A stretch of 64,000 nt of DNA from Brucella grignonensis (GTDB taxonomy: Bacteria > Pseudomonadota > Alphaproteobacteria > Rhizobiales > Rhizobiaceae). Shown piece after piece: positions 1-64,000 of this stretch (position 1 is the stretch's first letter; each line of letters opens with the position of its first letter). A program made the position numbers and the translations under genes. The stretch lies in NCBI RefSeq assembly GCF_002252505.1, contig NZ_NNRL01000164.1:124001-188000 (forward strand). Reading direction: 5' to 3'. The notes under the pieces were generated by a model. It was not told the origin of the DNA. It saw only the letters and a program-made list of their open reading frames with translations, and ran no database searches.

Positions 1-7
1 AGTCATC

Positions 8-235
8 ATGTCCGCGGATACGGCTCAAATGCGTAAGATTCACATGAAGTCGCTGGAGAGGGGGATTCGAACATCCTTGTATATTGACGAGATGTTTTCC
101 ACCGGGCACGATACTGCGAATAGAGAAGTTTTCTTAAAATTTTCACCTGAATCGGCAAATGTGGTGGGTATCGCCATTCGTGCAGAGAAGAAAATAGTCG
201 ACAAGTTGGTCAAAGGCGCAAGGCTTCATAAATAG
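8..235 (+). CDS. hypothetical protein, possibly 5'-truncated by the window edge
   Basis: Open frame of 75 codons ending in TAG. The frame is also open upstream of the ATG to the window edge, so this may be the C-terminal part of a longer gene. The product is basic at its end (GARLHK), has no membrane segment or signal peptide, and resembles no family I recognise. No clear ribosome binding site can be judged because only seven bases precede the ATG. It could be a chance frame; the base composition is AT-richer than the housekeeping genes further on. Confidence 0.3.
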   Translation: MSADTAQMRKIHMKSLERGIRTSLYIDEMFSTGHDTANREVFLKFSPESANVVGIAIRAEKKIVDKLVKGARLHK

Positions 236-361
236 ATATTTACTATTTACTTCTGCATGATGTGCAAAGTTGGCAGCTACGTCATGAGTTATTCAATTGT
301 GCATGTGATGGATTTATAGAAATTTCACATGACTACAGAAAAGACCCGTGGTTCTGCAGTC

Positions 362-390
362 AAAAAAAAACCCCTGCTGGTAAGCGGGGG
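362..390 (-). terminator. Rho-independent terminator, minus strand
   Basis: A 7-bp stem (CCCCTGC with GCGGGGG, one G-U pair) around a 6-base loop is followed on the minus strand by nine T. The polarity says that a minus-strand transcript ends here, although no ordinary gene lies upstream of it on that strand. It could also weakly serve the plus-strand ORF before it. Confidence 0.6.
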
Positions 391-401
391 CAATGTTAAT
401 T

Positions 402-440
402 TTATGCATATTTAAAAAGATCACGTACGGGGGTAACCAT
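402..440 (-). other. possible 12-codon leader or sRNA-encoded peptide
   Basis: On the minus strand a 12-codon frame (MVTPVRDLFKYA, stop TAA) begins after an AAAGGG-like sequence and ends about 11 bases before the terminator hairpin at 371-390. A tiny ORF followed at once by an intrinsic terminator is the layout of a leader peptide or of a short transcript. No minus-strand gene follows in the window, so attenuation is not supported. The frame may be chance. Confidence 0.2.
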
Positions 441-656
441 GACCCTTTCATTTAAATGAAGTTTATACAAGTAATCAATTAGTATTATCTATAAATTATA
501 AATACAAAACCTTTTCGTTCTAGTGTGATGCAGTTTAGTAGCAATAATATTCTCCAGCAATCGCATTTGTTCGCTCGCAATAATTTGGATGATGCAGGGA
601 TGGCGTGATATCTATCTCCATAATGAGATGTTCTTCGCAGTAATAATTTGACCTTT

Positions 657-665
657 TGGTATAAT
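657..665 (+). promoter_or_regulatory. candidate extended -10 promoter for marC
   Basis: TGGTATAAT is a perfect extended -10 element (TG-N-TATAAT). It would start transcription near 672 and give a leader of roughly 155 bases before the chosen marC start. No good -35 hexamer is seen. The rest of 236-826 is AT-rich spacer in which I see no other plus-strand gene. Confidence 0.4.
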
Positions 666-826
666 TAAATGTGCCTTATGATGGCCGAATTTGCATATGT
701 AATTGGCGAGCCTTTCAAGAGTTAATTGTCGAACGAAGACGACATTTAACCGGTTCAATTCGCTGTTTAATCAAGCTTTTCTGCGATATTGTTATCGGAT
801 ATGCTTGGTGTTTGAGGCTGAATGGA

Positions 827-1492
827 GTGAGTTTGATTATTGAGTTTGTAAAATACGTGTCGATCGTTGTGATTGGTCTTTTGCCTATCATGAATCCATT
901 GACCACAATTCCACTATATATGTCGCTGACCAAACGCATGAGTGCTGAAAACAAACGCGTTCAGGCACGAAAAGCTTGCATATATGCATTTTCGATTCTG
1001 ACTGCTTTCCTGCTCCTCGGAAACGGCATCATTTCGCTTTTCAGCATATCCATGCCGGGTATTCGTGTGGCTGGCGGGTTGATCATCATGATCCTTGCGC
1101 TACGAATGATTTTCTCCGGTGAAGATTCATCATCGGAAGTGGATGCCGAGCCTGCCGATATCAAGAAGGCTGATCTGGATTATTCGTTCTCGCCGTTGGC
1201 GATGCCCAGCCTCGCGGGACCGGGTTCCATAGCGGTTGTCATGAGTTTCGCGTCGCAGATACCATCGGAACATGTCATTGTGGGCCATTTGGTCGTTATT
1301 TTGGGTGTCGCTATAACGATCTGTGTAGCCTATCTCGCATTGTCCTCCGCACCGCTCATTGAGAAAGTGCTTGGTGAACACGGTATGCAGGCGGTGACAA
1401 AAATCATGGGCTTTCTACTGACCTGTGTGGCTGTACAGTTTCTTGCGTCAGGTATCCGCGATTTTTTTATCGAGTTCAGCAAGATCAACTAA
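827..1492 (+). CDS. MarC/NAAT family integral membrane protein
   Basis: Multi-pass inner-membrane protein of the MarC (UPF0056) family, named after the E. coli mar locus; its real function is unsettled and a role in drug resistance is not established. About 221 residues from the GTG at 827, close to the family's usual 200-220. The motif IGLLPIMNPLTTIPLY near the N-terminus and the later APLAMPSLAGPGSIA-like segment (LAMPSLAGPGSIAVVM) are the two conserved half-repeats. The frame runs upstream to a GTG at 671, but those 52 residues are not family-like; TGAGG at 811-815 precedes the GTG at 827, and a TTG at 833 is the alternative. A mosaic repeat begins just after the stop. Confidence 0.85.
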   Translation: MSLIIEFVKYVSIVVIGLLPIMNPLTTIPLYMSLTKRMSAENKRVQARKACIYAFSILTAFLLLGNGIISLFSISMPGIRVAGGLIIMILALRMIFSGEDSSSEVDAEPADIKKADLDYSFSPLAMPSLAGPGSIAVVMSFASQIPSEHVIVGHLVVILGVAITICVAYLALSSAPLIEKVLGEHGMQAVTKIMGFLLTCVAVQFLASGIRDFFIEFSKIN

Positions 1493-1494
1493 AA

Positions 1495-1586
1495 CTTTTC
1501 CAAAAAGTGTGAAACGGTTTCGGAAAAGATACGCGTAAAAACAAATGATTAGAGCGCTGATTTGATTCAATCAGATAGGTGCTCTA
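1495..1586. repeat. RIME-like mosaic palindromic repeat (AAGTGTGAAACGGTTT type)
   Basis: Core AAAAAGTGTGAAACGGTTTC, then GCGTAAAAACAAATGATTAGAGCGC and a second palindrome with arms AGAGCGCTGATTTGATTC / AATCAGATAGGTGCTCT. The same core and the TTAGAGCGC module recur at 61103-61211. Located between the convergent marC and ynfA genes; its right edge supplies the ynfA stop codon (CTA on the plus strand at 1584-1586). Confidence 0.75.
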
Positions 1587-1922
1587 GGTGCGTGGAATGA
1601 AGAGAATAATGCACGCTCCGGTGAAAGCTACGGTCGCGCCGATAATGTCCCAGCGATCTGGGCGCATGCCTTCAGCGGCCCAGATCCACACAATCGATGC
1701 GATAATATAAATCCCGCCATAAGCGGCGTAAGCGCGTCCCGCAGCGTCGCTCTCAATAAGCGTCAGCAGATAGGCAAAAAGGGCAAGGCAAACCAAGCCA
1801 GGAATGAGCCAGAGCGCGGATTTGTCGAGTTTAAGCCATGCCCAAAACGAGAAGCATCCGGCAATCTCAAATATAGCTGCGGCGGCATAGATCAGGAATT
1901 GCAAAGCAGATTTCCTTGGCAT
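1584..1922 (-). CDS. YnfA family (UPF0060) small membrane protein
   Basis: 112 residues, matching the 108-110 of the family. It has four hydrophobic segments and conserved elements such as [24 protein letters not shown] and a final [17 protein letters not shown]. These are inner-membrane proteins of the drug/metabolite transporter type with no settled substrate. The start overlaps the end of the upstream O-antigen ligase gene by 31 bases, which suggests translational coupling; no strong ribosome binding site is visible. The stop TAG lies in the edge of a mosaic repeat, so the last residues may have been set by the insertion. Confidence 0.85.
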
Positions 1923-3193
1923 TGGTTGGGTGATGCGGCTTCGCGCTGGTGTTTATATTCCAATCCAGCACCCCCCCATATGAGGCCAAAGAGCAGATAG
2001 AAATGCCGCCAGTGATCGGTGTCGATCACATTGCCGATGAGTACGTGACCAAGATAAGTCGCATAGGCACAAAGCAGAAATGGTTGCCATGGCCGGTTTC
2101 TGAACATTAGTTTGAAACCGATGGCCAGAGTAAGGAAAGTCAGCGTTATGAAGGCGATAAAACCAATCCAGCCGTAATCAAGCACTGCTTTCAACCAGAC
2201 ATTATGGGTGTCTTCACCAAACATGGGGCCAAACTCCAGTGGCCCAATTCCCAGAGGGTGTTCTGTCGCCAACACCATGCCAAGCCAGTGTCGGGCAAAC
2301 CGGCCCAGACGTGCACTGTCATAGCTTTGCTCGAGGCGGGCGCGCTCGAAAAAGAATGCTCTTACATCGGGAATTTGCAGGAGCAGCACAATAGCCAGAG
2401 CAATAGCAAGAACCGCAAGGAGACCGATTGTGATTAATCGCAAGCGAAATCTGTTGCTTTCGCTCTGAAGCAGCAGAACTGCAAAAACACAGAGAAATGA
2501 AAGCGGCGCCATGGCCCAAGCAGCACGCGAGAAAGAAACCAGTATGCCAAGTGTCAGTACGCAGCACAAAGGCAAATAGATGAGCAAATCTCGGCCATTG
2601 CCTTTCATGATGCGGTAAAGACTCCATGTGAAGGGAAGCACCAAAAATGGCCCGTAAACATTTGGATCTTTAAAACCGCCCATCGCGCGCCCAAAGCGGG
2701 TAAAGACATCGGCACCGGGAAACAGATTGAGATAGCCCGCAATACCCAGCAGCGATGATAGGATGCCGATGAGAAGGTAGGCGTTGAATATTGTTTTCAG
2801 ACGACGATAGTCTGCTTCGATGATTGCTGCATAAAAAACTGCCGTGAAGGCGAGAAACAGCGAAACGGCGATATATAACGGTGCATCTTTTGTATCCGCC
2901 ATTTGCATGACGGAAATCATGCCGCCGAAGTTGAATACAGTCAGCAAAGCAAGCAGCACCGAGCTGGTTCGTGTCAGCCGCATCCCAAAAAGCAGGGCCA
3001 CAGCTATGAGCGCGACCATATAAAGCTCATAAGGAGCGGGTTCGCTCATCACGAAGCCAAGCAGAAAAACACCGAGCCCGATGGCAAAATTAGCGATGAG
3101 CCTGTTTAAAGCGCGCTTACCTGCAATTTCTGTTGCAGGTAAAACGCGGTAAAGCGCAGATATCCCGCTGGCGCTGTTTGCGACCGTTCTCAA
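1892..3193 (-). CDS. O-antigen ligase/polymerase family membrane protein
   Basis: 433 residues, hydrophobic almost throughout, with about ten to twelve membrane segments and a large periplasmic loop rich in R, H and E (about residues 285-335, with [21 protein letters not shown]). This is the Wzy_C (O-antigen ligase) pattern shared by WaaL, Wzy and ExoQ polymerases. With a priming transferase, a glycosyltransferase and Wza/Wzz homologues beside it, a role as polysaccharide polymerase or ligase is inferred. The start is a TTG overlapping the end of the upstream transferase gene by 4 bases (TTGA), typical of coupled translation; no better start is seen near it. Confidence 0.85.
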
Positions 3194-4728
3194 TAGGCAT
3201 TTTCCGTGTTGAGAAGTCTGATGGGTGTCAGGAACAGGATTTTGAGATCGAACCAGAGTGACCAGTTTTCAATGTAAAACAGATCATATTCTGTGCGCAT
3301 TCTTATCTTTTCGTCATTGTCGATCTCACCACGCCAGCCATTGATCTGAGCCCAGCCAGTCACGCCCGGTTTGACGCGGTGCCGCGCGAAATAGCCATCG
3401 ACGACCTCGTTATACAATACATTATGCGAGTGAGCTGCCACTGCATGTGGGCGCGGCCCTACGAGTGATAGGGAACCCGTCAACGAATTGAAGAATTGCG
3501 GTAGTTCGTCGATCGATGTCTTGCGGATGAAGCGGCCGACGCGGGTCACGCGGGGATCGTTTTTCGTGACAGCGTTGCGTGCAGTCGGATCGCTCAGCTC
3601 GGTATACATGGAGCGGAACTTCCAGACATTGATGACTTCGTTGTTAAAGCCATGACGCTTCTGTTTGAAGATCACAGGACCCTTGCTGTCGAGCTTGATG
3701 GCAATGGCTGTGGCCAGCATGATCGGTGAGAGAAAGATGATACCAAGCAGACTGAAAGTGATGTCGAAAATACGTTTCGCGACGGAAGCCCAGTCGTTAA
3801 TCGGTTTGTCAAAGATATCAAGCATCGGCACGTTGCCAATGTAAGAATAGGCGCGTGGGCGAAAGCGCAGGTGATTGTTGAGTGCCGACAGACGAATATC
3901 GACCGGTAGAACCCAAAGTTTGTTGAGGATCATCAGAATGCGCTCTTCAGCACTAATCGGCAAAGAGACGATCAACATATCGATATAGGCAATACGCGCA
4001 AACTCGATCAGCTCCCCGATATTTCCGAGCTTTGGATATCCAGCGACGATGGGCGGAGAGCGCTTGTCGTCGCGATCATCAAAAATACCGCAGATGCGGA
4101 TGTCGTTGTCTGGTTGCTGCTCCAGAGAGCGGATCAGTGCTTCAGCATTAGGGCCACCGCCAACGATAACGGCGCGACGTTCCATGATGCCGTTCCGTGC
4201 CCAGCGACGTATCCGCCATGAGACGAACAGGCGGCAGGTAATGAGGATAATTAGCCCGCTCAAAGCCCAGATCAAAAACCAGGCGCGTGAAAAATCCGAA
4301 GAGATCTTGAAGAGGAAACCTGCCACGGCAACGGTGCCAAGGACAGTCGCCCAGCTAATGATGACGCGCTTCAAATGACGGCTGGGGCTGCGCAGAATAT
4401 TGATCTGGTAGCCATTGTTGATTTCCATCAAAAGCACATAAAGACCGCCGCCTGCGCCCATGATGAGAAAATAATAAAGCAGGTGGGGAGTGTTGAAGCC
4501 CACGTAATAAACGAAACTGAATACACCTGTCAGAAAAACAATGCCGAATTCAACGAGCCGTATCACGCCGCTCACCATGGTCGGCGATAGAGTATCCCGG
4601 GCATATTGCGCAGCCATCTGGCGCGCCATCGGGTTTAACTCAATGTGTTCTTTCTGCTTGGAGCTACTCGTGGCGCCAGCACTGCTTGCCTCAGGACCGA
4701 CCGGAGAAAGCGCATCATTATCCCGCAC
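3190..4728 (-). CDS. undecaprenyl-phosphate sugar phosphotransferase (WbaP/WcaJ/ExoY type)
   Basis: 512-residue polyprenyl-phosphate hexose-1-phosphate transferase that starts lipid-linked polysaccharide synthesis at the inner membrane. N-terminal half: about five membrane segments, then a Rossmann-like region with the GGGPNAEALIRSL nucleotide-binding-type turn. C-terminal bacterial sugar transferase domain from about residue 318: FKQKRHGFNNEVINVWKFRS, KTSIDELPQFFN, LVGPRPHA and the final RVKPGVTGWAQING block. The D-E pair in SIDELPQ belongs to the catalytic core. Full length for WcaJ-like enzymes. It is the first gene of a minus-strand unit with the polymerase and ynfA. Sugar specificity (glucose or galactose) cannot be read. 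Confidence 0.92.
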   Translation of the reverse strand: MRDNDALSPVGPEASSAGATSSSKQKEHIELNPMARQMAAQYARDTLSPTMVSGVIRLVEFGIVFLTGVFSFVYYVGFNTPHLLYYFLIMGAGGGLYVLLMEINNGYQINILRSPSRHLKRVIISWATVLGTVAVAGFLFKISSDFSRAWFLIWALSGLIILITCRLFVSWRIRRWARNGIMERRAVIVGGGPNAEALIRSLEQQPDNDIRICGIFDDRDDKRSPPIVAGYPKLGNIGELIEFARIAYIDMLIVSLPISAEERILMILNKLWVLPVDIRLSALNNHLRFRPRAYSYIGNVPMLDIFDKPINDWASVAKRIFDITFSLLGIIFLSPIMLATAIAIKLDSKGPVIFKQKRHGFNNEVINVWKFRSMYTELSDPTARNAVTKNDPRVTRVGRFIRKTSIDELPQFFNSLTGSLSLVGPRPHAVAAHSHNVLYNEVVDGYFARHRVKPGVTGWAQINGWRGEIDNDEKIRMRTEYDLFYIENWSLWFDLKILFLTPIRLLNTENAY

Positions 4729-4820
4729 AGTTTTACCCCTACCAATTAAAGTGCCGGGCTATCTTTAAGGGCAAATCCTAAGGATTTGCTGATCAAACGG
4801 TTCCAGCGGCTGCAAGATTT

Positions 4821-5963
4821 TCAGGAACGTGCTTCACGGTAAACCAATTCTATAGAATGTGCCATCGTCTGAAGGCTGAACCTTTCGTGCAGACGTGTGT
4901 TGTTGGGCATTGATGAGAGAAAACCATCCTTGTCATTCGCAACTGCAAGCAGCTTGGCTGCAAGAAACTCTGTGTCTGGTTCAGCAAGCGCCGGTGAGTT
5001 GGGACCGAAGATTTCGGGAATACCGCCAACATTGCTCGCAATCACAGGCTTCCCCGCAGCCAATGCCTCCAACACGATATAAGGAAACGCTTCCGCGCGT
5101 GATGGAATGACCATGATTTTGCCGAGCGGAAATGCTTCTCTTGCAGCCATGCCGGGCAGGAAGCGGATTTGGTCTGTTATGCCGAATTCATCTGCGAGCA
5201 CCTGAAAACCGGGCTTCTCCGCGCCATCACCGACGATAGTGGCGGTAAAGCGTTTGCCATGTTTGTCACGCAGAGAGGCAAGGGCGCGGATCAACAGATC
5301 GGGTCCCTTCAATGTACGCATCGTGCCTATAAACAGGAAGTCAGTAGCGTCAGGTGCGGTTGACGTATGAACAAACTCTTCATCCGACAAGCCATTATAG
5401 ATAACCGCGTGGAGATCGTATGGCCTGCCAACCTTCTCTTCATATGTTCGCTTCTCGAAGTTCGAAACAAACAGAACGGCGTCGGTGAGCGGAGCCAGCA
5501 GCCTTTCAACCAGAAAGACTGCGCTACCACGGCGTGTCTTTCTGTCAAAATGCAGGCTGCCGCCATGCGGTGAATAGATACGGGCTACGCGAGACTTAAA
5601 AACCCGTAGAACTGAGCCGAACAGACGCGCATAAACGCCACCTTTGGCGCCATGGCCGTGCAAGATGTCCGGCTGCAATTTCTTGATTATGCGATAGGCC
5701 TTGTATGCTGCTTTGATATCGCCAATGCCGATATGCCTCTGCATGGCGATACGATGGATGCCCAGTGCAAGCTTGGGCCTTAATTCTTCCAGTAATTCAT
5801 CTTCACGCGGGCCGCCGGTCGTTGCATCACAGAGAATGCCGACCTGATGTCCGTTTGAAGCCTGAATGCTGACGAGATCGCGAACATGACGGAACAGGCC
5901 ACCTGTAGGTTCGCGAAAACAATGGACGATTCGTAGGGGCGCATTGTGCTTTTCATCAGACAT
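4821..5963 (-). CDS. family 4 glycosyltransferase
   Basis: 380-residue GT-B fold retaining glycosyltransferase. The N-terminal domain has the acceptor-side GGLFRHVRDL motif and DILHGHGAKGG. The C-terminal domain has FIGTMRTLKGPDLLIRAL, IVGDGAEK and the nucleotide-sugar E-x7-E motif in SRAEAFPYIVLEALAAGKPV. It acts in the cytoplasm and adds a sugar to the lipid-linked polysaccharide unit. It begins 9 bases after the stop of the Wza-type gene, so the two are co-transcribed. Only one such transferase is present, so the other sugars must be added by enzymes encoded elsewhere. Confidence 0.92.
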   Translation of the reverse strand: MSDEKHNAPLRIVHCFREPTGGLFRHVRDLVSIQASNGHQVGILCDATTGGPREDELLEELRPKLALGIHRIAMQRHIGIGDIKAAYKAYRIIKKLQPDILHGHGAKGGVYARLFGSVLRVFKSRVARIYSPHGGSLHFDRKTRRGSAVFLVERLLAPLTDAVLFVSNFEKRTYEEKVGRPYDLHAVIYNGLSDEEFVHTSTAPDATDFLFIGTMRTLKGPDLLIRALASLRDKHGKRFTATIVGDGAEKPGFQVLADEFGITDQIRFLPGMAAREAFPLGKIMVIPSRAEAFPYIVLEALAAGKPVIASNVGGIPEIFGPNSPALAEPDTEFLAAKLLAVANDKDGFLSSMPNNTRLHERFSLQTMAHSIELVYREARS

Positions 5964-5972
5964 TTATCGCCA

Positions 5973-6563
5973 TCAGAACAGACGTTCGCGCACATAGACA
6001 GTGTCGCCCGGCAGGATCGGATCAGAGATCAGGACGCGGCCTGTCATTACGTCTCCATTGATCGTGCGTGTTATGTCGACACTTTCCTGATTGGCGCGTG
6101 GGGTAAATCCGCCAGCCGCAGCGATTGCTTTTTGCACCGTCATGCCCGGCACGTATGAATATTGGCCTGCACCACCCACTTCACCCATGATGAAGATGGG
6201 GCGATAGCGGTCGACCTCGACGCTTACGTCTGGATCGCGCAGATAGCCACCACGCAGTTTTGAGGCAATGGTGCCTTCAAGCTGCTTTACCGTCTTTCCG
6301 CTTGCCGGAACGCTGCCGATAAGTGGGAACGCAATGTAACCAGACTGGTCGACGCTATAATTATTGGTAAGGCTTGCTTGCTCAAACACGGTGACACGCA
6401 CACGATCACCAGCATTGAGTAAATAAGGTTCGTTTAACGCGGTATGAAATGCCTGCGGAGCAGGGCGATAGCTGGAACATGCGGAAAGCGTCATTGCCGC
6501 AAGGCCAAGCGCAACAAGAACCAGTCGGCCTGTACGCTTTTTATGAGTTTTCTGCATCGTCAT
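5973..6563 (-). CDS. polysaccharide export lipoprotein (Wza/GumB family)
   Basis: 196-residue outer-membrane or periplasmic polysaccharide exporter. The signal peptide ends in the lipobox LSAC (Cys29). It is followed by a Poly_export domain (YLLNAGDRVRVTVFEQ, the VDQSGYIAFPLIG turn) and one SLBB domain (FIMGEVGGAGQYSYVPGMTV, AAAGGFTPRANQ). Much shorter than E. coli Wza (379), like GumB/ExoF-type proteins. The ATG at 6563 is chosen because ACCGAGGCG precedes it at good spacing and the signal peptide follows directly; the frame is open to 6638. It is divergent from the Wzz/ExoP gene. Confidence 0.9.
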   Translation of the reverse strand: MTMQKTHKKRTGRLVLVALGLAAMTLSACSSYRPAPQAFHTALNEPYLLNAGDRVRVTVFEQASLTNNYSVDQSGYIAFPLIGSVPASGKTVKQLEGTIASKLRGGYLRDPDVSVEVDRYRPIFIMGEVGGAGQYSYVPGMTVQKAIAAAGGFTPRANQESVDITRTINGDVMTGRVLISDPILPGDTVYVRERLF

Positions 6564-6798
6564 TGTCGCCTCGGTCTCTTCCGAAAAGCATTGCCGCATT
6601 TGTAGATTCGGACGGGAGATATCCGAATGCTGATACATGACGTTATCGTTTGATTAAGGTTAATGGCTGGTAAAGAAGCGGTGCAATTCCGGAAAAACTT
6701 TCTCTCTTCCGGCAAAGCCGAACAAATAGACAATTTAACTCTCTGGTTACCTTGTTCATTTACACTTTCTTACAAAATTGGCCTGCGATGCCTTTGAA

Positions 6799-6887
6799 GC
6801 ATTTCCAGCAAAAGTGCGAAGTGGCTTTGCGTTGGATGATGCGTAAGAACAAATAGCGAGGCGGTTGCTCGAGTACCGCGCCTCCGA
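6799..6887. repeat. RIME-like mosaic repeat (GCATTTCCAGCAAAAGTGCG type) in a divergent promoter region
   Basis: Core GCATTTCCAGCAAAAGTGCG, then GATGATGCGTAAGAACAAA and a second inverted repeat (GAGGCGGT / ACCGCGCCTC). The same core recurs at 17741 and 22520. It fills much of the 357-base gap between the divergent wza-type and exoP-type genes and ends only about 30 bases before the exoP-type start. The remainder (6564-6798) is AT-rich and must hold both promoters; no convincing -35/-10 pair was assigned. Confidence 0.7.
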
Positions 6888-6920
6888 AGTGTTGGGCGGA
6901 GCATCGGGCGGAGTATGAGA

Positions 6921-9095
6921 ATGTCTGGAGTCGATAGGCTGTCGAAAGACGCAGATATTGATATTGGCGCGCTCTTTTCGAGCTTGCGTCGCAATTGGCT
7001 TTTGATTGTCAGCGGCGCGGTCATTATGGCAGTGCTTGCCTGGATCATTTGCCTCCTTCTGACGCCTGATTATCGCGCTGAGACCCGTATTCTGATCGAA
7101 TCTCGCGAATCCGTTTTTACACGTCCAAATGGTGAAGCTACAACTGAGCGACCGTTGATGGACCCGGAAGGGGTGAAAAGCCAGGTCGAAGTGCTGACTT
7201 CTGGAGATCTGTTGAAACAGGTTTCCGACAAGCTGAAACTCACAGACAATGATACATTTACCTCAACAAATATAAAGCCTTGGACGCGCGCTTTGATTCT
7301 TCTTGGCATGCGCAACAATCCGGCCAGTTTGACACCTGAAGAGCGCGTGCAGCAAAAGCTGCGCCAGAATTTACAGGTTTTCAACGTCACCGGTTCACGT
7401 GTGATCGTCATCCAATATACGTCTGCAAATCCACAGGAAGCAGCCGACGTCGCCAATGCCGTGGCTGACGCTTATATCGCGCTGCAAAGTGCTGCAAAAC
7501 TCCAGTCTAATGATGATGCAACCGGTTGGCTTGCGCCAGAAATCGAGGATTTGCGCGGCAGAGTACGGGATTCGGAAAAGAAGGTCGCAGACTATCGTGC
7601 AGCGAATGGCCTTTTGACGGGGCAGACAAACAGCACCATTGCCACCCAGCAGCTATCCGAAGTCTCGACGGAATTGACGCGGCTGCGTTCAAGCCGTGCG
7701 ACGTCTGAAGCAAAAGCGGAAAGCATTCGCCGAGCGCTTGCAGCCGGTGTCCCGGTTGATACCCTGCCTGATGTTGTAGCGTCCGGTATGATGCAGCGCC
7801 TTTCTGAACGCCGCGTTCAGCTCAATTCGCAGATTGCTGATCTTTCGGTGACGCTGCTCGAAGGCCATCCGCGTATCAAGTCTCTGCGCTCGCAACTCGC
7901 CGACCTCGACCGGCAGATCAATTCGGAAGGGCGTAAGCTGTTGGCGAGCCTCAATAATGAGGTGAGTGCTGCAAGATTGCGCGAAGATGAGCTCAACCGT
8001 GAGCTAAATCGTGTCAAGGCACAGGCAGCTCAGGCGGGCGAGCAGGAAGTCGAACTCCGGGCGCTTGAACGTGAAGCAGCTGCACAACGCCAACTTCTTG
8101 AAACCTATCTGACACGCTATCGCGAAGCTGCTTCGCGTACGGATCGCAATTATGTCCCTGCCGACGCGCGGATTTTCTCACGCGCTGATGCGCCGGGATT
8201 GCCCTATTATCCAAAAACCTTGCCGGTTGTCAGCGCAACCTTCGTTGCTGGATTGTTGCTCCTTTCGATTTTCGTACTGCTCCGTGAATTGTTCAGTGGA
8301 CGTGCCTTTGTCACCGTGGATGGGCGCCGTATCGCAGCAGCAGAAATTGAGATGCCAGTGATTGAAGCCGCAACCGACATGGCTTTTACCCCACTTTCGG
8401 AAAGAGAACTCGGGGCTGTCGGTAAGCCTGTGCGACGCTGGACTTCGCCTTTCATGTCGGAATCCAAAATTGTCTCTGAGGAAGACGCGCCAGAAAATCC
8501 AAATGGCGTGAAGACGGTGGCCAACCGCCTGATTGACGGCAGTTTGAAGCGGGTTATTGCGGTATCTCCGGAAGGTGATAACGCGTCCGCTACAACAGTG
8601 CGTCTGCTGCGGGAGCTGGCAGACCGGGGCAAACGCGCTATTCTGATCGATATGACGGCCTTCGGCACGCTGGGGCTGGTTATGCTCGACGGCAACAGCC
8701 GAGCCGGTATTACAGAGCTTCTGGCTGGCGAACGGCGCTTCAACGATGTCATTCATACAGATCACTATTCTCAGGCGCATGTCATGCCGCTAGGAAACGT
8801 GCCGCCGGAGAACGCGATGCGTTCGGCTGATCGCCTGCCATACATTCTAGATGCGCTGGAAACGGTTTATGATTTCGTGGTGGTTGAATGCGGTCCGTCT
8901 ACATCGCGGCAGATACGCCGTATTGCAGATGGTCCAGCGATCGTCATCATGAATATTGTCGACCCCGACGACAACAGCGTTGTCACGGCGGCACTTGATA
9001 TGGATCAGGGTGGCTATGAAGACGTCATCATTCTGACGGACACTCCTGAGCGCGCAACGGACCCAAACCCTAATGCACCGCAACCAACGGCCTGA
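6921..9095 (+). CDS. Wzz/ExoP-type polysaccharide co-polymerase with degenerate kinase domain
   Basis: About 724-residue inner-membrane protein controlling polysaccharide chain length and export. N-terminal Wzz domain with TM1 (WLLIVSGAVIMAVLAWIICL), a long periplasmic coiled-coil region (about 190-430, with LNREL and LEREAAAQRQLLETY, a GNVR-type segment), the proline-rich LPYYPKTLPV before TM2 (about 435-455), then a cytoplasmic P-loop-like domain (about 545-715). In that domain the expected G-x4-GKT/S Walker A reads SPEGDNASATTV: the lysine is absent. There is also no C-terminal tyrosine cluster, so kinase activity is doubtful. ATG 6921 is preferred to 6915 because GGCGGAG sits 7 bases upstream. 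Confidence 0.9.
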   Translation: MSGVDRLSKDADIDIGALFSSLRRNWLLIVSGAVIMAVLAWIICLLLTPDYRAETRILIESRESVFTRPNGEATTERPLMDPEGVKSQVEVLTSGDLLKQVSDKLKLTDNDTFTSTNIKPWTRALILLGMRNNPASLTPEERVQQKLRQNLQVFNVTGSRVIVIQYTSANPQEAADVANAVADAYIALQSAAKLQSNDDATGWLAPEIEDLRGRVRDSEKKVADYRAANGLLTGQTNSTIATQQLSEVSTELTRLRSSRATSEAKAESIRRALAAGVPVDTLPDVVASGMMQRLSERRVQLNSQIADLSVTLLEGHPRIKSLRSQLADLDRQINSEGRKLLASLNNEVSAARLREDELNRELNRVKAQAAQAGEQEVELRALEREAAAQRQLLETYLTRYREAASRTDRNYVPADARIFSRADAPGLPYYPKTLPVVSATFVAGLLLLSIFVLLRELFSGRAFVTVDGRRIAAAEIEMPVIEAATDMAFTPLSERELGAVGKPVRRWTSPFMSESKIVSEEDAPENPNGVKTVANRLIDGSLKRVIAVSPEGDNASATTVRLLRELADRGKRAILIDMTAFGTLGLVMLDGNSRAGITELLAGERRFNDVIHTDHYSQAHVMPLGNVPPENAMRSADRLPYILDALETVYDFVVVECGPSTSRQIRRIADGPAIVIMNIVDPDDNSVVTAALDMDQGGYEDVIILTDTPERATDPNPNAPQPTA

Positions 9096-9134
9096 TTTCG
9101 ATTCACGATCAACAAGATAGCACTGTCATTTGAA

Positions 9135-10268
9135 TCAAAATGGGAAGCGCTTTGCCAGTTTGCTGCGGAGTGCTTTCGCGAACTGCCATAGGCGGGGATT
9201 GCTTTTGACCGTTGCGACGGCTTGGCTGCGTATTGATTGCAGAGCGGTGAATGCTTTGCCTTTGGTCGTCAATGGGACAAAGGCGTCGTAGATGCGCGAT
9301 TCAATATCGCACCATTCTCGCTTATAGGGTTCATCGCCAATACCGAAACTATAGACTGGCAGTTCAGCGTCGCAGCTTTTCTTGATATCTTCATAAAACA
9401 GAAACTCGCCGGGGCTGGCAGTCGTTAATTCGTCATCCGCTATCGCGTTGAACTCAACGGTCGGACCATCTTTTGAGAAGGCTTTACCTATAAGCGAGCG
9501 GATCTTGCCACCGACTTCAAGAATTTGCAGTCGATACACCGCGTTCTGGCTTTCGGCTGCATTGCCGTAGAGCTCTTTGAAGAACGCCTGAATATGCGCA
9601 CCGGCAAAAGGATCACGGATCCCCATTTGCTTGAAACGATGCGCTTTGAGAGCAAAGAAAGTATCGAGTATCTCATCGGCTTCTTTACGAGACTGCGGGG
9701 CGTAAATGCGCCAACCGCCGGATTCTTCATAACGACGTCCATGCTGACGATGCTTTTTGAGTTTCCGCTTTGTATTGCTCCGCCCAAGCACGGCATCAAA
9801 ACCATGTCCGAGAGACGCAGCAAGCACAGGATTGGGGTTCTCGATATTCTTCAACTGCAATAAAGGGTTATCTTGACCCGATAGAAAGGGCAGTTGCCTC
9901 GTTAGCGAAAGTACATCGATATCGGGCCGAGCGGTTCGAATGGCCGACACAAGCTGGCCGACGGATGCGTGGTCGACCGAACCGTCAAGCCAGGGGAAGT
10001 TACAGTTTGCGTGACTTCCGCCCGGATAGCGCAACACACGTGCGCCATTCACGCTGACAGCCTCAAGTGGCAGCAACATAATCGGCGTGTCGTCGGTAAA
10101 CAGACCGGCCACCAGACTGTCCGGATTGACATGTCTGCGCCAGCAGTCGATCCAGTCGAAAGTTTGCGCATTGCCATGTAGCGCACCCGGCTTCGACCAA
10201 AAGTCACGCAGTTGTGCGTAGTCGGTAATGAGACGTGGCGTCAGACTGGCTCCGGCTTCTTCAGTCAC
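9135..10268 (-). CDS. GNAT-fold acyltransferase of the CelD/BcsL (FemAB-like) type
   Basis: 377 residues. It matches the GNAT_acetyltransf_6 pattern found in polysaccharide clusters: an N-terminal LRDFWSKPGALHGNAQTFDW segment, the basic stretch RSNTKRKLKKHRQHGRR near residue 165, KEADEILDTFFALKAHRF, and a C-terminal YSFGIGDEPYKREWCD that is typical of the family. It probably transfers an acyl group to a sugar of the polysaccharide; the substrate is not readable. It converges with the exoP-type gene (gap 39 bases), so it forms the outer edge of the cluster. No membrane segment. Confidence 0.88.
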   Translation of the reverse strand: MTEEAGASLTPRLITDYAQLRDFWSKPGALHGNAQTFDWIDCWRRHVNPDSLVAGLFTDDTPIMLLPLEAVSVNGARVLRYPGGSHANCNFPWLDGSVDHASVGQLVSAIRTARPDIDVLSLTRQLPFLSGQDNPLLQLKNIENPNPVLAASLGHGFDAVLGRSNTKRKLKKHRQHGRRYEESGGWRIYAPQSRKEADEILDTFFALKAHRFKQMGIRDPFAGAHIQAFFKELYGNAAESQNAVYRLQILEVGGKIRSLIGKAFSKDGPTVEFNAIADDELTTASPGEFLFYEDIKKSCDAELPVYSFGIGDEPYKREWCDIESRIYDAFVPLTTKGKAFTALQSIRSQAVATVKSNPRLWQFAKALRSKLAKRFPF

Positions 10269-10292
10269 GTTTCGTTTGCCCCCGCAAATGAA

Positions 10293-10511
10293 TCATCGGC
10301 GTTTTGGGCGTGGGGGCTGAGCCATCCACCAGATGATCCCCATAGCGGGCAATACCCAGAGAATACCGGTGAAAAAGAAGTAAAGGAGATGCACCCATGC
10401 AGGCGAATTGCCAAGCTGGGCTACGGCTATGATTGTTGCAAAAACTGCATAGACGATCACAAGAGCAACCAGCAGAAATGTGCCTATGAGTTTTTTCAGC
10501 CGAACGGGCAT
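10293..10511 (-). CDS. DUF2842 domain small membrane protein
   Basis: 72 residues with two hydrophobic segments (FLLVALVIVYAVFATIIAV and LLYFFFTGILWVLPAMGII) and a basic end PPRPKRR, as in the alphaproteobacterial DUF2842 family. The start at 10511 is preceded by AGAGGAGAA. The frame continues upstream to 11351, but that part is antisense to the heme A synthase gene and is not coding. It lies just upstream (25 bases) of the acyltransferase gene on the same strand. Function unknown; it is often found near ctaA or COX-assembly genes, as here, where it is divergent from ctaA. Confidence 0.85.
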   Translation of the reverse strand: MPVRLKKLIGTFLLVALVIVYAVFATIIAVAQLGNSPAWVHLLYFFFTGILWVLPAMGIIWWMAQPPRPKRR

Positions 10512-10658
10512 GTCATTCTCCTCTATTCTCTCCTTCACTAGCTTGTGAGGACGCGCAAAGGAAGAGAAAACGCGTCGGCATGTCGCGTGAACCTGGCTTG
10601 TAACCGCTTCTCCTATGCGGCATGTATCGGCGAGATGAACAGTCAGGGATAAAATGGC

Positions 10659-11732
10659 ATGGCGGCAATTTCCGTTCGACATGAAGGGCAGGGCACAGTG
10701 AGATCCGGCGAGGATAAAAACCGTCGACTGATCCGTTATTGGCTCTATGCGGTTTTTGTCGTTCTGATCGCTATTGTCATGGTCGGTGGCGCGACGCGCA
10801 TGACAGGCTCTGGCCTGTCGATCACTGAATGGAAACCGATCCATGGTGTTATTCCTCCACTCAACCATGCCGAATGGCTGGAAGAGTTCGATAAGTACCG
10901 CCAGATTCCGCAATATCAGCAGATCAATAAGGGCATGTCGCTCGAAGCATTCCAGTCCATCTTCTGGTGGGAATGGGCGCATCGCATGCTCGCGCGCTTC
11001 GTGGGTTTTCTGGTTGCAATTCCACTTGCCTTCTTCTGGCTTACCGGACGCCTGAACAGCAGTCTTAAATACCGGATGCTTGGCCTTCTGGCGCTGGGCG
11101 GCTTTCAGGGTGCTATCGGCTGGTGGATGGTTGCATCGGGACTGAGCGAGCTTACCAGTGTCAGCCAGTATCGCCTTGCCATCCACCTGACGACAGCCTG
11201 CGTCATCATAACGGCGGTGTTCTATATAGCGCGAGGGCTGGTCACTTATACGGAGCGCCCGGCGGAACGGTCTATCCAGCGTTTTGCTGGCTGGCTGGTT
11301 TTTGCCGTGTTGGTGCAGATCTATCTTGGTGGTCTTGTCGCCGGGCTCCATGCCGGTCTTACCTACAATACCTGGCCGCTGATGGACGGTGCGATCATCC
11401 CGTCAGACTTGTTCATCCAGTCGCCATGGTGGCGCAATCTGTTTGAAAATCCCAAGACAGTACAGTTTGTGCATCGCATGTTTGCCTACACAGTTCTGGT
11501 TCTGGCGGTTGTTCATGCTGTGCAGGTTTGGAAAAATGCGGCAGCAACCACCCATGCCCGCCGTACGATCGTTTTGCTCGGCCTGATAATGGTGCAGGCA
11601 GCGATTGGAATCGCGACGCTCCTGATGAGCGTGCCCCTGGATCTTGGCTTGACGCACCAGTTTGTGGCCCTGATGGTTCTGGCTTTCGCCGTTGCACACT
11701 GGCGCGCAACCAAGGGCGCTTACAAAGAGTAA
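10659..11732 (+). CDS. ctaA: heme A synthase, COX15/CtaA family (type 2)
   Basis: 357-residue inner-membrane enzyme that oxidises the C8 methyl of heme O to give heme A for aa3-type cytochrome oxidase. Eight membrane segments in two four-helix halves. Diagnostic motifs: [19 protein letters not shown] near residue 45, [15 protein letters not shown] (heme-binding His), [29 protein letters not shown] and [12 protein letters not shown]. Length and order match the alphaproteobacterial type without the Cys pair loop of Bacillus CtaA. The 3' end overlaps the convergent APH-like gene by 13 bases. Confidence 0.95.
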
Positions 11733-12565
11733 GCTGTCTGACGCAGATGCCTTAGCGCGGAAGCAATTTTCAGCTCGCGCGCTTCATCGGCATCATTGCC
11801 GTCTTCGCGATGCCAGGCGGCGGAGAGGCAGCCATACGCAAATGCGTAATCGAGGACATAAGCGGGATTGCATTTGAGGATCGGCGCGAAATGCTCTGCC
11901 ATGTGTCGGGCGCGTTCAAGGTCGAGGCAGAGATCGTCCCGGTCAAGCGGATTGTAGAAGATGTTGGCGGCATCGAAGGCAGCGTCGCCGACAATTCCAT
12001 GCGGATCGATGGCGAGCCACCCGCGCGGTCCCTTGATTATGTTCTCGTGGTGAATATCGCCATGCAGCGGAATGGCCTTATGCGGCGTCGCCAGCAGGCA
12101 CTTCGCGACCGCTGTGCCATCCGCATAGATGGAGCTTTCGTTTGCTACTGCGAAGAGACCGGAAAAATGCTTGTCCAGTGGTTGCAAATCAGCCGGTATC
12201 GGGGCAGGAGAGGGCGTGTGCAGCGCGTTCAGAACCTCGCCGAATATCTGCAAACATTCGGCATCCTTGCCGCGTTTCAAGTACTCGTCAAGGTGATAGT
12301 CACCTGCATATTCAAGCAGCATCGATGTGCCATTGAGGCTGTATAATCGTGCGGCACCATGGCCGTCCTGCCAGTCGAGATAATGCGCGCCGCGCAGTTC
12401 CTCCATTCCGGCAGGTTTCAGCTGTTTGATAACAAAGGCCTCGCCCGGAAAGTCGTTGCGTTCGACTTTCCAGACGAGGCTTGAATGCGTGTCCGCGAGC
12501 GGCTCATAAGTGCCGATATTCCATTCGGCAGGGAATATCGGCCTTAAGTTTTTGTTTTTAAGCAT
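11720..12565 (-). CDS. aminoglycoside phosphotransferase-like (APH) kinase
   Basis: About 281 residues. Motifs: [10 protein letters not shown] (catalytic loop, near residue 167), [18 protein letters not shown] (metal-binding Asp) and an N-terminal [10 protein letters not shown] lysine. It resembles the streptomycin 6-kinase (APH_6_hur) branch, whose chromosomal members in Brucellaceae are mostly of unknown substrate, so resistance should not be assumed. The ATG at 12565 (MLKNKNLRP) lies inside a mosaic repeat, as does an alternative ATG at 12592. A repeat has therefore replaced or created the native start and upstream region. Confidence 0.8.
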
Positions 12566-12612
12566 GTCTTTATTCCCAAAACCGGTCCCCACTTTTGGGA
12601 GACCTGCTTTAG
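12555..12612. repeat. RIME-like mosaic repeat (AAGCATGTC...ACCGGT type) between argC and the APH-like gene
   Basis: The element reads AAGCATGTCTTTATTCCC, then AAAACCGGTCCCCACTTTTG and GGAGACCTGCTTTA, an inverted copy of the core seen at 14657. It bridges the two minus-strand genes completely: its left part contains the APH-like start codon and its right edge supplies the argC stop codon TAA (12609-12611). Confidence 0.7.
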
Positions 12613-13544
12613 GCCTCGCCGAGCATCAGGTTCATGTTCTGAACAGCGGCACCCGATGCGCCCTTGCCGAGATTGTCGAGGAGCGCCACGAGATTGACCT
12701 GATTGTCACCTTCCGTACCAAACACGAAAAGCTTCATGCCATCCTGGCCAGCAAGCTCTTCCGCATCGACACGCGGCAGTTGGCTGCTTTCTTCAAGCGA
12801 AACCACTTCTACAATATTCTGCCCGGCATAATGTGCGGTCAGAGCGGCATGAATATCCTTAAGTGAAGGAGTACCTTCAAGCTCAGTAACAAACAGCGGA
12901 ACCTGAACGATCATACCCTGCGGGAAACGGCCGACGCTTGGGCTGAAGAGCGGGCGGCGATCCAGACGGCCATGCAATTGCAGTTCAGCAACGTGCTTGT
13001 GACGCAGCGGCAGACCGTAAAGGAAATTGTTGGCCGCAAGATGCTCCGGATGGTTCTTGTCCTCCATCTGCGCAATCATCTGCTTGCCGCCGCCGGTATA
13101 GCCGGAAACTGCATTGACGCTGATCGGATAATCCGCAGCCAGCAGGCCCGCATCGCGCAATGGACGGACGAGGGCGATTGCGCCGGTCGGATAGCAGCCC
13201 GGATTAGCGACGAGGCGTGCTTCTGCGATGCGTTCACGCTGACCCTTGGCAAGTTCTGCAAAGCCGTAGGCCCAATCAGAATGCACACGATGAGCGGTCG
13301 ACGTATCGATGATCCGGGTCGCGTTGTGACCTTCGAGCAACGAAACTGCTTCTTTGGAAGCGTCATCGGGTAGGCACAGGATTGCAATATCAGCAGAGCG
13401 CAGATAGTCGGCGCGCAAATCCTTGTTGCGACGCTCGGCTTCCGGGATGGAAATAACTTCAAGATCGTCGCGCTCGGCAAGGCGGCTGCGGATTTGCAGA
13501 CCGGTTGTGCCGTGTTCGCCGTCGATGAAGATTTTCGGTTTCAT
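12609..13544 (-). CDS. argC: N-acetyl-gamma-glutamyl-phosphate reductase, type 2
   Basis: 311 residues; third step of arginine synthesis, NADPH-dependent reduction of N-acetylglutamyl-5-phosphate to the semialdehyde in the cytoplasm. The Rossmann start is [17 protein letters not shown], and the catalytic cysteine is C117 in [23 protein letters not shown] and the LRHKHVAEL region follow. The short 310-residue length is the type 2 form usual in alphaproteobacteria. It lies 83 bases downstream of speB on the same strand. The stop codon is provided by an abutting repeat. Confidence 0.96.
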
Positions 13545-13627
13545 GCGCTTTGCCTTTAAATTTCAGAAAGTTACGCTAATATTCGGAATCAATTTTTGAG
13601 CTGCTTGAATCTGTTTCTGAGTTGTAT

Positions 13628-14581
13628 CTATCGTCGTCGTGCTTTTTGCTCAGCCAGAAGCCCAAGATAATACATTGCAATGGTCGCTCCAGCGATTGCC
13701 GTTATATCAGCATGATCATAAGCCGGTGCAACCTCGACCACATCGGCACCCACAAAATCAAGAGTCGTCAGCTTGCGAAGCACGGAAAGCATCTTTGCCG
13801 AAGAGGGACCACCAGCAACGGGTGTTCCGGTTCCCGGTGCAAAGGCCGGATCAAGACAATCGATGTCGAACGTCAGATAGGTCTTTTTGCCAGCTGTGCG
13901 TTTGAGAATCTCGTCGGCGATTGCCTGCGCCGACATATCCTCAACTTCATGGCCATAGATGATCTTGATACCGCAGTCTTCCGGCGCGTGCGTCCGGATG
14001 CCGATCTGGATCGAATGTTCAAGATCGATAATTCCATCTCGCACGGCACGGGCTACAAAAGAACCGTGATCGATCCGCTTACCATCGTCAAACCATGTAT
14101 CCTGATGCGCATCGAATTGCACCAATGCCACCGGGCCATATTTTGCTGCATGAGCTTTGAGAAGCGGCCATGTCACGAAGTGATCGCCACCAAGTGTTAG
14201 CAAAAATGCATCAGATTTGAGGATTTTCGCGGCTTCACGCTCAATCGTTGCTGGCGTCTTATAATGGTTGCCGTAATCGAGCAGACAGTCACCGTAGTCG
14301 ATGACAGCGAGATTTTCGAACAGATCGCGCTCAAACGGATATTGCGGATCATTATCGAAAATGGCCGATGCACGACGGATCGCTTGCGGACCAAACCGTG
14401 CGCCGGGCCGGTTGGAAACTGCTGCATCAAACGGAATGCCCCATACGACGGCTTCGGCCCCTTTCAGCGACTTACTATAAAGGCGCCGCATGAATGACAA
14501 CACACCCGCGTGGGTGGGGTCAGTGGCAGCACTGTTCAGGCTGCGGGCAGTGAAAGCATGGTCAATCGTCTTAGAGGGCAT
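13628..14581 (-). CDS. speB: agmatinase / arginase-family ureohydrolase
   Basis: 317-residue Mn-dependent ureohydrolase of the agmatinase type, which splits agmatine to putrescine and urea. The metal ligands are visible in GGDH (131-134), DAHQD (157-161) and FDIDCLDPAFAPGTGTP. PFDAAVSNRPGARFGPQAIR near residue 50 is the family N-terminal signature. Several rhizobial paralogues hydrolyse guanidinobutyrate or proclavaminate-like compounds, so the exact substrate is open. It shares strand and probably transcript with argC. A long repeat-rich spacer lies upstream. Confidence 0.9.
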   Translation of the reverse strand: MPSKTIDHAFTARSLNSAATDPTHAGVLSFMRRLYSKSLKGAEAVVWGIPFDAAVSNRPGARFGPQAIRRASAIFDNDPQYPFERDLFENLAVIDYGDCLLDYGNHYKTPATIEREAAKILKSDAFLLTLGGDHFVTWPLLKAHAAKYGPVALVQFDAHQDTWFDDGKRIDHGSFVARAVRDGIIDLEHSIQIGIRTHAPEDCGIKIIYGHEVEDMSAQAIADEILKRTAGKKTYLTFDIDCLDPAFAPGTGTPVAGGPSSAKMLSVLRKLTTLDFVGADVVEVAPAYDHADITAIAGATIAMYYLGLLAEQKARRR

Positions 14582-14656
14582 GGCCGGCTCCCGGATGGCG
14601 TCTCAACTCTCATAGCGCTTCACGAAGCAAAATGGGAGATTGCTTTATGCGGTTTT

Positions 14657-14766
14657 AAAGCATGTCGCGGAAAAGTGGGAACCGGTTTTCCGATAACGAC
14701 ATGCGTAAAAACAAAAAAGATAGAGCGATCGTAATGGTTACGATTAAGTGCGACGCGCTCTATCTT
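14657..14766. repeat. composite RIME-like repeat, complete two-palindrome form
   Basis: First palindrome: AAAGCATGTCGC, AAAAGTGGGAACCGGTTTTC and GACATGCGTAAAAACAAA. Second: AAGATAGAGCG (14717-14727) paired with CGCTCTATCTT (14756-14766) around an inner ATCGTAA/TTACGAT stem. This is the best-preserved copy and defines the two-module layout found in other copies here. It lies in the 546-base gap between divergent speB and the acid phosphatase gene. Confidence 0.8.
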
Positions 14767-14960
14767 CAAATCCGTCGCTCGGCCATTTCACCATAGCCAT
14801 CATCATCACCGAAGCGTTGCGACGAGAATGATACAACAAAGTAGGGCGGTTGCGGCGTGTTGGCGAAGCGTTCAATCCTAGGCATGGGGCGTTCCATTAT
14901 CGCGGAATTTAGACTGCACTCTTCATGAATGCTGTCGCCGGGGCTTGCAACTGCGTCTGC

Positions 14961-15030
14961 GGCATCGGCCCCAAAATTGGAATCGATTTTTCGAAAGCAC
15001 GATGCGCAAGTTCAATAATTAGAGCGCTGC
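14961..15030. repeat. partial RIME-like repeat (GGAATCGATTTTTCG type)
   Basis: CCCCAAAATTGGAATCGATT followed by TTTCGAAAGCACGATGCGCA and TAATTAGAGCGC. The TTAGAGCGC module is shared with the repeats at 1495 and 61103, but the second palindrome is missing, so this copy is truncated. Between this and the preceding element (14767-14960) I see no gene. Confidence 0.6.
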
Positions 15031-15127
15031 CCGTCATACCAAGGGTGCAAGATTGCGCGAGCGATAAACCGCGATTGTGAGAACACAGAGCGTGTTGGCA
15101 AATACTTCTCTTTCAGAGAGGGACTTT

Positions 15128-15934
15128 ATGAAGAAAGCAGTATTTCCAATTTCAATCGCGCTTGCTTGTTCTGCAGTGCTGTCTGGCTGTGTGACCGACC
15201 AGAGCGCGGCTCGCTATCAATTGGAGCAGCAGAATGTGAGTGCGCTCAACTGGATGCAACAATCCGGCGAATATGATGCACTTGCCTATCAGGCCTTTAA
15301 CGGTGCGCGTAAAGCGTTCGATACGGCAAAGGTCCGCAAGGGACGCAGGAAAGCAGTGATCGTTGATCTTGATGAGACGATGATCGACAATTCGGCTTAT
15401 GCCGGATGGCGCATCCAGCACAATGTGCCTTACACGGAGAAAACCTGGGGTCGTTGGATGGCTGCCGAACAGGCGCGACCTATCCCGGGTGCTGTCGAAT
15501 TTGCGCGCTATGTGAATTCGCATGGAGGCACGATGTTCTATGTTACGAACCGCGATGCCAAATCATTTGACCATACAGCCGCCAACATCAGGAAGTTAGG
15601 CTTTCCCGGGGTCTCGGCCAAGACCCTGCTTCTCAATAGTGGCCAATCCAACAAACAGGCGCGTTTTGATGCCGTCAAAGCAGCTGGCTTCGATGTGGTG
15701 GTCTATGTTGGTGACAATCTGAATGATTTCGGAAGCGCCACTTATCATAAGAATAACCAGCAGCGCCGCACTTTCGTCGCAGCCAATAGCGAAGTGTTCG
15801 GTACGAAATTTTTCATGCTGCCAAATCCAAGCTATGGAGATTGGATTTCCGGCATGGCGCCGCACTATTACAAACAGCCTGTTGCGAAACAGCTGGAGAT
15901 TAACCGCAAAACCATTCGCGCATGGGCAGGCTAA
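15128..15934 (+). CDS. lipoprotein acid phosphatase / 5'-nucleotidase, e(P4) family
   Basis: 268 residues. Signal peptide with lipobox LSGC (Cys21) places it as an outer-membrane lipoprotein facing the periplasm. HAD-fold subclass IIIB acid phosphatase: nucleophile motif DLDET (80-84, Asp80 and Asp82), FYVTNRDAKSF, KTLLLNSGQSNKQARFDAV and YVGDNLNDFG. Haemophilus e(P4) uses this fold to strip phosphate from NMN and nucleotides before uptake. ATG 15128 is chosen because AGAGAGGGAC precedes it and the signal peptide follows; the frame is open from 15077. Confidence 0.9.
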   Translation: MKKAVFPISIALACSAVLSGCVTDQSAARYQLEQQNVSALNWMQQSGEYDALAYQAFNGARKAFDTAKVRKGRRKAVIVDLDETMIDNSAYAGWRIQHNVPYTEKTWGRWMAAEQARPIPGAVEFARYVNSHGGTMFYVTNRDAKSFDHTAANIRKLGFPGVSAKTLLLNSGQSNKQARFDAVKAAGFDVVVYVGDNLNDFGSATYHKNNQQRRTFVAANSEVFGTKFFMLPNPSYGDWISGMAPHYYKQPVAKQLEINRKTIRAWAG

Positions 15935-15959
15935 AGCAATTCAGATATTCGAAAACAAA

Positions 15960-15985
15960 AAAAGCGGACCCGAAGGTCCGCTTTT
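15960..15985. terminator. bidirectional Rho-independent terminator
   Basis: An 11-bp perfect stem, AAAAGCGGACC / GGTCCGCTTTT, with CGAA loop. T runs lie on both sides, so it can end the phosphatase transcript (plus) and the rplM-rpsI transcript (minus). Confidence 0.9.
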
Positions 15986-16006
15986 CTGTAATTCCAAAGC
16001 GACAAA

Positions 16007-16057
16007 TATTAGCGCTTTGAGAACTGGCCCTAAGCGTATTAGCGCTTGGAGAACTGG
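16007..16057. repeat. direct repeat: duplicated 3' end of rpsI
   Basis: TATTAGCGCTTTGAGAACTGG (one base over 20 when counted fully; key part AGCGCTTTGAGAACTGG) at 16007-16027 recurs with one mismatch at 16037-16057, where it is the end of rpsI (FSKR plus stop). The spacing is exactly 30 bases, so the copy lies in frame after the real stop. Confidence 0.85.
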
Positions 16058-16512
16058 AAAGAACGGCGAGCCTTGGCCTTACCGTACTTCTTACGTTCAA
16101 CAACGCGGCTATCGCGAGTAAGGAAGCCACCCTTCTTAAGAACCGTGCGAAGGCCTGGTTCGTAGTAGGTGAGTGCCTTGGAGATGCCGTGACGAACTGC
16201 ACCGGCCTGACCGGAAAGACCGCCGCCAACAACAGTTGCGACAACATCGAACTGACCAGCGCGGTTCGACGCAACGATTGGCTGCTGCAGGATCATCTGC
16301 AGAACCGGACGTGCGAAATACGCAGCAAATTCTTTGCCGTTTACAGTGATCTTGCCGGAACCTGGCTTGACCCAAACGCGAGCAATCGCGTCTTTACGCT
16401 TGCCGGTCGCATAAGCGCGGCCCTGAGCGTCGATCTTCTGAACATGAACCGGAGCGGCCTGTTCGGCGACTACGCTGCCGAGTTCTTCGAGCGAGTTGAG
16501 CTGCTCAGCCAT
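16039..16512 (-). CDS. rpsI: 30S ribosomal protein S9
   Basis: 157 residues. Carries the S9 core ([45 protein letters not shown]) and the canonical basic tail [11 protein letters not shown], whose terminal Lys-Arg reaches the ribosomal P site. The 30-residue N-terminal extension before the core is usual for alphaproteobacteria. It follows rplM by 2 bases, the universal rplM-rpsI pair. A copy of its last codons follows the stop. Confidence 0.98.
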
Positions 16513-16514
16513 GA

Positions 16515-16979
16515 TTATGCATTCCCTTTGTTCTTGCGGTTCAGCGCTGCAACGTCCAGAACTTCTGGCTGCTGAGCTTCATGCTGATGATCTGCACCTG
16601 CATAAACGCGCAGGTTCTTCATCTGGCGACGACCGAGTGGACCACGTGGGATCATACGCTCGATAGCCTTTTCAAGAACGCGTTCCGGGAAACGGCCTTC
16701 GAGAATTTGGCGAGCAGTACGTTCCTTGATGCCACCTGGATGGCCAGTGTGCCAGTAGTAAACCTTGTCGGTGTACTTCTTGCCGGTCAGAACAACCTTG
16801 TCGGCATTGATGATGATGACATTGTCGCCATCGTCAACGTGCGGGGTGAAGGTTGCTTTGTGCTTACCGCGCAGGCGATTGGCGACGAGGGATGCGAGAC
16901 GACCGACGACGAGACCTTCTGCGTCGATCAGAATCCACTTCTTCACCACTTCGGCTGGCTTCTGAGAAAAAGTTGCCAT
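16515..16979 (-). CDS. rplM: 50S ribosomal protein L13
   Basis: 154 residues: [54 protein letters not shown] and [17 protein letters not shown] are the L13 signatures. An early-assembly large-subunit protein, first gene of the rplM-rpsI operon. A hairpin (17001-17020, CCCCGATC/GATCCGGG with one mismatch) lies in the leader between the promoter and the start, where autogenous control by ribosomal proteins commonly acts, though none is shown here. Confidence 0.98.
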
Positions 16980-17110
16980 TGAAGTCTTCCTTGACTTAAT
17001 CCCCGATCTTACGATCCGGGCTTTTCTTGTTGCTTGTGTTGGTCACGCCTATCATAAGGCGGCCAACCCTAAGGACGTTAGGAAGCGAACTTCCATACGC
17101 ACTGGGCGGG

Positions 17111-17139
17111 TCGATACACAAACTCTGGAAGGTCGTCAA
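17111..17139 (-). promoter_or_regulatory. sigma70-type promoter for rplM-rpsI
   Basis: On the minus strand, TTGACG (17134-17139), a 17-base spacer and TATCGA (17111-17116). The spacing is optimal and the position, about 130 bases before rplM, is suitable. Confidence 0.6.
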
Positions 17140-17196
17140 GCACTGTTTTCGCAGCGACCTTTTAAAAAATCAATAAAAACAATTGGTTATAATATT

Positions 17197-17210
17197 GGTA
17201 TTATAATACC
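17197..17210. promoter_or_regulatory. perfect AT-rich palindrome, possible operator
   Basis: GGTATTATAATACC is a perfect 14-base palindrome in an AT-rich tract, preceded by GGTTATAATATT, a partial second copy. It lies between the thioesterase stop and the rplM promoter. It may bind a regulator or be a chance AT-rich inverted repeat. Confidence 0.3.
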
Positions 17211-17218
17211 TTATCTTT

Positions 17219-17665
17219 TTATCGTGGTGGAATGGAATAAGTCGCAGTCGCATGGGCGATCAGCTCATTTGTCTCATCACTGGTCAGGCTTATTTCCAAT
17301 ACGGCCAAACGCTTTCCGAGTTTGAGAATCCTCGCTATTGCCTGCACCGTTCCCGGAGTGGCTTTGCGGAGGAAATTGATATTGAGATTTGTGGTCACTG
17401 CGAGCGCGACTGGCCCGATATGCCCGAGGATTGCTGCATAAGCTGCCACATCTGCAAGTGCGAAAAGGGAAGGGCCTGAAACGGTGCCACCGGGGCGCAA
17501 GTGCTGATCGTTGGCGCGGAGGTGCATGGTCGCTGCACCGTCGTCGATAGAGACGATCTCAAAACTGTCATCGAGCTGCGGAAATTCGCGCTTCATGAAG
17601 AGGCGTAAATCGTCGATATTCATGACCGGGCTCAAGGCCGCATGGTGTGCAGTGCTGATATTCAT
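17219..17665 (-). CDS. PaaI-family hotdog thioesterase
   Basis: 148 residues of the single hotdog fold. It has the PaaI-type motif GTVSGPSLFALADVAAYAAI, where the Asp is the usual catalytic acid region, and TTNLNINFLRKATPG. Such enzymes hydrolyse acyl-CoA or aryl-CoA thioesters; the substrate is not readable. ATG 17665 is set by AAGGGAGAGAAC directly upstream; the frame runs on to 17887 through a mosaic repeat without coding character. It is divergent from the CoA-binding protein gene. Confidence 0.85.
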   Translation of the reverse strand: MNISTAHHAALSPVMNIDDLRLFMKREFPQLDDSFEIVSIDDGAATMHLRANDQHLRPGGTVSGPSLFALADVAAYAAILGHIGPVALAVTTNLNINFLRKATPGTVQAIARILKLGKRLAVLEISLTSDETNELIAHATATYSIPPR

Positions 17666-17740
17666 GTTCTCTCCCTTATAATAAGGAATAGGGGGAGTTT
17701 GGCCAATCTTGCAAGCACGCGTTGCGATATGCAAAAAATA

Positions 17741-17839
17741 AAGCATTTCCAGCAAAAGTGCGCAGCCGTTTTGCGTAGGATAGTGCGAAGCAAAATAGAT
17801 AGAGCAGTCCCAACGTTTCAATCTTAACGAGACCGCTCT
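17741..17839. repeat. RIME-like mosaic repeat (GCATTTCCAGCAAAAGTGCG type)
   Basis: AAAGCATTTCCAGCAAAAGT, GCGCAGCCGTTTTGCGTAGG, GATAGTGCGAAGCAAAAT, then an AGAGCAGTCC.../GAGACCGCTCT second palindrome. It occupies most of the divergent gap between the thioesterase and CoA-binding genes and ends 28 bases before the latter's start. Confidence 0.75.
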
Positions 17840-17867
17840 GGCCCTGAATTTGCAGCGGAGGAGCCAA

Positions 17868-18290
17868 ATGCAAGCGTCTTCAGACAATCAGATTCGCGAA
17901 ATTCTTGAGTCCGTCAAAACGATTGCGCTTCTTGGTGCATCGCCCAAGCCCGAGCGCCCCAGCAACGGCGTCATGAAGTTTTTGCTTGATCGGGGATACA
18001 ATGTCATTCCCGTTAATCCCGGGCAGGTGGGAAAGAGTATCCATGGGCAGCAAGTGGTGGCCAATCTCGCCGATATTGATGTGCCGGTCGATATGGTGGA
18101 CGTTTTCCGCGCGTCACATTCGCTTCCGGACATTGTGGATGAAATTCTTGCCATGAAACAACGGCCAACGGTTCTTTGGACCCAGCTTGACGTTGTGCAT
18201 GAAGAGGCCGCAAGGCGGGCGGAAGAAGCAGGCCTGAAAGTGGTAATGGACCGCTGCCCGGCCATTGAATATCCGCGCCTCATGCGATGA
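17868..18290 (+). CDS. CoA-binding protein (YccU family)
   Basis: 140 residues, a stand-alone CoA_binding Rossmann domain: TIALLGASPKPERPSNGVMK, GYNVIPVNPGQVGKSIHGQ, VDMVDVFR and a terminal VVMDRCPAIEYPRL, all family signatures. It is homologous to the CoA-binding domain of succinyl-CoA synthetase alpha; the cellular role is unknown. ATG 17868 is preferred because GCGGAGGAG precedes it at ideal spacing, over a TTG at 17850. It lies 122 bases before metY on the same strand. Confidence 0.9.
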   Translation: MQASSDNQIREILESVKTIALLGASPKPERPSNGVMKFLLDRGYNVIPVNPGQVGKSIHGQQVVANLADIDVPVDMVDVFRASHSLPDIVDEILAMKQRPTVLWTQLDVVHEEAARRAEEAGLKVVMDRCPAIEYPRLMR

Positions 18291-18412
18291 TTTATAGTTC
18301 GGGAATTAATTTCCGCGATTGCGTAGTTTGGCGCAAATTCCTCCTTTGCTTTCTTTGTGGCACAGCCTAACGTCCACTCGAATTATTTGGCATAGACTGT
18401 CAGGAGGAACTT

Positions 18413-19696
18413 ATGTCCAAACGCTCACCCGGCATCGAAACACTGGCAATCCATGCGGGCGCAAAACCCGATCCGACGACGGGTGCACGTGCGACGCCGA
18501 TCTATCAGACAACGTCTTTCGTGTTTGAAGATGCCGACCATGCAGCCTCTCTATTTGGCCTGCAGGCTTTCGGCAATATCTATACGCGGATTACCAATCC
18601 GACCACCGCTGTTCTGGAAGAGCGCATTGCCGCACTTGAAGGTGGGACAGCTGCTGTTGCCACGGCATCGGGCCATGCGGCACAATTGCTGATCTTCCAT
18701 TGCCTGCTACAGCCAGGTGATAATTTCATCGCCGCTAACAAGCTCTACGGCGGTTCGATGAACCAGTTTGGCCAGGCTTTCAAATCGTTTGGCTGGCAGG
18801 TGCGTTGGGCCGAAGCAACTGATCCAGCGGACTTCGAAAAGCATATTGATGAGCGCACCCGCGCAATCTTCATTGAAAGCTTTGCAAATCCGGGCGGCAT
18901 TGTGACAGATATCGCAGCTATTGCTGAAGTCGCACACAAGCACGGATTGCCGCTGATTGTCGACAACACGCTGGCGTCACCTTATCTGATCCGCCCGATT
19001 GAACACGGCGCGGACATTGTTGTGCATTCGCTGACGAAGTTCATCGGCGGACATGGCAATTCGATGGGCGGCATTCTCGTCGATGCAGGAACATTCGATT
19101 GGGCAAAGTCGGGCAATTATCCGCTTTTGACAGAGCCGCGTCCTGATTATGCAGGTCTCGAAATCCACAAGACATTCGGCAATATCTCTTTCGCAATTGC
19201 GGCTCGGGTGCTGGGTCTGCGTGACTTTGGTCCTGCAATCTCGCCGTTCAATGCATTCCAGATCTTGACGGGCGTTGAAACACTTCCGCTGCGTATGCAG
19301 CGCCATAGTGACAATGCCCTCAAGGTCGCGACCTGGTTGAGCAACCACGACAAAGTGTCATGGGTGAGCTATGCTGGTCTTCCGAGCGACAAGTTCAACG
19401 CGTTGCAGAAGAAATACTCACCGAAGGGTGCAGGTTCTGTTTTCACCTTTGGCCTGAAGGGCGGTTATGATGCAGGCGTCAAATTCGTTGACAACCTCGA
19501 TTTGTTCTCCCTGCTCGCGAACATTGGCGACACGCGTTCGCTGGTCATTCACCCGGCATCAACGACCCATCGTCAGTTGACCGACGAACAGAAGGTTGCC
19601 GCCGGTGCCGGTCCAGAAGTGGTTCGCCTCTCTATCGGTATCGAAGATGCGGATGACATCATCGCAGATATCGAACAGGCGCTTGCCAAGGTCTGA
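18413..19696 (+). CDS. metY: O-acetylhomoserine aminocarboxypropyltransferase (sulfhydrylase)
   Basis: 427-residue PLP enzyme of the Cys/Met metabolism family that makes homocysteine from O-acetylhomoserine and sulfide. The PLP lysine is Lys209 in VVHSLTKFIGGHG; YTRITNPTTAVLEERIAALE and SATASGHAAQ-type (ATASGHAAQLL) motifs precede it. The insert typical of MetY (VDAGTFDWAKSGNYPLLTEP) distinguishes it from MetB/MetC and MetZ, and the length near 430 agrees. AGGAGGAAC gives a strong ribosome binding site. The cupin gene begins 4 bases after its stop. Confidence 0.95.
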   Translation: MSKRSPGIETLAIHAGAKPDPTTGARATPIYQTTSFVFEDADHAASLFGLQAFGNIYTRITNPTTAVLEERIAALEGGTAAVATASGHAAQLLIFHCLLQPGDNFIAANKLYGGSMNQFGQAFKSFGWQVRWAEATDPADFEKHIDERTRAIFIESFANPGGIVTDIAAIAEVAHKHGLPLIVDNTLASPYLIRPIEHGADIVVHSLTKFIGGHGNSMGGILVDAGTFDWAKSGNYPLLTEPRPDYAGLEIHKTFGNISFAIAARVLGLRDFGPAISPFNAFQILTGVETLPLRMQRHSDNALKVATWLSNHDKVSWVSYAGLPSDKFNALQKKYSPKGAGSVFTFGLKGGYDAGVKFVDNLDLFSLLANIGDTRSLVIHPASTTHRQLTDEQKVAAGAGPEVVRLSIGIEDADDIIADIEQALAKV

Positions 19697-19700
19697 TGTG

Positions 19701-20048
19701 ATGAGCTTGCTTGTTGATTTCGAGCTGACTGACGTTGAACCAGAGGAGGGCGCGCCTTTGCCGGAGCGTGTGCTGTCCGGCGATCCGCGTTCCCGCACAT
19801 GGAACCTCGAAGAAACTGCTGATGGCACGCTCTTCGCAGGCATATGGGAAAGCTCGCCGGGCAAATGGCGTGTTGAATATGACGAATGGGAGTTTTGTCA
19901 TATTCTCGCTGGTCATTCGGTCTTGACGGAAGAGGGTGGTGAAGCGCGCACACTTAAAGCGGGCGACAGCTTTGTCATTCGTCCCGGCTTTAAGGGCACT
20001 TGGGAAGTGATCGAAACCACACGCAAGGAATATGTGATCCGGCTTTAG
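19701..20048 (+). CDS. cupin domain protein (DUF861/EutQ-like)
   Basis: 115 residues with one cupin barrel: WRVEYDEWEFCHILAGHSVL (motif 1), LKAGDSFVIRPGFKGTWEV (motif 2), ending ETTRKEYVIRL. The pattern matches small cupin_3 proteins of unknown substrate. ATG 19701 follows the metY stop immediately and MSLLVDFEL aligns as a natural start, so it is translationally linked to metY. A strong terminator closes the unit. Confidence 0.88.
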   Translation: MSLLVDFELTDVEPEEGAPLPERVLSGDPRSRTWNLEETADGTLFAGIWESSPGKWRVEYDEWEFCHILAGHSVLTEEGGEARTLKAGDSFVIRPGFKGTWEVIETTRKEYVIRL

Positions 20049-20070
20049 AGCTGGTGAGGGTATTGAGAGA

Positions 20071-20103
20071 AGAAAGGCCCGGTCACTGTGACCGGGCCTT
20101 TCT
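20071..20103. terminator. strong bidirectional terminator
   Basis: Stem AAAGGCCCGGTCA / TGACCGGGCCTTT (13 bp, loop of a few bases) with flanking A-rich and TCTTCTT tracts. Located between the convergent cupin and aldehyde dehydrogenase genes and able to serve both. Confidence 0.85.
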
Positions 20104-20105
20104 TC

Positions 20106-22502
20106 TTATGCCCCGTATGGCACCCAGATATTCTTCACCTGAATGGCATGGCGCAGATAATCCCGGCCCTGTCCTTCGGTCTTGTTGAGCCAGTTCGGCA
20201 AGCGGCCATTGCTGACCCATGTGGCCTTGAGGTTTCCGGCAGAAGCCTTTTCGGCCATTGCGCTGCCTTCGCGTGAACCGAAATACCAGAGCGCTGCAAC
20301 CTCATCATGTTCGGCAAGCGTCTTCGTGAGAAGATCGCGTTCACCGGTGGCGATATTGACCACGCCGCCCGGCACGTCGGATGTGTCGAGCACCTGATAG
20401 AAATCACCTGCGATCAGCGGATGACGGCTCGAAGGCACGACCACCGTGCGGTTGCCCATGGCAATGGCGGGAAGTATCAGCGAAACGAGCGAAAGAAGCG
20501 GCGCTTCATCAGGGCAGACGATGCCCATCACGCCCCAAGGTTCGTTCATCGCCAGTGTCACATGACGCGACTTGGTGGAATGAACTGCACCATCGAACTT
20601 GTCGGCCTGCGCGGCATAATAGAAAATCCGACGCAGCGCGGTTTCAAATTCCTCTTCCGCTTTTTTCTCGCTGATGCCGGTGCTTTCGATCAGCCGTGCC
20701 ACGAAATCCGTGCGGCGTGCATCGAGGTTTTCGCCAAGATAATAGAGCACCTGAGCCCGGTTATGCGCAGTGGCTGCGCCCCAGCTTCCAGCCTTGCTTG
20801 CAGCTTCCACAGCATTGCGGATGTCCTTGCGGTTGCCGATGCCAGCCTGCCCGATGACCGAGCCGTCCTTGCCGGTGACCGAATAGCTGTAGCCGCCATC
20901 CGGACGTGCCTGCTTGCCGCCAATATAGTTCTTCATCGTGCGGTCGATACCGCCGATGGTGATCTTGTCGTCGCCGGAGGGCGAAGCTGATGGCACGAAG
21001 GCTTCCGCAATCTTGGTCGCGGACAGTGCCTTTTCCCAATCGGAGACGAGATATTCGTACATGCCTTCGCGTGCGCCTTCGCGACCGAACCCGCTTTCAC
21101 GGTAGCCACCGAAGCCTGCGCCTGCATCCAGCATGTTGGTGCAGTTAATCCAGACGACACCGGCCTTCACCCGCGCAGCAAGATCGAGCGCGACATTGAT
21201 GTTTTCAGACCAGATCGACGCGGCAAGCCCGTAGCGCGTATTGTTGGCGAGCGAGACGGCTTCATCGGGAGTGCGGAAGGTTGTTGCTGCCGCAATCGGC
21301 CCAAAAATTTCCACCTGACAGACGGTTGAGGCCTGATCCACATCGGTGAAGAAGCCGGGGGCGATATAATTGCCTTTGGCCGGAAGCGGGTTCGGTGTTT
21401 GCCAGAGCTCGCCGCCTTCCTCGATACCCTTTTGGATAAGATCGGAAATGCGCTTCACCTGACCGGGTGAAACAATGGCGCCGACATCGGTGGATTTGTC
21501 GAGCGGGTCGCCGACGCGCAAGCTTTCGAGACGCTTTCTGAGCTTGGCATAGAAGCGCTCGGCAATGCCTTCCTGCACGAGCAGGCGCGACCCGGCGCAA
21601 CAGACTTCGCCCTGATTGAACCAGATGGCATCGACCACGCCTTCAACGGCTGCGTCAAGATCGGCATCTTCAAAGACGATGAAGGGCGATTTTCCGCCCA
21701 GTTCCAGCGACAGCTTCTTGCCCGATCCGGCAATTTGCTCGCGAATGACGCGGCCAACCTGCGTCGAACCGGTGAAGGCCACCTTGTCCACGCCGTCATG
21801 GCCGCAGATTTCCGCGCCGGTGGTGCCATCGCCCTGCACGATGTTGACGACACCGGCGGGCAGGCCGACTTCATGGCAGATCTCGGCAAAGGCAATGGCG
21901 GAAAGTGGCGTCAGATCGGCGGGTTTCAGCACGACCGTGTTACCGGCGGCCAAAGCTGGTGCGATCTTCCAGGCAAGCATGAGAAGCGGGAAATTCCACG
22001 GAATGACCTGACCGCAGACGCCAACGGGCGAAAAGCCCTTGAACTCATCTTCCACCATCTCGGCCCAGCCTGCATGGTGATAGAAGTGACGGGCGGCGAG
22101 GGGAATGTCGATGTCGCGGGTTTCGCGGATCGGCTTGCCGTTGTCCATGGTTTCCAGTACGGCCAGAAAACGCTCGTGCTTCTGAATATGGCGCGCGATG
22201 GCATAGAGATACTTGGCCCGCTCATAGCCCGAAAGTTTGGACCATTTGCCAAAAGCGGTGCGGGCGGCTTTCACCGCCTGATCGACATCTTCGGCATTGC
22301 CGCAGATGATTTCGGCGAGCTTGTCACTATTGGCCGGATTGGCAACCGCAATTGACTTGCGGCCTTCCGGTTTGACAAAGGTCCCGTTGATATAGTGGCC
22401 GAAGGAACGGTCATGCTGTTCTAGCCATAGGTTCACATCGCCGTTTGCTTCGGGGGAAGGTCCATATTCCATGGTCTTCAGGATGTCCTTGATGGGTCGC
22501 AT
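20106..22502 (-). CDS. aldehyde dehydrogenase with a second, incomplete ALDH domain
   Basis: 798 residues, about 1.6 times the usual 490. Residues about 35-500 are a full NAD(P)-dependent aldehyde dehydrogenase with the catalytic Cys301 (FNQGEVCCAGSR), Glu267 (ELGGKSP) and VAFTGSTQVG cofactor motif. Residues about 520-798 are a second ALDH N-terminal half (ENLDARRTDFVARLIESTG, PWGVMGIVCPDEAPLLSLV) that ends at WYFGSREGS without any catalytic Cys loop. As last gene of the deoC operon it probably oxidises the acetaldehyde released by DeoC to acetate (inference). It is preceded by AAGGAAA and a repeat. Confidence 0.92.
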   Translation of the reverse strand: MRPIKDILKTMEYGPSPEANGDVNLWLEQHDRSFGHYINGTFVKPEGRKSIAVANPANSDKLAEIICGNAEDVDQAVKAARTAFGKWSKLSGYERAKYLYAIARHIQKHERFLAVLETMDNGKPIRETRDIDIPLAARHFYHHAGWAEMVEDEFKGFSPVGVCGQVIPWNFPLLMLAWKIAPALAAGNTVVLKPADLTPLSAIAFAEICHEVGLPAGVVNIVQGDGTTGAEICGHDGVDKVAFTGSTQVGRVIREQIAGSGKKLSLELGGKSPFIVFEDADLDAAVEGVVDAIWFNQGEVCCAGSRLLVQEGIAERFYAKLRKRLESLRVGDPLDKSTDVGAIVSPGQVKRISDLIQKGIEEGGELWQTPNPLPAKGNYIAPGFFTDVDQASTVCQVEIFGPIAAATTFRTPDEAVSLANNTRYGLAASIWSENINVALDLAARVKAGVVWINCTNMLDAGAGFGGYRESGFGREGAREGMYEYLVSDWEKALSATKIAEAFVPSASPSGDDKITIGGIDRTMKNYIGGKQARPDGGYSYSVTGKDGSVIGQAGIGNRKDIRNAVEAASKAGSWGAATAHNRAQVLYYLGENLDARRTDFVARLIESTGISEKKAEEEFETALRRIFYYAAQADKFDGAVHSTKSRHVTLAMNEPWGVMGIVCPDEAPLLSLVSLILPAIAMGNRTVVVPSSRHPLIAGDFYQVLDTSDVPGGVVNIATGERDLLTKTLAEHDEVAALWYFGSREGSAMAEKASAGNLKATWVSNGRLPNWLNKTEGQGRDYLRHAIQVKNIWVPYGA

Positions 22503-22519
22503 TTCAAATTTTCCTTACG

Positions 22520-22567
22520 AGCATTTCCAGCAAAAGTGCGAAGCGGTTTTGCGCAGGAGAATGCGAA
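22520..22567. repeat. RIME-like repeat inside the deoC operon
   Basis: GCATTTCCAGCAAAAGTGCG, AAGCGGTTTTGCGCAGGAG, AATGCG: a single-palindrome copy lying in the 74-base gap between deoC and the aldehyde dehydrogenase gene. Only the first palindrome is present. Such hairpins in an operon can alter mRNA stability. Confidence 0.75.
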
Positions 22568-22576
22568 ATTCCAAGT

Positions 22577-23536
22577 TTAAGCAGCGGCGTGACGGTTGGC
22601 GGCGGAGTAGCGCCCGGTCACGAAGTGCTCCAATTGCCGTTCGATATCTCCAAGCATCGACGATGCGCCGATCCGGAACAGATCGGGCTCCAGCCAGCGA
22701 TTGCCGAGTTCTTCCTTCATCAGTGTGAGCCAGGCGAGCGCGTCCTTTGCGGTCTTGAGGCCGCCCGCGGGTTTGAAGCCGACGCTCTGACCGGAAAGCT
22801 CGCCATAATCGCGCAGCGCCCGCACCATGGTCAGGCTCACTGGCAAGGTGGCGTTGACGTCTTCCTTGCCCGTCGAGGTCTTGATGAAATCGGAGCCTGC
22901 CTGCATCGCCACCATCGAGGCGCGATAAACATTGGTCAGCGTATTGAGATCGCCGGTGGCAAGGATTGCCTTCATATGCGCATCCCCGCAGACTTCGCGC
23001 ATGGCAGCAATTTCATCGTAGAGGGCCGACCAGTTCTGTGTCAGCACATGCTCGCGCGTAATCACGATGTCGATTTCATGCGCGCCCTGTTCGACGGCAT
23101 AGGTGATTTCAGCAAGACGGAGCGGCAGCGGCGTCAGCCCGGCGGGAAAGCCCGTCGCCACCGAGGCAACCGGAATGCCGGAACCTTCAAGCGCCTTCAC
23201 GGCATGGGGCACCATGGTGGGATAAACGCAGACCGCGCCGGTGGTGATGCCTGCATCTGCCAAACCGAGCGCTTCCAGAATATCCTCGCGCACCGGGCGG
23301 CGCGCCTTGGCACAGAGCCTGCGCACGCGCGCCGCCGTGTCGTCGCCTGCAAGCGTGGTGAGGTCTATGCACTGGATGGCGCGGATGAGCCACGCCGCCT
23401 GATATTCCTTTTTCACCGAACGGCGGGCGCTAATCGTAGCGGCACGGCGCTCGGAAGCGCTGCGATTGACGGATACATCCTCAAACCATTCCGGCTTGAG
23501 CGGTGTCCCGTTATTGCGGGGGAGGGCTTCGGTCAT
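22577..23536 (-). CDS. deoC: deoxyribose-phosphate aldolase, long form
   Basis: About 319 residues. Class I aldolase that splits 2-deoxyribose-5-phosphate into acetaldehyde and glyceraldehyde-3-phosphate. The Schiff-base lysine is Lys189 in HMKAILATG and the activating lysine Lys219 in DFIKTSTGK; CIDLTTLAGDDT and GFKPAGGLKT are also conserved. The N-terminal extension of about 50 residues marks the long form seen in rhizobia and eukaryotes versus 259 in E. coli. ATG 23536 is chosen over an in-frame TTG at 23560 that lacks a ribosome binding site. Sits 40 bases after the kinase gene. Confidence 0.94.
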   Translation of the reverse strand: MTEALPRNNGTPLKPEWFEDVSVNRSASERRAATISARRSVKKEYQAAWLIRAIQCIDLTTLAGDDTAARVRRLCAKARRPVREDILEALGLADAGITTGAVCVYPTMVPHAVKALEGSGIPVASVATGFPAGLTPLPLRLAEITYAVEQGAHEIDIVITREHVLTQNWSALYDEIAAMREVCGDAHMKAILATGDLNTLTNVYRASMVAMQAGSDFIKTSTGKEDVNATLPVSLTMVRALRDYGELSGQSVGFKPAGGLKTAKDALAWLTLMKEELGNRWLEPDLFRIGASSMLGDIERQLEHFVTGRYSAANRHAAA

Positions 23537-23576
23537 TTCATTGTCCGTTCGTGGGTTCAATTACGTTCAAGTGCGA

Positions 23577-24521
23577 TCAGGCACGTTCGGTCGAAGGGGC
23601 GTGATCGCGGCAGAACGTTTCGAATTCTTCCTGGCTGGCATAGGCTTTCTGCGTGCCCGGCCGGGTGATGGAATGGGCCGCATAAAGAGCGGCCTTGCGA
23701 AGCGAGGCTTCCACATCGCCGGTCCCGGCGTAGAAGCGGGCAAAGGAGCCGATAAAAGCGTCGCCCGCGCCGGTCGTGTCTTTTGGTGTGACCTTGACCG
23801 GGGGAATATTGACGATTTCGCTTGCCGTAATCATGCGCGCGCCGCGTCCGCCGAGCGTGACAATGACGGTGCGGATGCCGCGAGCGATCAGCGAACGCGC
23901 TGCGGTGACGATTTCATCGTCCGTGCCGGTCGGCAGGCCGGAGAGGATTGCCAGCTCGCTCTCGTTCGGCACGAGAAAGGTCACCTGCCGGATCAGTTCG
24001 GGATCAAGGTCGGCGGCAGCAGGCGCAGGATTCAAAATGGTTTCGATGCCGTTTTCAGCGGCGAAAGCGATGGTGTGGTAGACTGTCTCGACCGGAACTT
24101 CCATCTGCATCAGGATGAGGCCGCACGCTTTCAGATCGTCCGCAGCCTTGTCGACTTCGGCGGGCAGAAGATCGGCATTGGCGCCCTTGACGATCAGGAT
24201 CGAGTTTTCACCCGATGGCTCGACGAAGATGGGGGCTACGCCGCTCGACTTGCCGGAAACCTTGCGCACATGGCGCGTATCGACGCCGAACTCGTTCAGG
24301 TTGCGGATGGTGTTGTCCGCGAAAATATCGTCGCCCACCCGCGTCACCATCATCACATCTGCGCCAAGGCGTGCAGCAGCCACGGCCTGATTGGCGCCTT
24401 TGCCACCACAGCCAATTTCAAATGTCGGGGCTTCCAGTGTTTCGCCGGGGCCGGGCATGCGGTTCACATAGGTGATGAGGTCCACCATGTTGGAGCCGAC
24501 CACTCCGATCTTTCTGGTCAT
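23577..24521 (-). CDS. deoK: PfkB-family pentose kinase, probable deoxyribokinase
   Basis: 314 residues, ribokinase fold: GCGGKGANQAVAAARLGADV near residue 40 and the catalytic DTTGAGDAFIGSFA with the anion-hole Gly and base Asp. Automatic annotation would say RbsK. The N-terminal substrate loop reads GSNMVDLI (Met12, Asp14), whereas E. coli ribokinase has GSINADHI; the Asn that contacts ribose is replaced by Met, as I recall for Salmonella deoxyribokinase DeoK. Its position directly before deoC supports phosphorylation of 2-deoxyribose (inference). AAAGGAACG precedes the ATG; the frame is open to 24722 without coding character. Confidence 0.85.
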   Translation of the reverse strand: MTRKIGVVGSNMVDLITYVNRMPGPGETLEAPTFEIGCGGKGANQAVAAARLGADVMMVTRVGDDIFADNTIRNLNEFGVDTRHVRKVSGKSSGVAPIFVEPSGENSILIVKGANADLLPAEVDKAADDLKACGLILMQMEVPVETVYHTIAFAAENGIETILNPAPAAADLDPELIRQVTFLVPNESELAILSGLPTGTDDEIVTAARSLIARGIRTVIVTLGGRGARMITASEIVNIPPVKVTPKDTTGAGDAFIGSFARFYAGTGDVEASLRKAALYAAHSITRPGTQKAYASQEEFETFCRDHAPSTERA

Positions 24522-24540
24522 GAGACGTTCCTTTGAAATT

Positions 24541-25623
24541 TCAGAGTGCCTTGATCGAGGCTTCAAATTCTTCGGCGGCGGTTGTATCGAGATAACCGAC
24601 GCGCACGGGGAAAACGGCGCGCTCACCCGATGCCAGCACCTGCACATTGTTCTTGGCCCTTTCCGCCAGATAGCCTTCCGGCTCGCAGGTCGAGGGCAGG
24701 GCAAAGGCTGCAACCTGGGCATCGCCGTTCACGAGAATCCAGCGCACGGTTTTTGGGAAGATTTCGGTCGGGTAGGAAATGCCAAACCCGTCGCCCTCGG
24801 GAAGCTGCATCATCAGATGGGTGTTGCCTTCGGCATCTTTAGGCAGTCCGCGAATATAGAAGACCTGTTCGGGATCGTAGCGCTCCGGCTCATCCAGCAC
24901 TTCCATCGCGGCGGGGTCGGAGGCCAGTTCGTCGATCAGCGACAGGTAATCATCATTGGGTGTCACATGGCCGGGAACGGCTGTGCGCACCTGCACGTGA
25001 TCCGGCGTATACGGCACCGGTTGCACGATCCGCGCACCTTCCGCATAGGCGAAATTGACGTGGCACATATACATCAGCTCCATCGGAGCGGATGAAAGGT
25101 TCTCGACATCCATGGTGATGTCGAACAGTGTTTCACTGGCATAAAGCCGCACGCTTGGCCGTGCCAGATAATGCGCGCCGAAGCCCATCACATATTCATA
25201 TTCACCGGTGATTTCGACGAAGGCGCCGCGCTCGTCATGGCCAAAGAGAAGACCGGCCTTGTCCATTTTCGCGCAAGCCATTTCGCCATGCAGAAGATGA
25301 TTGTCCTGAGGCGAAGGACAGCCATTGCGCAGGATGCCGCTATGGAACGCAAAGCAGCCATAGGTTTCAACGATAGTAGTTGCCGGGCGCGGCATGGAGA
25401 AGCTGTTGCCCATTGTCAGATCGACGCCGTCGAATTCCGCGCCCCAGATCATCTGCCCCATGAAGGGCAGCACGATGAGATTGCCGCGTTCATTCTCGAC
25501 CAGCAGCGCCTCGATGCCGCTTGGATAGCGAAAAGCGGTGACGCTGAGGCCATAGGTATTGGCGATGACATGCGGCTGTTGGACAAAATCCTGACGGCGA
25601 AGATGAAATTCGATGTCCTGCAT
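24541..25623 (-). CDS. DUF4432 / aldose-1-epimerase-like protein
   Basis: 360 residues of the galactose mutarotase-like beta sandwich, DUF4432 branch: NLIVLPFMGQMIWGAEFDG, FAFHSGILRNGCPSPQDNH, LHGEMACAKMDKAGL and LMYMCHVNFAYAEGARIVQP. The last contains the His that in aldose epimerases works with a Glu. Likely a cytoplasmic mutarotase for the imported sugar, here probably deoxyribose, but no activity is established for this family. It lies 19 bases upstream of the kinase gene and 6 bases after the permease gene. Confidence 0.85.
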   Translation of the reverse strand: MQDIEFHLRRQDFVQQPHVIANTYGLSVTAFRYPSGIEALLVENERGNLIVLPFMGQMIWGAEFDGVDLTMGNSFSMPRPATTIVETYGCFAFHSGILRNGCPSPQDNHLLHGEMACAKMDKAGLLFGHDERGAFVEITGEYEYVMGFGAHYLARPSVRLYASETLFDITMDVENLSSAPMELMYMCHVNFAYAEGARIVQPVPYTPDHVQVRTAVPGHVTPNDDYLSLIDELASDPAAMEVLDEPERYDPEQVFYIRGLPKDAEGNTHLMMQLPEGDGFGISYPTEIFPKTVRWILVNGDAQVAAFALPSTCEPEGYLAERAKNNVQVLASGERAVFPVRVGYLDTTAAEEFEASIKAL

Positions 25624-25629
25624 AAGGGA

Positions 25630-26628
25630 TCACCTGCCCTGATTGCGCGATGCGTTGATCGCGATGACGAGAATAAGGAAAGCGCCCCAGATGAAATCGA
25701 TGAGGTGGTTGGAAAACCGCATCATCTGGAAGCCGGAGGAAAGCAGCATTAGAGCAATCAGCGCGATGGCGACGCCCAGAACACGTCCCTTTCCACCTGC
25801 CGGATTGGTGCCGCCGAGAACGGCGATCAACACGGCTTGCAGCAGATAGGATGCGCCATAGTCCGACTTGGCGGCATTGGTGCGGCCTGAAAGAATGATC
25901 CCGGCTATGGAAGCAAGCACGCCGGTGAGCATGTAGGAATAGAGGATCATGCGATCCTTGCGGATACCGGCAAAGGCGGCTGCACGCGGATTGGTGCCGA
26001 TCAGCATGAGATTGATGCCGAGCGTCGTGCGTGTCAGGAGAATTGCCACGACGATGCACACGGCGATGAACAGCAGGAATGGCGTGGCGATGCCGAACAG
26101 CTTGCCATTGCCGACCCAGTTCCACGCATCAGGGAAGCCGACGATGGCCGGGCCGCCTGTCAGAACCAGTGCCAGCCCCATCAAAACCTGTCCGGTGCCG
26201 AGTGTGGCAAGGATTGGCGTGATGCGGAGTTTGGCTATGAGCAGGCCGTTGACCAACCCTGATACCAGCCCGATCAGTACGGCAAGCAATATGCCGATGA
26301 TGGTGTAGAACAGCATGCCGGAACCCGACGTCTGTGCCGCCTGCACCATGGAGGAATGGAAATAAACCCCGGCCATGATACCCGCCAGATTGGCGATGCC
26401 CACCACCGAAAGATCGATGCCGCCTGTCAGCATGGCAATCATCATGGCGACGGAGAGGATGCCCAGCTCCGGCATGATGTAGCTGATGGATTCGAAATTG
26501 TAATAGCGCAGGAACTTGTCCGGGTTCATCCAGGTCATTAGCGCAAAGACCAGTACGGTGATGACGATGAGCTGGATGATGTTGTTGTCTCCGCCAAGGA
26601 TGCGGCGCATGTCGAAAGATTGTTTCAT
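25630..26628 (-). CDS. sugar ABC transporter permease (RbsC family), second copy
   Basis: 332-residue inner-membrane permease of the BPD_transp_2 (ribose/AI-2) family with about nine to ten membrane segments. Motifs: GILSVAMMIAMLTGGIDLSVVGIANLAG and, near the end, LIAVLGGTNPAGGKGRVLGV, the family cytoplasmic loop that contacts the ATPase. ATG 26628 follows GGGGAGAAC; the frame is open to 26646. Pairs with the other permease as a heterodimer. The substrate is inferred from the operon. Confidence 0.92.
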   Translation of the reverse strand: MKQSFDMRRILGGDNNIIQLIVITVLVFALMTWMNPDKFLRYYNFESISYIMPELGILSVAMMIAMLTGGIDLSVVGIANLAGIMAGVYFHSSMVQAAQTSGSGMLFYTIIGILLAVLIGLVSGLVNGLLIAKLRITPILATLGTGQVLMGLALVLTGGPAIVGFPDAWNWVGNGKLFGIATPFLLFIAVCIVVAILLTRTTLGINLMLIGTNPRAAAFAGIRKDRMILYSYMLTGVLASIAGIILSGRTNAAKSDYGASYLLQAVLIAVLGGTNPAGGKGRVLGVAIALIALMLLSSGFQMMRFSNHLIDFIWGAFLILVIAINASRNQGR

Positions 26629-26642
26629 GTCGCGTTCTCCCC

Positions 26643-27620
26643 TCAAGCGATACTTTTGCGGTCACGCCATGCGGTGATGGCTGTGGCGACGATGATGATG
26701 AGGCCGACAACGACACGCTGCCATGTGGTGTCCACCTTCATGATGATGAGCGAGTTCTTGACCATGACGAGCATGAAGACGCCCATCAGCGTGCCGAGAA
26801 CCGTGCCGCGTCCGCCGAAGATCGATGCGCCGCCCAGAACCACGGCTGCGATCACGTCCAGTTCAAGCCCGACGAAATCGCGCGGATTGGCAAGCCAGAT
26901 CATCGAGGAATGCAGAAGCCCTGCGAAACCTGCCAGCGCTCCGGCCACGCAATAGACGAAGAAGATCGTACGGCGGGTATTGAAGCCGACACGCTTTGCC
27001 GCTTCCGGCGAGCCGCCATAGGCATAAACGCTGCGCCCGATCATCGTATAATTGAGGATCAGGTGGATCAGCAGCGCCAGCGCCAGATAGACGAGGAACA
27101 TTGCGGTCAGGCTAAAGGCTGTTCCGGCGGCATTTGTCAGCGAAACAACATCCGTCTTGCCAAATTCGATCAGCTCCTTCGGCATCTTGTTGATGTTGAC
27201 GGTGCTTGTACCCACCAGACCAAGCACCAGTCCGCGCACAATGGAACCGGTACCGAGTGTCACGATCAGCGGGATCATCTTGAAACGATGGATGATGAAG
27301 CCGTTGAATGCGCCAAGCAGCAGGCCGATCAGCGTTGCGGCCACGAACGGAATGAACACGCCGTCATAGCCGAGATAAACCATGGCGCGGACGGTCAGAT
27401 ACATGGCCGCGATGGCAAAGGCGGTGAAGGAGACGTCGATGCCGCCGGAAATCATCACCAGCAGAACGCCAAGCGCCATGATGCCGATCACGACATTGGA
27501 GCGCAGAAGGCCGAAGATATTGTCCAGCGACCAGAATGCCGGATTGATGAGGCCGATAATAACCATGGCCGCGAACAGCACGCAGGCAATGATGAATTCG
27601 GTACTGCGAAAAAACTTCAT
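26643..27620 (-). CDS. sugar ABC transporter permease (RbsC family), first copy
   Basis: 325 residues, the same BPD_transp_2 family as the next gene: IMALGVLLVMISGGIDVSFTAFAIAAMY and AAVVLGGASIFGGRGTVLGTLMG. ATG 27620 is supported by GAGGAAC at good spacing. It ends 14 bases before the second permease start. Two permeases of this type with one two-domain ATPase form the usual CUT2-type importer. Confidence 0.92.
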   Translation of the reverse strand: MKFFRSTEFIIACVLFAAMVIIGLINPAFWSLDNIFGLLRSNVVIGIMALGVLLVMISGGIDVSFTAFAIAAMYLTVRAMVYLGYDGVFIPFVAATLIGLLLGAFNGFIIHRFKMIPLIVTLGTGSIVRGLVLGLVGTSTVNINKMPKELIEFGKTDVVSLTNAAGTAFSLTAMFLVYLALALLIHLILNYTMIGRSVYAYGGSPEAAKRVGFNTRRTIFFVYCVAGALAGFAGLLHSSMIWLANPRDFVGLELDVIAAVVLGGASIFGGRGTVLGTLMGVFMLVMVKNSLIIMKVDTTWQRVVVGLIIIVATAITAWRDRKSIA

Positions 27621-27631
27621 GTGCCGGTTCC

Positions 27632-29134
27632 TCAATTCAGCGTCTTGAGCCGGTCATTGACGGCATCTTCGGTCATGGTTTCACCGGAAAGTTCGTCGAC
27701 GAAACGTCCGCGATGCATCACCAGCACACGATTGCAGTTCTGCACCAGCTCGGGCACATCGTCGGAAATCATCAGGACGGCGAGCCCTTCATCACGGGCA
27801 AGCTTGCGGATGATATTGTGGATCTGCGCCTTGGAGCCGACATCGACGCCGACGGTTGGCCCGTTGAGGATCAGGATTTTTGCGCCTGTCAAAAGCCAGC
27901 GTGCCAGCACCACACGCTGCGCATTGCCGCCTGACAGATGATTGACCGGCGTATGCGGACCGGGGGCAACGATGTGCATCGCCGAAAACATGTCGCGGGT
28001 TGTGGTGTCAGCTTGTCTGCGGTCGATGAAGAGGCCGCGCACGAATTTCTCGATGGAAGTGACGATGATGTTGCGCTCGATCGATTGCGTGAGGAACAGG
28101 CCTTCCGTCAGGCGGTCTTCCGGCACATAGGCGACGCCGCAGGCGATCCCTTCCTGAACTGTCTTCGGATGAACTTGCTTGCCATCGATACGAACAGTGC
28201 CGGTGAAATCCGGCTTCATGCCGAAGAGAGCCAAGGCAAGCTCGGTGCGACCAGAGCCGATAAGACCAGAAATACCTACAATTTCACCGGCATGGAGCGT
28301 AAGGCTGGCATTTTCCACCGACCCCGGAACAGAAAGGTTCGTGATTTCAAGGGTCGGATTGGCTGGAGCGCCTTCACGCGGGGTCCAGTGATAATGGTCC
28401 GATGTGAGTTCCTGACCGGTCATCGCGCGGGTGATCGACGGTTCGTCGAAATCGGAAATCGGGCCTTCGGCAACCTTCTTGCCATTGCGGAAGACGGTCA
28501 GCCTTTCGCTGATTTCCAGCATCTCGCGCATCTTGTGGCTGACGAAAAGCACTGCGATGCCCTGTGCCTGAATATCGCGAACGATCTTGAACAGCGCGTC
28601 GACTTCATGCCGCGTCAGCGCGGTGGTCGGCTCGTCCATGATAATGAGGCGGGCGTCAGCCATGACGGCGCGCGCAATCGCCACGATCTGCTTGCCCGAT
28701 GTCGGCAGGCTGTCCACATCCGCATCGAGGTCGATACTGACGTCGAGCCGCTCCAGCGCCTTCTGCGCCAGGTCACGCACGCGCTTCCAGTCGACGCCCT
28801 TGCGGCCTTCGATGAGAAAAGTATTGATTGCCAGATTTTCAGCAACCGTCAGGTTCCCGAACAACGAGAAGTCCTGATAGATCACCTGAATACCGTGATG
28901 AACCGACTTGACGGGGTCGAGCTTGCCGACTGATTTGCCGTCGATCAGTATCTCGCCGTCTTCCGGCGTGTAGACGCCCGACATGACCTTGATGATGGTG
29001 GATTTGCCGGAGCCGTTCTCGCCCGCGAGACAGTGGATTTCGCCGGGCTTTATGGCAAAGGAAACGTCGTCCAGTGCCCTGACACCACCGAAGCGTTTTC
29101 CGATATGGCGCAGTTCGATCAGGTTTTCACTCAT
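27632..29134 (-). CDS. sugar ABC transporter ATP-binding protein, two NBDs (CUT2 type)
   Basis: 500 residues with tandem nucleotide-binding domains. NBD1: Walker A GENGSGKST (about 38-46), Walker B LIIMDEPTTALT, but the signature is LPTSGKQ instead of LSGGQ. NBD2: the family's variant Walker A GLIGSGRTELA, a clean signature LSGGNAQRVVLARWL, but Walker B ILILNGPTVGVDVG with Asn-Gly where Asp-Glu is expected. The complementary defects suggest that one composite ATP site is catalytic (NBD1 Walker motifs with the NBD2 signature). Energises import together with the two permeases. Confidence 0.94.
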   Translation of the reverse strand: MSENLIELRHIGKRFGGVRALDDVSFAIKPGEIHCLAGENGSGKSTIIKVMSGVYTPEDGEILIDGKSVGKLDPVKSVHHGIQVIYQDFSLFGNLTVAENLAINTFLIEGRKGVDWKRVRDLAQKALERLDVSIDLDADVDSLPTSGKQIVAIARAVMADARLIIMDEPTTALTRHEVDALFKIVRDIQAQGIAVLFVSHKMREMLEISERLTVFRNGKKVAEGPISDFDEPSITRAMTGQELTSDHYHWTPREGAPANPTLEITNLSVPGSVENASLTLHAGEIVGISGLIGSGRTELALALFGMKPDFTGTVRIDGKQVHPKTVQEGIACGVAYVPEDRLTEGLFLTQSIERNIIVTSIEKFVRGLFIDRRQADTTTRDMFSAMHIVAPGPHTPVNHLSGGNAQRVVLARWLLTGAKILILNGPTVGVDVGSKAQIHNIIRKLARDEGLAVLMISDDVPELVQNCNRVLVMHRGRFVDELSGETMTEDAVNDRLKTLN

Positions 29135-29175
29135 ATGGGGGCCTCGTGCAAGGCTGGAATGCGATTTGTCCGATA

Positions 29176-29196
29176 GGAGGGGCAGGAAGCCCCTCC
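29176..29196. promoter_or_regulatory. intercistronic hairpin after the binding-protein gene
   Basis: GGAGGGGC, AGGAA loop, GCCCCTCC: a perfect 8-bp GC-rich stem in the 81-base gap between the binding-protein and ATPase genes. No T run follows on the minus strand. Such hairpins protect the upstream mRNA and give the binding protein an excess over the membrane parts. Confidence 0.55.
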
Positions 29197-29215
29197 CGTC
29201 AGGCAGCCATGGATA

Positions 29216-30262
29216 TCAGAAGTCGTACTTATCCATGTTTTCCTTGGTCACACCGACCCAGCCTGCACCATAGAGCAGGTTCGGCTTGGCAGCGTCAGGC
29301 GCCAGCAGGCTTTCATAGCCCGGCAGACCCAGATTGAGACCGGCCTTGATCTGGTCGTTCTTCTTTTCAAGTGCGGCGACGGCCAGCATGTTCATGGCAT
29401 AGCCTGCAACGGCGGGGTCCCAGAACTGGATGTACTGGATGTCGTCGTTCTTCAGATATTCACCAGCCACCGAAACGAGGCCCGTGCCTGCGAAGAAGAC
29501 CTTGCCCTTGAGGCCGCCTTCGGCGATCAGGCGTCCGGCACCGGCAGAGGTCGGCATCGGTGCACCAAGAATGCCCTTGATGTCCGGATAGGCGGTCATC
29601 GCCTCCTTGAGCTTGTTATAGTCGGTGTTGGCATCGTCATATGTTTCGAGGCGGCCTGTTGCTTCCGACATTTCCGGGAAGTTGGCCTTCTGGTATTCGA
29701 CGGCACCGTCGATCCATTCCATCTGCGACTTGGAGGTCAGGCTGCCGACAGTCGCGACATACTTGCCCTTGCCGCCCATCGACTTGCCGAGTTCCTTCAT
29801 CAGGTTCGCGCCATAGGCCTTGTTGTCGAAGGCTTCGATGTCGTAGTCGACGTTCTGGATGTTGGATGCTTCGTGGCTGATGACCACGATGCCACGTTCA
29901 CGCGCCTTTTTCAGAACGGGTTCCACTGCTTCAACCGAGAAGGGCACGATGGCGATGGCGTCAACGCCCTGCGCGATCAGGTTTTCGACGATCTGCACCT
30001 GTGCTGCGGCATCCGCCTGGCTCGGGCCGACCATCCAGACGTCATTGCCGGTGTCGGCCTTGAACTGATCTACGCCGTCGCGCATGCGGTCGAACCAGGC
30101 AATGCCATCAACCTTCACGACGGTCGCGATGGTGTATTTCTTGTCATTTGCAGTGGTGATCAGCTCTTTGTTGACCTTCGATGTATCAACGACGCCTTCC
30201 GCAAAAGCATGCGGAACGGCAACGGACATGGCAATCGCCACGGATGCTAGAAATTTTTTCAC
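29216..30262 (-). CDS. periplasmic sugar-binding protein of the ABC importer
   Basis: 348 residues. Cleavable signal peptide (KKFLASVAIAMSVAVPHAFA), then a type I periplasmic binding fold (Peripla_BP_4): YTIATVVKVDGIAWFDRMRDG, QIVENLIAQGVDAIAIVPF, VVISHEASNIQNVDYDIEAF. It resembles the LsrB/RhaS branch rather than RbsB. GTG 30262 is the start because GGGAGGAAAC precedes it and the signal peptide follows; the long frame upstream to 30493 is spacer. First gene of the eight-gene operon. Confidence 0.92.
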   Translation of the reverse strand: MKKFLASVAIAMSVAVPHAFAEGVVDTSKVNKELITTANDKKYTIATVVKVDGIAWFDRMRDGVDQFKADTGNDVWMVGPSQADAAAQVQIVENLIAQGVDAIAIVPFSVEAVEPVLKKARERGIVVISHEASNIQNVDYDIEAFDNKAYGANLMKELGKSMGGKGKYVATVGSLTSKSQMEWIDGAVEYQKANFPEMSEATGRLETYDDANTDYNKLKEAMTAYPDIKGILGAPMPTSAGAGRLIAEGGLKGKVFFAGTGLVSVAGEYLKNDDIQYIQFWDPAVAGYAMNMLAVAALEKKNDQIKAGLNLGLPGYESLLAPDAAKPNLLYGAGWVGVTKENMDKYDF

Positions 30263-30415
30263 CGGTGTTTCCTCCCAAAACGCATCTCCAAAGCGCTGAC
30301 TGGTTCGGATAGATGCGCATTCCTCCAAAATTCCGGAGCTGCTCTGGCGTATTTGACCAGAAGAACTCCGAATTCCCTGTCCTGTCGCGCCATTGGCTGC
30401 AGAAGGACGATGCTG

Positions 30416-30453
30416 ACGCTGACGCACCCTGGAACGGTAGGGTGCGTCAGCGT
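30416..30453. promoter_or_regulatory. 15-bp perfect hairpin in the leader between the divergent operon and regulator
   Basis: ACGCTGACGCACCCT, 8-base loop, AGGGTGCGTCAGCGT. A perfect 15-bp stem about 155 bases before the binding-protein start. It has no T run on either strand, so it is not a plain terminator. It may be an mRNA-stabilising structure, a regulator site or a small repeat. Just downstream TTCCCGGCCGGG forms another small palindrome. Confidence 0.5.
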
Positions 30454-30583
30454 TCTCCTCCATGCCCGGCTTCCCGGCCGGGCGAAAATGCAATCTGTTT
30501 TCCCGCTTGTCTGACGTCCTCGAAGAACGGAATTCTGTTCGAGGCGTACAAAACCCTGTTGTTTTATCCTCCCAACAATGCGA

Positions 30584-30654
30584 ATTATAATGTTACAATC
30601 CGATCATTATGTTTGGATCGTTTCACATTTATGTTCGGCCTGTCAAGATCGGAT
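30584..30654. promoter_or_regulatory. candidate promoter and operator region of the divergent deoR-like gene and sugar operon
   Basis: TATAAT occurs on both strands around 30584-30591 (ATTATAAT). An 8-bp inverted repeat ATCCGATC (30598-30605) / GATCGGAT (30647-30654) and a further GGATCG lie beside it, with TTTCACAT and a later ATGTGAC. A DeoR-family operator is plausible, but the consensus is unknown. The rest of 30263-30720 shows only the hairpin listed separately. Confidence 0.3.
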
Positions 30655-30720
30655 GATCGCATTGCGTGAAATGTGACGGACGTATAAACGGGTGAGCGGA
30701 TCGCAAGGATTGGGGACAGC

Positions 30721-31428
30721 GTGAGCAGAATCAGCCGGAAGGAAGAGCGGATTGCCGAACTGGCGGCGCTGGTCGATGACGTTGGCGTGCTTCGCCTGCG
30801 GGATGCGGCAGCGCGTCTTGGCGTGTCGGAAATGACGATCCGCCGCGATATCGGCAGCGATGGCGGGATGCTGAATTGTTTGGGTGGTTACATTATCCCC
30901 ACCCAGGACGGTGTGAATGGCGATTATGTCTTTGATTTTGAAAAAGACAGCCATGCCAATGCCAAAGCACAGGCTTGTGCCGCAGCCGCAGCGTTGATTG
31001 AACCCTATGATACGGTTTTCATCGATTGTGGCACGACAATGCCGCACCTTGCTCACCGTATACCGCAGAACCAGCACATCACGGTTGTCTGCTACTCCCT
31101 GAATATTGCCGAGATTCTATCGCGTCGAGATGATGTTCGGCTGATCGTGCTTGGCGGCGTCTATCACTCCGAAGCGGCATCTTTTTCGAGCGACGAGGGC
31201 ATTGAGGTGCTCAAGCGCATCAATATTAACAAAGCTTTCTTGTCTGCGGGTGGGGTCGATGAGCAGCACGGTGTAACCTGCTCTCACTTTCATGAAGTGC
31301 CGGTCAAACAAATGGCGATGCAAAGAGCCCTACAGAAACACCTCGTCGTTGATGAAAGCAAATTCGGTAAAGTCCGTGCCGCACGCTTTGCAGGCGTAAT
31401 GGATTTTAACTCAATTGTTTCCGGCTAA
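30721..31428 (+). CDS. DeoR-family transcriptional regulator
   Basis: 235 residues. N-terminal winged helix: RLRDAAARLGVSEMTIRRDI (about 25-45), the DeoR signature, followed by a DeoRC sugar-phosphate sensor domain (FIDCGTTMPHLAHRIP, LGGVYHSEAASF, KAFLSAGGVDEQHGVTC, DESKFGKVRAARF). GTG start after TTGGGGAC. Divergent from the ABC-kinase-deoC operon, so it most likely represses it and responds to a sugar phosphate such as deoxyribose-5-phosphate (inference). The ligand cannot be read. Confidence 0.92.
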   Translation: MSRISRKEERIAELAALVDDVGVLRLRDAAARLGVSEMTIRRDIGSDGGMLNCLGGYIIPTQDGVNGDYVFDFEKDSHANAKAQACAAAAALIEPYDTVFIDCGTTMPHLAHRIPQNQHITVVCYSLNIAEILSRRDDVRLIVLGGVYHSEAASFSSDEGIEVLKRININKAFLSAGGVDEQHGVTCSHFHEVPVKQMAMQRALQKHLVVDESKFGKVRAARFAGVMDFNSIVSG

Positions 31429-31470
31429 ACACTTTGCGCTCAAAGCCGCTACTGGCTTGGGAGACCTTTG

Positions 31471-31863
31471 GTGCAGTTCAAGTTTTCTCTATCGGCTCTC
31501 ATCGTAACTCTTGCTCTGCTCGTCGCGTTGGTTCTCTTAGCCACGGCTGGCGCTGGCATGGGCTGGATAAGAAGCTTTCTCGGCGATGTGATTGCAGTGA
31601 TCTTTGTCTATTCAGCTTTCCGCATCATGATTGACGGGAACAGGGTTTTGTTGGCTTTTGCAGCGTTCTTGGTTGGAGCTGCTATCGAGCTGGGCCAGTA
31701 TCTCGCAAAAATAACGGGTGTTGAAATTGGCAATCGAGCCCTGCGGATTATTCTTGGCGCAACACCTGACTGGCTTGATGTATTGGCCTACGGCATCGGC
31801 GCATTGTCGATCATTGCATGCCTGACGCTTGCCAGATGGTCGAAACTCGCTTGCCGTGCCTGA
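31471..31863 (+). CDS. DUF2809 family membrane protein
   Basis: 130 residues with four hydrophobic segments (LIVTLALLVALVLLATAGAG, GDVIAVIFVYSAFRI, LLAFAAFLVGAAIELGQYL, WLDVLAYGIGALSIIACL). GAAIELGQY and the LGATPDWLDVLAYGIG end match DUF2809/VanZ-like small proteins. GTG 31471 lies 8 bases after GGGAG; a TTG immediately before is the alternative. Located 42 bases after the regulator and perhaps read through from it. Function unknown. Confidence 0.75.
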   Translation: MQFKFSLSALIVTLALLVALVLLATAGAGMGWIRSFLGDVIAVIFVYSAFRIMIDGNRVLLAFAAFLVGAAIELGQYLAKITGVEIGNRALRIILGATPDWLDVLAYGIGALSIIACLTLARWSKLACRA

Positions 31864-32058
31864 GTTTTTCTGACAAACTTTCTTTGAACACAATGTCGGT
31901 TTATATGTCGTGGGATAGGCATTGCTGATGAGCGCTGGAACGCGTCTGTCGCTCGCAATAGCCTTCATCAAATGACGCTTTTGACCACGGATGTACTGGC
32001 ACTAGTAGACATTGATGATCAGGAAGGTCGGTGCATTTTTGCCCCGGCCTTTTTTGTT
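31864..32058 (+). ncRNA. possible small RNA or untranslated 3' region ending in a terminator
   Basis: The 388-base gap before tRNA-Val has no ORF. It ends in a terminator-like hairpin, AAGGTCGG (32024-32031) / CCGGCCTT (32044-32051) with one G-T pair, followed by TTTTTGTT. About 160 bases separate the DUF2809 stop from this hairpin, long for a 3' UTR. TTGACC at 31981 could be a -35, without a clear -10. The terminator is supported better than the RNA. Nothing else is seen in 32059-32248. Confidence 0.3.
32024..32058 (+). terminator. Rho-independent terminator
   Basis: Stem AAGGTCGG / CCGGCCTT (8 bp, one G-U), 12-base loop and T-rich tail TTTTTGTT on the plus strand. It ends either the DUF2809 transcript or a short RNA from the preceding gap. 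Confidence 0.65.
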
Positions 32059-32248
32059 GCGCTTGTTTGCTTGGGCCAGCGCATGGAGACTGGCGCGATT
32101 CAATCGCAGTCAATTGTCTTCATGAGGGCTGAATCGTAAATCAGCTGGCTTCAGATCGCGGCGAAATTTCTCAAATACAAATAGATCCAATGAGGTTTAT
32201 TGAACCTCAGGAGAATTTTATATTTTTGGTCTAAGCGTTTGGAAAATA

Positions 32249-32324
<76 letters not shown>

Positions 32325-32351
32325 GACTGACTTGTCAGCCGCTGTGAGAGC

Positions 32352-32380
32352 CGTTTAGGCAATTCGTTCGAAGAGTGCAA
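32352..32380 (-). promoter_or_regulatory. promoter of tRNA-Val
   Basis: Minus strand: TTGCAC (32375-32380), 17-base spacer, TAAACG (32352-32357), about 28 bases before the tRNA. It resembles the tRNA-Asp promoter (TTGACA, TTAAAC) in having a CC-TAAAC block. Confidence 0.5.
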
Positions 32381-32653
32381 GCGCAAAATTGCAAAAATGC
32401 ATTCTTTTTATTTTCCCGGCTAAAATCCACAGGCCGCATCAATTATAACGAGCAGAGTTGTCCCGAATAAAGCACTGGGAATTGTACGATCCATGACCAC
32501 TGACCTGAATCGCGATTCCGATTCATGTGAATTTTGAATGCCTTCGGGCAAGGGGCGCTTCGTTGCGGATAAAGCAGGTCAAACTCGAAAGCCTGTAAAA
32601 GCGTGGCTTTTTGAATAAAAACAAATTTCTTCTTTTTTCTTCAAACCACTCGC

Positions 32654-32681
32654 TTGACACTGGTGAGAGAACACCTTAAAC
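32654..32681 (+). promoter_or_regulatory. promoter of tRNA-Asp
   Basis: CTTGACA (perfect -35 at 32654-32659), 16-base spacer, TTAAAC at 32676-32681, about 60 bases before the tRNA. The rest of 32381-32743 carries no gene; a weak hairpin AAAGCC/GGCTTT with a short T run lies at 32588-32612. Confidence 0.6.
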
Positions 32682-32743
32682 GACCGCTCACACCGAACGG
32701 AAACGCCGGTGACTACCCAGCCAGACGGCTGAAAATGAAATGC

Positions 32744-32820
32744 GCGGGTGTAGCTCAGTTGGTTAGAGTGCCGGCCTGTCACGCCGGAGGTCGCGGGTTC
32801 GAGCCCCGTCACTCGCGCCA
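32744..32820 (+). tRNA. tRNA-Asp (anticodon GTC)
   Basis: 77 bases with encoded CCA. Acceptor GCGGGTG pairs with CACTCGC (one G-U), D-arm TAGCTCAGTTGGTTAGAGT. The anticodon stem CCGGC/GCCGG encloses CTGTCAC, giving GTC for GAC and GAU. T-arm CGCGGGTTCGAGCCCCG. Confidence 0.98.
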
Positions 32821-32864
32821 TTTTCATTCAAGAAATCGAACAAAAATCTTGATGAAAATGGCGC
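32815..32864. repeat. inverted copy of the tRNA-Asp 3' end and trailer
   Basis: GCGCCATTTTCATTCAAGA (32815-32833, starting in the tRNA CCA end) and TCTTGATGAAAATGGCGC (32847-32864) are inverted copies differing by one T. The hairpin would pair the tRNA 3' end with its trailer. No T run follows the right arm. Confidence 0.75.
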
Positions 32865-33016
32865 ATCTCGCGTTCTTTCCACTTCTTACTAATATCAAAA
32901 GATTGGTCGCTGGAATCATTGCTTTGATTCCGCGCTTTTTTGCATTTGGTGAGTTTGCTTCGAACGTTGGGGTTTTCCGGACCGAGAGCGATGTGATTCC
33001 GCGCTGAAAGCTGAGG

Positions 33017-33109
33017 CTATTTTGCTTTCTTCCATGAAAGATAAGCGACCGAGAAGATTCCAGCCAGAACGACCAGAATGTCACCGCTGGCGAGAAAATA
33101 TGTGCCCAA
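33017..33109 (-). CDS. putative 30-residue single-span membrane microprotein
   Basis: Minus-strand frame starting at TTG (33109) and ending TAG. The start is preceded by AAGGAGAGAGCG, a near-perfect ribosome binding site. Product MGTYFLASGDILVVLAGIFS plus VAYLSWKKAK: a short N-terminus, one membrane span (about residues 10-26) and a basic KKAK tail, which predicts N-out/C-in or a tail at the cytoplasmic face. It has no homologue that I recognise. The ribosome binding site and the ideal single-pass architecture argue that it is a real gene; a TTG start and small size leave doubt. Confidence 0.5.
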   Translation of the reverse strand: MGTYFLASGDILVVLAGIFSVAYLSWKKAK

Positions 33110-33942
33110 CGCTCTCTCCTTGCGAATTCCTCTTTTCACCCAAGGCTGAAATCGCAGCCCTTTCAGATGCAAAAATTTCCGAAGTTATCGATTCTGTAAG
33201 CCGAACCGGTTTTGCAATCTGTGGTCTACGGGGATTTTAGAGATGTGCTCGACTTATAGAAGGCAAGCAATCTTGCTCATTGGCTCCCCTGCGCCAAATA
33301 TTTTCACAAACCGCAACGAGGGCAGTTATAATTTTCTGAACCTGAAAATGTGCTCTAATCGGTGGGGCAGGGTGCTCTCGCGTTTCTTATATATGAGCTC
33401 GATTCTGACCCTTACATATCTCTTATATATAAAGTGCGTTCGATCCGTTGCTCAGATATTAGTCTGGAATGGAACCGGGCTCGTGAATTCGTTCGCTGAG
33501 GTTTGCATTATGCCTGCCCATCTCCGGGCTTTATACATTTTAAAGCGCGTTGAGGGATCGTCTGAATCAGCCACACGATTAAGCCCGACAATTCAACCGA
33601 TTGATTCTATCGGGCAAATATTGGCAGAAGATCGTTCTTTGCCTTTTCCTCACGAAATTATGATGTTTTCGTGCTATATGGGGTTTGGGTGGCATATACG
33701 GGCTTGATGTTGCCTCTTATTCAGCATCCTGACCGGACTATACCCGCCTGTTCGCGTTGGAGGGCTTGCGCTTGCGCGCATGCTGCGCTAACCGTCCCGC
33801 CAAATACTTAAGTTCGCACGGCATGCCTTTTGAAGCTGCTTGAGGCGACGAGGTCGCAAGAGATGCAATGTGTCGCATGGTGGTAGGCTCTAAAAAGCTT
33901 ATGACAGGCGGCGCAGCCTCGTATTCAAGCCGGATAAGGATC
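33110..33942. other. long spacer upstream of the nuo operon
   Basis: 833 bases between the microprotein and nuoA. An open frame of 154 codons exists at 33243-33707, but it lacks a ribosome binding site, has no recognisable features and is AT-rich in an unstructured way, so I do not call it. The spacer presumably holds the nuo promoter; candidate hexamers are too weak to assign. GGATAAGGA at 33932-33940 is the nuoA ribosome binding site. Confidence 0.5.
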
Positions 33943-34308
33943 ATGAACGAGCTTTTAAGTTCCTATTTGCCGATTGTCATCTTTCTCGGCATCGCGATGG
34001 TAATTGGTGTAGCCCTCCTGGTTGCGCCGTTTCTGGTCGCGTACAGACAGCCCGACCCGGAAAAGCTTTCAGCTTACGAGTGCGGGTTCAATGCCTTTGA
34101 TGACGCCCGTATGAAATTCGACATCCGTTTCTATCTCGTGTCGATTCTCTTTATTATCTTCGATCTCGAAGTCGCCTTCCTGTTCCCGTGGGCTGTGTCC
34201 TTCGGTGCAATTGGCTGGTTCGGCTTTCTGTCGATGATGCTTTTCCTTGGTGTTTTGACCATCGGCTTCATCTACGAATGGAAGAAGGGAGCGCTGGAAT
34301 GGGATTGA
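33943..34308 (+). CDS. nuoA: NADH-quinone oxidoreductase subunit A
   Basis: 121 residues, three membrane segments. Subunit of the membrane arm of complex I, near the quinone site. Conserved loop [36 protein letters not shown] contains the E-C-G motif. ATG 33943 has GGATAAGGA upstream; the frame is open to 33868. First gene of the nuoA-N operon; its end overlaps nuoB by 10 bases. Confidence 0.97.
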
Positions 34309-34892
34309 CCGGCACTAATCAGGCGTCGGGCTCGACGCTTATTGCTCCGCAGCCAAAGGGGATACTTGACCCACGTACGGGCAAGCCAGTTGGCTCTGAT
34401 GACGCATTCTTCAATGATCTGAACAGCGAACTGTCTGACAAAGGCTTCATCGTCACATCTGCTGACGCTCTGATCACCTGGGCGCGTACCGGCTCGCTGA
34501 TGTGGATGACCTTCGGTCTCGCATGTTGCGCCGTGGAAATGATGCATATTTCCATGCCGCGTTATGATGCTGAGCGCTTCGGTATCGCGCCACGCGCATC
34601 TCCACGCCAGTCCGACGTCATGATCGTTGCAGGCACGCTGACCAACAAGATGGCCCCTGCTTTGCGTAAGGTCTATGACCAGATGCCTGAGCCTCGTTAC
34701 GTTATTTCGATGGGTTCCTGCGCCAATGGCGGCGGCTATTATCACTACTCTTATTCTGTAGTGCGTGGCTGTGATCGTGTGGTTCCAGTCGATATTTATG
34801 TTCCGGGCTGCCCGCCAACCGCAGAAGCTCTGCTTTATGGCATTCTGATGCTTCAGAAGAAGATCCGCCGTACTGGTACGATCGAGCGTTAA
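34299..34892 (+). CDS. nuoB: NADH-quinone oxidoreductase subunit B (PSST)
   Basis: 197 residues. Carries the terminal 4Fe-4S cluster N2 that passes electrons to quinone: ligands Cys76, Cys77 ([10 protein letters not shown]), Cys141 (GSCANGGG) and Cys171 ([11 protein letters not shown]). The N-terminal 45 residues are the usual alphaproteobacterial/mitochondrial type extension. ATG 34299 lies in the end of nuoA, consistent with translational coupling. Confidence 0.97.
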
Positions 34893-34988
34893 TCGGACCT
34901 TCGCGGTCTGAATGGTGCAAGAGGGTTTGTTAGAATTCGATCTGTTTTCCCAAGGATGGGTCGGGTTCTAAAAAAGGAAGTTAGAGAT

Positions 34989-35597
34989 ATGAGCGAAGAA
35001 GCTCTTGGTGAACTTTCCGGCTATATCAAGGAACGTCTCGGCGATGCGATCGAAGAGGCGCAGCTGGCTTATGGTGAGCTGACGCTTAGCGTCCCAGTTG
35101 CAAGCTTGATCGGCGTTCTCACGTTCCTGCGCGATGACGTGCAGTGCCAGTTCGTGAACCTGACGGATATTTCCGGCGTTGATTATCCACAGCGCGCCAA
35201 GCGTTTTGACGTTGTTTATCAGTTCCTTTCACCTCGCCAGAACCTGCGCATTCGTGTGAAAGTTCAAGCTGATGAGGATACGCTGGTTCCTTCTGCGGTG
35301 TCGGTTTTCGTCGGCGCTGAATGGTTCGAGCGTGAAGCCTATGACATGTATGGCATTCTGTTCTCCGGTCATCCAGATCTGCGCCGCATTCTGACTGACT
35401 ACGGTTTTGAAGGTCATCCGCTGCGTAAAGATTTCCCAACGACTGGTTTCGTTGAAGTTCGCTACAGCGATGAAGCCAAGCGTGTCATTTATGAGCCTGT
35501 CGTTCTGCGACAGGAATTCCGCAATTTCGACTTCCTCTCGCCGTGGGAAGGGACTGACTACGTCCTGCCCGGTGACGAGAAGGCAAAGACGAATTAA
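34989..35597 (+). CDS. nuoC: NADH-quinone oxidoreductase subunit C
   Basis: 202 residues, separate from nuoD, unlike the fused NuoCD of E. coli. The 30-kDa subunit signature is present: [37 protein letters not shown]. Peripheral-arm structural subunit without cofactor. ATG 34989 (MSEEALGEL) follows AAAGGAAG; the frame is open to 34956. Confidence 0.96.
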
Positions 35598-35603
35598 GGT
35601 GAG

Positions 35604-36047
35604 ATGATGGGCTCTGTCGAAAGATTGAACGGCCAATGTCTTTGTGGGGAGGTGAAATTCACCGCTGTTCCCGTAAAGATGGAAATGGACGTTTGCCATT
35701 GCAGCATGTGCCGTCGCTGGTCGGGTGGCGCGTTCATGGCTGTCAATTGTGGCACTTCAGTCGAAATTGAAAATGAGTCGGCACTCGCATCCTACAGTTC
35801 TTCGGAGTGGGGCGAACGTCGCTTCTGCTCGAAGTGCGGTTCGTCGCTGTTCTGGCGCGGTGTCCATGATGGAATGACGGTCGTTTCGATGCAGGCATTT
35901 GCCGGGCCGGAACGTTTTCATTTCGCCGAAGAAATCTTCATCGATAACAAGCCTGCAAATTACGATTTCGCCAACAAGACCCACCGGATGACCGGCGCGG
36001 AATTCTTGGCGGCGATAGCAGCCAAACAGGAAGCTGAACATGGCTGA
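35604..36047 (+). CDS. GFA-domain (CENP-V/GFA) zinc protein within the nuo operon
   Basis: 147 residues, the glutathione-dependent formaldehyde-activating domain. The complete set of zinc ligands is present: Cys12 and Cys14 (GQCLCGEV), Cys31, Cys33, Cys36 ([10 protein letters not shown]), Cys75 and Cys78 (RFCSKCGS). Despite the name, true Gfa activity is proven for few members. It starts 7 bases after the nuoC stop and overlaps nuoD by 8 bases, so it is co-translated with complex I subunits. Either ATG 35604 or 35607 may start it. Not a complex I subunit in any species I know. Confidence 0.9.
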
Positions 36048-37230
36048 GACTCAGGTCCGCAACTTTAATATTAACTTCGGCCCGCAGCATCCTGCTGCAC
36101 ACGGCGTTCTGCGTCTTGTTCTTGAACTCGATGGCGAAGTCGTGGAACGCGTCGATCCGCATATCGGTCTGCTGCATCGCGGCACCGAGAAGCTGATGGA
36201 AACGAAGACCTATCTTCAGGCTTTGCCTTATCTCGACCGCCTCGACTACGTGGCGCCGATGAATCAGGAACATGCTTATGCGCTGGCCGTCGAACGTCTG
36301 CTCGGTATCACCGTGCCGAAGCGTGGTCAGCTGATCCGCGTTCTCTATTCGGAAATTGGCCGTATCCTGAACCATCTTCTGAACGTGACTACGCAGGCCA
36401 TGGACGTTGGCGCGCTGACGCCACCGCTCTGGGGCTTCGAAGAGCGCGAAAAGCTGATGGTGTTCTACGAACGCGCTTGTGGCGCGCGTATGCACGCAGC
36501 CTATTTCCGTCCGGGCGGCGTCCATCAGGACCTGCCGGATCAGCTCGTTGAAGACATCGGCAAATGGATCGATCCGTTTTTCAATACGCTCAACAATCTT
36601 GATGATCTGATCACGCCGAACCGTATTTTCAAGCAGCGTAACGTCGATATCGGCGTCGTGAAGCTGGAAGATGCATGGGCATGGGGCTTCTCGGGCGTCA
36701 TGGTGCGTGGTTCGGGCGCGGCATGGGATCTGCGCAAGTCGCAGCCTTACGAGTGCTACAACGAGATGGAATTCGACATTCCGATCGGCAAGAACGGCGA
36801 CTGCTATGACCGTTACCTGATCCGTATGGAAGAAATGCGCCAGTCGGCACGCATCATGCGCCAGTGCGTTGATCTTCTGCTCGGCAAAGAACGCGTCGGT
36901 CCTGTTTCCAATACCGATAACAAGATCGTGCCGCCAAAGCGCGGCGAGATGAAGCGCTCGATGGAAGCGCTCATCCATCACTTCAAACTTTACACGGAAG
37001 GCTATCACGTGCCTGCCGGTGAAGTTTACGCAGCTGTCGAAGCACCGAAGGGTGAATTTGGCGTCTTCCTCGTATCGGATGGCACCAACAAGCCCTACCG
37101 TTGCAAGCTGCGCGCTCCGGGCTTTGCCCATCTTCAGGCCATGGATTTCCTGTGTCGCGGTCACATGTTGGCTGACGTGTCGGCAATTCTTGGCTCGCTC
37201 GATATCGTGTTTGGTGAGGTTGACCGCTGA
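36040..37230 (+). CDS. nuoD: NADH-quinone oxidoreductase subunit D (49 kDa)
   Basis: 396 residues. Forms the quinone cavity with NuoB. Family blocks: [22 protein letters not shown] (His pair near the quinone head group), [25 protein letters not shown], and the C-terminal [39 protein letters not shown]. The stop TGA overlaps the nuoE ATG (TGATG). Confidence 0.97.
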
Positions 37231-38300
37231 TGTCCGTTCGCCGTCTCGCAGATGATGCCGTCCAGCCGGCTGGTTTCGCTTTCAATGCGGAAAACCAGAA
37301 CTGGGCGCACAAGACGATCGCAAAATTCCCTGAAGGCCGCCAGCAGTCGGCTGTCATTCCGTTGCTCATGCGTGCGCAGGAGCAGGATGGCTGGGTTACG
37401 AAAGCTGCCATTGAACATGTTGCGGGCATGCTCGACATGCCGCTGATCCGCGTTCTGGAAGTTGCCACTTTCTATACGCAGTTCCAGCTGAAGCCGGTTG
37501 GCACGCGCGCTCACATTCAGGTTTGCGGCACCACGCCATGCATGCTTCGTGGTTCGGAAGCGCTGATGGATGTCTGCCGTCACAAGATCAATCACGACCC
37601 GTTCGAGCTCAATGCCGACGGAACGCTGTCGTGGGAAGAAGTGGAATGCCAAGGCGCCTGCGCCAATGCACCGATGGTCATGATCTTCAAGGACGCCTAT
37701 GAAGATCTGACGCCGGAACGTCTTGCCGAGATCATTGACGCGTTTGAAGCTGGCAAAGGCGATACCGTTAAGCCGGGTCCGCAGGACGGACGCGTGACGT
37801 CGGAGCCGATCAGCGGCCTGACCGCGCTAACCGAAGATCTCGACTACAAGAAGGTCGGTCTCGAAACCCGCAAGGCATCTGATGCCGCTGCCGCCAAGGC
37901 TAAGGCCGAAGCTGAGGAGAAGGCAAAGGCGGAAGCCGCTGCAAAAGCTGCCGAGGAAGCAAAGAACGTTGCTCCGTCGAATGCTGCTTCAGTTGACAGC
38001 AAGCAGGATTTCAAGCTTGACGACAAGAACCGCCCGGAAGCGATTGCGCGTCCGGAAGCTGTTGACGATCTGAAGCTTATTTCCGGCGTCGGCCCGAAGA
38101 TCGAGGGAACCTTGCACGAGCTGGGCATCTTCACCTTCAAACAGGTCGCTTCATGGAAGAAGGCCGAGCGCGAATGGGTTGATGGCTATCTGAGCTTCCA
38201 CGGTCGCATTGAGCGTGAAGACTGGGTTAAGCAGGCCAAGGCTTTGGCCAAGGGCGGCGTCGAGGAATACATCAAGGTATTCGGAAAGAAGCCGGTATGA
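37230..38300 (+). CDS. nuoE: NADH-quinone oxidoreductase subunit E with C-terminal helix-hairpin extension
   Basis: 356 residues against about 166 in E. coli. Residues 1-170 are the 24-kDa subunit with the 2Fe-2S N1a ligands Cys99, Cys104, Cys140 and Cys144 (CGTTPCMLRG, CQGACANAP). Then comes a linker, an Ala/Lys/Glu-rich charged stretch (about 215-250) and a C-terminal domain (about 275-356) with DLKLISGVGPKIEGTLHELG, a helix-hairpin-helix-like motif, and SWKKAEREWVDGYLSFHGRI. This extension is known in rhizobial NuoE and resembles domains also found in L21-type fusions. Confidence 0.95.
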   Translation: MSVRRLADDAVQPAGFAFNAENQNWAHKTIAKFPEGRQQSAVIPLLMRAQEQDGWVTKAAIEHVAGMLDMPLIRVLEVATFYTQFQLKPVGTRAHIQVCGTTPCMLRGSEALMDVCRHKINHDPFELNADGTLSWEEVECQGACANAPMVMIFKDAYEDLTPERLAEIIDAFEAGKGDTVKPGPQDGRVTSEPISGLTALTEDLDYKKVGLETRKASDAAAAKAKAEAEEKAKAEAAAKAAEEAKNVAPSNAASVDSKQDFKLDDKNRPEAIARPEAVDDLKLISGVGPKIEGTLHELGIFTFKQVASWKKAEREWVDGYLSFHGRIEREDWVKQAKALAKGGVEEYIKVFGKKPV

Positions 38301-38341
38301 TGACTTCGATATTGGCAAACACGAACGGAAACAGGTGAGAC

Positions 38342-39649
38342 ATGCTGGCTGATAAAGATCGCATCTTCACCAATATTTACGGCTTCAAGGATCAGTCCCT
38401 GAAGGGTGCCATGGCGCGCGGCCATTGGGACAACACCAAGGGCCTGATCGAAAAGGGCCGTGACTGGATCATCGACGAGATGAAGGCATCGGGCCTGCGT
38501 GGCCGTGGCGGTGCTGGCTTCCCGACAGGTCTTAAGTGGTCGTTTATGCCGAAGCAGAATGACGGTCGCCCGCATTATCTGGTCGTCAATGCCGACGAAT
38601 CCGAGCCGGGCACCTGCAAGGACCGCGAAATCCTGCGCCACGATCCGCACACGCTGATCGAAGGCTGCCTGATCGCCGGTTGTGCCATGGGCGCGCATAC
38701 TGCTTATATTTATATTCGCGGCGAGTTCATGCGTGAGCGTGAAGCGCTGCAGGCCGCTATCGACGAGTGCTATGATGCCGGTCTTCTCGGCAAGAACAAC
38801 AAGTGCGGCTGGGATATGGACATTTTTGTCTCCCATGGTGCCGGTGCTTATATCTGCGGTGAAGAAACGGCTCTGCTCGAAAGCCTTGAAGGCAAGAAGG
38901 GCCAGCCGCGTCTCAAGCCTCCGTTCCCAGCGAATATGGGCCTTTATGGCTGCCCGACGACCGTGAACAACGTGGAGTCGATTGCCGTTGCGCCGACGAT
39001 CCTGCGTCGCGGTGCGGCATGGTTCTCGTCCATCGGACGCCCGAACAATGTCGGCACCAAGCTGTTCCAGATTTCGGGTCACGTGAATACGCCTTGCGTT
39101 ATCGAAGAAGGCCTCGGCATTCCGTTCCGCGATCTGATCGAAAAGCACGGTGGCGGCATTCGCGGCGGCTGGGACAATTTGCTGGCGGTTATTCCCGGCG
39201 GTGCATCGTGCCCGGTCATCAAGGGCGAAGACATGATGGATGCCATCATGGACTTTGACGGAATGCGCGACAAGAAATCGTCGTTCGGCACCGGCGGCCT
39301 GATCGTCATGGACAAGTCCACCGACATCATCAAGGCGATTGCCCGTCTGGCAGCGTTCTTCAAGCATGAAAGCTGTGGCCAGTGCACGCCTTGCCGCGAA
39401 GGCACCGGCTGGATGTGGCGCGTGATGGAACGCATGGTCAAGGGTAACGCACAGAAGCGCGAAATCGACATGCTGTTCGACGTGACCAAGCAGATTGAAG
39501 GTCATACGATCTGTGCGCTTGGTGATGCTGCTGCATGGCCTATTCAGGGCCTGATCCGCAATTTCCGTCCGGAAATTGAAAAGCGCATTGACGATTATAC
39601 GCGCAACGCCGTTCAGAGCCGCAACATCCGCCTCGAAGCGGCTGAATAA
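38342..39649 (+). CDS. nuoF: NADH-quinone oxidoreductase subunit F (51 kDa)
   Basis: 435 residues. NADH entry point: FMN/NADH-binding [10 protein letters not shown] at 54-63, [33 protein letters not shown], and 4Fe-4S N3 ligands in [14 protein letters not shown] (Cys345, Cys348, Cys351) plus the later Cys of [12 protein letters not shown]. Full length; GGTGAGAC precedes the ATG. Confidence 0.97.
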
Positions 39650-39744
39650 GGCTGAAGCATTGTGTAGGGCAGCCCACTTCCCATGGGCTGCAATAGAGTT
39701 TGACATCTGGAAGATGCGGCAAGAGCCGCAGGTTTGGATAAGCG

Positions 39745-41829
39745 ATGGCAAATATTAAGGTTGACGGCACAGAGATCGAAGTACCCGATCACTATACGCT
39801 CCTTCAGGCTGCCGAAGCCGCGGGGGCTGAAGTCCCGCGTTTTTGTTTCCACGAACGGCTTTCCATCGCCGGAAACTGCCGCATGTGCCTTGTTGAAGTG
39901 AAGGGTGGGCCACCAAAGCCAGCAGCATCCTGCGCTATGGGCGTGCGCGATCTGCGTCCCGGCCCGAATGGCGAAGCACCTGAAATTTTCACCAATACGC
40001 CGATGGTCAAGAAGGCCCGCGAAGGCGTGATGGAATTCCTGCTTATCAATCACCCGCTCGATTGCCCGATCTGCGATCAGGCAGGTGAGTGCGATCTGCA
40101 GGATCAGGCAATGGCGTTTGGTACCGATGGCTCGCGCTATCGCGAAAACAAGCGTGCGGTTGAGAACAAGTATATCGGCCCACTCGTCAAGACCGTGATG
40201 ACACGTTGCATTCACTGCACGCGCTGCGTCCGTTTCACGACCGAAGTGGCTGGCATTTCTGAACTCGGCCTGATTGGTCGCGGTGAAGATGCTGAGATCA
40301 CCACCTATCTCGAACGCGCAATGACGTCGGAACTGCAGGGCAATGTCATCGACCTTTGCCCGGTTGGTGCTCTGACCTCGCGCCCTTATGAATTCCAGGC
40401 TCGTCCGTGGGAGCTGAATAAGACGGAAACCATCGATGTGATGGATGCTGTCGGTTCGAACATCCGTGTTGACACCCGTGGCCGTGAAGTGATGCGCATC
40501 ATGCCGCGCGTCAATGAAGCGGTGAACGAAGAGTGGATTTCCGACAAGACCCGTTTCATCTGGGATGGTCTGCGCACCCAGCGCCTTGATCGCCCATATG
40601 TTCGCAAGGATGGCCGTCTGGTTGCAGCATCATGGCCTGAAGCTTTTGCAGCGATCGCTGCCAAGGTTTCCGCTACCTCCGCTGACAAGATCGGTGCTGT
40701 TGCTGGCGATCTGGCTTCGGTTGAAGAACTCTATGCTCTGAAGAGCCTGATCGCGTCGCTTGGTTCAGCCAATATCGACAGCCGTCAGGACGGCGCAGCA
40801 CTGGATCCAGCTTTGGGTCGTGCAAGCTATCTCTTTAACACGACGATCGAAGGCATTGAAAATGCTGACGCTCTTCTGATCATCGGTTCCAACCCACGTG
40901 TTGAAGCAGCTGTTCTCAATGCTCGTATTCGCAAGCGTCAACGCATGGGCCATTTCCCAATCGCTCTGATCGGCGAACAGGCTGAACTGCGTTACGACTA
41001 CGAATATCTTGGTTCAGGTGCGGACACCCTCGCAGCCGTTGCTTCCGGTAAAAATGCATTCCGTGACGTGCTGGCAAAGGCTGAACGTCCGCTGATCATC
41101 GTTGGTCAGGGCGCATTGACTGGCGAAAACGGTGCAGCAGTTCTCGCATCCGCTGCAAAGCTCGCTCAGGACGTTGGTGCGATCAACGGTGAGTGGAACG
41201 GTTTCTCAGTGCTTCACACTGCCGCTTCCCGCGTCGGCGCTCTTGATCTCGGCGTTGTTCCGGGTGAGGGCGGCAAGGTTGCAGGCGATATGCTTGGCAA
41301 TCTTGATGTTGTGTTCCTGCTCGGCGCAGACGAACTCGACATGACAGCCAAGGGTTCGAGCTTCGTCGTCTATATCGGTACGCACGGCGATGCCGGTGCA
41401 CATGCTGCCGACGTGATCCTGCCGGGCGCTGCCTACACCGAAAAGTCGGGCACATGGCTCAACACTGAAGGTCGCGTGCAGCTTGGCAACCGTGCTGGCT
41501 TTGCTCCGGGCGAAGCGAAGGAAGATTGGGCAATCCTGCGCGCTCTTTCCGACACGCTCGGCAAGCGTCTGCCATTCGACTCGCTCGCACAGCTTCGCGC
41601 CAAGCTCTATGCAGACTTCCCGCATATGATGGCGATCGACACTATTATGCCCGGCTCCGCCGACGACATCGTCGCGCTGGCCGCAAAGGCAACCAACCTG
41701 GGCGGCGGCGCTGCGTTCGTCTCCCCGGTCAAGGATTTCTACCTGACGAACCCAATCGCGCGTGCTTCCGCTGTCATGGCCGAGTGCTCGGCGCTTGCGG
41801 CCGGCAGCTTCCAACAGGCAGCTGAGTAA
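39745..41829 (+). CDS. nuoG: NADH-quinone oxidoreductase subunit G (75 kDa)
   Basis: 694 residues. N-terminal 2Fe-2S ferredoxin domain ([22 protein letters not shown]), then the N5 cluster with a His ligand ([18 protein letters not shown]), N4 ([18 protein letters not shown]), followed by an inactive molybdopterin oxidoreductase-like domain to the end. The extra N7 cluster motif of E. coli is not apparent, as expected for alphaproteobacteria. A 95-base gap separates it from nuoF. Confidence 0.97.
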
Positions 41830-41848
41830 GCGAGAGAGAGACGGAATA

Positions 41849-42892
41849 ATGGACGGAATTTTTGCAGCTTACGTCTTGCCCGCGCTGATCATAGCGCTGA
41901 AGTCGGTCGTTCTGCTTGTCGTATTGCTGATCGTCGTGGCTTACCTGCTTTATGCGGATCGTAAGATCTGGGCAGCCGTGCAGCTTCGCCGTGGACCGAA
42001 CGTCGTTGGCCCATGGGGTCTGTTTCAGGCCTTCGCCGATCTTTTGAAGTTCGTCTTCAAAGAACCGATCATTCCATCGGGCGCGAATAAGGGTGTGTTT
42101 CTTCTCGCACCTTTCATTTCCGCAGTGCTGGCAATGGCAACCTGGGCGGTCATTCCGGTCAACGAAGGTTGGGCAATCGCCAACATCAATGTCGGTCTGC
42201 TTTATATCTTCGCTATTTCTTCGCTTGAAGTTTATGGCGTTATCATGGGCGGCTGGGCCTCGAACTCGAAGTATCCGTTTCTTGGTGCACTTCGTTCGGC
42301 AGCGCAGATGGTTTCCTACGAAGTTTCCATCGGTTTTGTGATTGTCACGGTTCTTCTGACCGTTGGCTCGCTTAATCTGACAGATATTGTGTTGTCGCAG
42401 AATACGGGTCTTGGCACATCGCTCGGACTGCCTGCTTCGTTCCTCGACTGGAACTGGCTGGTTCTGTTCCCAATGTTCGTGATCTTCTTCATCTCGGCGC
42501 TTGCTGAAACGAACCGTCCGCCATTCGACCTCGTCGAGGCTGAATCCGAACTCGTGGCCGGTCACATGATCGAATATTCGTCCACGCCGTTCCTTCTGTT
42601 CTTCTTGGGCGAGTATGTGGCGATCACGCTGATGTGCGCCCTGATGACCACGCTCTTCCTTGGCGGCTGGCTGCCTCCGGTTGATGTATGGTTCCTCAAC
42701 TGGGTTCCGGGCATCATCTGGTTCATGCTCAAGCTCTGCTTCTGCTTCTTCATGTTCGCCATGGTGAAGGCTTTCGTACCGCGTTATCGCTACGACCAGC
42801 TGATGCGTCTTGGTTGGAAAGTGTTCCTGCCGATTTCGCTCGGAATGGTTGTTCTGACCGCGACCGTCATCAAAGTCTTCGATCTGGTGTAA
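41849..42892 (+). CDS. nuoH: NADH-quinone oxidoreductase subunit H
   Basis: 347 residues, eight membrane segments, lining the quinone chamber. Motifs: [89 protein letters not shown]. The ATG 41849 follows AGAGAGAGACGGA; the frame is open into nuoG. Confidence 0.97.
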
Positions 42893-42904
42893 GGAGAAAG
42901 ACAA

Positions 42905-43396
42905 ATGGCTTCATTCGCACAAGCCGCGAAATCCCTCCTTCTCAAGGAATTCGTCGGTGCTTTCTTCCTCTCCATGCGTCAGTTCTTCGCGCCAAAGGCG
43001 ACACTGAACTACCCGCATGAAAAGGGTCCGGTTTCTCCACGTTTTCGTGGCGAACATGCGCTGCGCCGTTATCCCAACGGCGAAGAACGCTGCATTGCCT
43101 GCAAGCTCTGCGAAGCGATCTGCCCGGCGCAGGCTATCACCATTGAAGCAGGTCCACGCCGCAACGACGGCACGCGCCGCACGGTGCGTTACGACATTGA
43201 TATGGTGAAGTGCATCTATTGCGGCTTCTGTCAGGAAGCTTGCCCGGTGGATGCAATCGTTGAAGGTCCGAACTTCGAGTTTGCGACCGAAACCCGCGAA
43301 GAGCTCTACTATGACAAGGACAAGCTCCTTGCCAATGGTGATCGCTGGGAACGCGAAATTGCGCGCAACATCGCGATGGATGCGCCATATCGCTGA
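42905..43396 (+). CDS. nuoI: NADH-quinone oxidoreductase subunit I
   Basis: 163 residues with two 4Fe-4S ferredoxin motifs for clusters N6a and N6b: [16 protein letters not shown] and [16 protein letters not shown]. The amphipathic N-terminus ([18 protein letters not shown]) anchors it to the membrane arm. AAGGAGAAAGAC gives a good ribosome binding site. A structured 167-base gap follows before nuoJ. Confidence 0.97.
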
Positions 43397-43440
43397 TTGG
43401 TTTTGCTGAAACGCGGTTTCGGCATCCGGTTTGAAAAGCG

Positions 43441-43470
43441 GCAACAAGAGGGGAAAACCTCGCTTGTTGC
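43441..43470. promoter_or_regulatory. hairpin between nuoI and nuoJ
   Basis: GCAACAAG, then AGG...CCT and CTTGTTGC: an 8-bp outer stem with a short inner stem in the largest gap (167 bases) of the operon. No T run follows. It may mark an mRNA processing point or a stabilising structure. Confidence 0.45.
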
Positions 43471-43563
43471 TTGAATTTAAGTTTCGCGATTTTCGCGACA
43501 AACAAAGACTAAAGCGGGCAAAGCAATAGGGCTTTGTCCACGGAAAGGTGTTGGGGGATCCCC

Positions 43564-44181
43564 ATGCTGACAGGTATTGCGGCAGCGTTCTTCTATCTGT
43601 TCGCCTTTATCATGATCGCCAGCGCGTTCATGGTGATTGCGGCGCGCAACCCCGTGCATTCGGTGCTGTTTCTGATCCTCGCTTTCTTCAATGCGGCGGC
43701 ACTGTTCTTGCTGACGGGGGCCGAGTTCCTCGCCATGATCCTGCTTGTCGTTTATGTCGGCGCTGTGGCGGTTCTCTTCCTCTTCGTCGTCATGATGTTG
43801 GATGTCGATTTCTCTGAACTCAAGCGTGGTGCGCTGCAATATGCGCCGGTTGGAGCTCTGGTCGGTCTCATTCTGCTGGGCGAGCTGATCGTTGTGTTTG
43901 CGGGTTCGATGTTCACGCCCAAGCTGGGGCAGGGCTCGGTTCCGATCCCGGATCTCGCAGAACGCACCAACACTGCAGCCCTCGGTGACATTCTTTACAC
44001 CGACTACGTTTTCAACTTCCAGATTGCCGGATTGGTCCTTCTCGTTGCCATGATCGGTGCGATCGTTCTGACGCTGCGGCACAAGCCAAATGTAAAGCGC
44101 CAGTCGATCCCGGATCAGGTTGCTCGTACGCCTGAAACGGCGATCGAGATCAAGAAGGTCGAAACGGGCAAGGGCATCTGA
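43564..44181 (+). CDS. nuoJ: NADH-quinone oxidoreductase subunit J
   Basis: 205 residues, five membrane segments. Family block [25 protein letters not shown] followed by [27 protein letters not shown], which holds the pi-bulge helix TM3 and conserved acidic residues. A charged C-terminal tail after TM5 ([12 protein letters not shown]). ATG 43564 ([12 protein letters not shown]) is chosen over the open upstream frame. Confidence 0.96.
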
Positions 44182-44191
44182 GGATAAGAAT

Positions 44192-44500
44192 ATGGAAATC
44201 GGTATTTCTCATTATCTGACCGTTTCAGCCATCCTGTTCACACTTGGCGTTTTCGGTATCTTCTTAAACCGCAAGAACGTCATCGTTATCCTGATGTCTG
44301 TCGAGTTGATCCTCCTCTCGGTCAATCTCAATTTTGTGGCGTTTTCATCAGTGCTCGGCGATATGGTCGGGCAGGTCTTCGCACTCTTCGTTCTGACTGT
44401 TGCAGCTGCAGAAGCGGCTATCGGTCTGGCAATTCTCGTTGTTTTCTTCCGTAATCGCGGTTCTATCGCGGTGGAAGACGTCAATGTTATGAAAGGTTGA
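44192..44500 (+). CDS. nuoK: NADH-quinone oxidoreductase subunit K
   Basis: 102 residues, three membrane helices with the two conserved buried glutamates ([19 protein letters not shown] and [17 protein letters not shown]) in the proton path. MrpC-like subunit. ATG 44192 (MEIGISHYL) follows GAGGATAAG; 10 bases after nuoJ. Confidence 0.97.
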
Positions 44501-44507
44501 CGGGCAA

Positions 44508-46502
44508 ATGCTCTATAACGCGATCGTCTTCCTTCCGCTTATTGGCTTCCTTATTGCCGGTCTTTTCGGCAATAAGATCGGAGCCAAGGCGAGTGAATAC
44601 ATCACTTCCGGCCTGATGGTGATCGTTGCGATCCTGTCATGGGTTGTCTTCTTTCAGATCCCGCTTGGCCACGATGCCGAAACGGTCCGTGTCCCTGTGC
44701 TTCATTGGGTGACGTCCGGCTCGCTGTCGTTCGATTGGGCTCTGCGCATCGATACGCTCACCGGCGTCATGCTGGTCGTGGTGAATTCGGTGTCGGCTCT
44801 CGTGCACATCTATTCGATCGGATACATGCACCACGACCCACATCGCCCGCGCTTCTTTGCCTATCTGTCGCTGTTCACCTTCGCCATGCTCATGCTGGTT
44901 ACCTCGGACAATCTGCTTCAGATGTTCTTCGGCTGGGAAGGCGTGGGTCTGGCTTCGTATCTCTTGATCGGTTTCTGGTTCCAGAAGCCTTCGGCAAATG
45001 CCGCCGCGATGAAAGCTTTCGTTGTCAACCGCGTTGGCGACTTCGGCTTCCTGCTTGGTATCTTCGGTCTGTTTGCGCTGTTCCAGTCGGTTGATTACAA
45101 CACGATCTTTGCGGCCGCTGCGAATTATCTGCCTGCAGAAGGTGCTGCCGATACCGGTGCGGTTGTTCTCAACTTCCTTGGCTATGAACTGCACAAGGAA
45201 ACTGCGCTGACCGTTGTTTGCCTGCTGCTCTTCATGGGGGCGATGGGTAAGTCTGCGCAGTTCCTGCTGCACACATGGCTTCCTGACGCGATGGAAGGCC
45301 CAACACCTGTTTCCGCACTTATTCACGCGGCAACAATGGTGACCGCGGGTGTGTTCATGGTTGCGCGCCTGTCGCCGATCTTTGAACATTCGCATACCGC
45401 TCTTTTGATCGTGACGATCATTGGCGCAACGACAGCATTCTTTGCTGCAACCGTTGCGCTTGTGCAGAATGATATCAAGCGCGTTATTGCTTACTCGACC
45501 TGTTCGCAGCTTGGTTACATGTTTGTGGCTCTTGGTGTGGGCGCTTACGGCGCCGCCGTGTTCCACCTCTTCACGCACGCTTTCTTCAAGGCGCTTCTGT
45601 TCCTTTGCGCCGGTTCGGTTATCCATGCCGTGTCGGACGAACAGGACATGCGTCGCATGGGTGGTTTGCGCAAGCTGATCCCAATCACCTATTGGATGAT
45701 GATGATCGGTACTGTTGCGATCACGGGTCTGGGCATTCCAGGAACGGTCATCGGTACGGCTGGCTTCTTCTCGAAGGACGCCATCATCGAGTCGGTCTTT
45801 GCGTCGCACAGCCTCGCTTCGGGTTACGCCTTCACGCTTCTGGTCGTTGCCGCGATGTTCACAAGCTTCTATTCATGGCGTCTGATTTTCATGACTTTTT
45901 ATGGCAAGCCACGTGCTTCCGCTGAAGTCATGCATCACGTTCATGAATCGCCGCCAGTGATGCTCGTTCCGTTGATGCTGCTTGCTGTTGGTGCTTTGCT
46001 TGCTGGTTTCGTGTTCAAAGAATACTTCTTCGGCCACGAATATGCAGAGTTCTGGAAGGGCGCGCTTTACACTGCTCCGGGCAATGAAATCCTCGAACAT
46101 TATCACCATGTTCCGCTGTGGGTTAAGCTGTCGCCGTTCATCGCAATGCTGATCGGTCTGGTTACAGCCTGGGTGTTCTACATCCGCGCTCCACACATTC
46201 CGAAGGCACTCGCAGAACGTCATCGCGGTCTGTACCAGTTCCTTCTCAACAAGTGGTACTTCGACGAACTCTATGACCTGATTTTCGTCCGTCCTGCACG
46301 TTGGCTTGGCCGCTTCTTCTGGAAGGTCGGCGACGGCAAGATTATCGACGGATACGGTCCTAACGGTGTCGCTGCACGCGTTCTTGATGTTACAGGTCGC
46401 GTTGTGAAGCTGCAGTCTGGTTACCTTTATCACTACGCATTCGCGATGCTTATCGGCGTCGCCGCGCTCGTCACCTGGATGATGCTCGGGAGCTCTCTCT
46501 GA
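44508..46502 (+). CDS. nuoL: NADH-quinone oxidoreductase subunit L
   Basis: 664 residues, Mrp-antiporter-like proton pump of the distal membrane arm. Conserved key residues in [19 protein letters not shown] (Glu), [34 protein letters not shown] (Lys, Asp, His) and [21 protein letters not shown]. The C-terminal part has the long amphipathic lateral helix after about residue 540. The stop overlaps the nuoM start (TGATG). Confidence 0.97.
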
Positions 46503-48010
46503 TGACCGATTGGCCAATTCTATCTACGGTCACATTTCTGCCGCTCGTCGGCGCCTTGTTGATCCTTCTCATCAAGGATGACAGCGAAGCCTCGCGTCGC
46601 AACATCAAGAATGTTGCGCTGCTGACTACGGTTTTCGTTTTCATTCTCTCTTTGGTTATCTGGGCCGGGTTTGATAATTCAAATCCGGGCTTCCAGATGG
46701 TCGAACAGGTTGACTGGCTCGGTGGTGGCATTTCCTACCACATGGGCGTTGACGGCATTTCGATGCTCTTCGTCGTGCTTTCCGCTTTCCTCATGCCTTT
46801 CTGCGTGCTGGCAAGCTGGGTCGCTATCGACAAGCGCGTCAAGGAATACATGATCGCTTTCCTTATTCTGGAAACGCTCATGATCGGCGTGTTCTGCGCG
46901 CTGGATCTGTTCCTGTTCTATGTCTTCTTTGAAGCGAGCCTTATCCCGATGTTCATTATCATCGGTGTTTGGGGTGGCAAGCGCCGCGTTTATGCGAGCT
47001 TCAAGTTCTTCCTTTATACGCTGCTCGGCTCGGTGCTGATGCTGATCGCGATCATGGCAATGTACTGGCAGGCCGGTACGCTGAATATCGTAGAACTGCT
47101 CAAGTACGATTTCCCTGCAGGCATGCAGACGTGGCTATGGCTGGCATTCTTCGCGTCCTTCGCGGTGAAGATGCCGATGTGGCCGGTTCACACCTGGTTG
47201 CCGGATGCGCACGTTGAAGCGCCGACAGCAGGCTCGGTCATTCTGGCCGGTATCCTTCTGAAGCTCGGCGGCTACGGCTTCCTGCGCTTCTCGCTGCCGA
47301 TGTTTCCGCTGGCATCTGCCGATTTCGCACCGTTCATCTTTGCACTCTCAGCAATTGCTATCGTCTACACCTCGCTCGTTGCCTTGGTGCAGGAAGATAT
47401 CAAAAAGCTGATCGCTTACTCGTCGGTAGCGCATATGGGCTATGTGACCATGGGTATCTTCGCAGCCAATGAGCAGGGTGTGCAGGGTGCAATCTTTCAG
47501 ATGCTCTCGCACGGCATCGTTTCGGGCGCGCTCTTCCTTTGCGTTGGCGTGATCTATGATCGTATGCATACCCGTGAGATTTCGGCCTTCGGCGGTCTCG
47601 TCAACAACATGCCGAAATATGCCGTTGCTTTCCTCATTCTGACGATGGCGAATGTCGGTCTTCCGGGTACGTCAGGCTTTATCGGTGAATTCCTCACGCT
47701 GTTCGGTGTCTTCCGCGTCAATACGTGGGTTGCACTGTTCGCGACTTCGGGTGTGATCCTGTCGGCAGCCTATGCGCTGTGGCTCTATCGCAACGTGGTG
47801 TTCGGTGCGCTGACCAAGGAAAGCCTCAAGGGCCTTCTTGACCTCAGCCCACGTGAAAAGCTGATCCTGTATCCGCTTGTGATCCTCACCATTTTCTTCG
47901 GTGTGTATCCAGTGCCGGTCTTCGATGCGACCGCAAGCGCTGTGCATGCACTGGTTACTAATTACGACGCAGCGCTGGCAAATGCCGCTAGCGCTACGCT
48001 GGCGCAGTAA
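46502..48010 (+). CDS. nuoM: NADH-quinone oxidoreductase subunit M
   Basis: 502 residues, second antiporter-like proton pump. [21 protein letters not shown] (Glu in TM5), [39 protein letters not shown] and [21 protein letters not shown] are the family blocks. Coupled to nuoL by one-base overlap. Confidence 0.97.
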
Positions 48011-48027
48011 GTAAAGGCGTAGGCTTG

Positions 48028-49464
48028 ATGCAAACCGACCTGATTGCTTCCCTGTCTCTCGCAGCTCCCGAGGTTCTCCTCGCGCTGAGCGGACTGGCAT
48101 TGCTCATGATCGGCGTGTTCTCCGGAGAGCGCGCCTCAACCCTCGTCAATGGACTTGCAGTCGCTGTTTTGATCGCAGCACTGGCTCTTGTCGTGATTTT
48201 CCCGCACAACGGCACTGCTTTCGGCGGTGGCTTTGTAAGCGACGGCTTCGCACGTTTCATGAAGGCGCTGACATTGATCGGCTCCATCGTGACACTCGTC
48301 ATGTCTGTTGGTTTTGCGCGTGAAGAGAAATTCGACAAGTTCGAGTTCCCTGTGCTGATCGTGCTTTCGACGCTTGGCATGCTCATCATGGTGTCGGCAT
48401 CGAACATGCTGACGCTCTATATGGGCCTCGAACTCCAGTCGCTTGCACTCTATGTGCTTGCAGCTTTCAATCGCGACAGCGTTCGTTCGACAGAAGCTGG
48501 CCTCAAGTACTTTGTTCTCGGCGCGCTTTCTTCGGGTATGCTGCTGTACGGTATCAGCCTTGTTTACGGCTACACCGGCCATATCGGCTTTGCAGAAATC
48601 GCCAGCTCCATTTCCGGTGGTGAGCGTCAGCTTGGCCTGGTCTTCGGTCTGGTGTTCATTCTGGCAGGTCTGTGCTTCAAGATTTCCGCTGTTCCGTTCC
48701 ATATGTGGACGCCGGACGTTTATGAAGGTTCACCAACGCCTGTAACCGCATTCTTTGCTGCCGCTCCCAAGATGGCTGCAATGGCTTTGATCGTTCGCGT
48801 GGTCGAAGGCGCTTTTGCTCCAGTGACACACGACTGGCAGCAGGTCATTACCTTCGTTGCAATCGCCTCGATGGTACTGGGTGCCTTTGCTGCTATTGGT
48901 CAGCGCAACATCAAGCGCCTGATGGCTTATTCGTCGATAAGCCATATGGGCTATGCGCTCGTTGGTCTGGCAGCCGGTACGGTTGTCGGTGTTAAGGGTG
49001 TTGCTCTTTACATGGCGATCTATCTCGTCATGACGCTTGGTAGCTTTGCTTTCATCCTGTCCATGCGGACAAAAGAAGGCAATGTCGAACAGATCGAAGA
49101 TCTGGCAGGCCTCTCGCGTACCAATCCGGTTATGGCAACCATCATGACCATGATGTTGTTCTCGCTTGCAGGTATTCCGCCGCTCGCTGGCTTCTTCGGT
49201 AAGTGGTACACCTTCGTGGCTGCGGTTGAAGTGGGGCTGTATCCACTCGCAATCATCGGTATTGTCGCTTCGGTTGTTGGTGCGTTCTACTATCTGCGCA
49301 TGATCAAGATCATGTGGTTCGATGAGCCGGTAACGACCTTCGTTCCAGCAGCAATCGAACTTCGTCTGGTCCTACTCGCTTCCGGTGCATTCGTTCTGTT
49401 CTACGGATTTATCGGTGGCTGGCTCGGTGGCTTGGCTGAAACTGCAGCGAAGACGTTCTTCTGA
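48028..49464 (+). CDS. nuoN: NADH-quinone oxidoreductase subunit N
   Basis: 478 residues, third antiporter-like pump. [17 protein letters not shown] (Glu), [36 protein letters not shown] (Lys) and [24 protein letters not shown] 48028 directly follows a TTG at 48025. The last nuo gene; birA begins 2 bases after its stop. Confidence 0.97.
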
Positions 49465-49466
49465 GC

Positions 49467-50297
49467 ATGACAATGAATAAAGCCGCAGGTGATGGCATGG
49501 GTTTCACGCTGGCACCTGCGGCTTTAGCAGACGGGTATAGACTGGAGTTTTTCCCAGTCATTGGTTCTACAAATGCAGAGGCGCTTGCGCGGGCTAATGC
49601 CGGTGATGCAGGGCGCCTCTGGTTCGTTTCTCCCAAGCAGGAAAGCGGACGCGGACGACGCGGTCGTACTTGGACTGCGCCGGAAGGCAATCTCGCAGCA
49701 ACATTGCTTCTGGTCGATCGATTCGATCCCAAGATTGCCGCTACTTTAGGTTTTGTGGCTGGTTTGGCTCTGGTGGATGCCGTTGATGCGGTTTTGCCAT
49801 CGACTGTTGCGACCCGCGTGAACGTCGCGCTTAAATGGCCGAACGACGTTCTCGTTGACGGTGCAAAACTTTCCGGCATTCTTCTTGAATCGACGTTGTT
49901 GGCCGAAGGCCTGTTTGGCCTTGCTGTCGGTATGGGCACGAATGTCGTGGCCGCTCCTGACGGCTTGCCTTATGCAGCGACTTCGATCAGCGCATTAGGT
50001 AGCAATGCTGATGCTGCGACGTTGTTCTTGGCGCTATCTGATGCGTGGTGCCATTATTTTCGAATTTGGGATGATGGGCGCGGTCTCAACACGATCCGAG
50101 AGCTTTGGCTCAAGCGCGCGCATGGTCTTGGTCAGCCCGTTGTCATGCAATTGAATGGCCGCATTGTCGAAGGCGTTTTTGAAACTATTGATTCGGATTG
50201 CCGTCTTGTCATTCGTGAAGACGACGGAACGCGCGTCCCGGTGACCGCAGGCGATGTTTATTTTGGAACAGCAGCATCAGTTAAAGCCGTTTCCTGA
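49467..50297 (+). CDS. birA: biotin-[acetyl-CoA-carboxylase] ligase, catalytic type
   Basis: 276 residues. Transfers biotin through biotinyl-AMP to carboxylase lysines. Biotinyl-AMP loop GRGRRGRTW at 61-69, KWPNDVLVDGAKLSGILLE, GLAVGMGTNVV. The C-terminal SH3-like domain ends RVPVTAGDVYFG. It lacks the N-terminal DNA-binding domain of E. coli BirA, so it is an enzyme only. Its place behind nuoN is characteristic of Rhizobiales. Confidence 0.94.
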   Translation: MTMNKAAGDGMGFTLAPAALADGYRLEFFPVIGSTNAEALARANAGDAGRLWFVSPKQESGRGRRGRTWTAPEGNLAATLLLVDRFDPKIAATLGFVAGLALVDAVDAVLPSTVATRVNVALKWPNDVLVDGAKLSGILLESTLLAEGLFGLAVGMGTNVVAAPDGLPYAATSISALGSNADAATLFLALSDAWCHYFRIWDDGRGLNTIRELWLKRAHGLGQPVVMQLNGRIVEGVFETIDSDCRLVIREDDGTRVPVTAGDVYFGTAASVKAVS

Positions 50298-50381
50298 CAG
50301 GTTATGTGTGCAAAATACGCTTAAGTTGATGCCGTTCCATGCTTGCAAACTATCGGCAGCCGGTTCAACAGGGACATAATC

Positions 50382-50552
50382 AGAGCATGTCTTCTAAAAG
50401 CGGGAGCCGGGTTTTCCGGTCAGGACATGTGGAAGAATGAAAGTTTGCGGCGCATCCCTCCGAAAAGTGATAGACACTTTTTCTACAGGATGTGCGTTAA
50501 ATCAAAAAGTTAGAGCGTAAAGCTGAATCAATTCGGCAAGTCGGCACTCTAA
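50382..50552. repeat. tandem of two RIME-like mosaic units
   Basis: First unit: AGCATGTCTTCTAAAAGCGG, GAGCCGGGTTTTCCGG, GGACATGTGG (ACCGG type). Second: GGCGCATCCCTCCGAAAAGT, GGATGTGCGTTAAATCAAAA, then TTAGAGCG.../CACTCTAA. Fills most of the 280-base gap between birA and rnj, ending about 26 bases before the rnj start. Confidence 0.7.
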
Positions 50553-50577
50553 AACGAAGTTAGAACAGGGAGGCATT

Positions 50578-52254
50578 ATGCCCCGCTCACCATCGACCCA
50601 ATTTGTCTTCCTGCCTCTCGGCGGCGTCGGCGAAATCGGTATGAACCTGGCTATGTATGGCTTTGGTCCAGAAGATAATCGTGAATGGATTGTGGTCGAC
50701 ATGGGCGTAAGCTTTGCCGGACCTGAACATCCCGGCGCGGATCTGATCCTGCCTGATATTCGTTTTCTCGAGGCTGAGAAGAACAATCTGCGCGGTATCA
50801 TCATTACACATGCGCACGAAGACCATTATGGTGCACTGCTCGACCTTTGGCCGCGCCTGAAAGCTCCGGTCTATGCGACGCCATTCACGGCAGGTCTGCT
50901 TGAAGCGAAACGCCAGTCTGAATCTGGTGCACCCGAAATTCCGATTACGATATTCAAAGCTGGCGAAAGTTTCGAGGTCGGTTCTTTCAAGCTCGAAGCA
51001 ATTGCCGTAACGCACTCGATTCCTGAGCCTGTTTCGCTTGCGATCACCACGCCGCTCGGCACGGTTGTTCATACGGGCGATTGGAAGATGGACCCTGATC
51101 CCTCAATGGGGCCGCTGATCGACGAAGCGCGGTTCCGCGCAATCGGCGATCGGGGGGTTCTGGCGCTGATCTGCGATTCCACCAACGCGATGCGCGAAGG
51201 TGAATCTCCATCCGAGCGCGAAGTCGGCGATAGCCTGCGCGAACTGATTGAAAACGCCCGCGGTCGCGTGGCGATTACGACTTTCTCGTCGAATGTTGGT
51301 CGTATCCGCTCAATTACCGAAGCTGCACGCGATGCCGGCCGTCAGGTGCTGGTGGTGGGCCGCTCAATGAAGCGCACAATCGCCGTGGCAACCGAGCTTG
51401 GTTATATGGAAGGCCTGCCAGAATTTCTCAGCGAAGACGATTACGGCTATATTCCGCGTGAAAATGTCGTGATGATCCTGACGGGCAGTCAGGGCGAGCC
51501 GCGTGCAGCGCTTGCGAAACTTGCGCGTGATGAAATGCGCAGCATTGCGCTTTCGGCTGGTGATACGGTTATTTTCTCGTCGCGTCCGATTCCGGGTAAC
51601 GAGAAAGCCATTCTCGACATCAAGAACAAGCTTATCGATCAGGGTATCAAGCTGATCAGCGATGATGACGCACTTGTGCATGTTTCCGGCCATCCGCGCC
51701 GCAGTGAATTGAAGCGCATGTATTCCTGGGTACGCCCGAGAATTCTCGTGCCGGTGCACGGCGAAGCCGCACATCTGGTGGCTCAAGGGTCACTCGGTGC
51801 AATGGAAGGTATCGAAGAGATCGCGCAGGTTCGCGATGGCGATATGCTGCGCCTTGCACCAGGTAAGGCAGAAATCATCGATGAGGCGCCGGTTGGCCGT
51901 ATCTACAAGGATGGCAAGCTGATTGGTGACGAAGACGAGATCGGCATGGTTGAGCGTCGTAAGCTGGCCTTTGTCGGCCATGTCGCCGTTTCTGTTCTGC
52001 TTGACCGCGATTTCAAGATTATGGATGAACCGGATCTCGTCGCTTTCGGTCTTCCAGAGGAAGACGGGCAGGGCGATCTGATGGAAGATATCCTGCTTGA
52101 TGCTGCTATCGAGGCTATCGACAGCATTCCGCGCGCGCGCCGTAAGGATCTGGAAGTGGTTCGTGAATCGGTTCGTCGTGCTGTTCGCGCTGCGACAAAT
52201 GAGGCATGGGGCAAAAAGCCGGTAGTGACGGTGTTTCTCAACCGGATAAAGTGA
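50578..52254 (+). CDS. rnj: ribonuclease J
   Basis: 558 residues. Metallo-beta-lactamase/beta-CASP RNase with 5'-exonuclease and endonuclease activity; used in alphaproteobacteria for rRNA and mRNA maturation. Zinc motif THAHEDHYGAL (77-87), HTGDWKMD, CDSTNA, and the beta-CASP blocks TFSSNVGRI, VVGRSMKRTI, TGSQGEPRAAL, HVSGHPRRSELKRM and PVHGEAAHL. GGGAGGC precedes the ATG. It heads the group rnj-mce-DUF1467. Confidence 0.95.
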   Translation: MPRSPSTQFVFLPLGGVGEIGMNLAMYGFGPEDNREWIVVDMGVSFAGPEHPGADLILPDIRFLEAEKNNLRGIIITHAHEDHYGALLDLWPRLKAPVYATPFTAGLLEAKRQSESGAPEIPITIFKAGESFEVGSFKLEAIAVTHSIPEPVSLAITTPLGTVVHTGDWKMDPDPSMGPLIDEARFRAIGDRGVLALICDSTNAMREGESPSEREVGDSLRELIENARGRVAITTFSSNVGRIRSITEAARDAGRQVLVVGRSMKRTIAVATELGYMEGLPEFLSEDDYGYIPRENVVMILTGSQGEPRAALAKLARDEMRSIALSAGDTVIFSSRPIPGNEKAILDIKNKLIDQGIKLISDDDALVHVSGHPRRSELKRMYSWVRPRILVPVHGEAAHLVAQGSLGAMEGIEEIAQVRDGDMLRLAPGKAEIIDEAPVGRIYKDGKLIGDEDEIGMVERRKLAFVGHVAVSVLLDRDFKIMDEPDLVAFGLPEEDGQGDLMEDILLDAAIEAIDSIPRARRKDLEVVRESVRRAVRAATNEAWGKKPVVTVFLNRIK

Positions 52255-52280
52255 TTCAAACGTCGGGAGGAGGAACACTG

Positions 52281-52685
52281 ATGCTTGAACGCCTGAACCA
52301 CGTCGCAATTGCGGTGCCGGATATAAAGGCTGCCTCTGCGCTTTACAGCAGCCAATTGGGCGCGAAAGTGACCGCGCCACAAGCCTTGCCCGAGCATGGT
52401 GTCACGGTGGTCTTTATCGATGTTGGTAATACCAAGATCGAACTGCTTGAGCCTTTGGGTGAGGGATCACCCATTGCTTCCTTCCTCGAAAAGAACCCAT
52501 CTGGCGGCATGCATCACCTCTGCTATGAGGTTGCGGATATCATCGCTGCCAGAGATCATCTCAAAGCCGAAGGCGCACGGGTACTAGGTAATGGTGAGCC
52601 GAAGATTGGTGCACACGGCAAGCCCGTTCTGTTTTTGCATCCCAAGGACTTTAATGGGACACTGATTGAACTGGAGGAGGTATAA
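52281..52685 (+). CDS. mce: methylmalonyl-CoA epimerase
   Basis: 134 residues, glyoxalase-fold (vicinal oxygen chelate) enzyme interconverting (R)- and (S)-methylmalonyl-CoA in propionyl-CoA metabolism. Metal ligands in LNHVAIAVPD (His7), KIELLEPL, GGMHHLCYEV and a terminal GTLIELEE (Glu). ATG 52281 follows GGGAGGAGGAAC; the frame is open upstream into rnj. It ends 2 bases before the DUF1467 gene. Confidence 0.94.
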   Translation: MLERLNHVAIAVPDIKAASALYSSQLGAKVTAPQALPEHGVTVVFIDVGNTKIELLEPLGEGSPIASFLEKNPSGGMHHLCYEVADIIAARDHLKAEGARVLGNGEPKIGAHGKPVLFLHPKDFNGTLIELEEV

Positions 52686-52687
52686 TC

Positions 52688-52957
52688 ATGTCCTGGGTTT
52701 CGGGCATTGCGATTTATTTTGTCATCTGGTGGACGACGCTTTTCGCGCTTTTGCCTGTCGGGCTACGAACGCAAGCAGAAGAAAATGATGTCACCCTCGG
52801 TACGGTTGCCAGCGCTCCTGCGAAGCCACGCATCGGACTCGCATTTCTGCGAACAACCTTAGTGGCTACGGCTATCTTCGGCCTTTACTATTACATGACG
52901 CAGGTTAAAGGTTTCGGCCTTGACGATATCCCGCACTTCTTCCCCGATCTGAAGTAA
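52688..52957 (+). CDS. DUF1467 family small membrane protein
   Basis: 89 residues with two hydrophobic segments (SGIAIYFVIWWTTLFALLPVG and TTLVATAIFGLYYYMTQVK) joined by a polar loop and ending DDIPHFFPDLK, the DUF1467 pattern. It is conserved next to mce and proS in Rhizobiales; function unknown. GGAGGAGGT overlapping the end of mce provides its ribosome binding site, so it is translated with mce. Confidence 0.88.
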   Translation: MSWVSGIAIYFVIWWTTLFALLPVGLRTQAEENDVTLGTVASAPAKPRIGLAFLRTTLVATAIFGLYYYMTQVKGFGLDDIPHFFPDLK

Positions 52958-52999
52958 AAGCGGTCGTTCCATCATACTTATTTTTCTGATTTGACGGAG

Positions 53000-53026
53000 C
53001 GGTGCCTAAAAATTAGGCGCCGTTTT
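53000..53026 (+). terminator. Rho-independent terminator of the mce-DUF1467 transcript
   Basis: CGGTGCCTAA, AAA loop, TTAGGCGCCG (10 bp, one G-U pair) followed by TTTT, about 43 bases after the DUF1467 stop. Confidence 0.8.
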
Positions 53027-53279
53027 GCGTTGGGCAGTGGGCGCATTTTATTGAGAGTATGCCGTGAATCTAAAACTTACTATTTCAGCATAACTGTTTG
53101 AATAAATAGACAATTAGCGATGCGAGATACTCCATTTTTATGGAGATTTTTCGAAATGGATGCGCGCCAAATTTGCGCTTGGCGCATAGCGCTGACCATC
53201 ATTGCAACTGAAAAATAATTAGAAAATCAACGACTTGTGTCGCGAATTAGATCTCTGCAGCCGGTGGTCACATTAAAGC

Positions 53280-53425
53280 CAAAAAAAAAGCAAGGCTTGC
53301 GCCTTGCTAGTCGAATACGCGTTCGACCCGTTTCCATTTTACTGGCGGCGGCGGAATTTCGCGCCTGGATCCATCCTCCCAAGACTTTGACCGCGTGAGA
53401 CAACGGTTTCATTCCGTTGCTGGAC
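53280..53425 (-). ncRNA. candidate minus-strand small RNA
   Basis: A strong terminator on the minus strand: AGCAAGGC, GCAA loop, GCCTTGCT, then nine T (53289-53308 plus tail). A second hairpin CAACGG/CCGTTG lies at 53401-53419. A minus-strand frame (53227-53469) crosses the terminator and so is unlikely to be the product. The upstream boundary and promoter are not determined; GTATCTTAGATAC at 53516-53528 is a palindrome in the likely promoter area. No other gene is seen in 52958-53760. Confidence 0.35.
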
Positions 53426-53760
53426 TTATTGATGAAAAAAATAGCGGACTGCACAGCTTTTGTCACCAAAAATCTTTCAAGCAGTCATATTTCCTTCGCA
53501 TTTTTTTCTGTTCTAGTATCTTAGATACATAATACATTGAAAATTAAAGTGAATCCTCGAATGACCTTTAAGGTCCGCTTTTAATACGAGCATCAATGAT
53601 GGTTGTGGACGGTAAAAAAGCTGCTCAGTAAAGCGAGACGGAGCGGGTTTTCAACAGCGGCATAACCCGTTATGAAACCGGCAAGTTTGCTTAATTTTTG
53701 CCTGATTCTACACACACTCAGTTGATACTCAGGCAATCTCTCTCTTGATCGGTGGTCACG

Positions 53761-55083
53761 ATGCGTCTGTCGCAGTATTTTTTGCCCATTCTGAAAGAAA
53801 ATCCAAAGGAGGCAGAAATTGTCTCCCATAGGTTGATGTTGCGCGCCGGTATGATCCGGCAGCAGTCGGCAGGCATCTATTCATGGCTCCCGCTTGGTCT
53901 GAAGGTCCTCAACAAGGTCTGCAACATCATTCGTGAAGAGCAGAACCGTGCAGGCGCCAACGAAATTCTTATGCCGACGATCCAGTCCGCCGATCTTTGG
54001 CGTGAAAGCGGTCGTTACGATGCCTATGGCAAGGAAATGCTGCGCATTCAGGATCGTCAGGAGCGCGAAATGCTCTTCGGGCCGACCAATGAAGAGATGG
54101 TTACGGATATTTTCCGTTCTTATGTGCGCTCCTATAAGGACCTGCCGCTCAATCTTTATCATATTCAGTGGAAGTTCCGCGACGAAGTTCGTCCGCGTTT
54201 CGGCGTGATGCGCTCGCGCGAGTTTCTGATGAAAGACGCCTATTCGTTCGACCTCGATTATGAGGGCGCGAAAATGGCTTACTACCGTATGTTCGTTTCC
54301 TATCTTCGCACTTTCGCCCGCGTCGGCCTGCAGGCGATCCCGATGCGTGCGGATACCGGCCCGATCGGTGGCGATCTTTCGCACGAGTTTATCATTCTTG
54401 CAGAAACGGGCGAAAGCCAGGTTTATTGCGATAAGGCTTATCTCGATCTGGCGGTTCCGGGTGCAGATACGGATTTCCGTAATGATGCACAGCTGACGGA
54501 TATCGTTACGCGCTGGACGACGCCTTATGCGGCAACGGATGAAATGCACGACGAAGCAGAATGGTCGGCGGTGAAAGCCGATGATCAGGTTTCGGCTCGC
54601 GGTATTGAAGTTGGTCACATCTTCCATTTTGGCACCAAGTATTCCGAACCAATGGGTGCAAAGGTGCAGGGACCTGATGGCAAGGAACACCTCGTATCGA
54701 TGGGTTCTTATGGTATTGGCCCATCGCGTCTGGTTGCAGCTGCGATTGAAGCTTCGCACGATGAAGCAGGCATCATCTGGCCAAAGGCGATTGCACCGTT
54801 CGGCGTCGGCATTGTCAACATGAAGCCGGGGGACGAAGGTTGTGACGGCGTGAGCGAAAAGCTCTACCAGGCCTTCACCAATGCTGGCCTCGATCCGCTG
54901 CTGGATGATACGGACAACCGTCCGGGTTCCAAATTCGCGACCCTTGATCTGATCGGTCTGCCTTATCAGGTGATCGTTGGTCCACGCGGCGTTGCTGCGG
55001 GCGAAGTCGAAGTCAAAGATCGCAAGACGGGTGAGCGGCAGAACCTCACTGTAGAAGCGGCAATCAACCTGTTGACGGCTTAA
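53761..55083 (+). CDS. proS: proline--tRNA ligase, short bacterial type
   Basis: 440 residues. Class II synthetase motifs: [47 protein letters not shown] (motif 1 region), [27 protein letters not shown] (motif 2), [11 protein letters not shown] (motif 3). The anticodon domain follows. The roughly 180-residue editing insertion of E. coli ProS is absent, as usual in alphaproteobacteria. ATG 53761 gives the conserved N-terminus [16 protein letters not shown] 53752 is the alternative. The ribosome binding site is weak. Confidence 0.96.
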
Positions 55084-55085
55084 AC

Positions 55086-56402
55086 ATGAGCAATGCGGCG
55101 GCAGCAAAATCTGACGGCAAGCAGAAGGTATCTAGCAAGGCACCTTCTTCTGGCCCATTCTCAGCCTATGAGCGGATGATCGCATGGCGCTATTTGCGAG
55201 CGCGCCGCCGCGAGACGTTTATCTCGGTCATTGCCGGTTTTTCTTTCACTGGCATCATGCTTGGTGTTGCCACGCTCATCATCGTTATGGCGGTGATGAA
55301 CGGGTTTCGTGCCGAGCTTTTGAACCGCATTCTGGGTATCAATGGCCACCTCATCATGCAGCCGATGGATCGGCCGCTTGATGATTATGCGAGCCTTATT
55401 CAGCGCATAGATGGGATCAAAGGCGTCCAGTTCGCCATTCCTGTGGTCGAGGGGCAAGCCCTCGTTCAGGGTAATATCGGTGCTGGCACCGGTGCATTGG
55501 TACGTGGTCTTCGCGAAGAGGATCTTGACAAGCTCAAGCTTGTTTCCACGAATGTAAAACAGGGCACATTGAAGGGCTTCGATCAGAGTGGCGGCGTGGC
55601 AATCGGCACCCGTATGGCTGAGAATCTTGGCCTTTCGATCGGTGATTCACTGCGCGTTATCTCACCCGATGGTGACGTCACGCCTTTTGGCGTCAATCCA
55701 CGCGTGAAAGCCTATCCGATTGTTGCAATCTTTGAGATCGGCATGTCGGAATATGATGCGTCAATTGTCATGATGCCGCTTTCAGAGGCGCAGCTTTTCT
55801 TCAATCAGGAAGGGAAGGTGCAGTCGCTGGAGATATTCGTCGATAACCCCGACAAGGTGGATGCGATGCGTGCGCCTGTCGAGGAAGTAGCGGCCCGCCA
55901 GATTTCTCTGGTGGATTGGCGCCAGCGTAACCAGACTTTCTTCTCGGCGCTACAGGTCGAGCGCAATGTCATGTTCATGATCCTGACGCTGATCGTGCTC
56001 GTTGCCGCGCTCAATATCATCTCCGGTCTCATCATGCTTGTGAAGGACAAGGGACACGATATCGCTATCCTGCGCACCATGGGTGCAACGCGTGGCGCGG
56101 TGATGCGTATATTCCTTATGACTGGTGCTGCTATTGGTGTGACGGGAACGGTTGCAGGCGTCATCTTAGGTGTTGTGGTGTGCCTCAATGTCGAGCGTCT
56201 GCGTGAGTTCTTCTCCTGGCTTTCGGGCACGACATTGTTCAATCCGGAACTTTATTTCCTGAGCACGCTACCTGCGAAGATGGATGTTGGTGAAACATTG
56301 TCCGTCATAGCAATGGCTTTGATCCTTTCTTTTATTGCCACCATTTTGCCGGCATGGCGCGCTGCCAAGCTCGATCCGGTCGAAGCCCTGAGGTATGAAT
56401 AA
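55086..56402 (+). CDS. lolC: lipoprotein-releasing ABC transporter permease (LolC/E family)
   Basis: 438 residues, four membrane segments with a large periplasmic domain between TM1 and TM2 (MacB/FtsX type). Extracts outer-membrane lipoproteins from the inner membrane. The N-terminal [34 protein letters not shown] and the [30 protein letters not shown] coupling helix are typical. Only one permease is present, so a homodimeric LolCE-type (LolF) complex is likely. Starts 2 bases after proS and overlaps lolD by one base. Confidence 0.94.
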
Positions 56403-57085
56403 TGGCGGCTGAAGTCATTCTGCGTCTGGAAAATGTCAGCCGCGCCTATAAGGAAGCTGATCGCGAACTCGTTATTCTCAAGGACGCGAACTTTACACTG
56501 CGTCGCGGCGAGATGGTTGCGCTCGTTGCACCATCCGGTGCGGGCAAGTCGACTTTGCTGCATACAGCCGGTCTGCTTGAGCGCCCGGACAGCGGCGACG
56601 TGATTCTTGATGATCGTTCATGTGGTGGTCTGTCGGAAGACGAGCGCACCGCGGTTCGTCGCAACGATGTCGGCTTTGTCTATCAGTTCCATCATCTGTT
56701 GCCGGAATTTTCAGCCCTTGAAAATGTGATGATGCCGCAAATGATCCGTGGCTTGCCGCAGAAGGCAGCATCAGTACGTGCACAGCAGCTGCTCGATTAT
56801 ATGAAGATCGGCAAGCGTGCATCCCATCGTCCGTCAGAGCTTTCCGGTGGTGAGCAGCAGCGCGTCGCGATTGCGCGTGCGGTTGCCAATGCGCCTCTGG
56901 TATTGTTGGCCGATGAGCCGACAGGCAATCTCGATCCGACGACATCGTCTTATGTCTTCGGTGCGCTGGAAGCACTTGTGCGTCAGTCGGGCCTTGCAGC
57001 TTTGATTGCAACGCATAACCACGAACTGGCCCGCCGTATGGATCGTCGTGTGACGCTTCGCGAAGGCAAGGTCGTCGACGTCTAA
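56402..57085 (+). CDS. lolD: lipoprotein-releasing system ATP-binding protein
   Basis: 227 residues. ABC ATPase: Walker [10 protein letters not shown] (43-51), Q-loop [20 protein letters not shown] (the LolD/MacB-type sequence), signature [14 protein letters not shown], Walker [12 protein letters not shown], switch His in ATHNHELA. Drives the LolC-type permease; translationally coupled to it. Confidence 0.96.
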
Positions 57086-57092
57086 TCAGCCA

Positions 57093-57134
57093 CATATCAA
57101 GGGGCGATGCGCAAAGCGCTCGCGCCTTGATATG
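57093..57134. terminator. long hairpin after lolD, probable 3' end of proS-lolC-lolD
   Basis: CATATCAAGG / CCTTGATATG (perfect 10 bp) around an inner GC-rich stem-loop, 8 bases after the lolD stop. It lacks a T run, so it is either a Rho-type 3' end stabiliser or a weak terminator. Confidence 0.5.
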
Positions 57135-57256
57135 TAGACAAAACCTTCCCCTCATATCTCGTTTGCTCAACGCCGGTGGCCATGCCGCTGGTGATCGCAC
57201 GTTTATTTTTCGTAAACCTTAAATACATGCATCTACAAGAACGGGTGTTGACTTTG

Positions 57257-57271
57257 GAACAAAAATGGAAC
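57257..57271 (+). promoter_or_regulatory. LexA (SOS) box, GAAC-N7-GAAC
   Basis: GAACAAAAATGGAAC is an exact direct repeat GAAC-N7-GAAC, the LexA site of alphaproteobacteria (established for Rhizobium, Rhodobacter and Caulobacter). TTGACT at 57248-57253 would be the -35, so the box would cover the promoter spacer and -10 region, the position expected for repression. The microprotein start is at 57310. No other exact match was noticed in the window, although I could not scan exhaustively. Confidence 0.65.
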
Positions 57272-57309
57272 AAAAAATAAACATACGTGAACAAAGAGGA
57301 GTTATTCCA

Positions 57310-57396
57310 ATGACCGATCTCGTCTACGACGTTTTGTCTTTCGTCTCCGTCAGCCTGTTCGTTGCCACTTTCGCCATCTGGGTAAGTGTAATCTGA
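57310..57396 (+). CDS. putative SOS-inducible 28-residue membrane microprotein (SidA-like in type)
   Basis: 28 codons, ATG to TGA. GAGGAG lies 8 bases before the ATG, a near-ideal ribosome binding site. Product MTDLVYDVLSFVSVSLFVAT plus FAIWVSVI: an acidic N-terminus (Asp3, Asp7) and one continuous hydrophobic span to the C-terminus. A LexA-type box lies 38 bases upstream. Caulobacter SidA, 29 residues and also single-span, is a LexA-controlled inhibitor that binds FtsW/FtsN (known from literature); similarity in sequence was not tested, so the link is by size, topology and control only. A small hairpin, GGGTTC/GAACCC, follows the stop. Confidence 0.6.
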   Translation: MTDLVYDVLSFVSVSLFVATFAIWVSVI

Positions 57397-57407
57397 AAAC
57401 GTGATAA

Positions 57408-57425
57408 GGGTTCTTCTGTGAACCC
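57408..57425 (+). terminator. small hairpin after the microprotein gene
   Basis: GGGTTC, TTCTGT loop, GAACCC, 12 bases after the stop, with no T run. Weak terminator candidate. A nested inverted repeat (CCGGGTGC.../GCCCGG with inner CTCATT/ATGAG, 57509-57543) lies further on before dnaE. Confidence 0.3.
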
Positions 57426-57615
57426 CGTTGATTGTAACGACCGTCGCTCTGGACTTCGTTGCCGTATTCCCCGAAACTGACGTAGTGGGCGATAAGAGTC
57501 GCCCGTTACCGGGTGCAGCTCTCATTGAATGAGACGTGCCCGGACGGCGCTGGAACATGATTTCGCTATCATGGTATGGCAGTGCTTTCAGCTCTGCATA
57601 GATCGGGGAAATAGA

Positions 57616-60600
57616 ATGAGTGATACAGCAAGCATTGCAGCGGGCGAGGGCAAGTCGTCACCTCGTTTCGTCCATTTGCGGGTACATTCTGCCTATTCCT
57701 TGCTTGAAGGCGCATTGCCGGTCGGCAAGATCATCAAACAGGCGATTGCCGATGAAGCACCGGCCATCGCGATAACTGATAGCAATAATCTTTTTGGTGC
57801 CCTGGAATTTGCGCAGAAGGCGTCGAAAGACGGTTTGCAGCCAATTATCGGTTGTCAGCTGGACATAGGGTTTGGCGATCACAACGATAACAGTCGTAGT
57901 GCCAATCGGCGATTGGTTCTCGATTTGGCACCTGTCGTTTTGCTCGCTTCGACCGAAAAGGGCTACGCCAATATCGTAAGGCTCGTCAGCCGTGCCTTCC
58001 TTGATACGCCGTCGGGCGATCCGGTCCATATCGAAGCAAGCTGGCTGCCGGGCTTGTCCGATGACGTCATTGTACTTTCGGGTGGACAGCTCGGTCCAAT
58101 CGGACGGGCTTTTGCTGCAGACCGCCCGGACCGTGCAGAAGCACGTCTGGCGTTTTTGAAAGAAGCTTTTGGTAATCGGCTATATGTCGAATTGCAGCGA
58201 CAATCCGGCTATGACCGTGCGCTTGAGGCGAAGACTGTAGAACTCGCCTATGCGATGGATTTGCCGCTTGTTGCAACCAATGAAGCCTTCTTTCTCAAAG
58301 CGGAAGACTTCGAGGCACATGACGCGCTGCTTGCTATCGCCGAAGGGCAAATCCTTTCCAATGATGATCGCCGCCGTCTGACACCGGATCATCATCTCAA
58401 AAGCCGCGCAGAAATGGCGGCTCTGTTTGCAGACTTGCCGGAAGCGCTCGAAAACACGATCGAAATTGCCGAGCGTTGCAGCTGGTTCACGCAGACGCGT
58501 CAGCCCATTCTGCCGCGCTTTACTGGTGAGTCTGATGATCCAGAGGCAGGTATTCAGGCCGAAGCAGAAGAGCTGGCCCGTCAGGCGCGTGAAGGCCTGA
58601 AGATGCGGCTGGAAACTGCCGGTCTTGCCGAAGGATATACGGAAGAACAATATGCTGAACGTCTCGATTACGAGATTGGCATTATCACCCGCATGAAGTT
58701 CCCGGGTTACTTCCTGATCGTTGCAGACTTTATCAAATGGGCGAAGTTGCACGGCATTCCAGTGGGGCCGGGACGTGGTTCAGGTGCCGGTTCTCTCGTC
58801 GCTTACGCATTGACCATTACGGACGTCGACCCACTGAGGTTTTCGCTGCTGTTCGAGCGCTTTCTTAATCCAGACCGCGTATCGATGCCCGACTTCGATA
58901 TCGATTTCTGTCAGGATCGTCGTGAAGAAGTCATTCGCTACGTGCAGGAAAAATACGGGCGCGATCAGGTCGCACAGATCATAACTTTCGGAACGCTTCA
59001 GGCGCGCGCTGTGCTGCGCGACGTTGGGCGTGTTCTCGAAATGCCTTACGGACAGGTAGACCGTCTCTGCAAGCTGGTGCCGCAAAACCCGGCCAACCCT
59101 GTTTCTCTGGCGCAGGCTATTGAGACAGAGCCGAAAATCAATGAAGAGCGTGAGAAAGAACCGGTTGTCGGTCGTCTTCTTGATATGGCGCTGAAACTCG
59201 AAGGCCTCTACCGTCACGCCTCTACGCACGCTGCCGGTATCGTGATTGGTGATCGGCCTCTTTCCGAACTCGTGCCAATGTATCGCGACCCGCGTTCGGA
59301 TATGCCGGTTACGCAGTTCAACATGAAGTGGGTCGAGCAGGCGGGACTGGTCAAATTCGACTTTCTTGGTCTCAAAACGCTCACCGTGCTGGAAACAGCC
59401 GTCAAGCTTGTTGCACGTAAAGGCATTGAAATTGACCTTACGCGTCTGCCGTTCGATGACGCACTGACTTATGAAATGCTTTCGCGCGGCGAAACCGTCG
59501 GCGTGTTCCAGGTTGAAAGTGCGGGCATGCGCAAGGCGCTGCTCGGCATGCGTCCTGATCGGATCGAAGACATCATTGCGCTTGTAGCGCTTTATCGTCC
59601 GGGTCCGATGGAGAACATCCCGACCTATAATGCGCGCAAGAATGGTGAGGAGGAAATCGCCTCCATTCACCCGAAGATCGACGGCCTTATCAAGGAAACG
59701 CAGGGCGTTATCGTCTATCAGGAACAGGTTATGCAGATCGCGCAGGTGCTTTCGGGCTATTCGCTCGGTGAAGCTGACCTTCTGCGTCGCGCGATGGGTA
59801 AGAAGATCCGTGAGGAGATGGACAAGCAGCGCGTTCGTTTCGTCGATGGTGCGATTGAAGGCGGTGTCGACAAGGCGCAGGCGAATATGATTTTCGACCT
59901 GTTGGCCAAGTTCGCTGACTATGGCTTCAATAAGTCTCATGCAGCAGCCTACGCAATCGTGTCTTACCAGACCGCCTACATGAAGGCACACTATCCGGTC
60001 GAGTTCCTTGCGGCTTCGATGACCTACGATATGTCCAATGCCGACAAACTTAACGATTTCCGCCGTGAGGCCAATCGTCTGGGTATTGACGTCGTGACGC
60101 CATCCGTCATGACTTCCTTCCGCCCGTTTGAAGTTGGCGAAAAAAAGATTTTCTATTCGCTGGCCGCGATTAAAGGCGTTGGCGAAGCGGCAGTGGACCA
60201 CATCGTCGATGTACGGGCCGAGAAGCCTTTTGAAAGTCTTGAGGATTTCTGCGAGCGTATTGATCCAAAAACTGTCAATCGACGTGTGATGGAAAGCTTG
60301 ATCAATGCGGGCGCGCTCGATTGCTTCGGACGTGATCGAGCCGCAATGAGCGCGGGCATGGATCGCATCATGGGCTTTGCGCAGCGCACACAGGAAAATG
60401 CGGCCAGCGGTCAGTCCGACATTTTCGGTCTTTCGGGAGCGCCGAAGGAACAGTTGATCCTACCACAGGCTGCCCCCTGGTTGCCGTCTGAAAAGCTGCA
60501 TCGTGAATTTCAGGCGGTGGGCTTTTATCTGTCCGCTCATCCGCTGGACGAATATCGTCAGGTTCTCGATCGTATGCGCGTTCAGAGTTGGGCAGATTTC

Positions 60601-61104
60601 TCAGCCGCTGTGAAGCGTGGCGCAAATGCGGGACGTCTGGCAGGCACCGTCACCACGCGTCAGGAACGCAAAACGCGCACTGGCAACAAGATGGGTATCG
60701 TACAGCTCTCCGATGCCAGTGGTCAGTTTGAGGCCGTACTTTTCTCGGAAGGTCTTGCCCAGTATCGCGATCTTCTCGAAAGCGGTAAATCGGTGGTCAT
60801 TACGGTCGCCGCTGAAAACCGTCCGGAAGGCATAGGCTTGCGTATCCAGACGGTACAATCGCTGGAGGATGAGGCATGTCGGATGCAGAAGGCGCTCCGC
60901 CTATATCTCCGCTCCGCTGAAGCTTTGAAGCACATCGTGCCGCATTTCAATACGCGAGGCGATGGTCAGGTGAGCTTTATCGTGATCAAGGAAGAAGGCC
61001 AGCGCGAAGTTGAGATCGAACTTCCGCACCGCTATCGTGTCAGCCCACAGATCGCCAGTGCCATGAAGGCAATTCCCGGTGTCGTGGAAGTCGAACTGGT
61101 TTAG
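57616..61104 (+). CDS. dnaE: DNA polymerase III alpha subunit
   Basis: 1162 residues, replicative polymerase. N-terminal PHP domain (FVHLRVHSAYSLLEGALPVG, about 20-280), palm with the catalytic aspartates in PDFDIDFCQDRR (425-436), PGRGSGAGSLVAYAL, fingers with RRAMGKKIREEMDKQR and FADYGFNKSHAAAYAIVSYQTAYMKAHYP, then helix-hairpin-helix and an OB fold (about 1000-1080, RLAGTVTTRQERKTRTGNKMG). Full length for DnaE1 and not the DnaE2 mutagenesis type. ATG 57616 is chosen for MSDTASIAAGEG; the frame is open to 57529. The stop codon TAG belongs to an abutting repeat. Confidence 0.96.
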   Translation: MSDTASIAAGEGKSSPRFVHLRVHSAYSLLEGALPVGKIIKQAIADEAPAIAITDSNNLFGALEFAQKASKDGLQPIIGCQLDIGFGDHNDNSRSANRRLVLDLAPVVLLASTEKGYANIVRLVSRAFLDTPSGDPVHIEASWLPGLSDDVIVLSGGQLGPIGRAFAADRPDRAEARLAFLKEAFGNRLYVELQRQSGYDRALEAKTVELAYAMDLPLVATNEAFFLKAEDFEAHDALLAIAEGQILSNDDRRRLTPDHHLKSRAEMAALFADLPEALENTIEIAERCSWFTQTRQPILPRFTGESDDPEAGIQAEAEELARQAREGLKMRLETAGLAEGYTEEQYAERLDYEIGIITRMKFPGYFLIVADFIKWAKLHGIPVGPGRGSGAGSLVAYALTITDVDPLRFSLLFERFLNPDRVSMPDFDIDFCQDRREEVIRYVQEKYGRDQVAQIITFGTLQARAVLRDVGRVLEMPYGQVDRLCKLVPQNPANPVSLAQAIETEPKINEEREKEPVVGRLLDMALKLEGLYRHASTHAAGIVIGDRPLSELVPMYRDPRSDMPVTQFNMKWVEQAGLVKFDFLGLKTLTVLETAVKLVARKGIEIDLTRLPFDDALTYEMLSRGETVGVFQVESAGMRKALLGMRPDRIEDIIALVALYRPGPMENIPTYNARKNGEEEIASIHPKIDGLIKETQGVIVYQEQVMQIAQVLSGYSLGEADLLRRAMGKKIREEMDKQRVRFVDGAIEGGVDKAQANMIFDLLAKFADYGFNKSHAAAYAIVSYQTAYMKAHYPVEFLAASMTYDMSNADKLNDFRREANRLGIDVVTPSVMTSFRPFEVGEKKIFYSLAAIKGVGEAAVDHIVDVRAEKPFESLEDFCERIDPKTVNRRVMESLINAGALDCFGRDRAAMSAGMDRIMGFAQRTQENAASGQSDIFGLSGAPKEQLILPQAAPWLPSEKLHREFQAVGFYLSAHPLDEYRQVLDRMRVQSWADFSAAVKRGANAGRLAGTVTTRQERKTRTGNKMGIVQLSDASGQFEAVLFSEGLAQYRDLLESGKSVVITVAAENRPEGIGLRIQTVQSLEDEACRMQKALRLYLRSAEALKHIVPHFNTRGDGQVSFIVIKEEGQREVEIELPHRYRVSPQIASAMKAIPGVVEVELV

Positions 61105-61211
61105 AGCGCATCCCGAAAAGTGTGAAACGGTTTTCGGACAAAGATGCGCGTTAAAACAAATATTTAGAGCGCATTTCGATCTGATCCAATCAGATCGAAA
61201 TGCGCTCTAAT
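61103..61211. repeat. RIME-like mosaic repeat, two-palindrome form, abutting dnaE
   Basis: TAGAGCGCATCCCGAAAAGT, GTGAAACGGTTTTCGGAC, GATGCGCGTTAAAACAAA, then a perfect palindrome TTAGAGCGCATTTCGATC... with its mirror ...GATCGAAATGCGCTCTAA (61164-61210). The first bases TAG are the dnaE stop. Confidence 0.8.
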
Positions 61212-61245
61212 AAAAGCCGACCAATGCTGATTGGTCGGCTTTTTC
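61212..61245 (+). terminator. Rho-independent terminator of dnaE
   Basis: AAAAGCCGACCAAT, GCTG loop, ATTGGTCGGCTTTT, then TTC. A 14-bp perfect stem with A and T runs on the two sides, so it may also serve the convergent oxidoreductase gene. Confidence 0.9.
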
Positions 61246-61342
61246 TTCATACAGATGCTTTCAGGTTCAGTGCTTTGCGTATTTTTGGCGCTACATTTGT
61301 GTTGAACAGCTCTATCGGTTACGCGCCCCGTCGTAGATGATC

Positions 61343-61984
61343 TTAGTAAGCAGCGGTAAAACGCTGGCGAATATGCTTACCCTGTTCTGCTTCGTCGACG
61401 ATTGCAACGGCCAGATCTTCAACCGAGATTTTGCTTTCGCCCTTATCGTCAAAAACAGGCTCGTCTGCACCAAGGCGATATTTGCCTGTGCGTTCGCCAG
61501 GCTGGAGAATGATAGCGGGTGAAACGAATGTCCAATCCAGGTCCTTCTCTTCGCGCAGTTCGTTGAGCGCCTGACGCGCGCCAAGCGCACCTTCTTTCCA
61601 TTCAGCAGGAAACTCAGGGGAATCCACAAGCTGATGGCCATTGATTTCAAGGCTACCTGCGCCGCCAACTGCGATCAGACGCTTCACACCCGCTTTTTTC
61701 GCAGCTTCACTGATGGAACGGCTACCTTCGATGTGTTTTTCGCGGATGTTGGCGTCTGCCCAGCCGGGATTGAAAGCGGAAATGATAATGTCGCTGCCTG
61801 CAATCTGCTTTGCGAGCGCATCAGTGTCGTACACATCAGTCTTTACAGCGGTAACATTATCGAGTTTCGCAACCTTATCTGTATTGCGGACAAGGGCGGT
61901 GACACTGTGGTCGCGTGATGCGGCTTCCTTGAGGACGGCAGCGCCAACAAAACCCGTAGCGCCGATCAGTGCGATTTTAGCCAT
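61343..61984 (-). CDS. NAD(P)-binding oxidoreductase (NmrA/SDR-like)
   Basis: 213 residues, Rossmann start MAKIALIGATGFVGAAVLKEA with GATGFVG, then SDIIISAFNPGW, VKRLIAVGGAGSLEI and WTFVSPAIILQPGERTGKY. It matches the NAD(P)H-binding YwnB/YesF-type proteins, often quinone or flavin related, with no clear SDR Tyr-x3-Lys. Divergent from an HxlR regulator 193 bases away, a frequent pairing in which the regulator controls the reductase in response to electrophile or quinone stress (inference). Confidence 0.88.
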   Translation of the reverse strand: MAKIALIGATGFVGAAVLKEAASRDHSVTALVRNTDKVAKLDNVTAVKTDVYDTDALAKQIAGSDIIISAFNPGWADANIREKHIEGSRSISEAAKKAGVKRLIAVGGAGSLEINGHQLVDSPEFPAEWKEGALGARQALNELREEKDLDWTFVSPAIILQPGERTGKYRLGADEPVFDDKGESKISVEDLAVAIVDEAEQGKHIRQRFTAAY

Positions 61985-62177
61985 GAAATTTTCCTTTCAG
62001 TTCCAACCAGAGAAGTGATATTTAATAATCAGGTTCTTTATGGTAACTAGGTAGCCGATACGCAGAGCCTTGTGAAGAACGCACTTTTTCATGATTAGGG
62101 TACATGGAAGTAACCGCGTTGCTGACAAGAGCGGTCCGCAGGGAATGAAGCTTCGGAAGCGAGCCCAAGGAAACAGA

Positions 62178-62600
62178 ATGACAATCACCACGCGCCCGAA
62201 TGCCGAAACTCCATTATTGTCGTCGACGGCTGCTTTTCAGTCCGATCTAGAAGGCGAAAGCTTATGTCCAATCCGCGAAGTGCTTGATCGGGTGGGGGAT
62301 ACGTGGAGTATTCTCGTTGTCTTCAACTTGCAAACAGGCTCAATGCGTTTCAACGCACTGCGGCGAGCGATTGAAGGTATTTCCCAGCGGATGCTGACGG
62401 TGACCTTGCGTTCGCTTGAACGTGATGGGCTTGTGGCGCGTCATGTTCGTCCGACATCGCCGCCAGAGGTTGAATATTCGCTGACCGAGCTCGGTCATTC
62501 TCTGGCGGTACCGATCGATGTGCTTGGGCAGTGGGCAGTCAAGAATCGTAAGGAAATGCGGGAAGCCCGTTCACGCTTTGATGGTGCGGCAGAAGAATAA
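62178..62600 (+). CDS. HxlR-family winged-helix regulator
   Basis: 140 residues. CPIREVLDRVGDTWSILVVFNL (with the conserved N-terminal Cys, about residue 32, used for redox sensing in YodB/HypR) and RFNALRRAIEGISQRMLTVTLRSLERDGLVAR, the HxlR DNA-binding block. ATG 62178 follows AAGGAAACAG; the frame is open to 62091. In the divergent gap GGTAACTAGGTAGC (62042-62055) holds two GGTA half sites that could be its operator, a tentative reading. Confidence 0.9.
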   Translation: MTITTRPNAETPLLSSTAAFQSDLEGESLCPIREVLDRVGDTWSILVVFNLQTGSMRFNALRRAIEGISQRMLTVTLRSLERDGLVARHVRPTSPPEVEYSLTELGHSLAVPIDVLGQWAVKNRKEMREARSRFDGAAEE

Positions 62601-62652
62601 GGAACCTGATACCGGCGCACTCGTTACTCTCCCAACCAAGGGAGTAAGAACA

Positions 62653-62850
62653 ATGCCAGCAAAATCACAGGCTCAGCAAAAAGCTGCCGGTGCCGCACTG
62701 GCCGCCAAATGTGACGAGATCAGGAAAAGCGAGCTGATAGGCGCTTCAAAAGAAATGTTTGAATCTGTGACTGAGAAGGAACTGGAAGGGTTTGTAGAGA
62801 CCAAGCACAAAGGCCTTCCAGAACACGTCCCAGACAAAAAGAGCAACTGA
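62653..62850 (+). CDS. DUF3008 family small protein
   Basis: 65 residues: MPAKSQAQQKAAGAALAAK near the start, a central DEIRKSELIGASKEMFESVT and an ending KHKGLPEHVPDKKSN, the DUF3008 pattern of small, charged stress-associated proteins. Highly polar, Lys-rich, no membrane segment. ATG 62653 has GGGAGTAAG upstream. It follows the HxlR gene by 52 bases. Its stop codon lies inside a terminator stem. Confidence 0.88.
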   Translation: MPAKSQAQQKAAGAALAAKCDEIRKSELIGASKEMFESVTEKELEGFVETKHKGLPEHVPDKKSN

Positions 62851-62866
62851 TTGGCATCAGTTGCTC
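62836..62866 (-). terminator. Rho-independent terminator for the BspC-like gene
   Basis: GAGCAACTGA, TTGGCA loop, TCAGTTGCTC (10 bp). On the minus strand TTTTT follows, so it ends the minus-strand transcript 20 bases after that gene's stop; on the plus strand it overlaps the DUF3008 stop. Confidence 0.75.
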
Positions 62867-62886
62867 CGATAGGTGGCAAACAACGC

Positions 62887-63312
62887 CTATTTCGCGCCTT
62901 GTCCGGGTGCAAGTTCAATTGCCTTAAGCTTGCCACCAGTTATGCCGCAGCGCAGAGTGATGCTATCCCATTGTGTGCCGCCACTTTTTGTACGGGCTTC
63001 ACCGGGGACTGAAATAACGGCAGAAACCTTGCTCGCGTCTTTGGCGCTGAATTTCGACGATTTATCATTGATTGTGGCGTCAGCGATATCGTCTTTCGTG
63101 AAGCCAAGACGATCATATTTCTTGCTCTTCTTCACGTAGTCATAAGCGCTCGCGATGCAATCAGCCACTTGCGGTGATGCGTGCTGGTCTTTCACCAGCG
63201 TCTGATAATTCCCTGTGAAATCCTTTGACCGTTTCGGTACAGCGTCTGCATGGGCCGCCCCCGCGATACCAAGAGTAAAAATTGCAGAAAGTATAATCTG
63301 GGTCGATTTCAT
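62887..63312 (-). CDS. small secreted protein, BspC-like
   Basis: 141 residues. Clear Sec signal peptide (MKSTQIILSAIFTLGIAGAAHA), mature part of about 119 residues with two Cys (VADCIASAYDYV, TLRCGITGG) that could form a disulfide. It matches my memory of the BspC-type proteins of Brucella, small periplasmic or secreted proteins listed among VirB-translocated effectors; this is recognition plus neighbourhood, not an alignment. ATG 63312 follows AAGGAAGCG. Its own terminator follows. Function unknown. Confidence 0.7.
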   Translation of the reverse strand: MKSTQIILSAIFTLGIAGAAHADAVPKRSKDFTGNYQTLVKDQHASPQVADCIASAYDYVKKSKKYDRLGFTKDDIADATINDKSSKFSAKDASKVSAVISVPGEARTKSGGTQWDSITLRCGITGGKLKAIELAPGQGAK

Positions 63313-63416
63313 GGATCGCTTCCTTTGAAAAGCCACCGCGCAACGTGCGGTAAGCAAAATCGATAATGACGATGCTATTAGAAACGTAGATTGGATTTTT
63401 TTGTGTTTTCCCCGCC

Positions 63417-63492
63417 TAGTGTGGTGGATTTGAAGTTCCTATTATTTGTGTTGCATCCACGTTTAGGAACTTCAAATCCGCAAACCACACTA
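63417..63492. repeat. long imperfect palindrome (76 bases)
   Basis: Left arm TAGTGTGGT plus GGATTTGAAGTTCCTA (63417-63441), right arm TAGGAACTTCAAATCC, four extra bases GCAA, ACCACACTA (63464-63492). Arms pair over 16 + 9 bp with one bulge. The ends are TAGTGTGGT/ACCACACTA. No gene inside. It resembles a small palindromic mobile element or MITE remnant. Confidence 0.75.
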
Positions 63493-63506
63493 CATTCAAT
63501 ATCATA

Positions 63507-63582
63507 CTAGTATGGCTTGGAACCCAAAATTCGTTCAAACGGTTGCTTTATGGTGTGACGAATTCCGGGTTCGCCATACTAG
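63507..63582. repeat. second long imperfect palindrome (76 bases)
   Basis: CTAGTATGGC (63507-63516) with GCCATACTAG (63573-63582), GAACCC with GGGTTC, AATTCGT with ACGAATT, in nested order with small internal loops. It lies 14 bases from the first palindrome, ends 12 bases before the extensin-like stop and has the same total length but a different sequence. Confidence 0.7.
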
Positions 63583-63594
63583 CTCGAGAATATC

Positions 63595-64000
63595 TCATTG
63601 GCAGATTCGGGCAATGCAGGATTTGCCATGACATCCCTGATCCAGATGCATATTTGTGCGGTGGGCAGCGTCGCCGTCGGGGCCGATCACGGTCATGAAA
63701 AGCTTACAACTTGCGCCATGCACTGCACGCCAGAAAGCCTTTTCCTTTTCTGATCCATTCCAGCCGCTTTCAAGTTCGGTTTTGGACCCATCCGAGAACT
63801 TGAATGACATGATATCGAGCGCATTAGCGAATGCATGTTCAGAAACGCGGCCGGTCGATGCACCATTCACATTACGACATTGATAATCTGATCCGGTACC
63901 AATTTCGGTGATCTTGATGCTATCGCCATATACTTTCCTGGCTGCATCTTTGACGTCTTTAGACCATTCAGCGAGTGTTACTGCCATGGCGCAGTTTGTC
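63595..64000 (-). CDS. extensin-like C-terminal domain protein, 5' end beyond the window
   Basis: At least 135 codons; the frame stays open to the window edge and reads TNCAMAVTLAEW, so the ATG at 63987 is internal and the gene is cut. Extensin-like_C features: first Cys before AMA, a YQCRN (Cys) loop, RVSEHAFANALDIMSFKFSDG, FWRAVHGASCKLFMTVIGP and DGDAAHRTNMHLD, a fold related to D-Ala-D-Ala metallopeptidases with His/Asp residues. Function unknown; probably periplasmic. The end (QGCHGKSCIARICQ) is longer and more Cys-rich than usual, directly before a palindromic element. Confidence 0.8.
   Translation of the reverse strand, partial: TNCAMAVTLAEWSKDVKDAARKVYGDSIKITEIGTGSDYQCRNVNGASTGRVSEHAFANALDIMSFKFSDGSKTELESGWNGSEKEKAFWRAVHGASCKLFMTVIGPDGDAAHRTNMHLDQGCHGKSCIARICQ

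What the first reader, a model, noticed from the sequence alone, without database searches (positions are those of the whole stretch)
57241..57430. SOS-controlled 28-residue membrane microprotein between lolD and dnaE
Seen: an exact GAAC-N7-GAAC direct repeat (57257-57271), a good ribosome binding site (GAGGAG, 8 bases before ATG), and a 28-codon frame whose product is a single hydrophobic span with acidic N-terminus. Established: GAACN7GAAC is the alphaproteobacterial LexA box, and Caulobacter SidA is a 29-residue SOS-induced inner-membrane division inhibitor. Inference: this is an SOS checkpoint microprotein of Brucellaceae, too short for most gene callers.
Basis: partly seen in the sequence, partly recalled or inferred. 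Interest (0 to 1): 0.85.

Follow-up and report, generated by a model that had tools for sequence, protein, structure and literature searches.

The report
Widespread relative of SidA division brake
Just before the gene for the main DNA-copying enzyme lies a tiny overlooked membrane-protein gene with a DNA-damage switch, and it appears to be the counterpart of SidA, a known emergency brake on cell division in Caulobacter, so that this brake would be much more widespread than that one genus.

Summary
In detail: box 57257-57271, ribosome site 57296-57301, 28-codon frame 57310-57396. The box motif alone is not above chance; conservation makes the case. All 35 same-genus genomes searched keep the frame, the stop and an exact box; pN/pS is 0.11 in frame against 0.75-3.5 in three other frames. 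A profile matches in 261 of 297 genomes of the family. Of 60 further family loci read, 60 are 28 aa and 55 have an exact box, against 0 of 60 control stretches.

Anchoring on dnaE shows box plus membrane micro-ORF in 20 of 27 loci of the wider order. In Caulobacterales, 106 of 110 loci encode a 28-31-aa relative (29 aa in 90) upstream of dnaE. Locus tags and neighbours identify that gene as sidA. Most likely mechanism: LexA cleavage switches the gene on and the peptide holds FtsW/FtsI/FtsN inactive. Division inhibition by this peptide is inferred, not tested. Translation of an sORF in the dnaE1 leader of Sinorhizobium meliloti is in print without an SOS link in the main text.

The parts
57248..57253 (+). 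TTGACT, probable -35 element just upstream of the LexA box
   Evidence: Read. TTGAC present in 34 of 35 same-genus promoters and within 100 nt upstream in 45 of 60 other family loci. The consensus promoter scan found no complete sigma-70 site here, so the -10 is not assigned.
57257..57271 (+). LexA-type box GAACAAAAATGGAAC (GAAC-N7-GAAC)
   Evidence: Exact box in 35 of 35 same-genus genomes at -52 to -54; exact in 55 of 60 and at most one mismatch in 60 of 60 other family loci, control 0 of 60 and 3 of 60. The same type of box precedes recA and ssb in this genome.
57296..57301 (+). ribosome binding site GAGGAG, 8 nt before the start codon
   Evidence: GAGGAG in 34 of 35 same-genus relatives, GAAGAG in one (L011).
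57310..57396 (+). 28-codon gene plus stop: MTDLVYDVLSFVSVSLFVATFAIWVSVI, single hydrophobic span, proposed SidA-family SOS division inhibitor
   Evidence: Intact with the same stop position in 35 of 35 same-genus genomes, pN/pS 0.106 in frame against 1.1, 3.5 (shifted frames) and 0.75 (antisense); profile match in 261 of 297 family genomes at E<=0.1; 60 of 60 further loci read are 28 aa.
56402..57085 (+). lolD-like ABC transporter gene upstream (context)
57616..61104 (+). dnaE, DNA polymerase III alpha subunit (context; start codon 57616 is my choice, the open frame begins 57529)
Evidence: Open frame 57529-61104; used as anchor for synteny.

Best explanation
The frame at 57310-57396 is a real gene of the sidA family. 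Normally LexA sits on the box at 57257-57271, between the -35 element and the start of transcription, and keeps it off. After DNA damage RecA triggers LexA self-cleavage, the mRNA is made and a 28-residue peptide inserts into the inner membrane as one helix. One face of that helix (D7, S/A10, S13, F17) docks on the late division complex FtsW/FtsI/FtsN and keeps it from starting septal wall synthesis, so cells elongate without dividing until repair is finished. Shown here: the gene, its selection, its conserved LexA-type box, its synteny and its position equal to that of sidA. Established for Caulobacter SidA by others (passages of PMC4211646): LexA control, inner membrane, binding to FtsW and FtsN, division arrest. 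Inferred for this gene: LexA binding, induction, membrane insertion, the docking face and division arrest.
For: Frame, stop and box in 35 of 35 same-genus genomes with pN/pS 0.106 in frame. 261 of 297 family genomes. Box exact in 55 of 60 further loci, control 0 of 60. Same box type before recA and ssb here. In 27 order loci anchored on dnaE, exact box in 23 and box plus ribosome site plus hydrophobic 24-50-aa frame in 20; dinucleotide shuffles (20 per locus) gave a box in 0.7% and the whole arrangement in none. Caulobacterales: 106 of 110 dnaE loci encode the relative, exact box in 74 of 106 and at most one mismatch in 105 of 106. Identity with sidA: SidA is 29 aa and CCNA_02004; lexA is CC1902 = CCNA_01979, so dnaE CC1926 maps to CCNA_02003; CCNA_02005 is an inosine-uridine nucleoside hydrolase, and that gene lies divergently just upstream of the 29-codon frame in C. 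vibrioides OR37 (Pfam) and in 19 of 80 named loci including both C. vibrioides records. Profile-profile hhalign of the two groups: probability 93.5, E 2.2e-7, same register from residue 1. Conserved residues fall on one helix face in both groups, largest moment at 100 degrees, p 0.015 and 0.012.
Against: Sequence alone links the family to Caulobacterales only weakly: single-sequence hhalign probability 32; per-peptide shuffle test p<=0.05 in 57 of 84, median 0.03, and 9.6% of unrelated membrane segments score as high as the median; the family profile finds only the own genome and one other of 385 class genomes at E<=0.001. The N-terminus differs in charge: D3 in most of the family, R3 and R6 in Caulobacterales. 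The bare box is not enriched in the genome. No expression, LexA-binding or division data for this gene.
Confidence: 0.76

Rival explanations
1. Leader peptide: the small frame is an upstream ORF whose translation sets the expression of dnaE (attenuation or coupling), and SOS control of dnaE is the point.
For: It lies upstream of dnaE in most loci with wide flanks: 23 of 33 distinct non-genus places have dnaE within 1.5 kb (duplicates removed by hand). In S. meliloti an sORF is in the dnaE1 5'-UTR and was suggested as a possible uORF (passages of PMC10117765). In Caulobacterales the frame ends very near dnaE (median 35.5 nt to the first aligned DnaE residue). A hairpin region between the two genes is conserved in the genus.
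Against: The gene keeps frame and box where dnaE is not within 1.5 kb: 5 places in 3 genera with exact boxes (L036, L049, L053, L074, L084), beside genes that look by eye like carB and lipB, and 3 more beside lolD only (L069, L070, L086). In G146 the dnaE locus lacks it and the gene with two boxes is on another contig. Strong amino-acid selection and one conserved helix face fit a working protein better than a leader.
Confidence: 0.08
2. TisB/DinQ-type peptide: an SOS-induced membrane toxin that lowers the membrane potential and makes persister-like cells.
For: Same size class and SOS control; DinQ is a single-span SOS peptide of E. coli (abstract seen); TisB is recalled as 29 aa.
Against: No antisense-RNA partner looked for or seen; Rfam has no match in 56900-57800. 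Conserved features are a small polar/aromatic face, not an obviously charged amphipathic face (inference). Synteny and register tie it to SidA, for which division-protein targets are published.
Confidence: 0.07
3. SOS-induced membrane microprotein with another target, for example the neighbouring LolCDE transporter or an envelope protease, not the divisome.
For: lolD lies next to it in the window and in 19 of 33 distinct non-genus places (duplicates removed); sequence similarity to Caulobacterales SidA alone is weak.
Against: It survives away from lolD with its box; in Caulobacter a nucleoside hydrolase separates it from lolD.
Confidence: 0.08
4. Not a gene: chance open frame next to a chance GAAC repeat.
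For: The box motif alone is at chance level.
Against: 35 of 35 intact frames, pN/pS 0.106, box conserved at a fixed distance; 60 of 60 and 55 of 60 beyond the genus.
Confidence: 0.01

Closest known systems
SidA of Caulobacter crescentus (CCNA_02004), SOS-induced division inhibitor
   Same: Tiny single-span protein (29 against 28 aa), LexA-type GAACN7GAAC box upstream, gene directly upstream of dnaE on the same strand, shared register M1-[DE]7-[AS]10-[LF]11-S13-F17.
   Different: Low sequence identity (about 39% over the 18 aligned columns); acidic instead of basic near residue 3; next gene upstream is lolD, not a nucleoside hydrolase; 220 nt instead of a few tens of nt to dnaE. Function untested.
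sORF25 of Sinorhizobium meliloti 2011 (Ribo-seq)
   Same: A translated sORF in the 5'-UTR of dnaE1 in the same family of bacteria; very likely the same gene by position (passages of PMC10117765).
   Different: Its sequence and length were not seen by me (no supplement look-ups allowed); the main text has no mention of SOS.
DidA of C. crescentus
   Same: Small membrane division inhibitor acting on FtsN/FtsW/FtsI.
   Different: 71 aa, SOS-independent (DriD-controlled), other locus.
SulA (E. coli), YneA (Bacillus), SosA (Staphylococcus)
   Same: SOS-induced division inhibitors (listings and passages).
   Different: Other sizes and families; SulA acts on FtsZ in the cytoplasm. No sequence comparison made here.

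Membership tests
SidA family | LexA-controlled: GAACN7GAAC box in the promoter | tested here: met
   35 of 35 same-genus, 55 of 60 further loci. LexA binding itself not testable.
SidA family | About 29 residues, one hydrophobic span | tested here: met
   28 aa; hydrophobic from residue 8 to the end. Membrane location not measured.
SidA family | Gene directly upstream of dnaE as in Caulobacter | tested here: met
   Window 57310-57396 then dnaE; Caulobacter order from locus tags and named loci.
SidA family | Sequence similarity to SidA beyond hydrophobic composition | tested here: inconclusive
   Profile-profile probability 93.5, E 2.2e-7, best offset 0 in 75 of 84 peptides; but shuffle p<=0.05 only in 57 of 84 and 9.6% of other membrane segments reach the median score. 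NA1000 SidA itself was not in hand.
SidA family | Binds FtsW/FtsN and blocks division | not testable with these tools
   Needs experiment; known for SidA from PMC4211646 passages.
TisB/DinQ-type SOS membrane toxin | Antisense or cis-RNA control of translation | tested here: inconclusive
   No Rfam match up to E 1 in 56900-57800; no dedicated antisense search.
dnaE leader peptide | Always in cis with dnaE | tested here: not met
   Frame and box kept without dnaE within 1.5 kb in L036, L049, L053, L074, L084, L069, L070, L086 and G146.
Known curated families | Match in NCBIfam, Pfam or PHROGs | tested here: not met
   0 of 4 peptides in NCBIfam and Pfam; in PHROGs 1 of 4, a prophage-type peptide, at E 0.17. 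Peptides this short can be missed.

The most novel reading that the evidence does not exclude
SidA is not a Caulobacter speciality but an old, nearly universal SOS brake of Hyphomicrobiales and Caulobacterales, kept beside dnaE for a very long time, and prophages of this genus have captured it without its LexA box to stop host division on their own schedule.
Probability: 0.45. Interest if true: 0.8.

Novelty: new member of a known kind. Interest (0 to 1): 0.68.

Why it matters
For the order that holds rhizobia, Agrobacterium and Brucella relatives I found no paper in the searched library that names an SOS division inhibitor (lists partly capped). If this reading holds, one 28-codon gene, missed by the curated family libraries, supplies it in 261 of 297 sampled genomes, and Caulobacter genetics (ftsW and ftsI suppressors) can be carried straight over. 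It also gives a natural alignment of dozens of diverged SidA variants, with M1, D/E7, A/S10, S13 and F17 as the residues to test for binding FtsW. It shows how a known regulator can look lineage-specific only because tiny genes escape annotation and sequence search.

Tried and rejected
Box as evidence on its own: rejected, at chance level. The 43-aa reading from ATG 57265: rejected, start not conserved. Profile search of the class with family sequences: found almost nothing (2 of 385), so I switched to dnaE-anchored synteny. Two weak same-order hits (G069, G092) fall inside frames of 425-477 aa and were treated as chance; L060 and L062 (same places) were left out of counts. L043, L047 and L061 need other start positions or lack an exact near box and were not used for box counts. 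In one search four of 110 loci (L161, L165, L168, L243) gave no frame meeting my length and motif filter; that filter contains the motif, so 106 of 110 is not a blind count. The blind count is: box plus ribosome site plus hydrophobic frame in 12 of 30 and 31 of 79 Caulobacterales loci, 20 of 27 order loci and 3 of 21 class loci (8 of 29 class loci had too short a region). The f105 and named Caulobacterales sets overlap in species, so loci are not independent (84 distinct peptides). The 60 loci were taken from the better-scoring listed hits, which favours clean cases; several genera occur more than once. Of the 39 wide loci, 6 are second copies of the same place; I give 33 distinct. An earlier count said 18 of 25 other family genera had hits; the correct count is 15 of 25. 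Phage and plasmid collections gave no match for the prophage-type peptide or the window stretch; short queries and the low-complexity filter may hide it. Structure prediction was not tried: the tool needs 30 residues.

Full report
What is there. One search shows, on the + strand between a lolD-like gene (ends 57085) and dnaE (56402-57085 and 57529-61104): TTGACT 57248-57253, GAACAAAAATGGAAC 57257-57271, GAGGAG 57296-57301, ATG 57310, stop ending 57396. The product is MTDLVYDVLSFVSVSLFVATFAIWVSVI. The box alone is not evidence: one site in the window against 2.06 expected, 174 in the genome against 153 for the reversed control, and 8 against 10 for an A/T-rich version. Still, those 8 include the recA and ssb promoters besides this one (SSB by Pfam), which shows that this box type serves SOS genes here.

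It is a gene. In the 35 same-genus genomes (own genome included) the 28-codon frame and its stop are intact in 35 of 35, an exact box lies 52-54 nt before the start in 35 of 35, and TTGAC is present in 34 of 35. Over 27 distinct sequences pN/pS is 0.106 in frame; frames shifted by one and two give 1.1 and 3.5, the antisense frame 0.75. Codon positions 1, 2 and 3 vary 0.078, 0.011 and 0.217; the 84 nt after the stop vary about 0.5.

It is family-wide. Besides the genus, 15 of 25 other genera of the family gave weak hits with the single peptide. A 16-row profile matched in 261 of 297 genomes of the family and 101 of 109 genera at E<=0.1; some of the weakest may be chance, and 36 genomes had none. 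I read 60 more loci from the better-scoring listed hits: 60 of 60 are exactly 28 aa, exact box in 55 and at most one mismatch in 60, always with a box 35-54 nt before the start; 160-nt control stretches downstream gave 0 and 3 of 60. Many have a third GAAC 11 nt on, so two overlapping boxes.

It is older than the family. Anchored on dnaE, 27 loci from other families of the order have an exact box in 23 and box plus ribosome site plus hydrophobic frame in 20; shuffled regions gave a box in 0.7% and the arrangement never. Nine such order peptides score far above their own shuffles against the family profile, p 0.003, the smallest value possible with 300 shuffles. In other orders of the class only 3 of 21 usable loci had it.

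It is sidA. Using recalled CtrA as a finder I reached a Caulobacter-like family and then 80 named loci, among them C. vibrioides OR37 and T5M6, C. segnis and C. zeae. Of 110 loci, 106 encode a 28-31-aa relative upstream of dnaE, 29 aa in 90, with an exact box within 120 nt in 74 of 106 and at most one mismatch in 105 of 106. SidA is a 29-aa inner-membrane protein (PMC4211646, passages), locus CCNA_02004 (PMC11034885, passage). lexA is CC1902 (PMC1839093, table passage) and CCNA_01979 (PMC11535069, legend passage), an offset of 77, so dnaE CC1926 should be CCNA_02003, next to sidA. On the other side CCNA_02005 is an inosine-uridine nucleoside hydrolase (PMC3667746, passage); that gene (Pfam IU_nuc_hydro) lies just upstream of the 29-codon frame in OR37 and divergently upstream in 19 of 80 named loci, both C. 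vibrioides records included. I did not see the NA1000 SidA sequence itself.

How strong is the sequence link? Profile against profile: probability 93.5, E 2.2e-7 for that one comparison, register aligned from residue 1. Profile against a single 29-mer: probability 32. Composition-preserving shuffles: p<=0.05 in 57 of 84 peptides, <=0.01 in 15, best offset 0 in 75 of 84; but 9.6% of other membrane segments of the window reach the median score. So the claim of common descent rests on position, box, length, register and the intermediate order peptides together, not on pairwise similarity.

How it probably works. In both groups the conserved residues lie on one helix face: the conservation moment is largest at 100 degrees of 13 angles tried, permutation p 0.015 (77 family peptides) and 0.012 (70 Caulobacterales 29-mers); M1, D/E7, A/S10, F/L11, S13 and F17 are shared. 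That suggests packing against a partner in the membrane. For SidA the partners are FtsW and FtsN, and ftsW/ftsI mutations suppress it (PMC4211646 passages). I infer the same for this peptide: LexA cleavage, synthesis, insertion, stalled FtsW/FtsI/FtsN, delayed division.

Rivals. A dnaE leader peptide is disfavoured because the gene with exact boxes also occurs with no dnaE within 1.5 kb (5 places with neither neighbour, in 3 genera, and 3 beside lolD only) and, in G146, on another contig than dnaE. A TisB-like toxin or a LolCDE-directed peptide cannot be excluded without experiment.

What is in print. The S. meliloti Ribo-seq paper (PMC10117765, passages) names sORF25 in the dnaE1 5'-UTR as translated; 'SOS' does not occur in its main text. 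Of 18 papers holding SidA, SOS, FtsW and Caulobacter, all listed, none has a title or shown abstract about Hyphomicrobiales. Searches showed none either, though 62 and 80 listed 15 of 242 and 15 of 16. The library holds open-licence papers only; the original 2011 SidA paper is not held. Pfam, NCBIfam and PHROGs have no family for the peptide.

Verdict. Observation confirmed; interpretation supported and widened. I file it as a probable new member of the SidA family: position, size and control are met, sequence similarity is suggestive, function untested.

Noticed in passing
L037-L040, L044-L046, L050, L052 (micro-ORF near 1.3-1.6 kb in each); also L047: 8 of 35 same-genus genomes carry 9 extra SidA-like frames of 28-33 aa (MRDLIEDIAGFVAVS... 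type) with no exact LexA box in 140 nt upstream. In 3 of 3 tested loci an exonuclease VIII gene (phrog_412) lies just downstream, so they look like prophage early-region genes: possible phage-borne division inhibitors. L047 in another genus lies near a repressor-like gene (by eye).
   Followed up: partly
57430-57510: Between the micro-ORF and dnaE a stretch with CTGGAC and GTCGC motifs is conserved in 33 of 35 same-genus genomes, with two possible 5-bp stems (best-of-many windows, no control). RNAalifold gives only -2.75 kcal/mol but 3 of 9 pairs with both sides changed. No Rfam match. Possibly a dnaE leader element.
   Followed up: partly
57408-57425: GGGTTCttctgtGAACCC hairpin 12 nt after the stop, terminator-like by scan but expected 0.7 by chance.
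   Followed up: partly
L036/L084 (carB-like neighbour), L049/L074 (lipB-like neighbour), L343 (G146): The gene has moved away from dnaE and lolD together with its LexA box in several genera; neighbour names are by eye.
   Followed up: partly
family survey: The 36 of 297 family genomes without a match include several of 1.1-2.0 Mb (for example G040, G117, G149, G164, G166, G184), so the gene may be lost with genome reduction; two 1.6-2.4 Mb genomes do match weakly or well (G299, G352).
   Followed up: no
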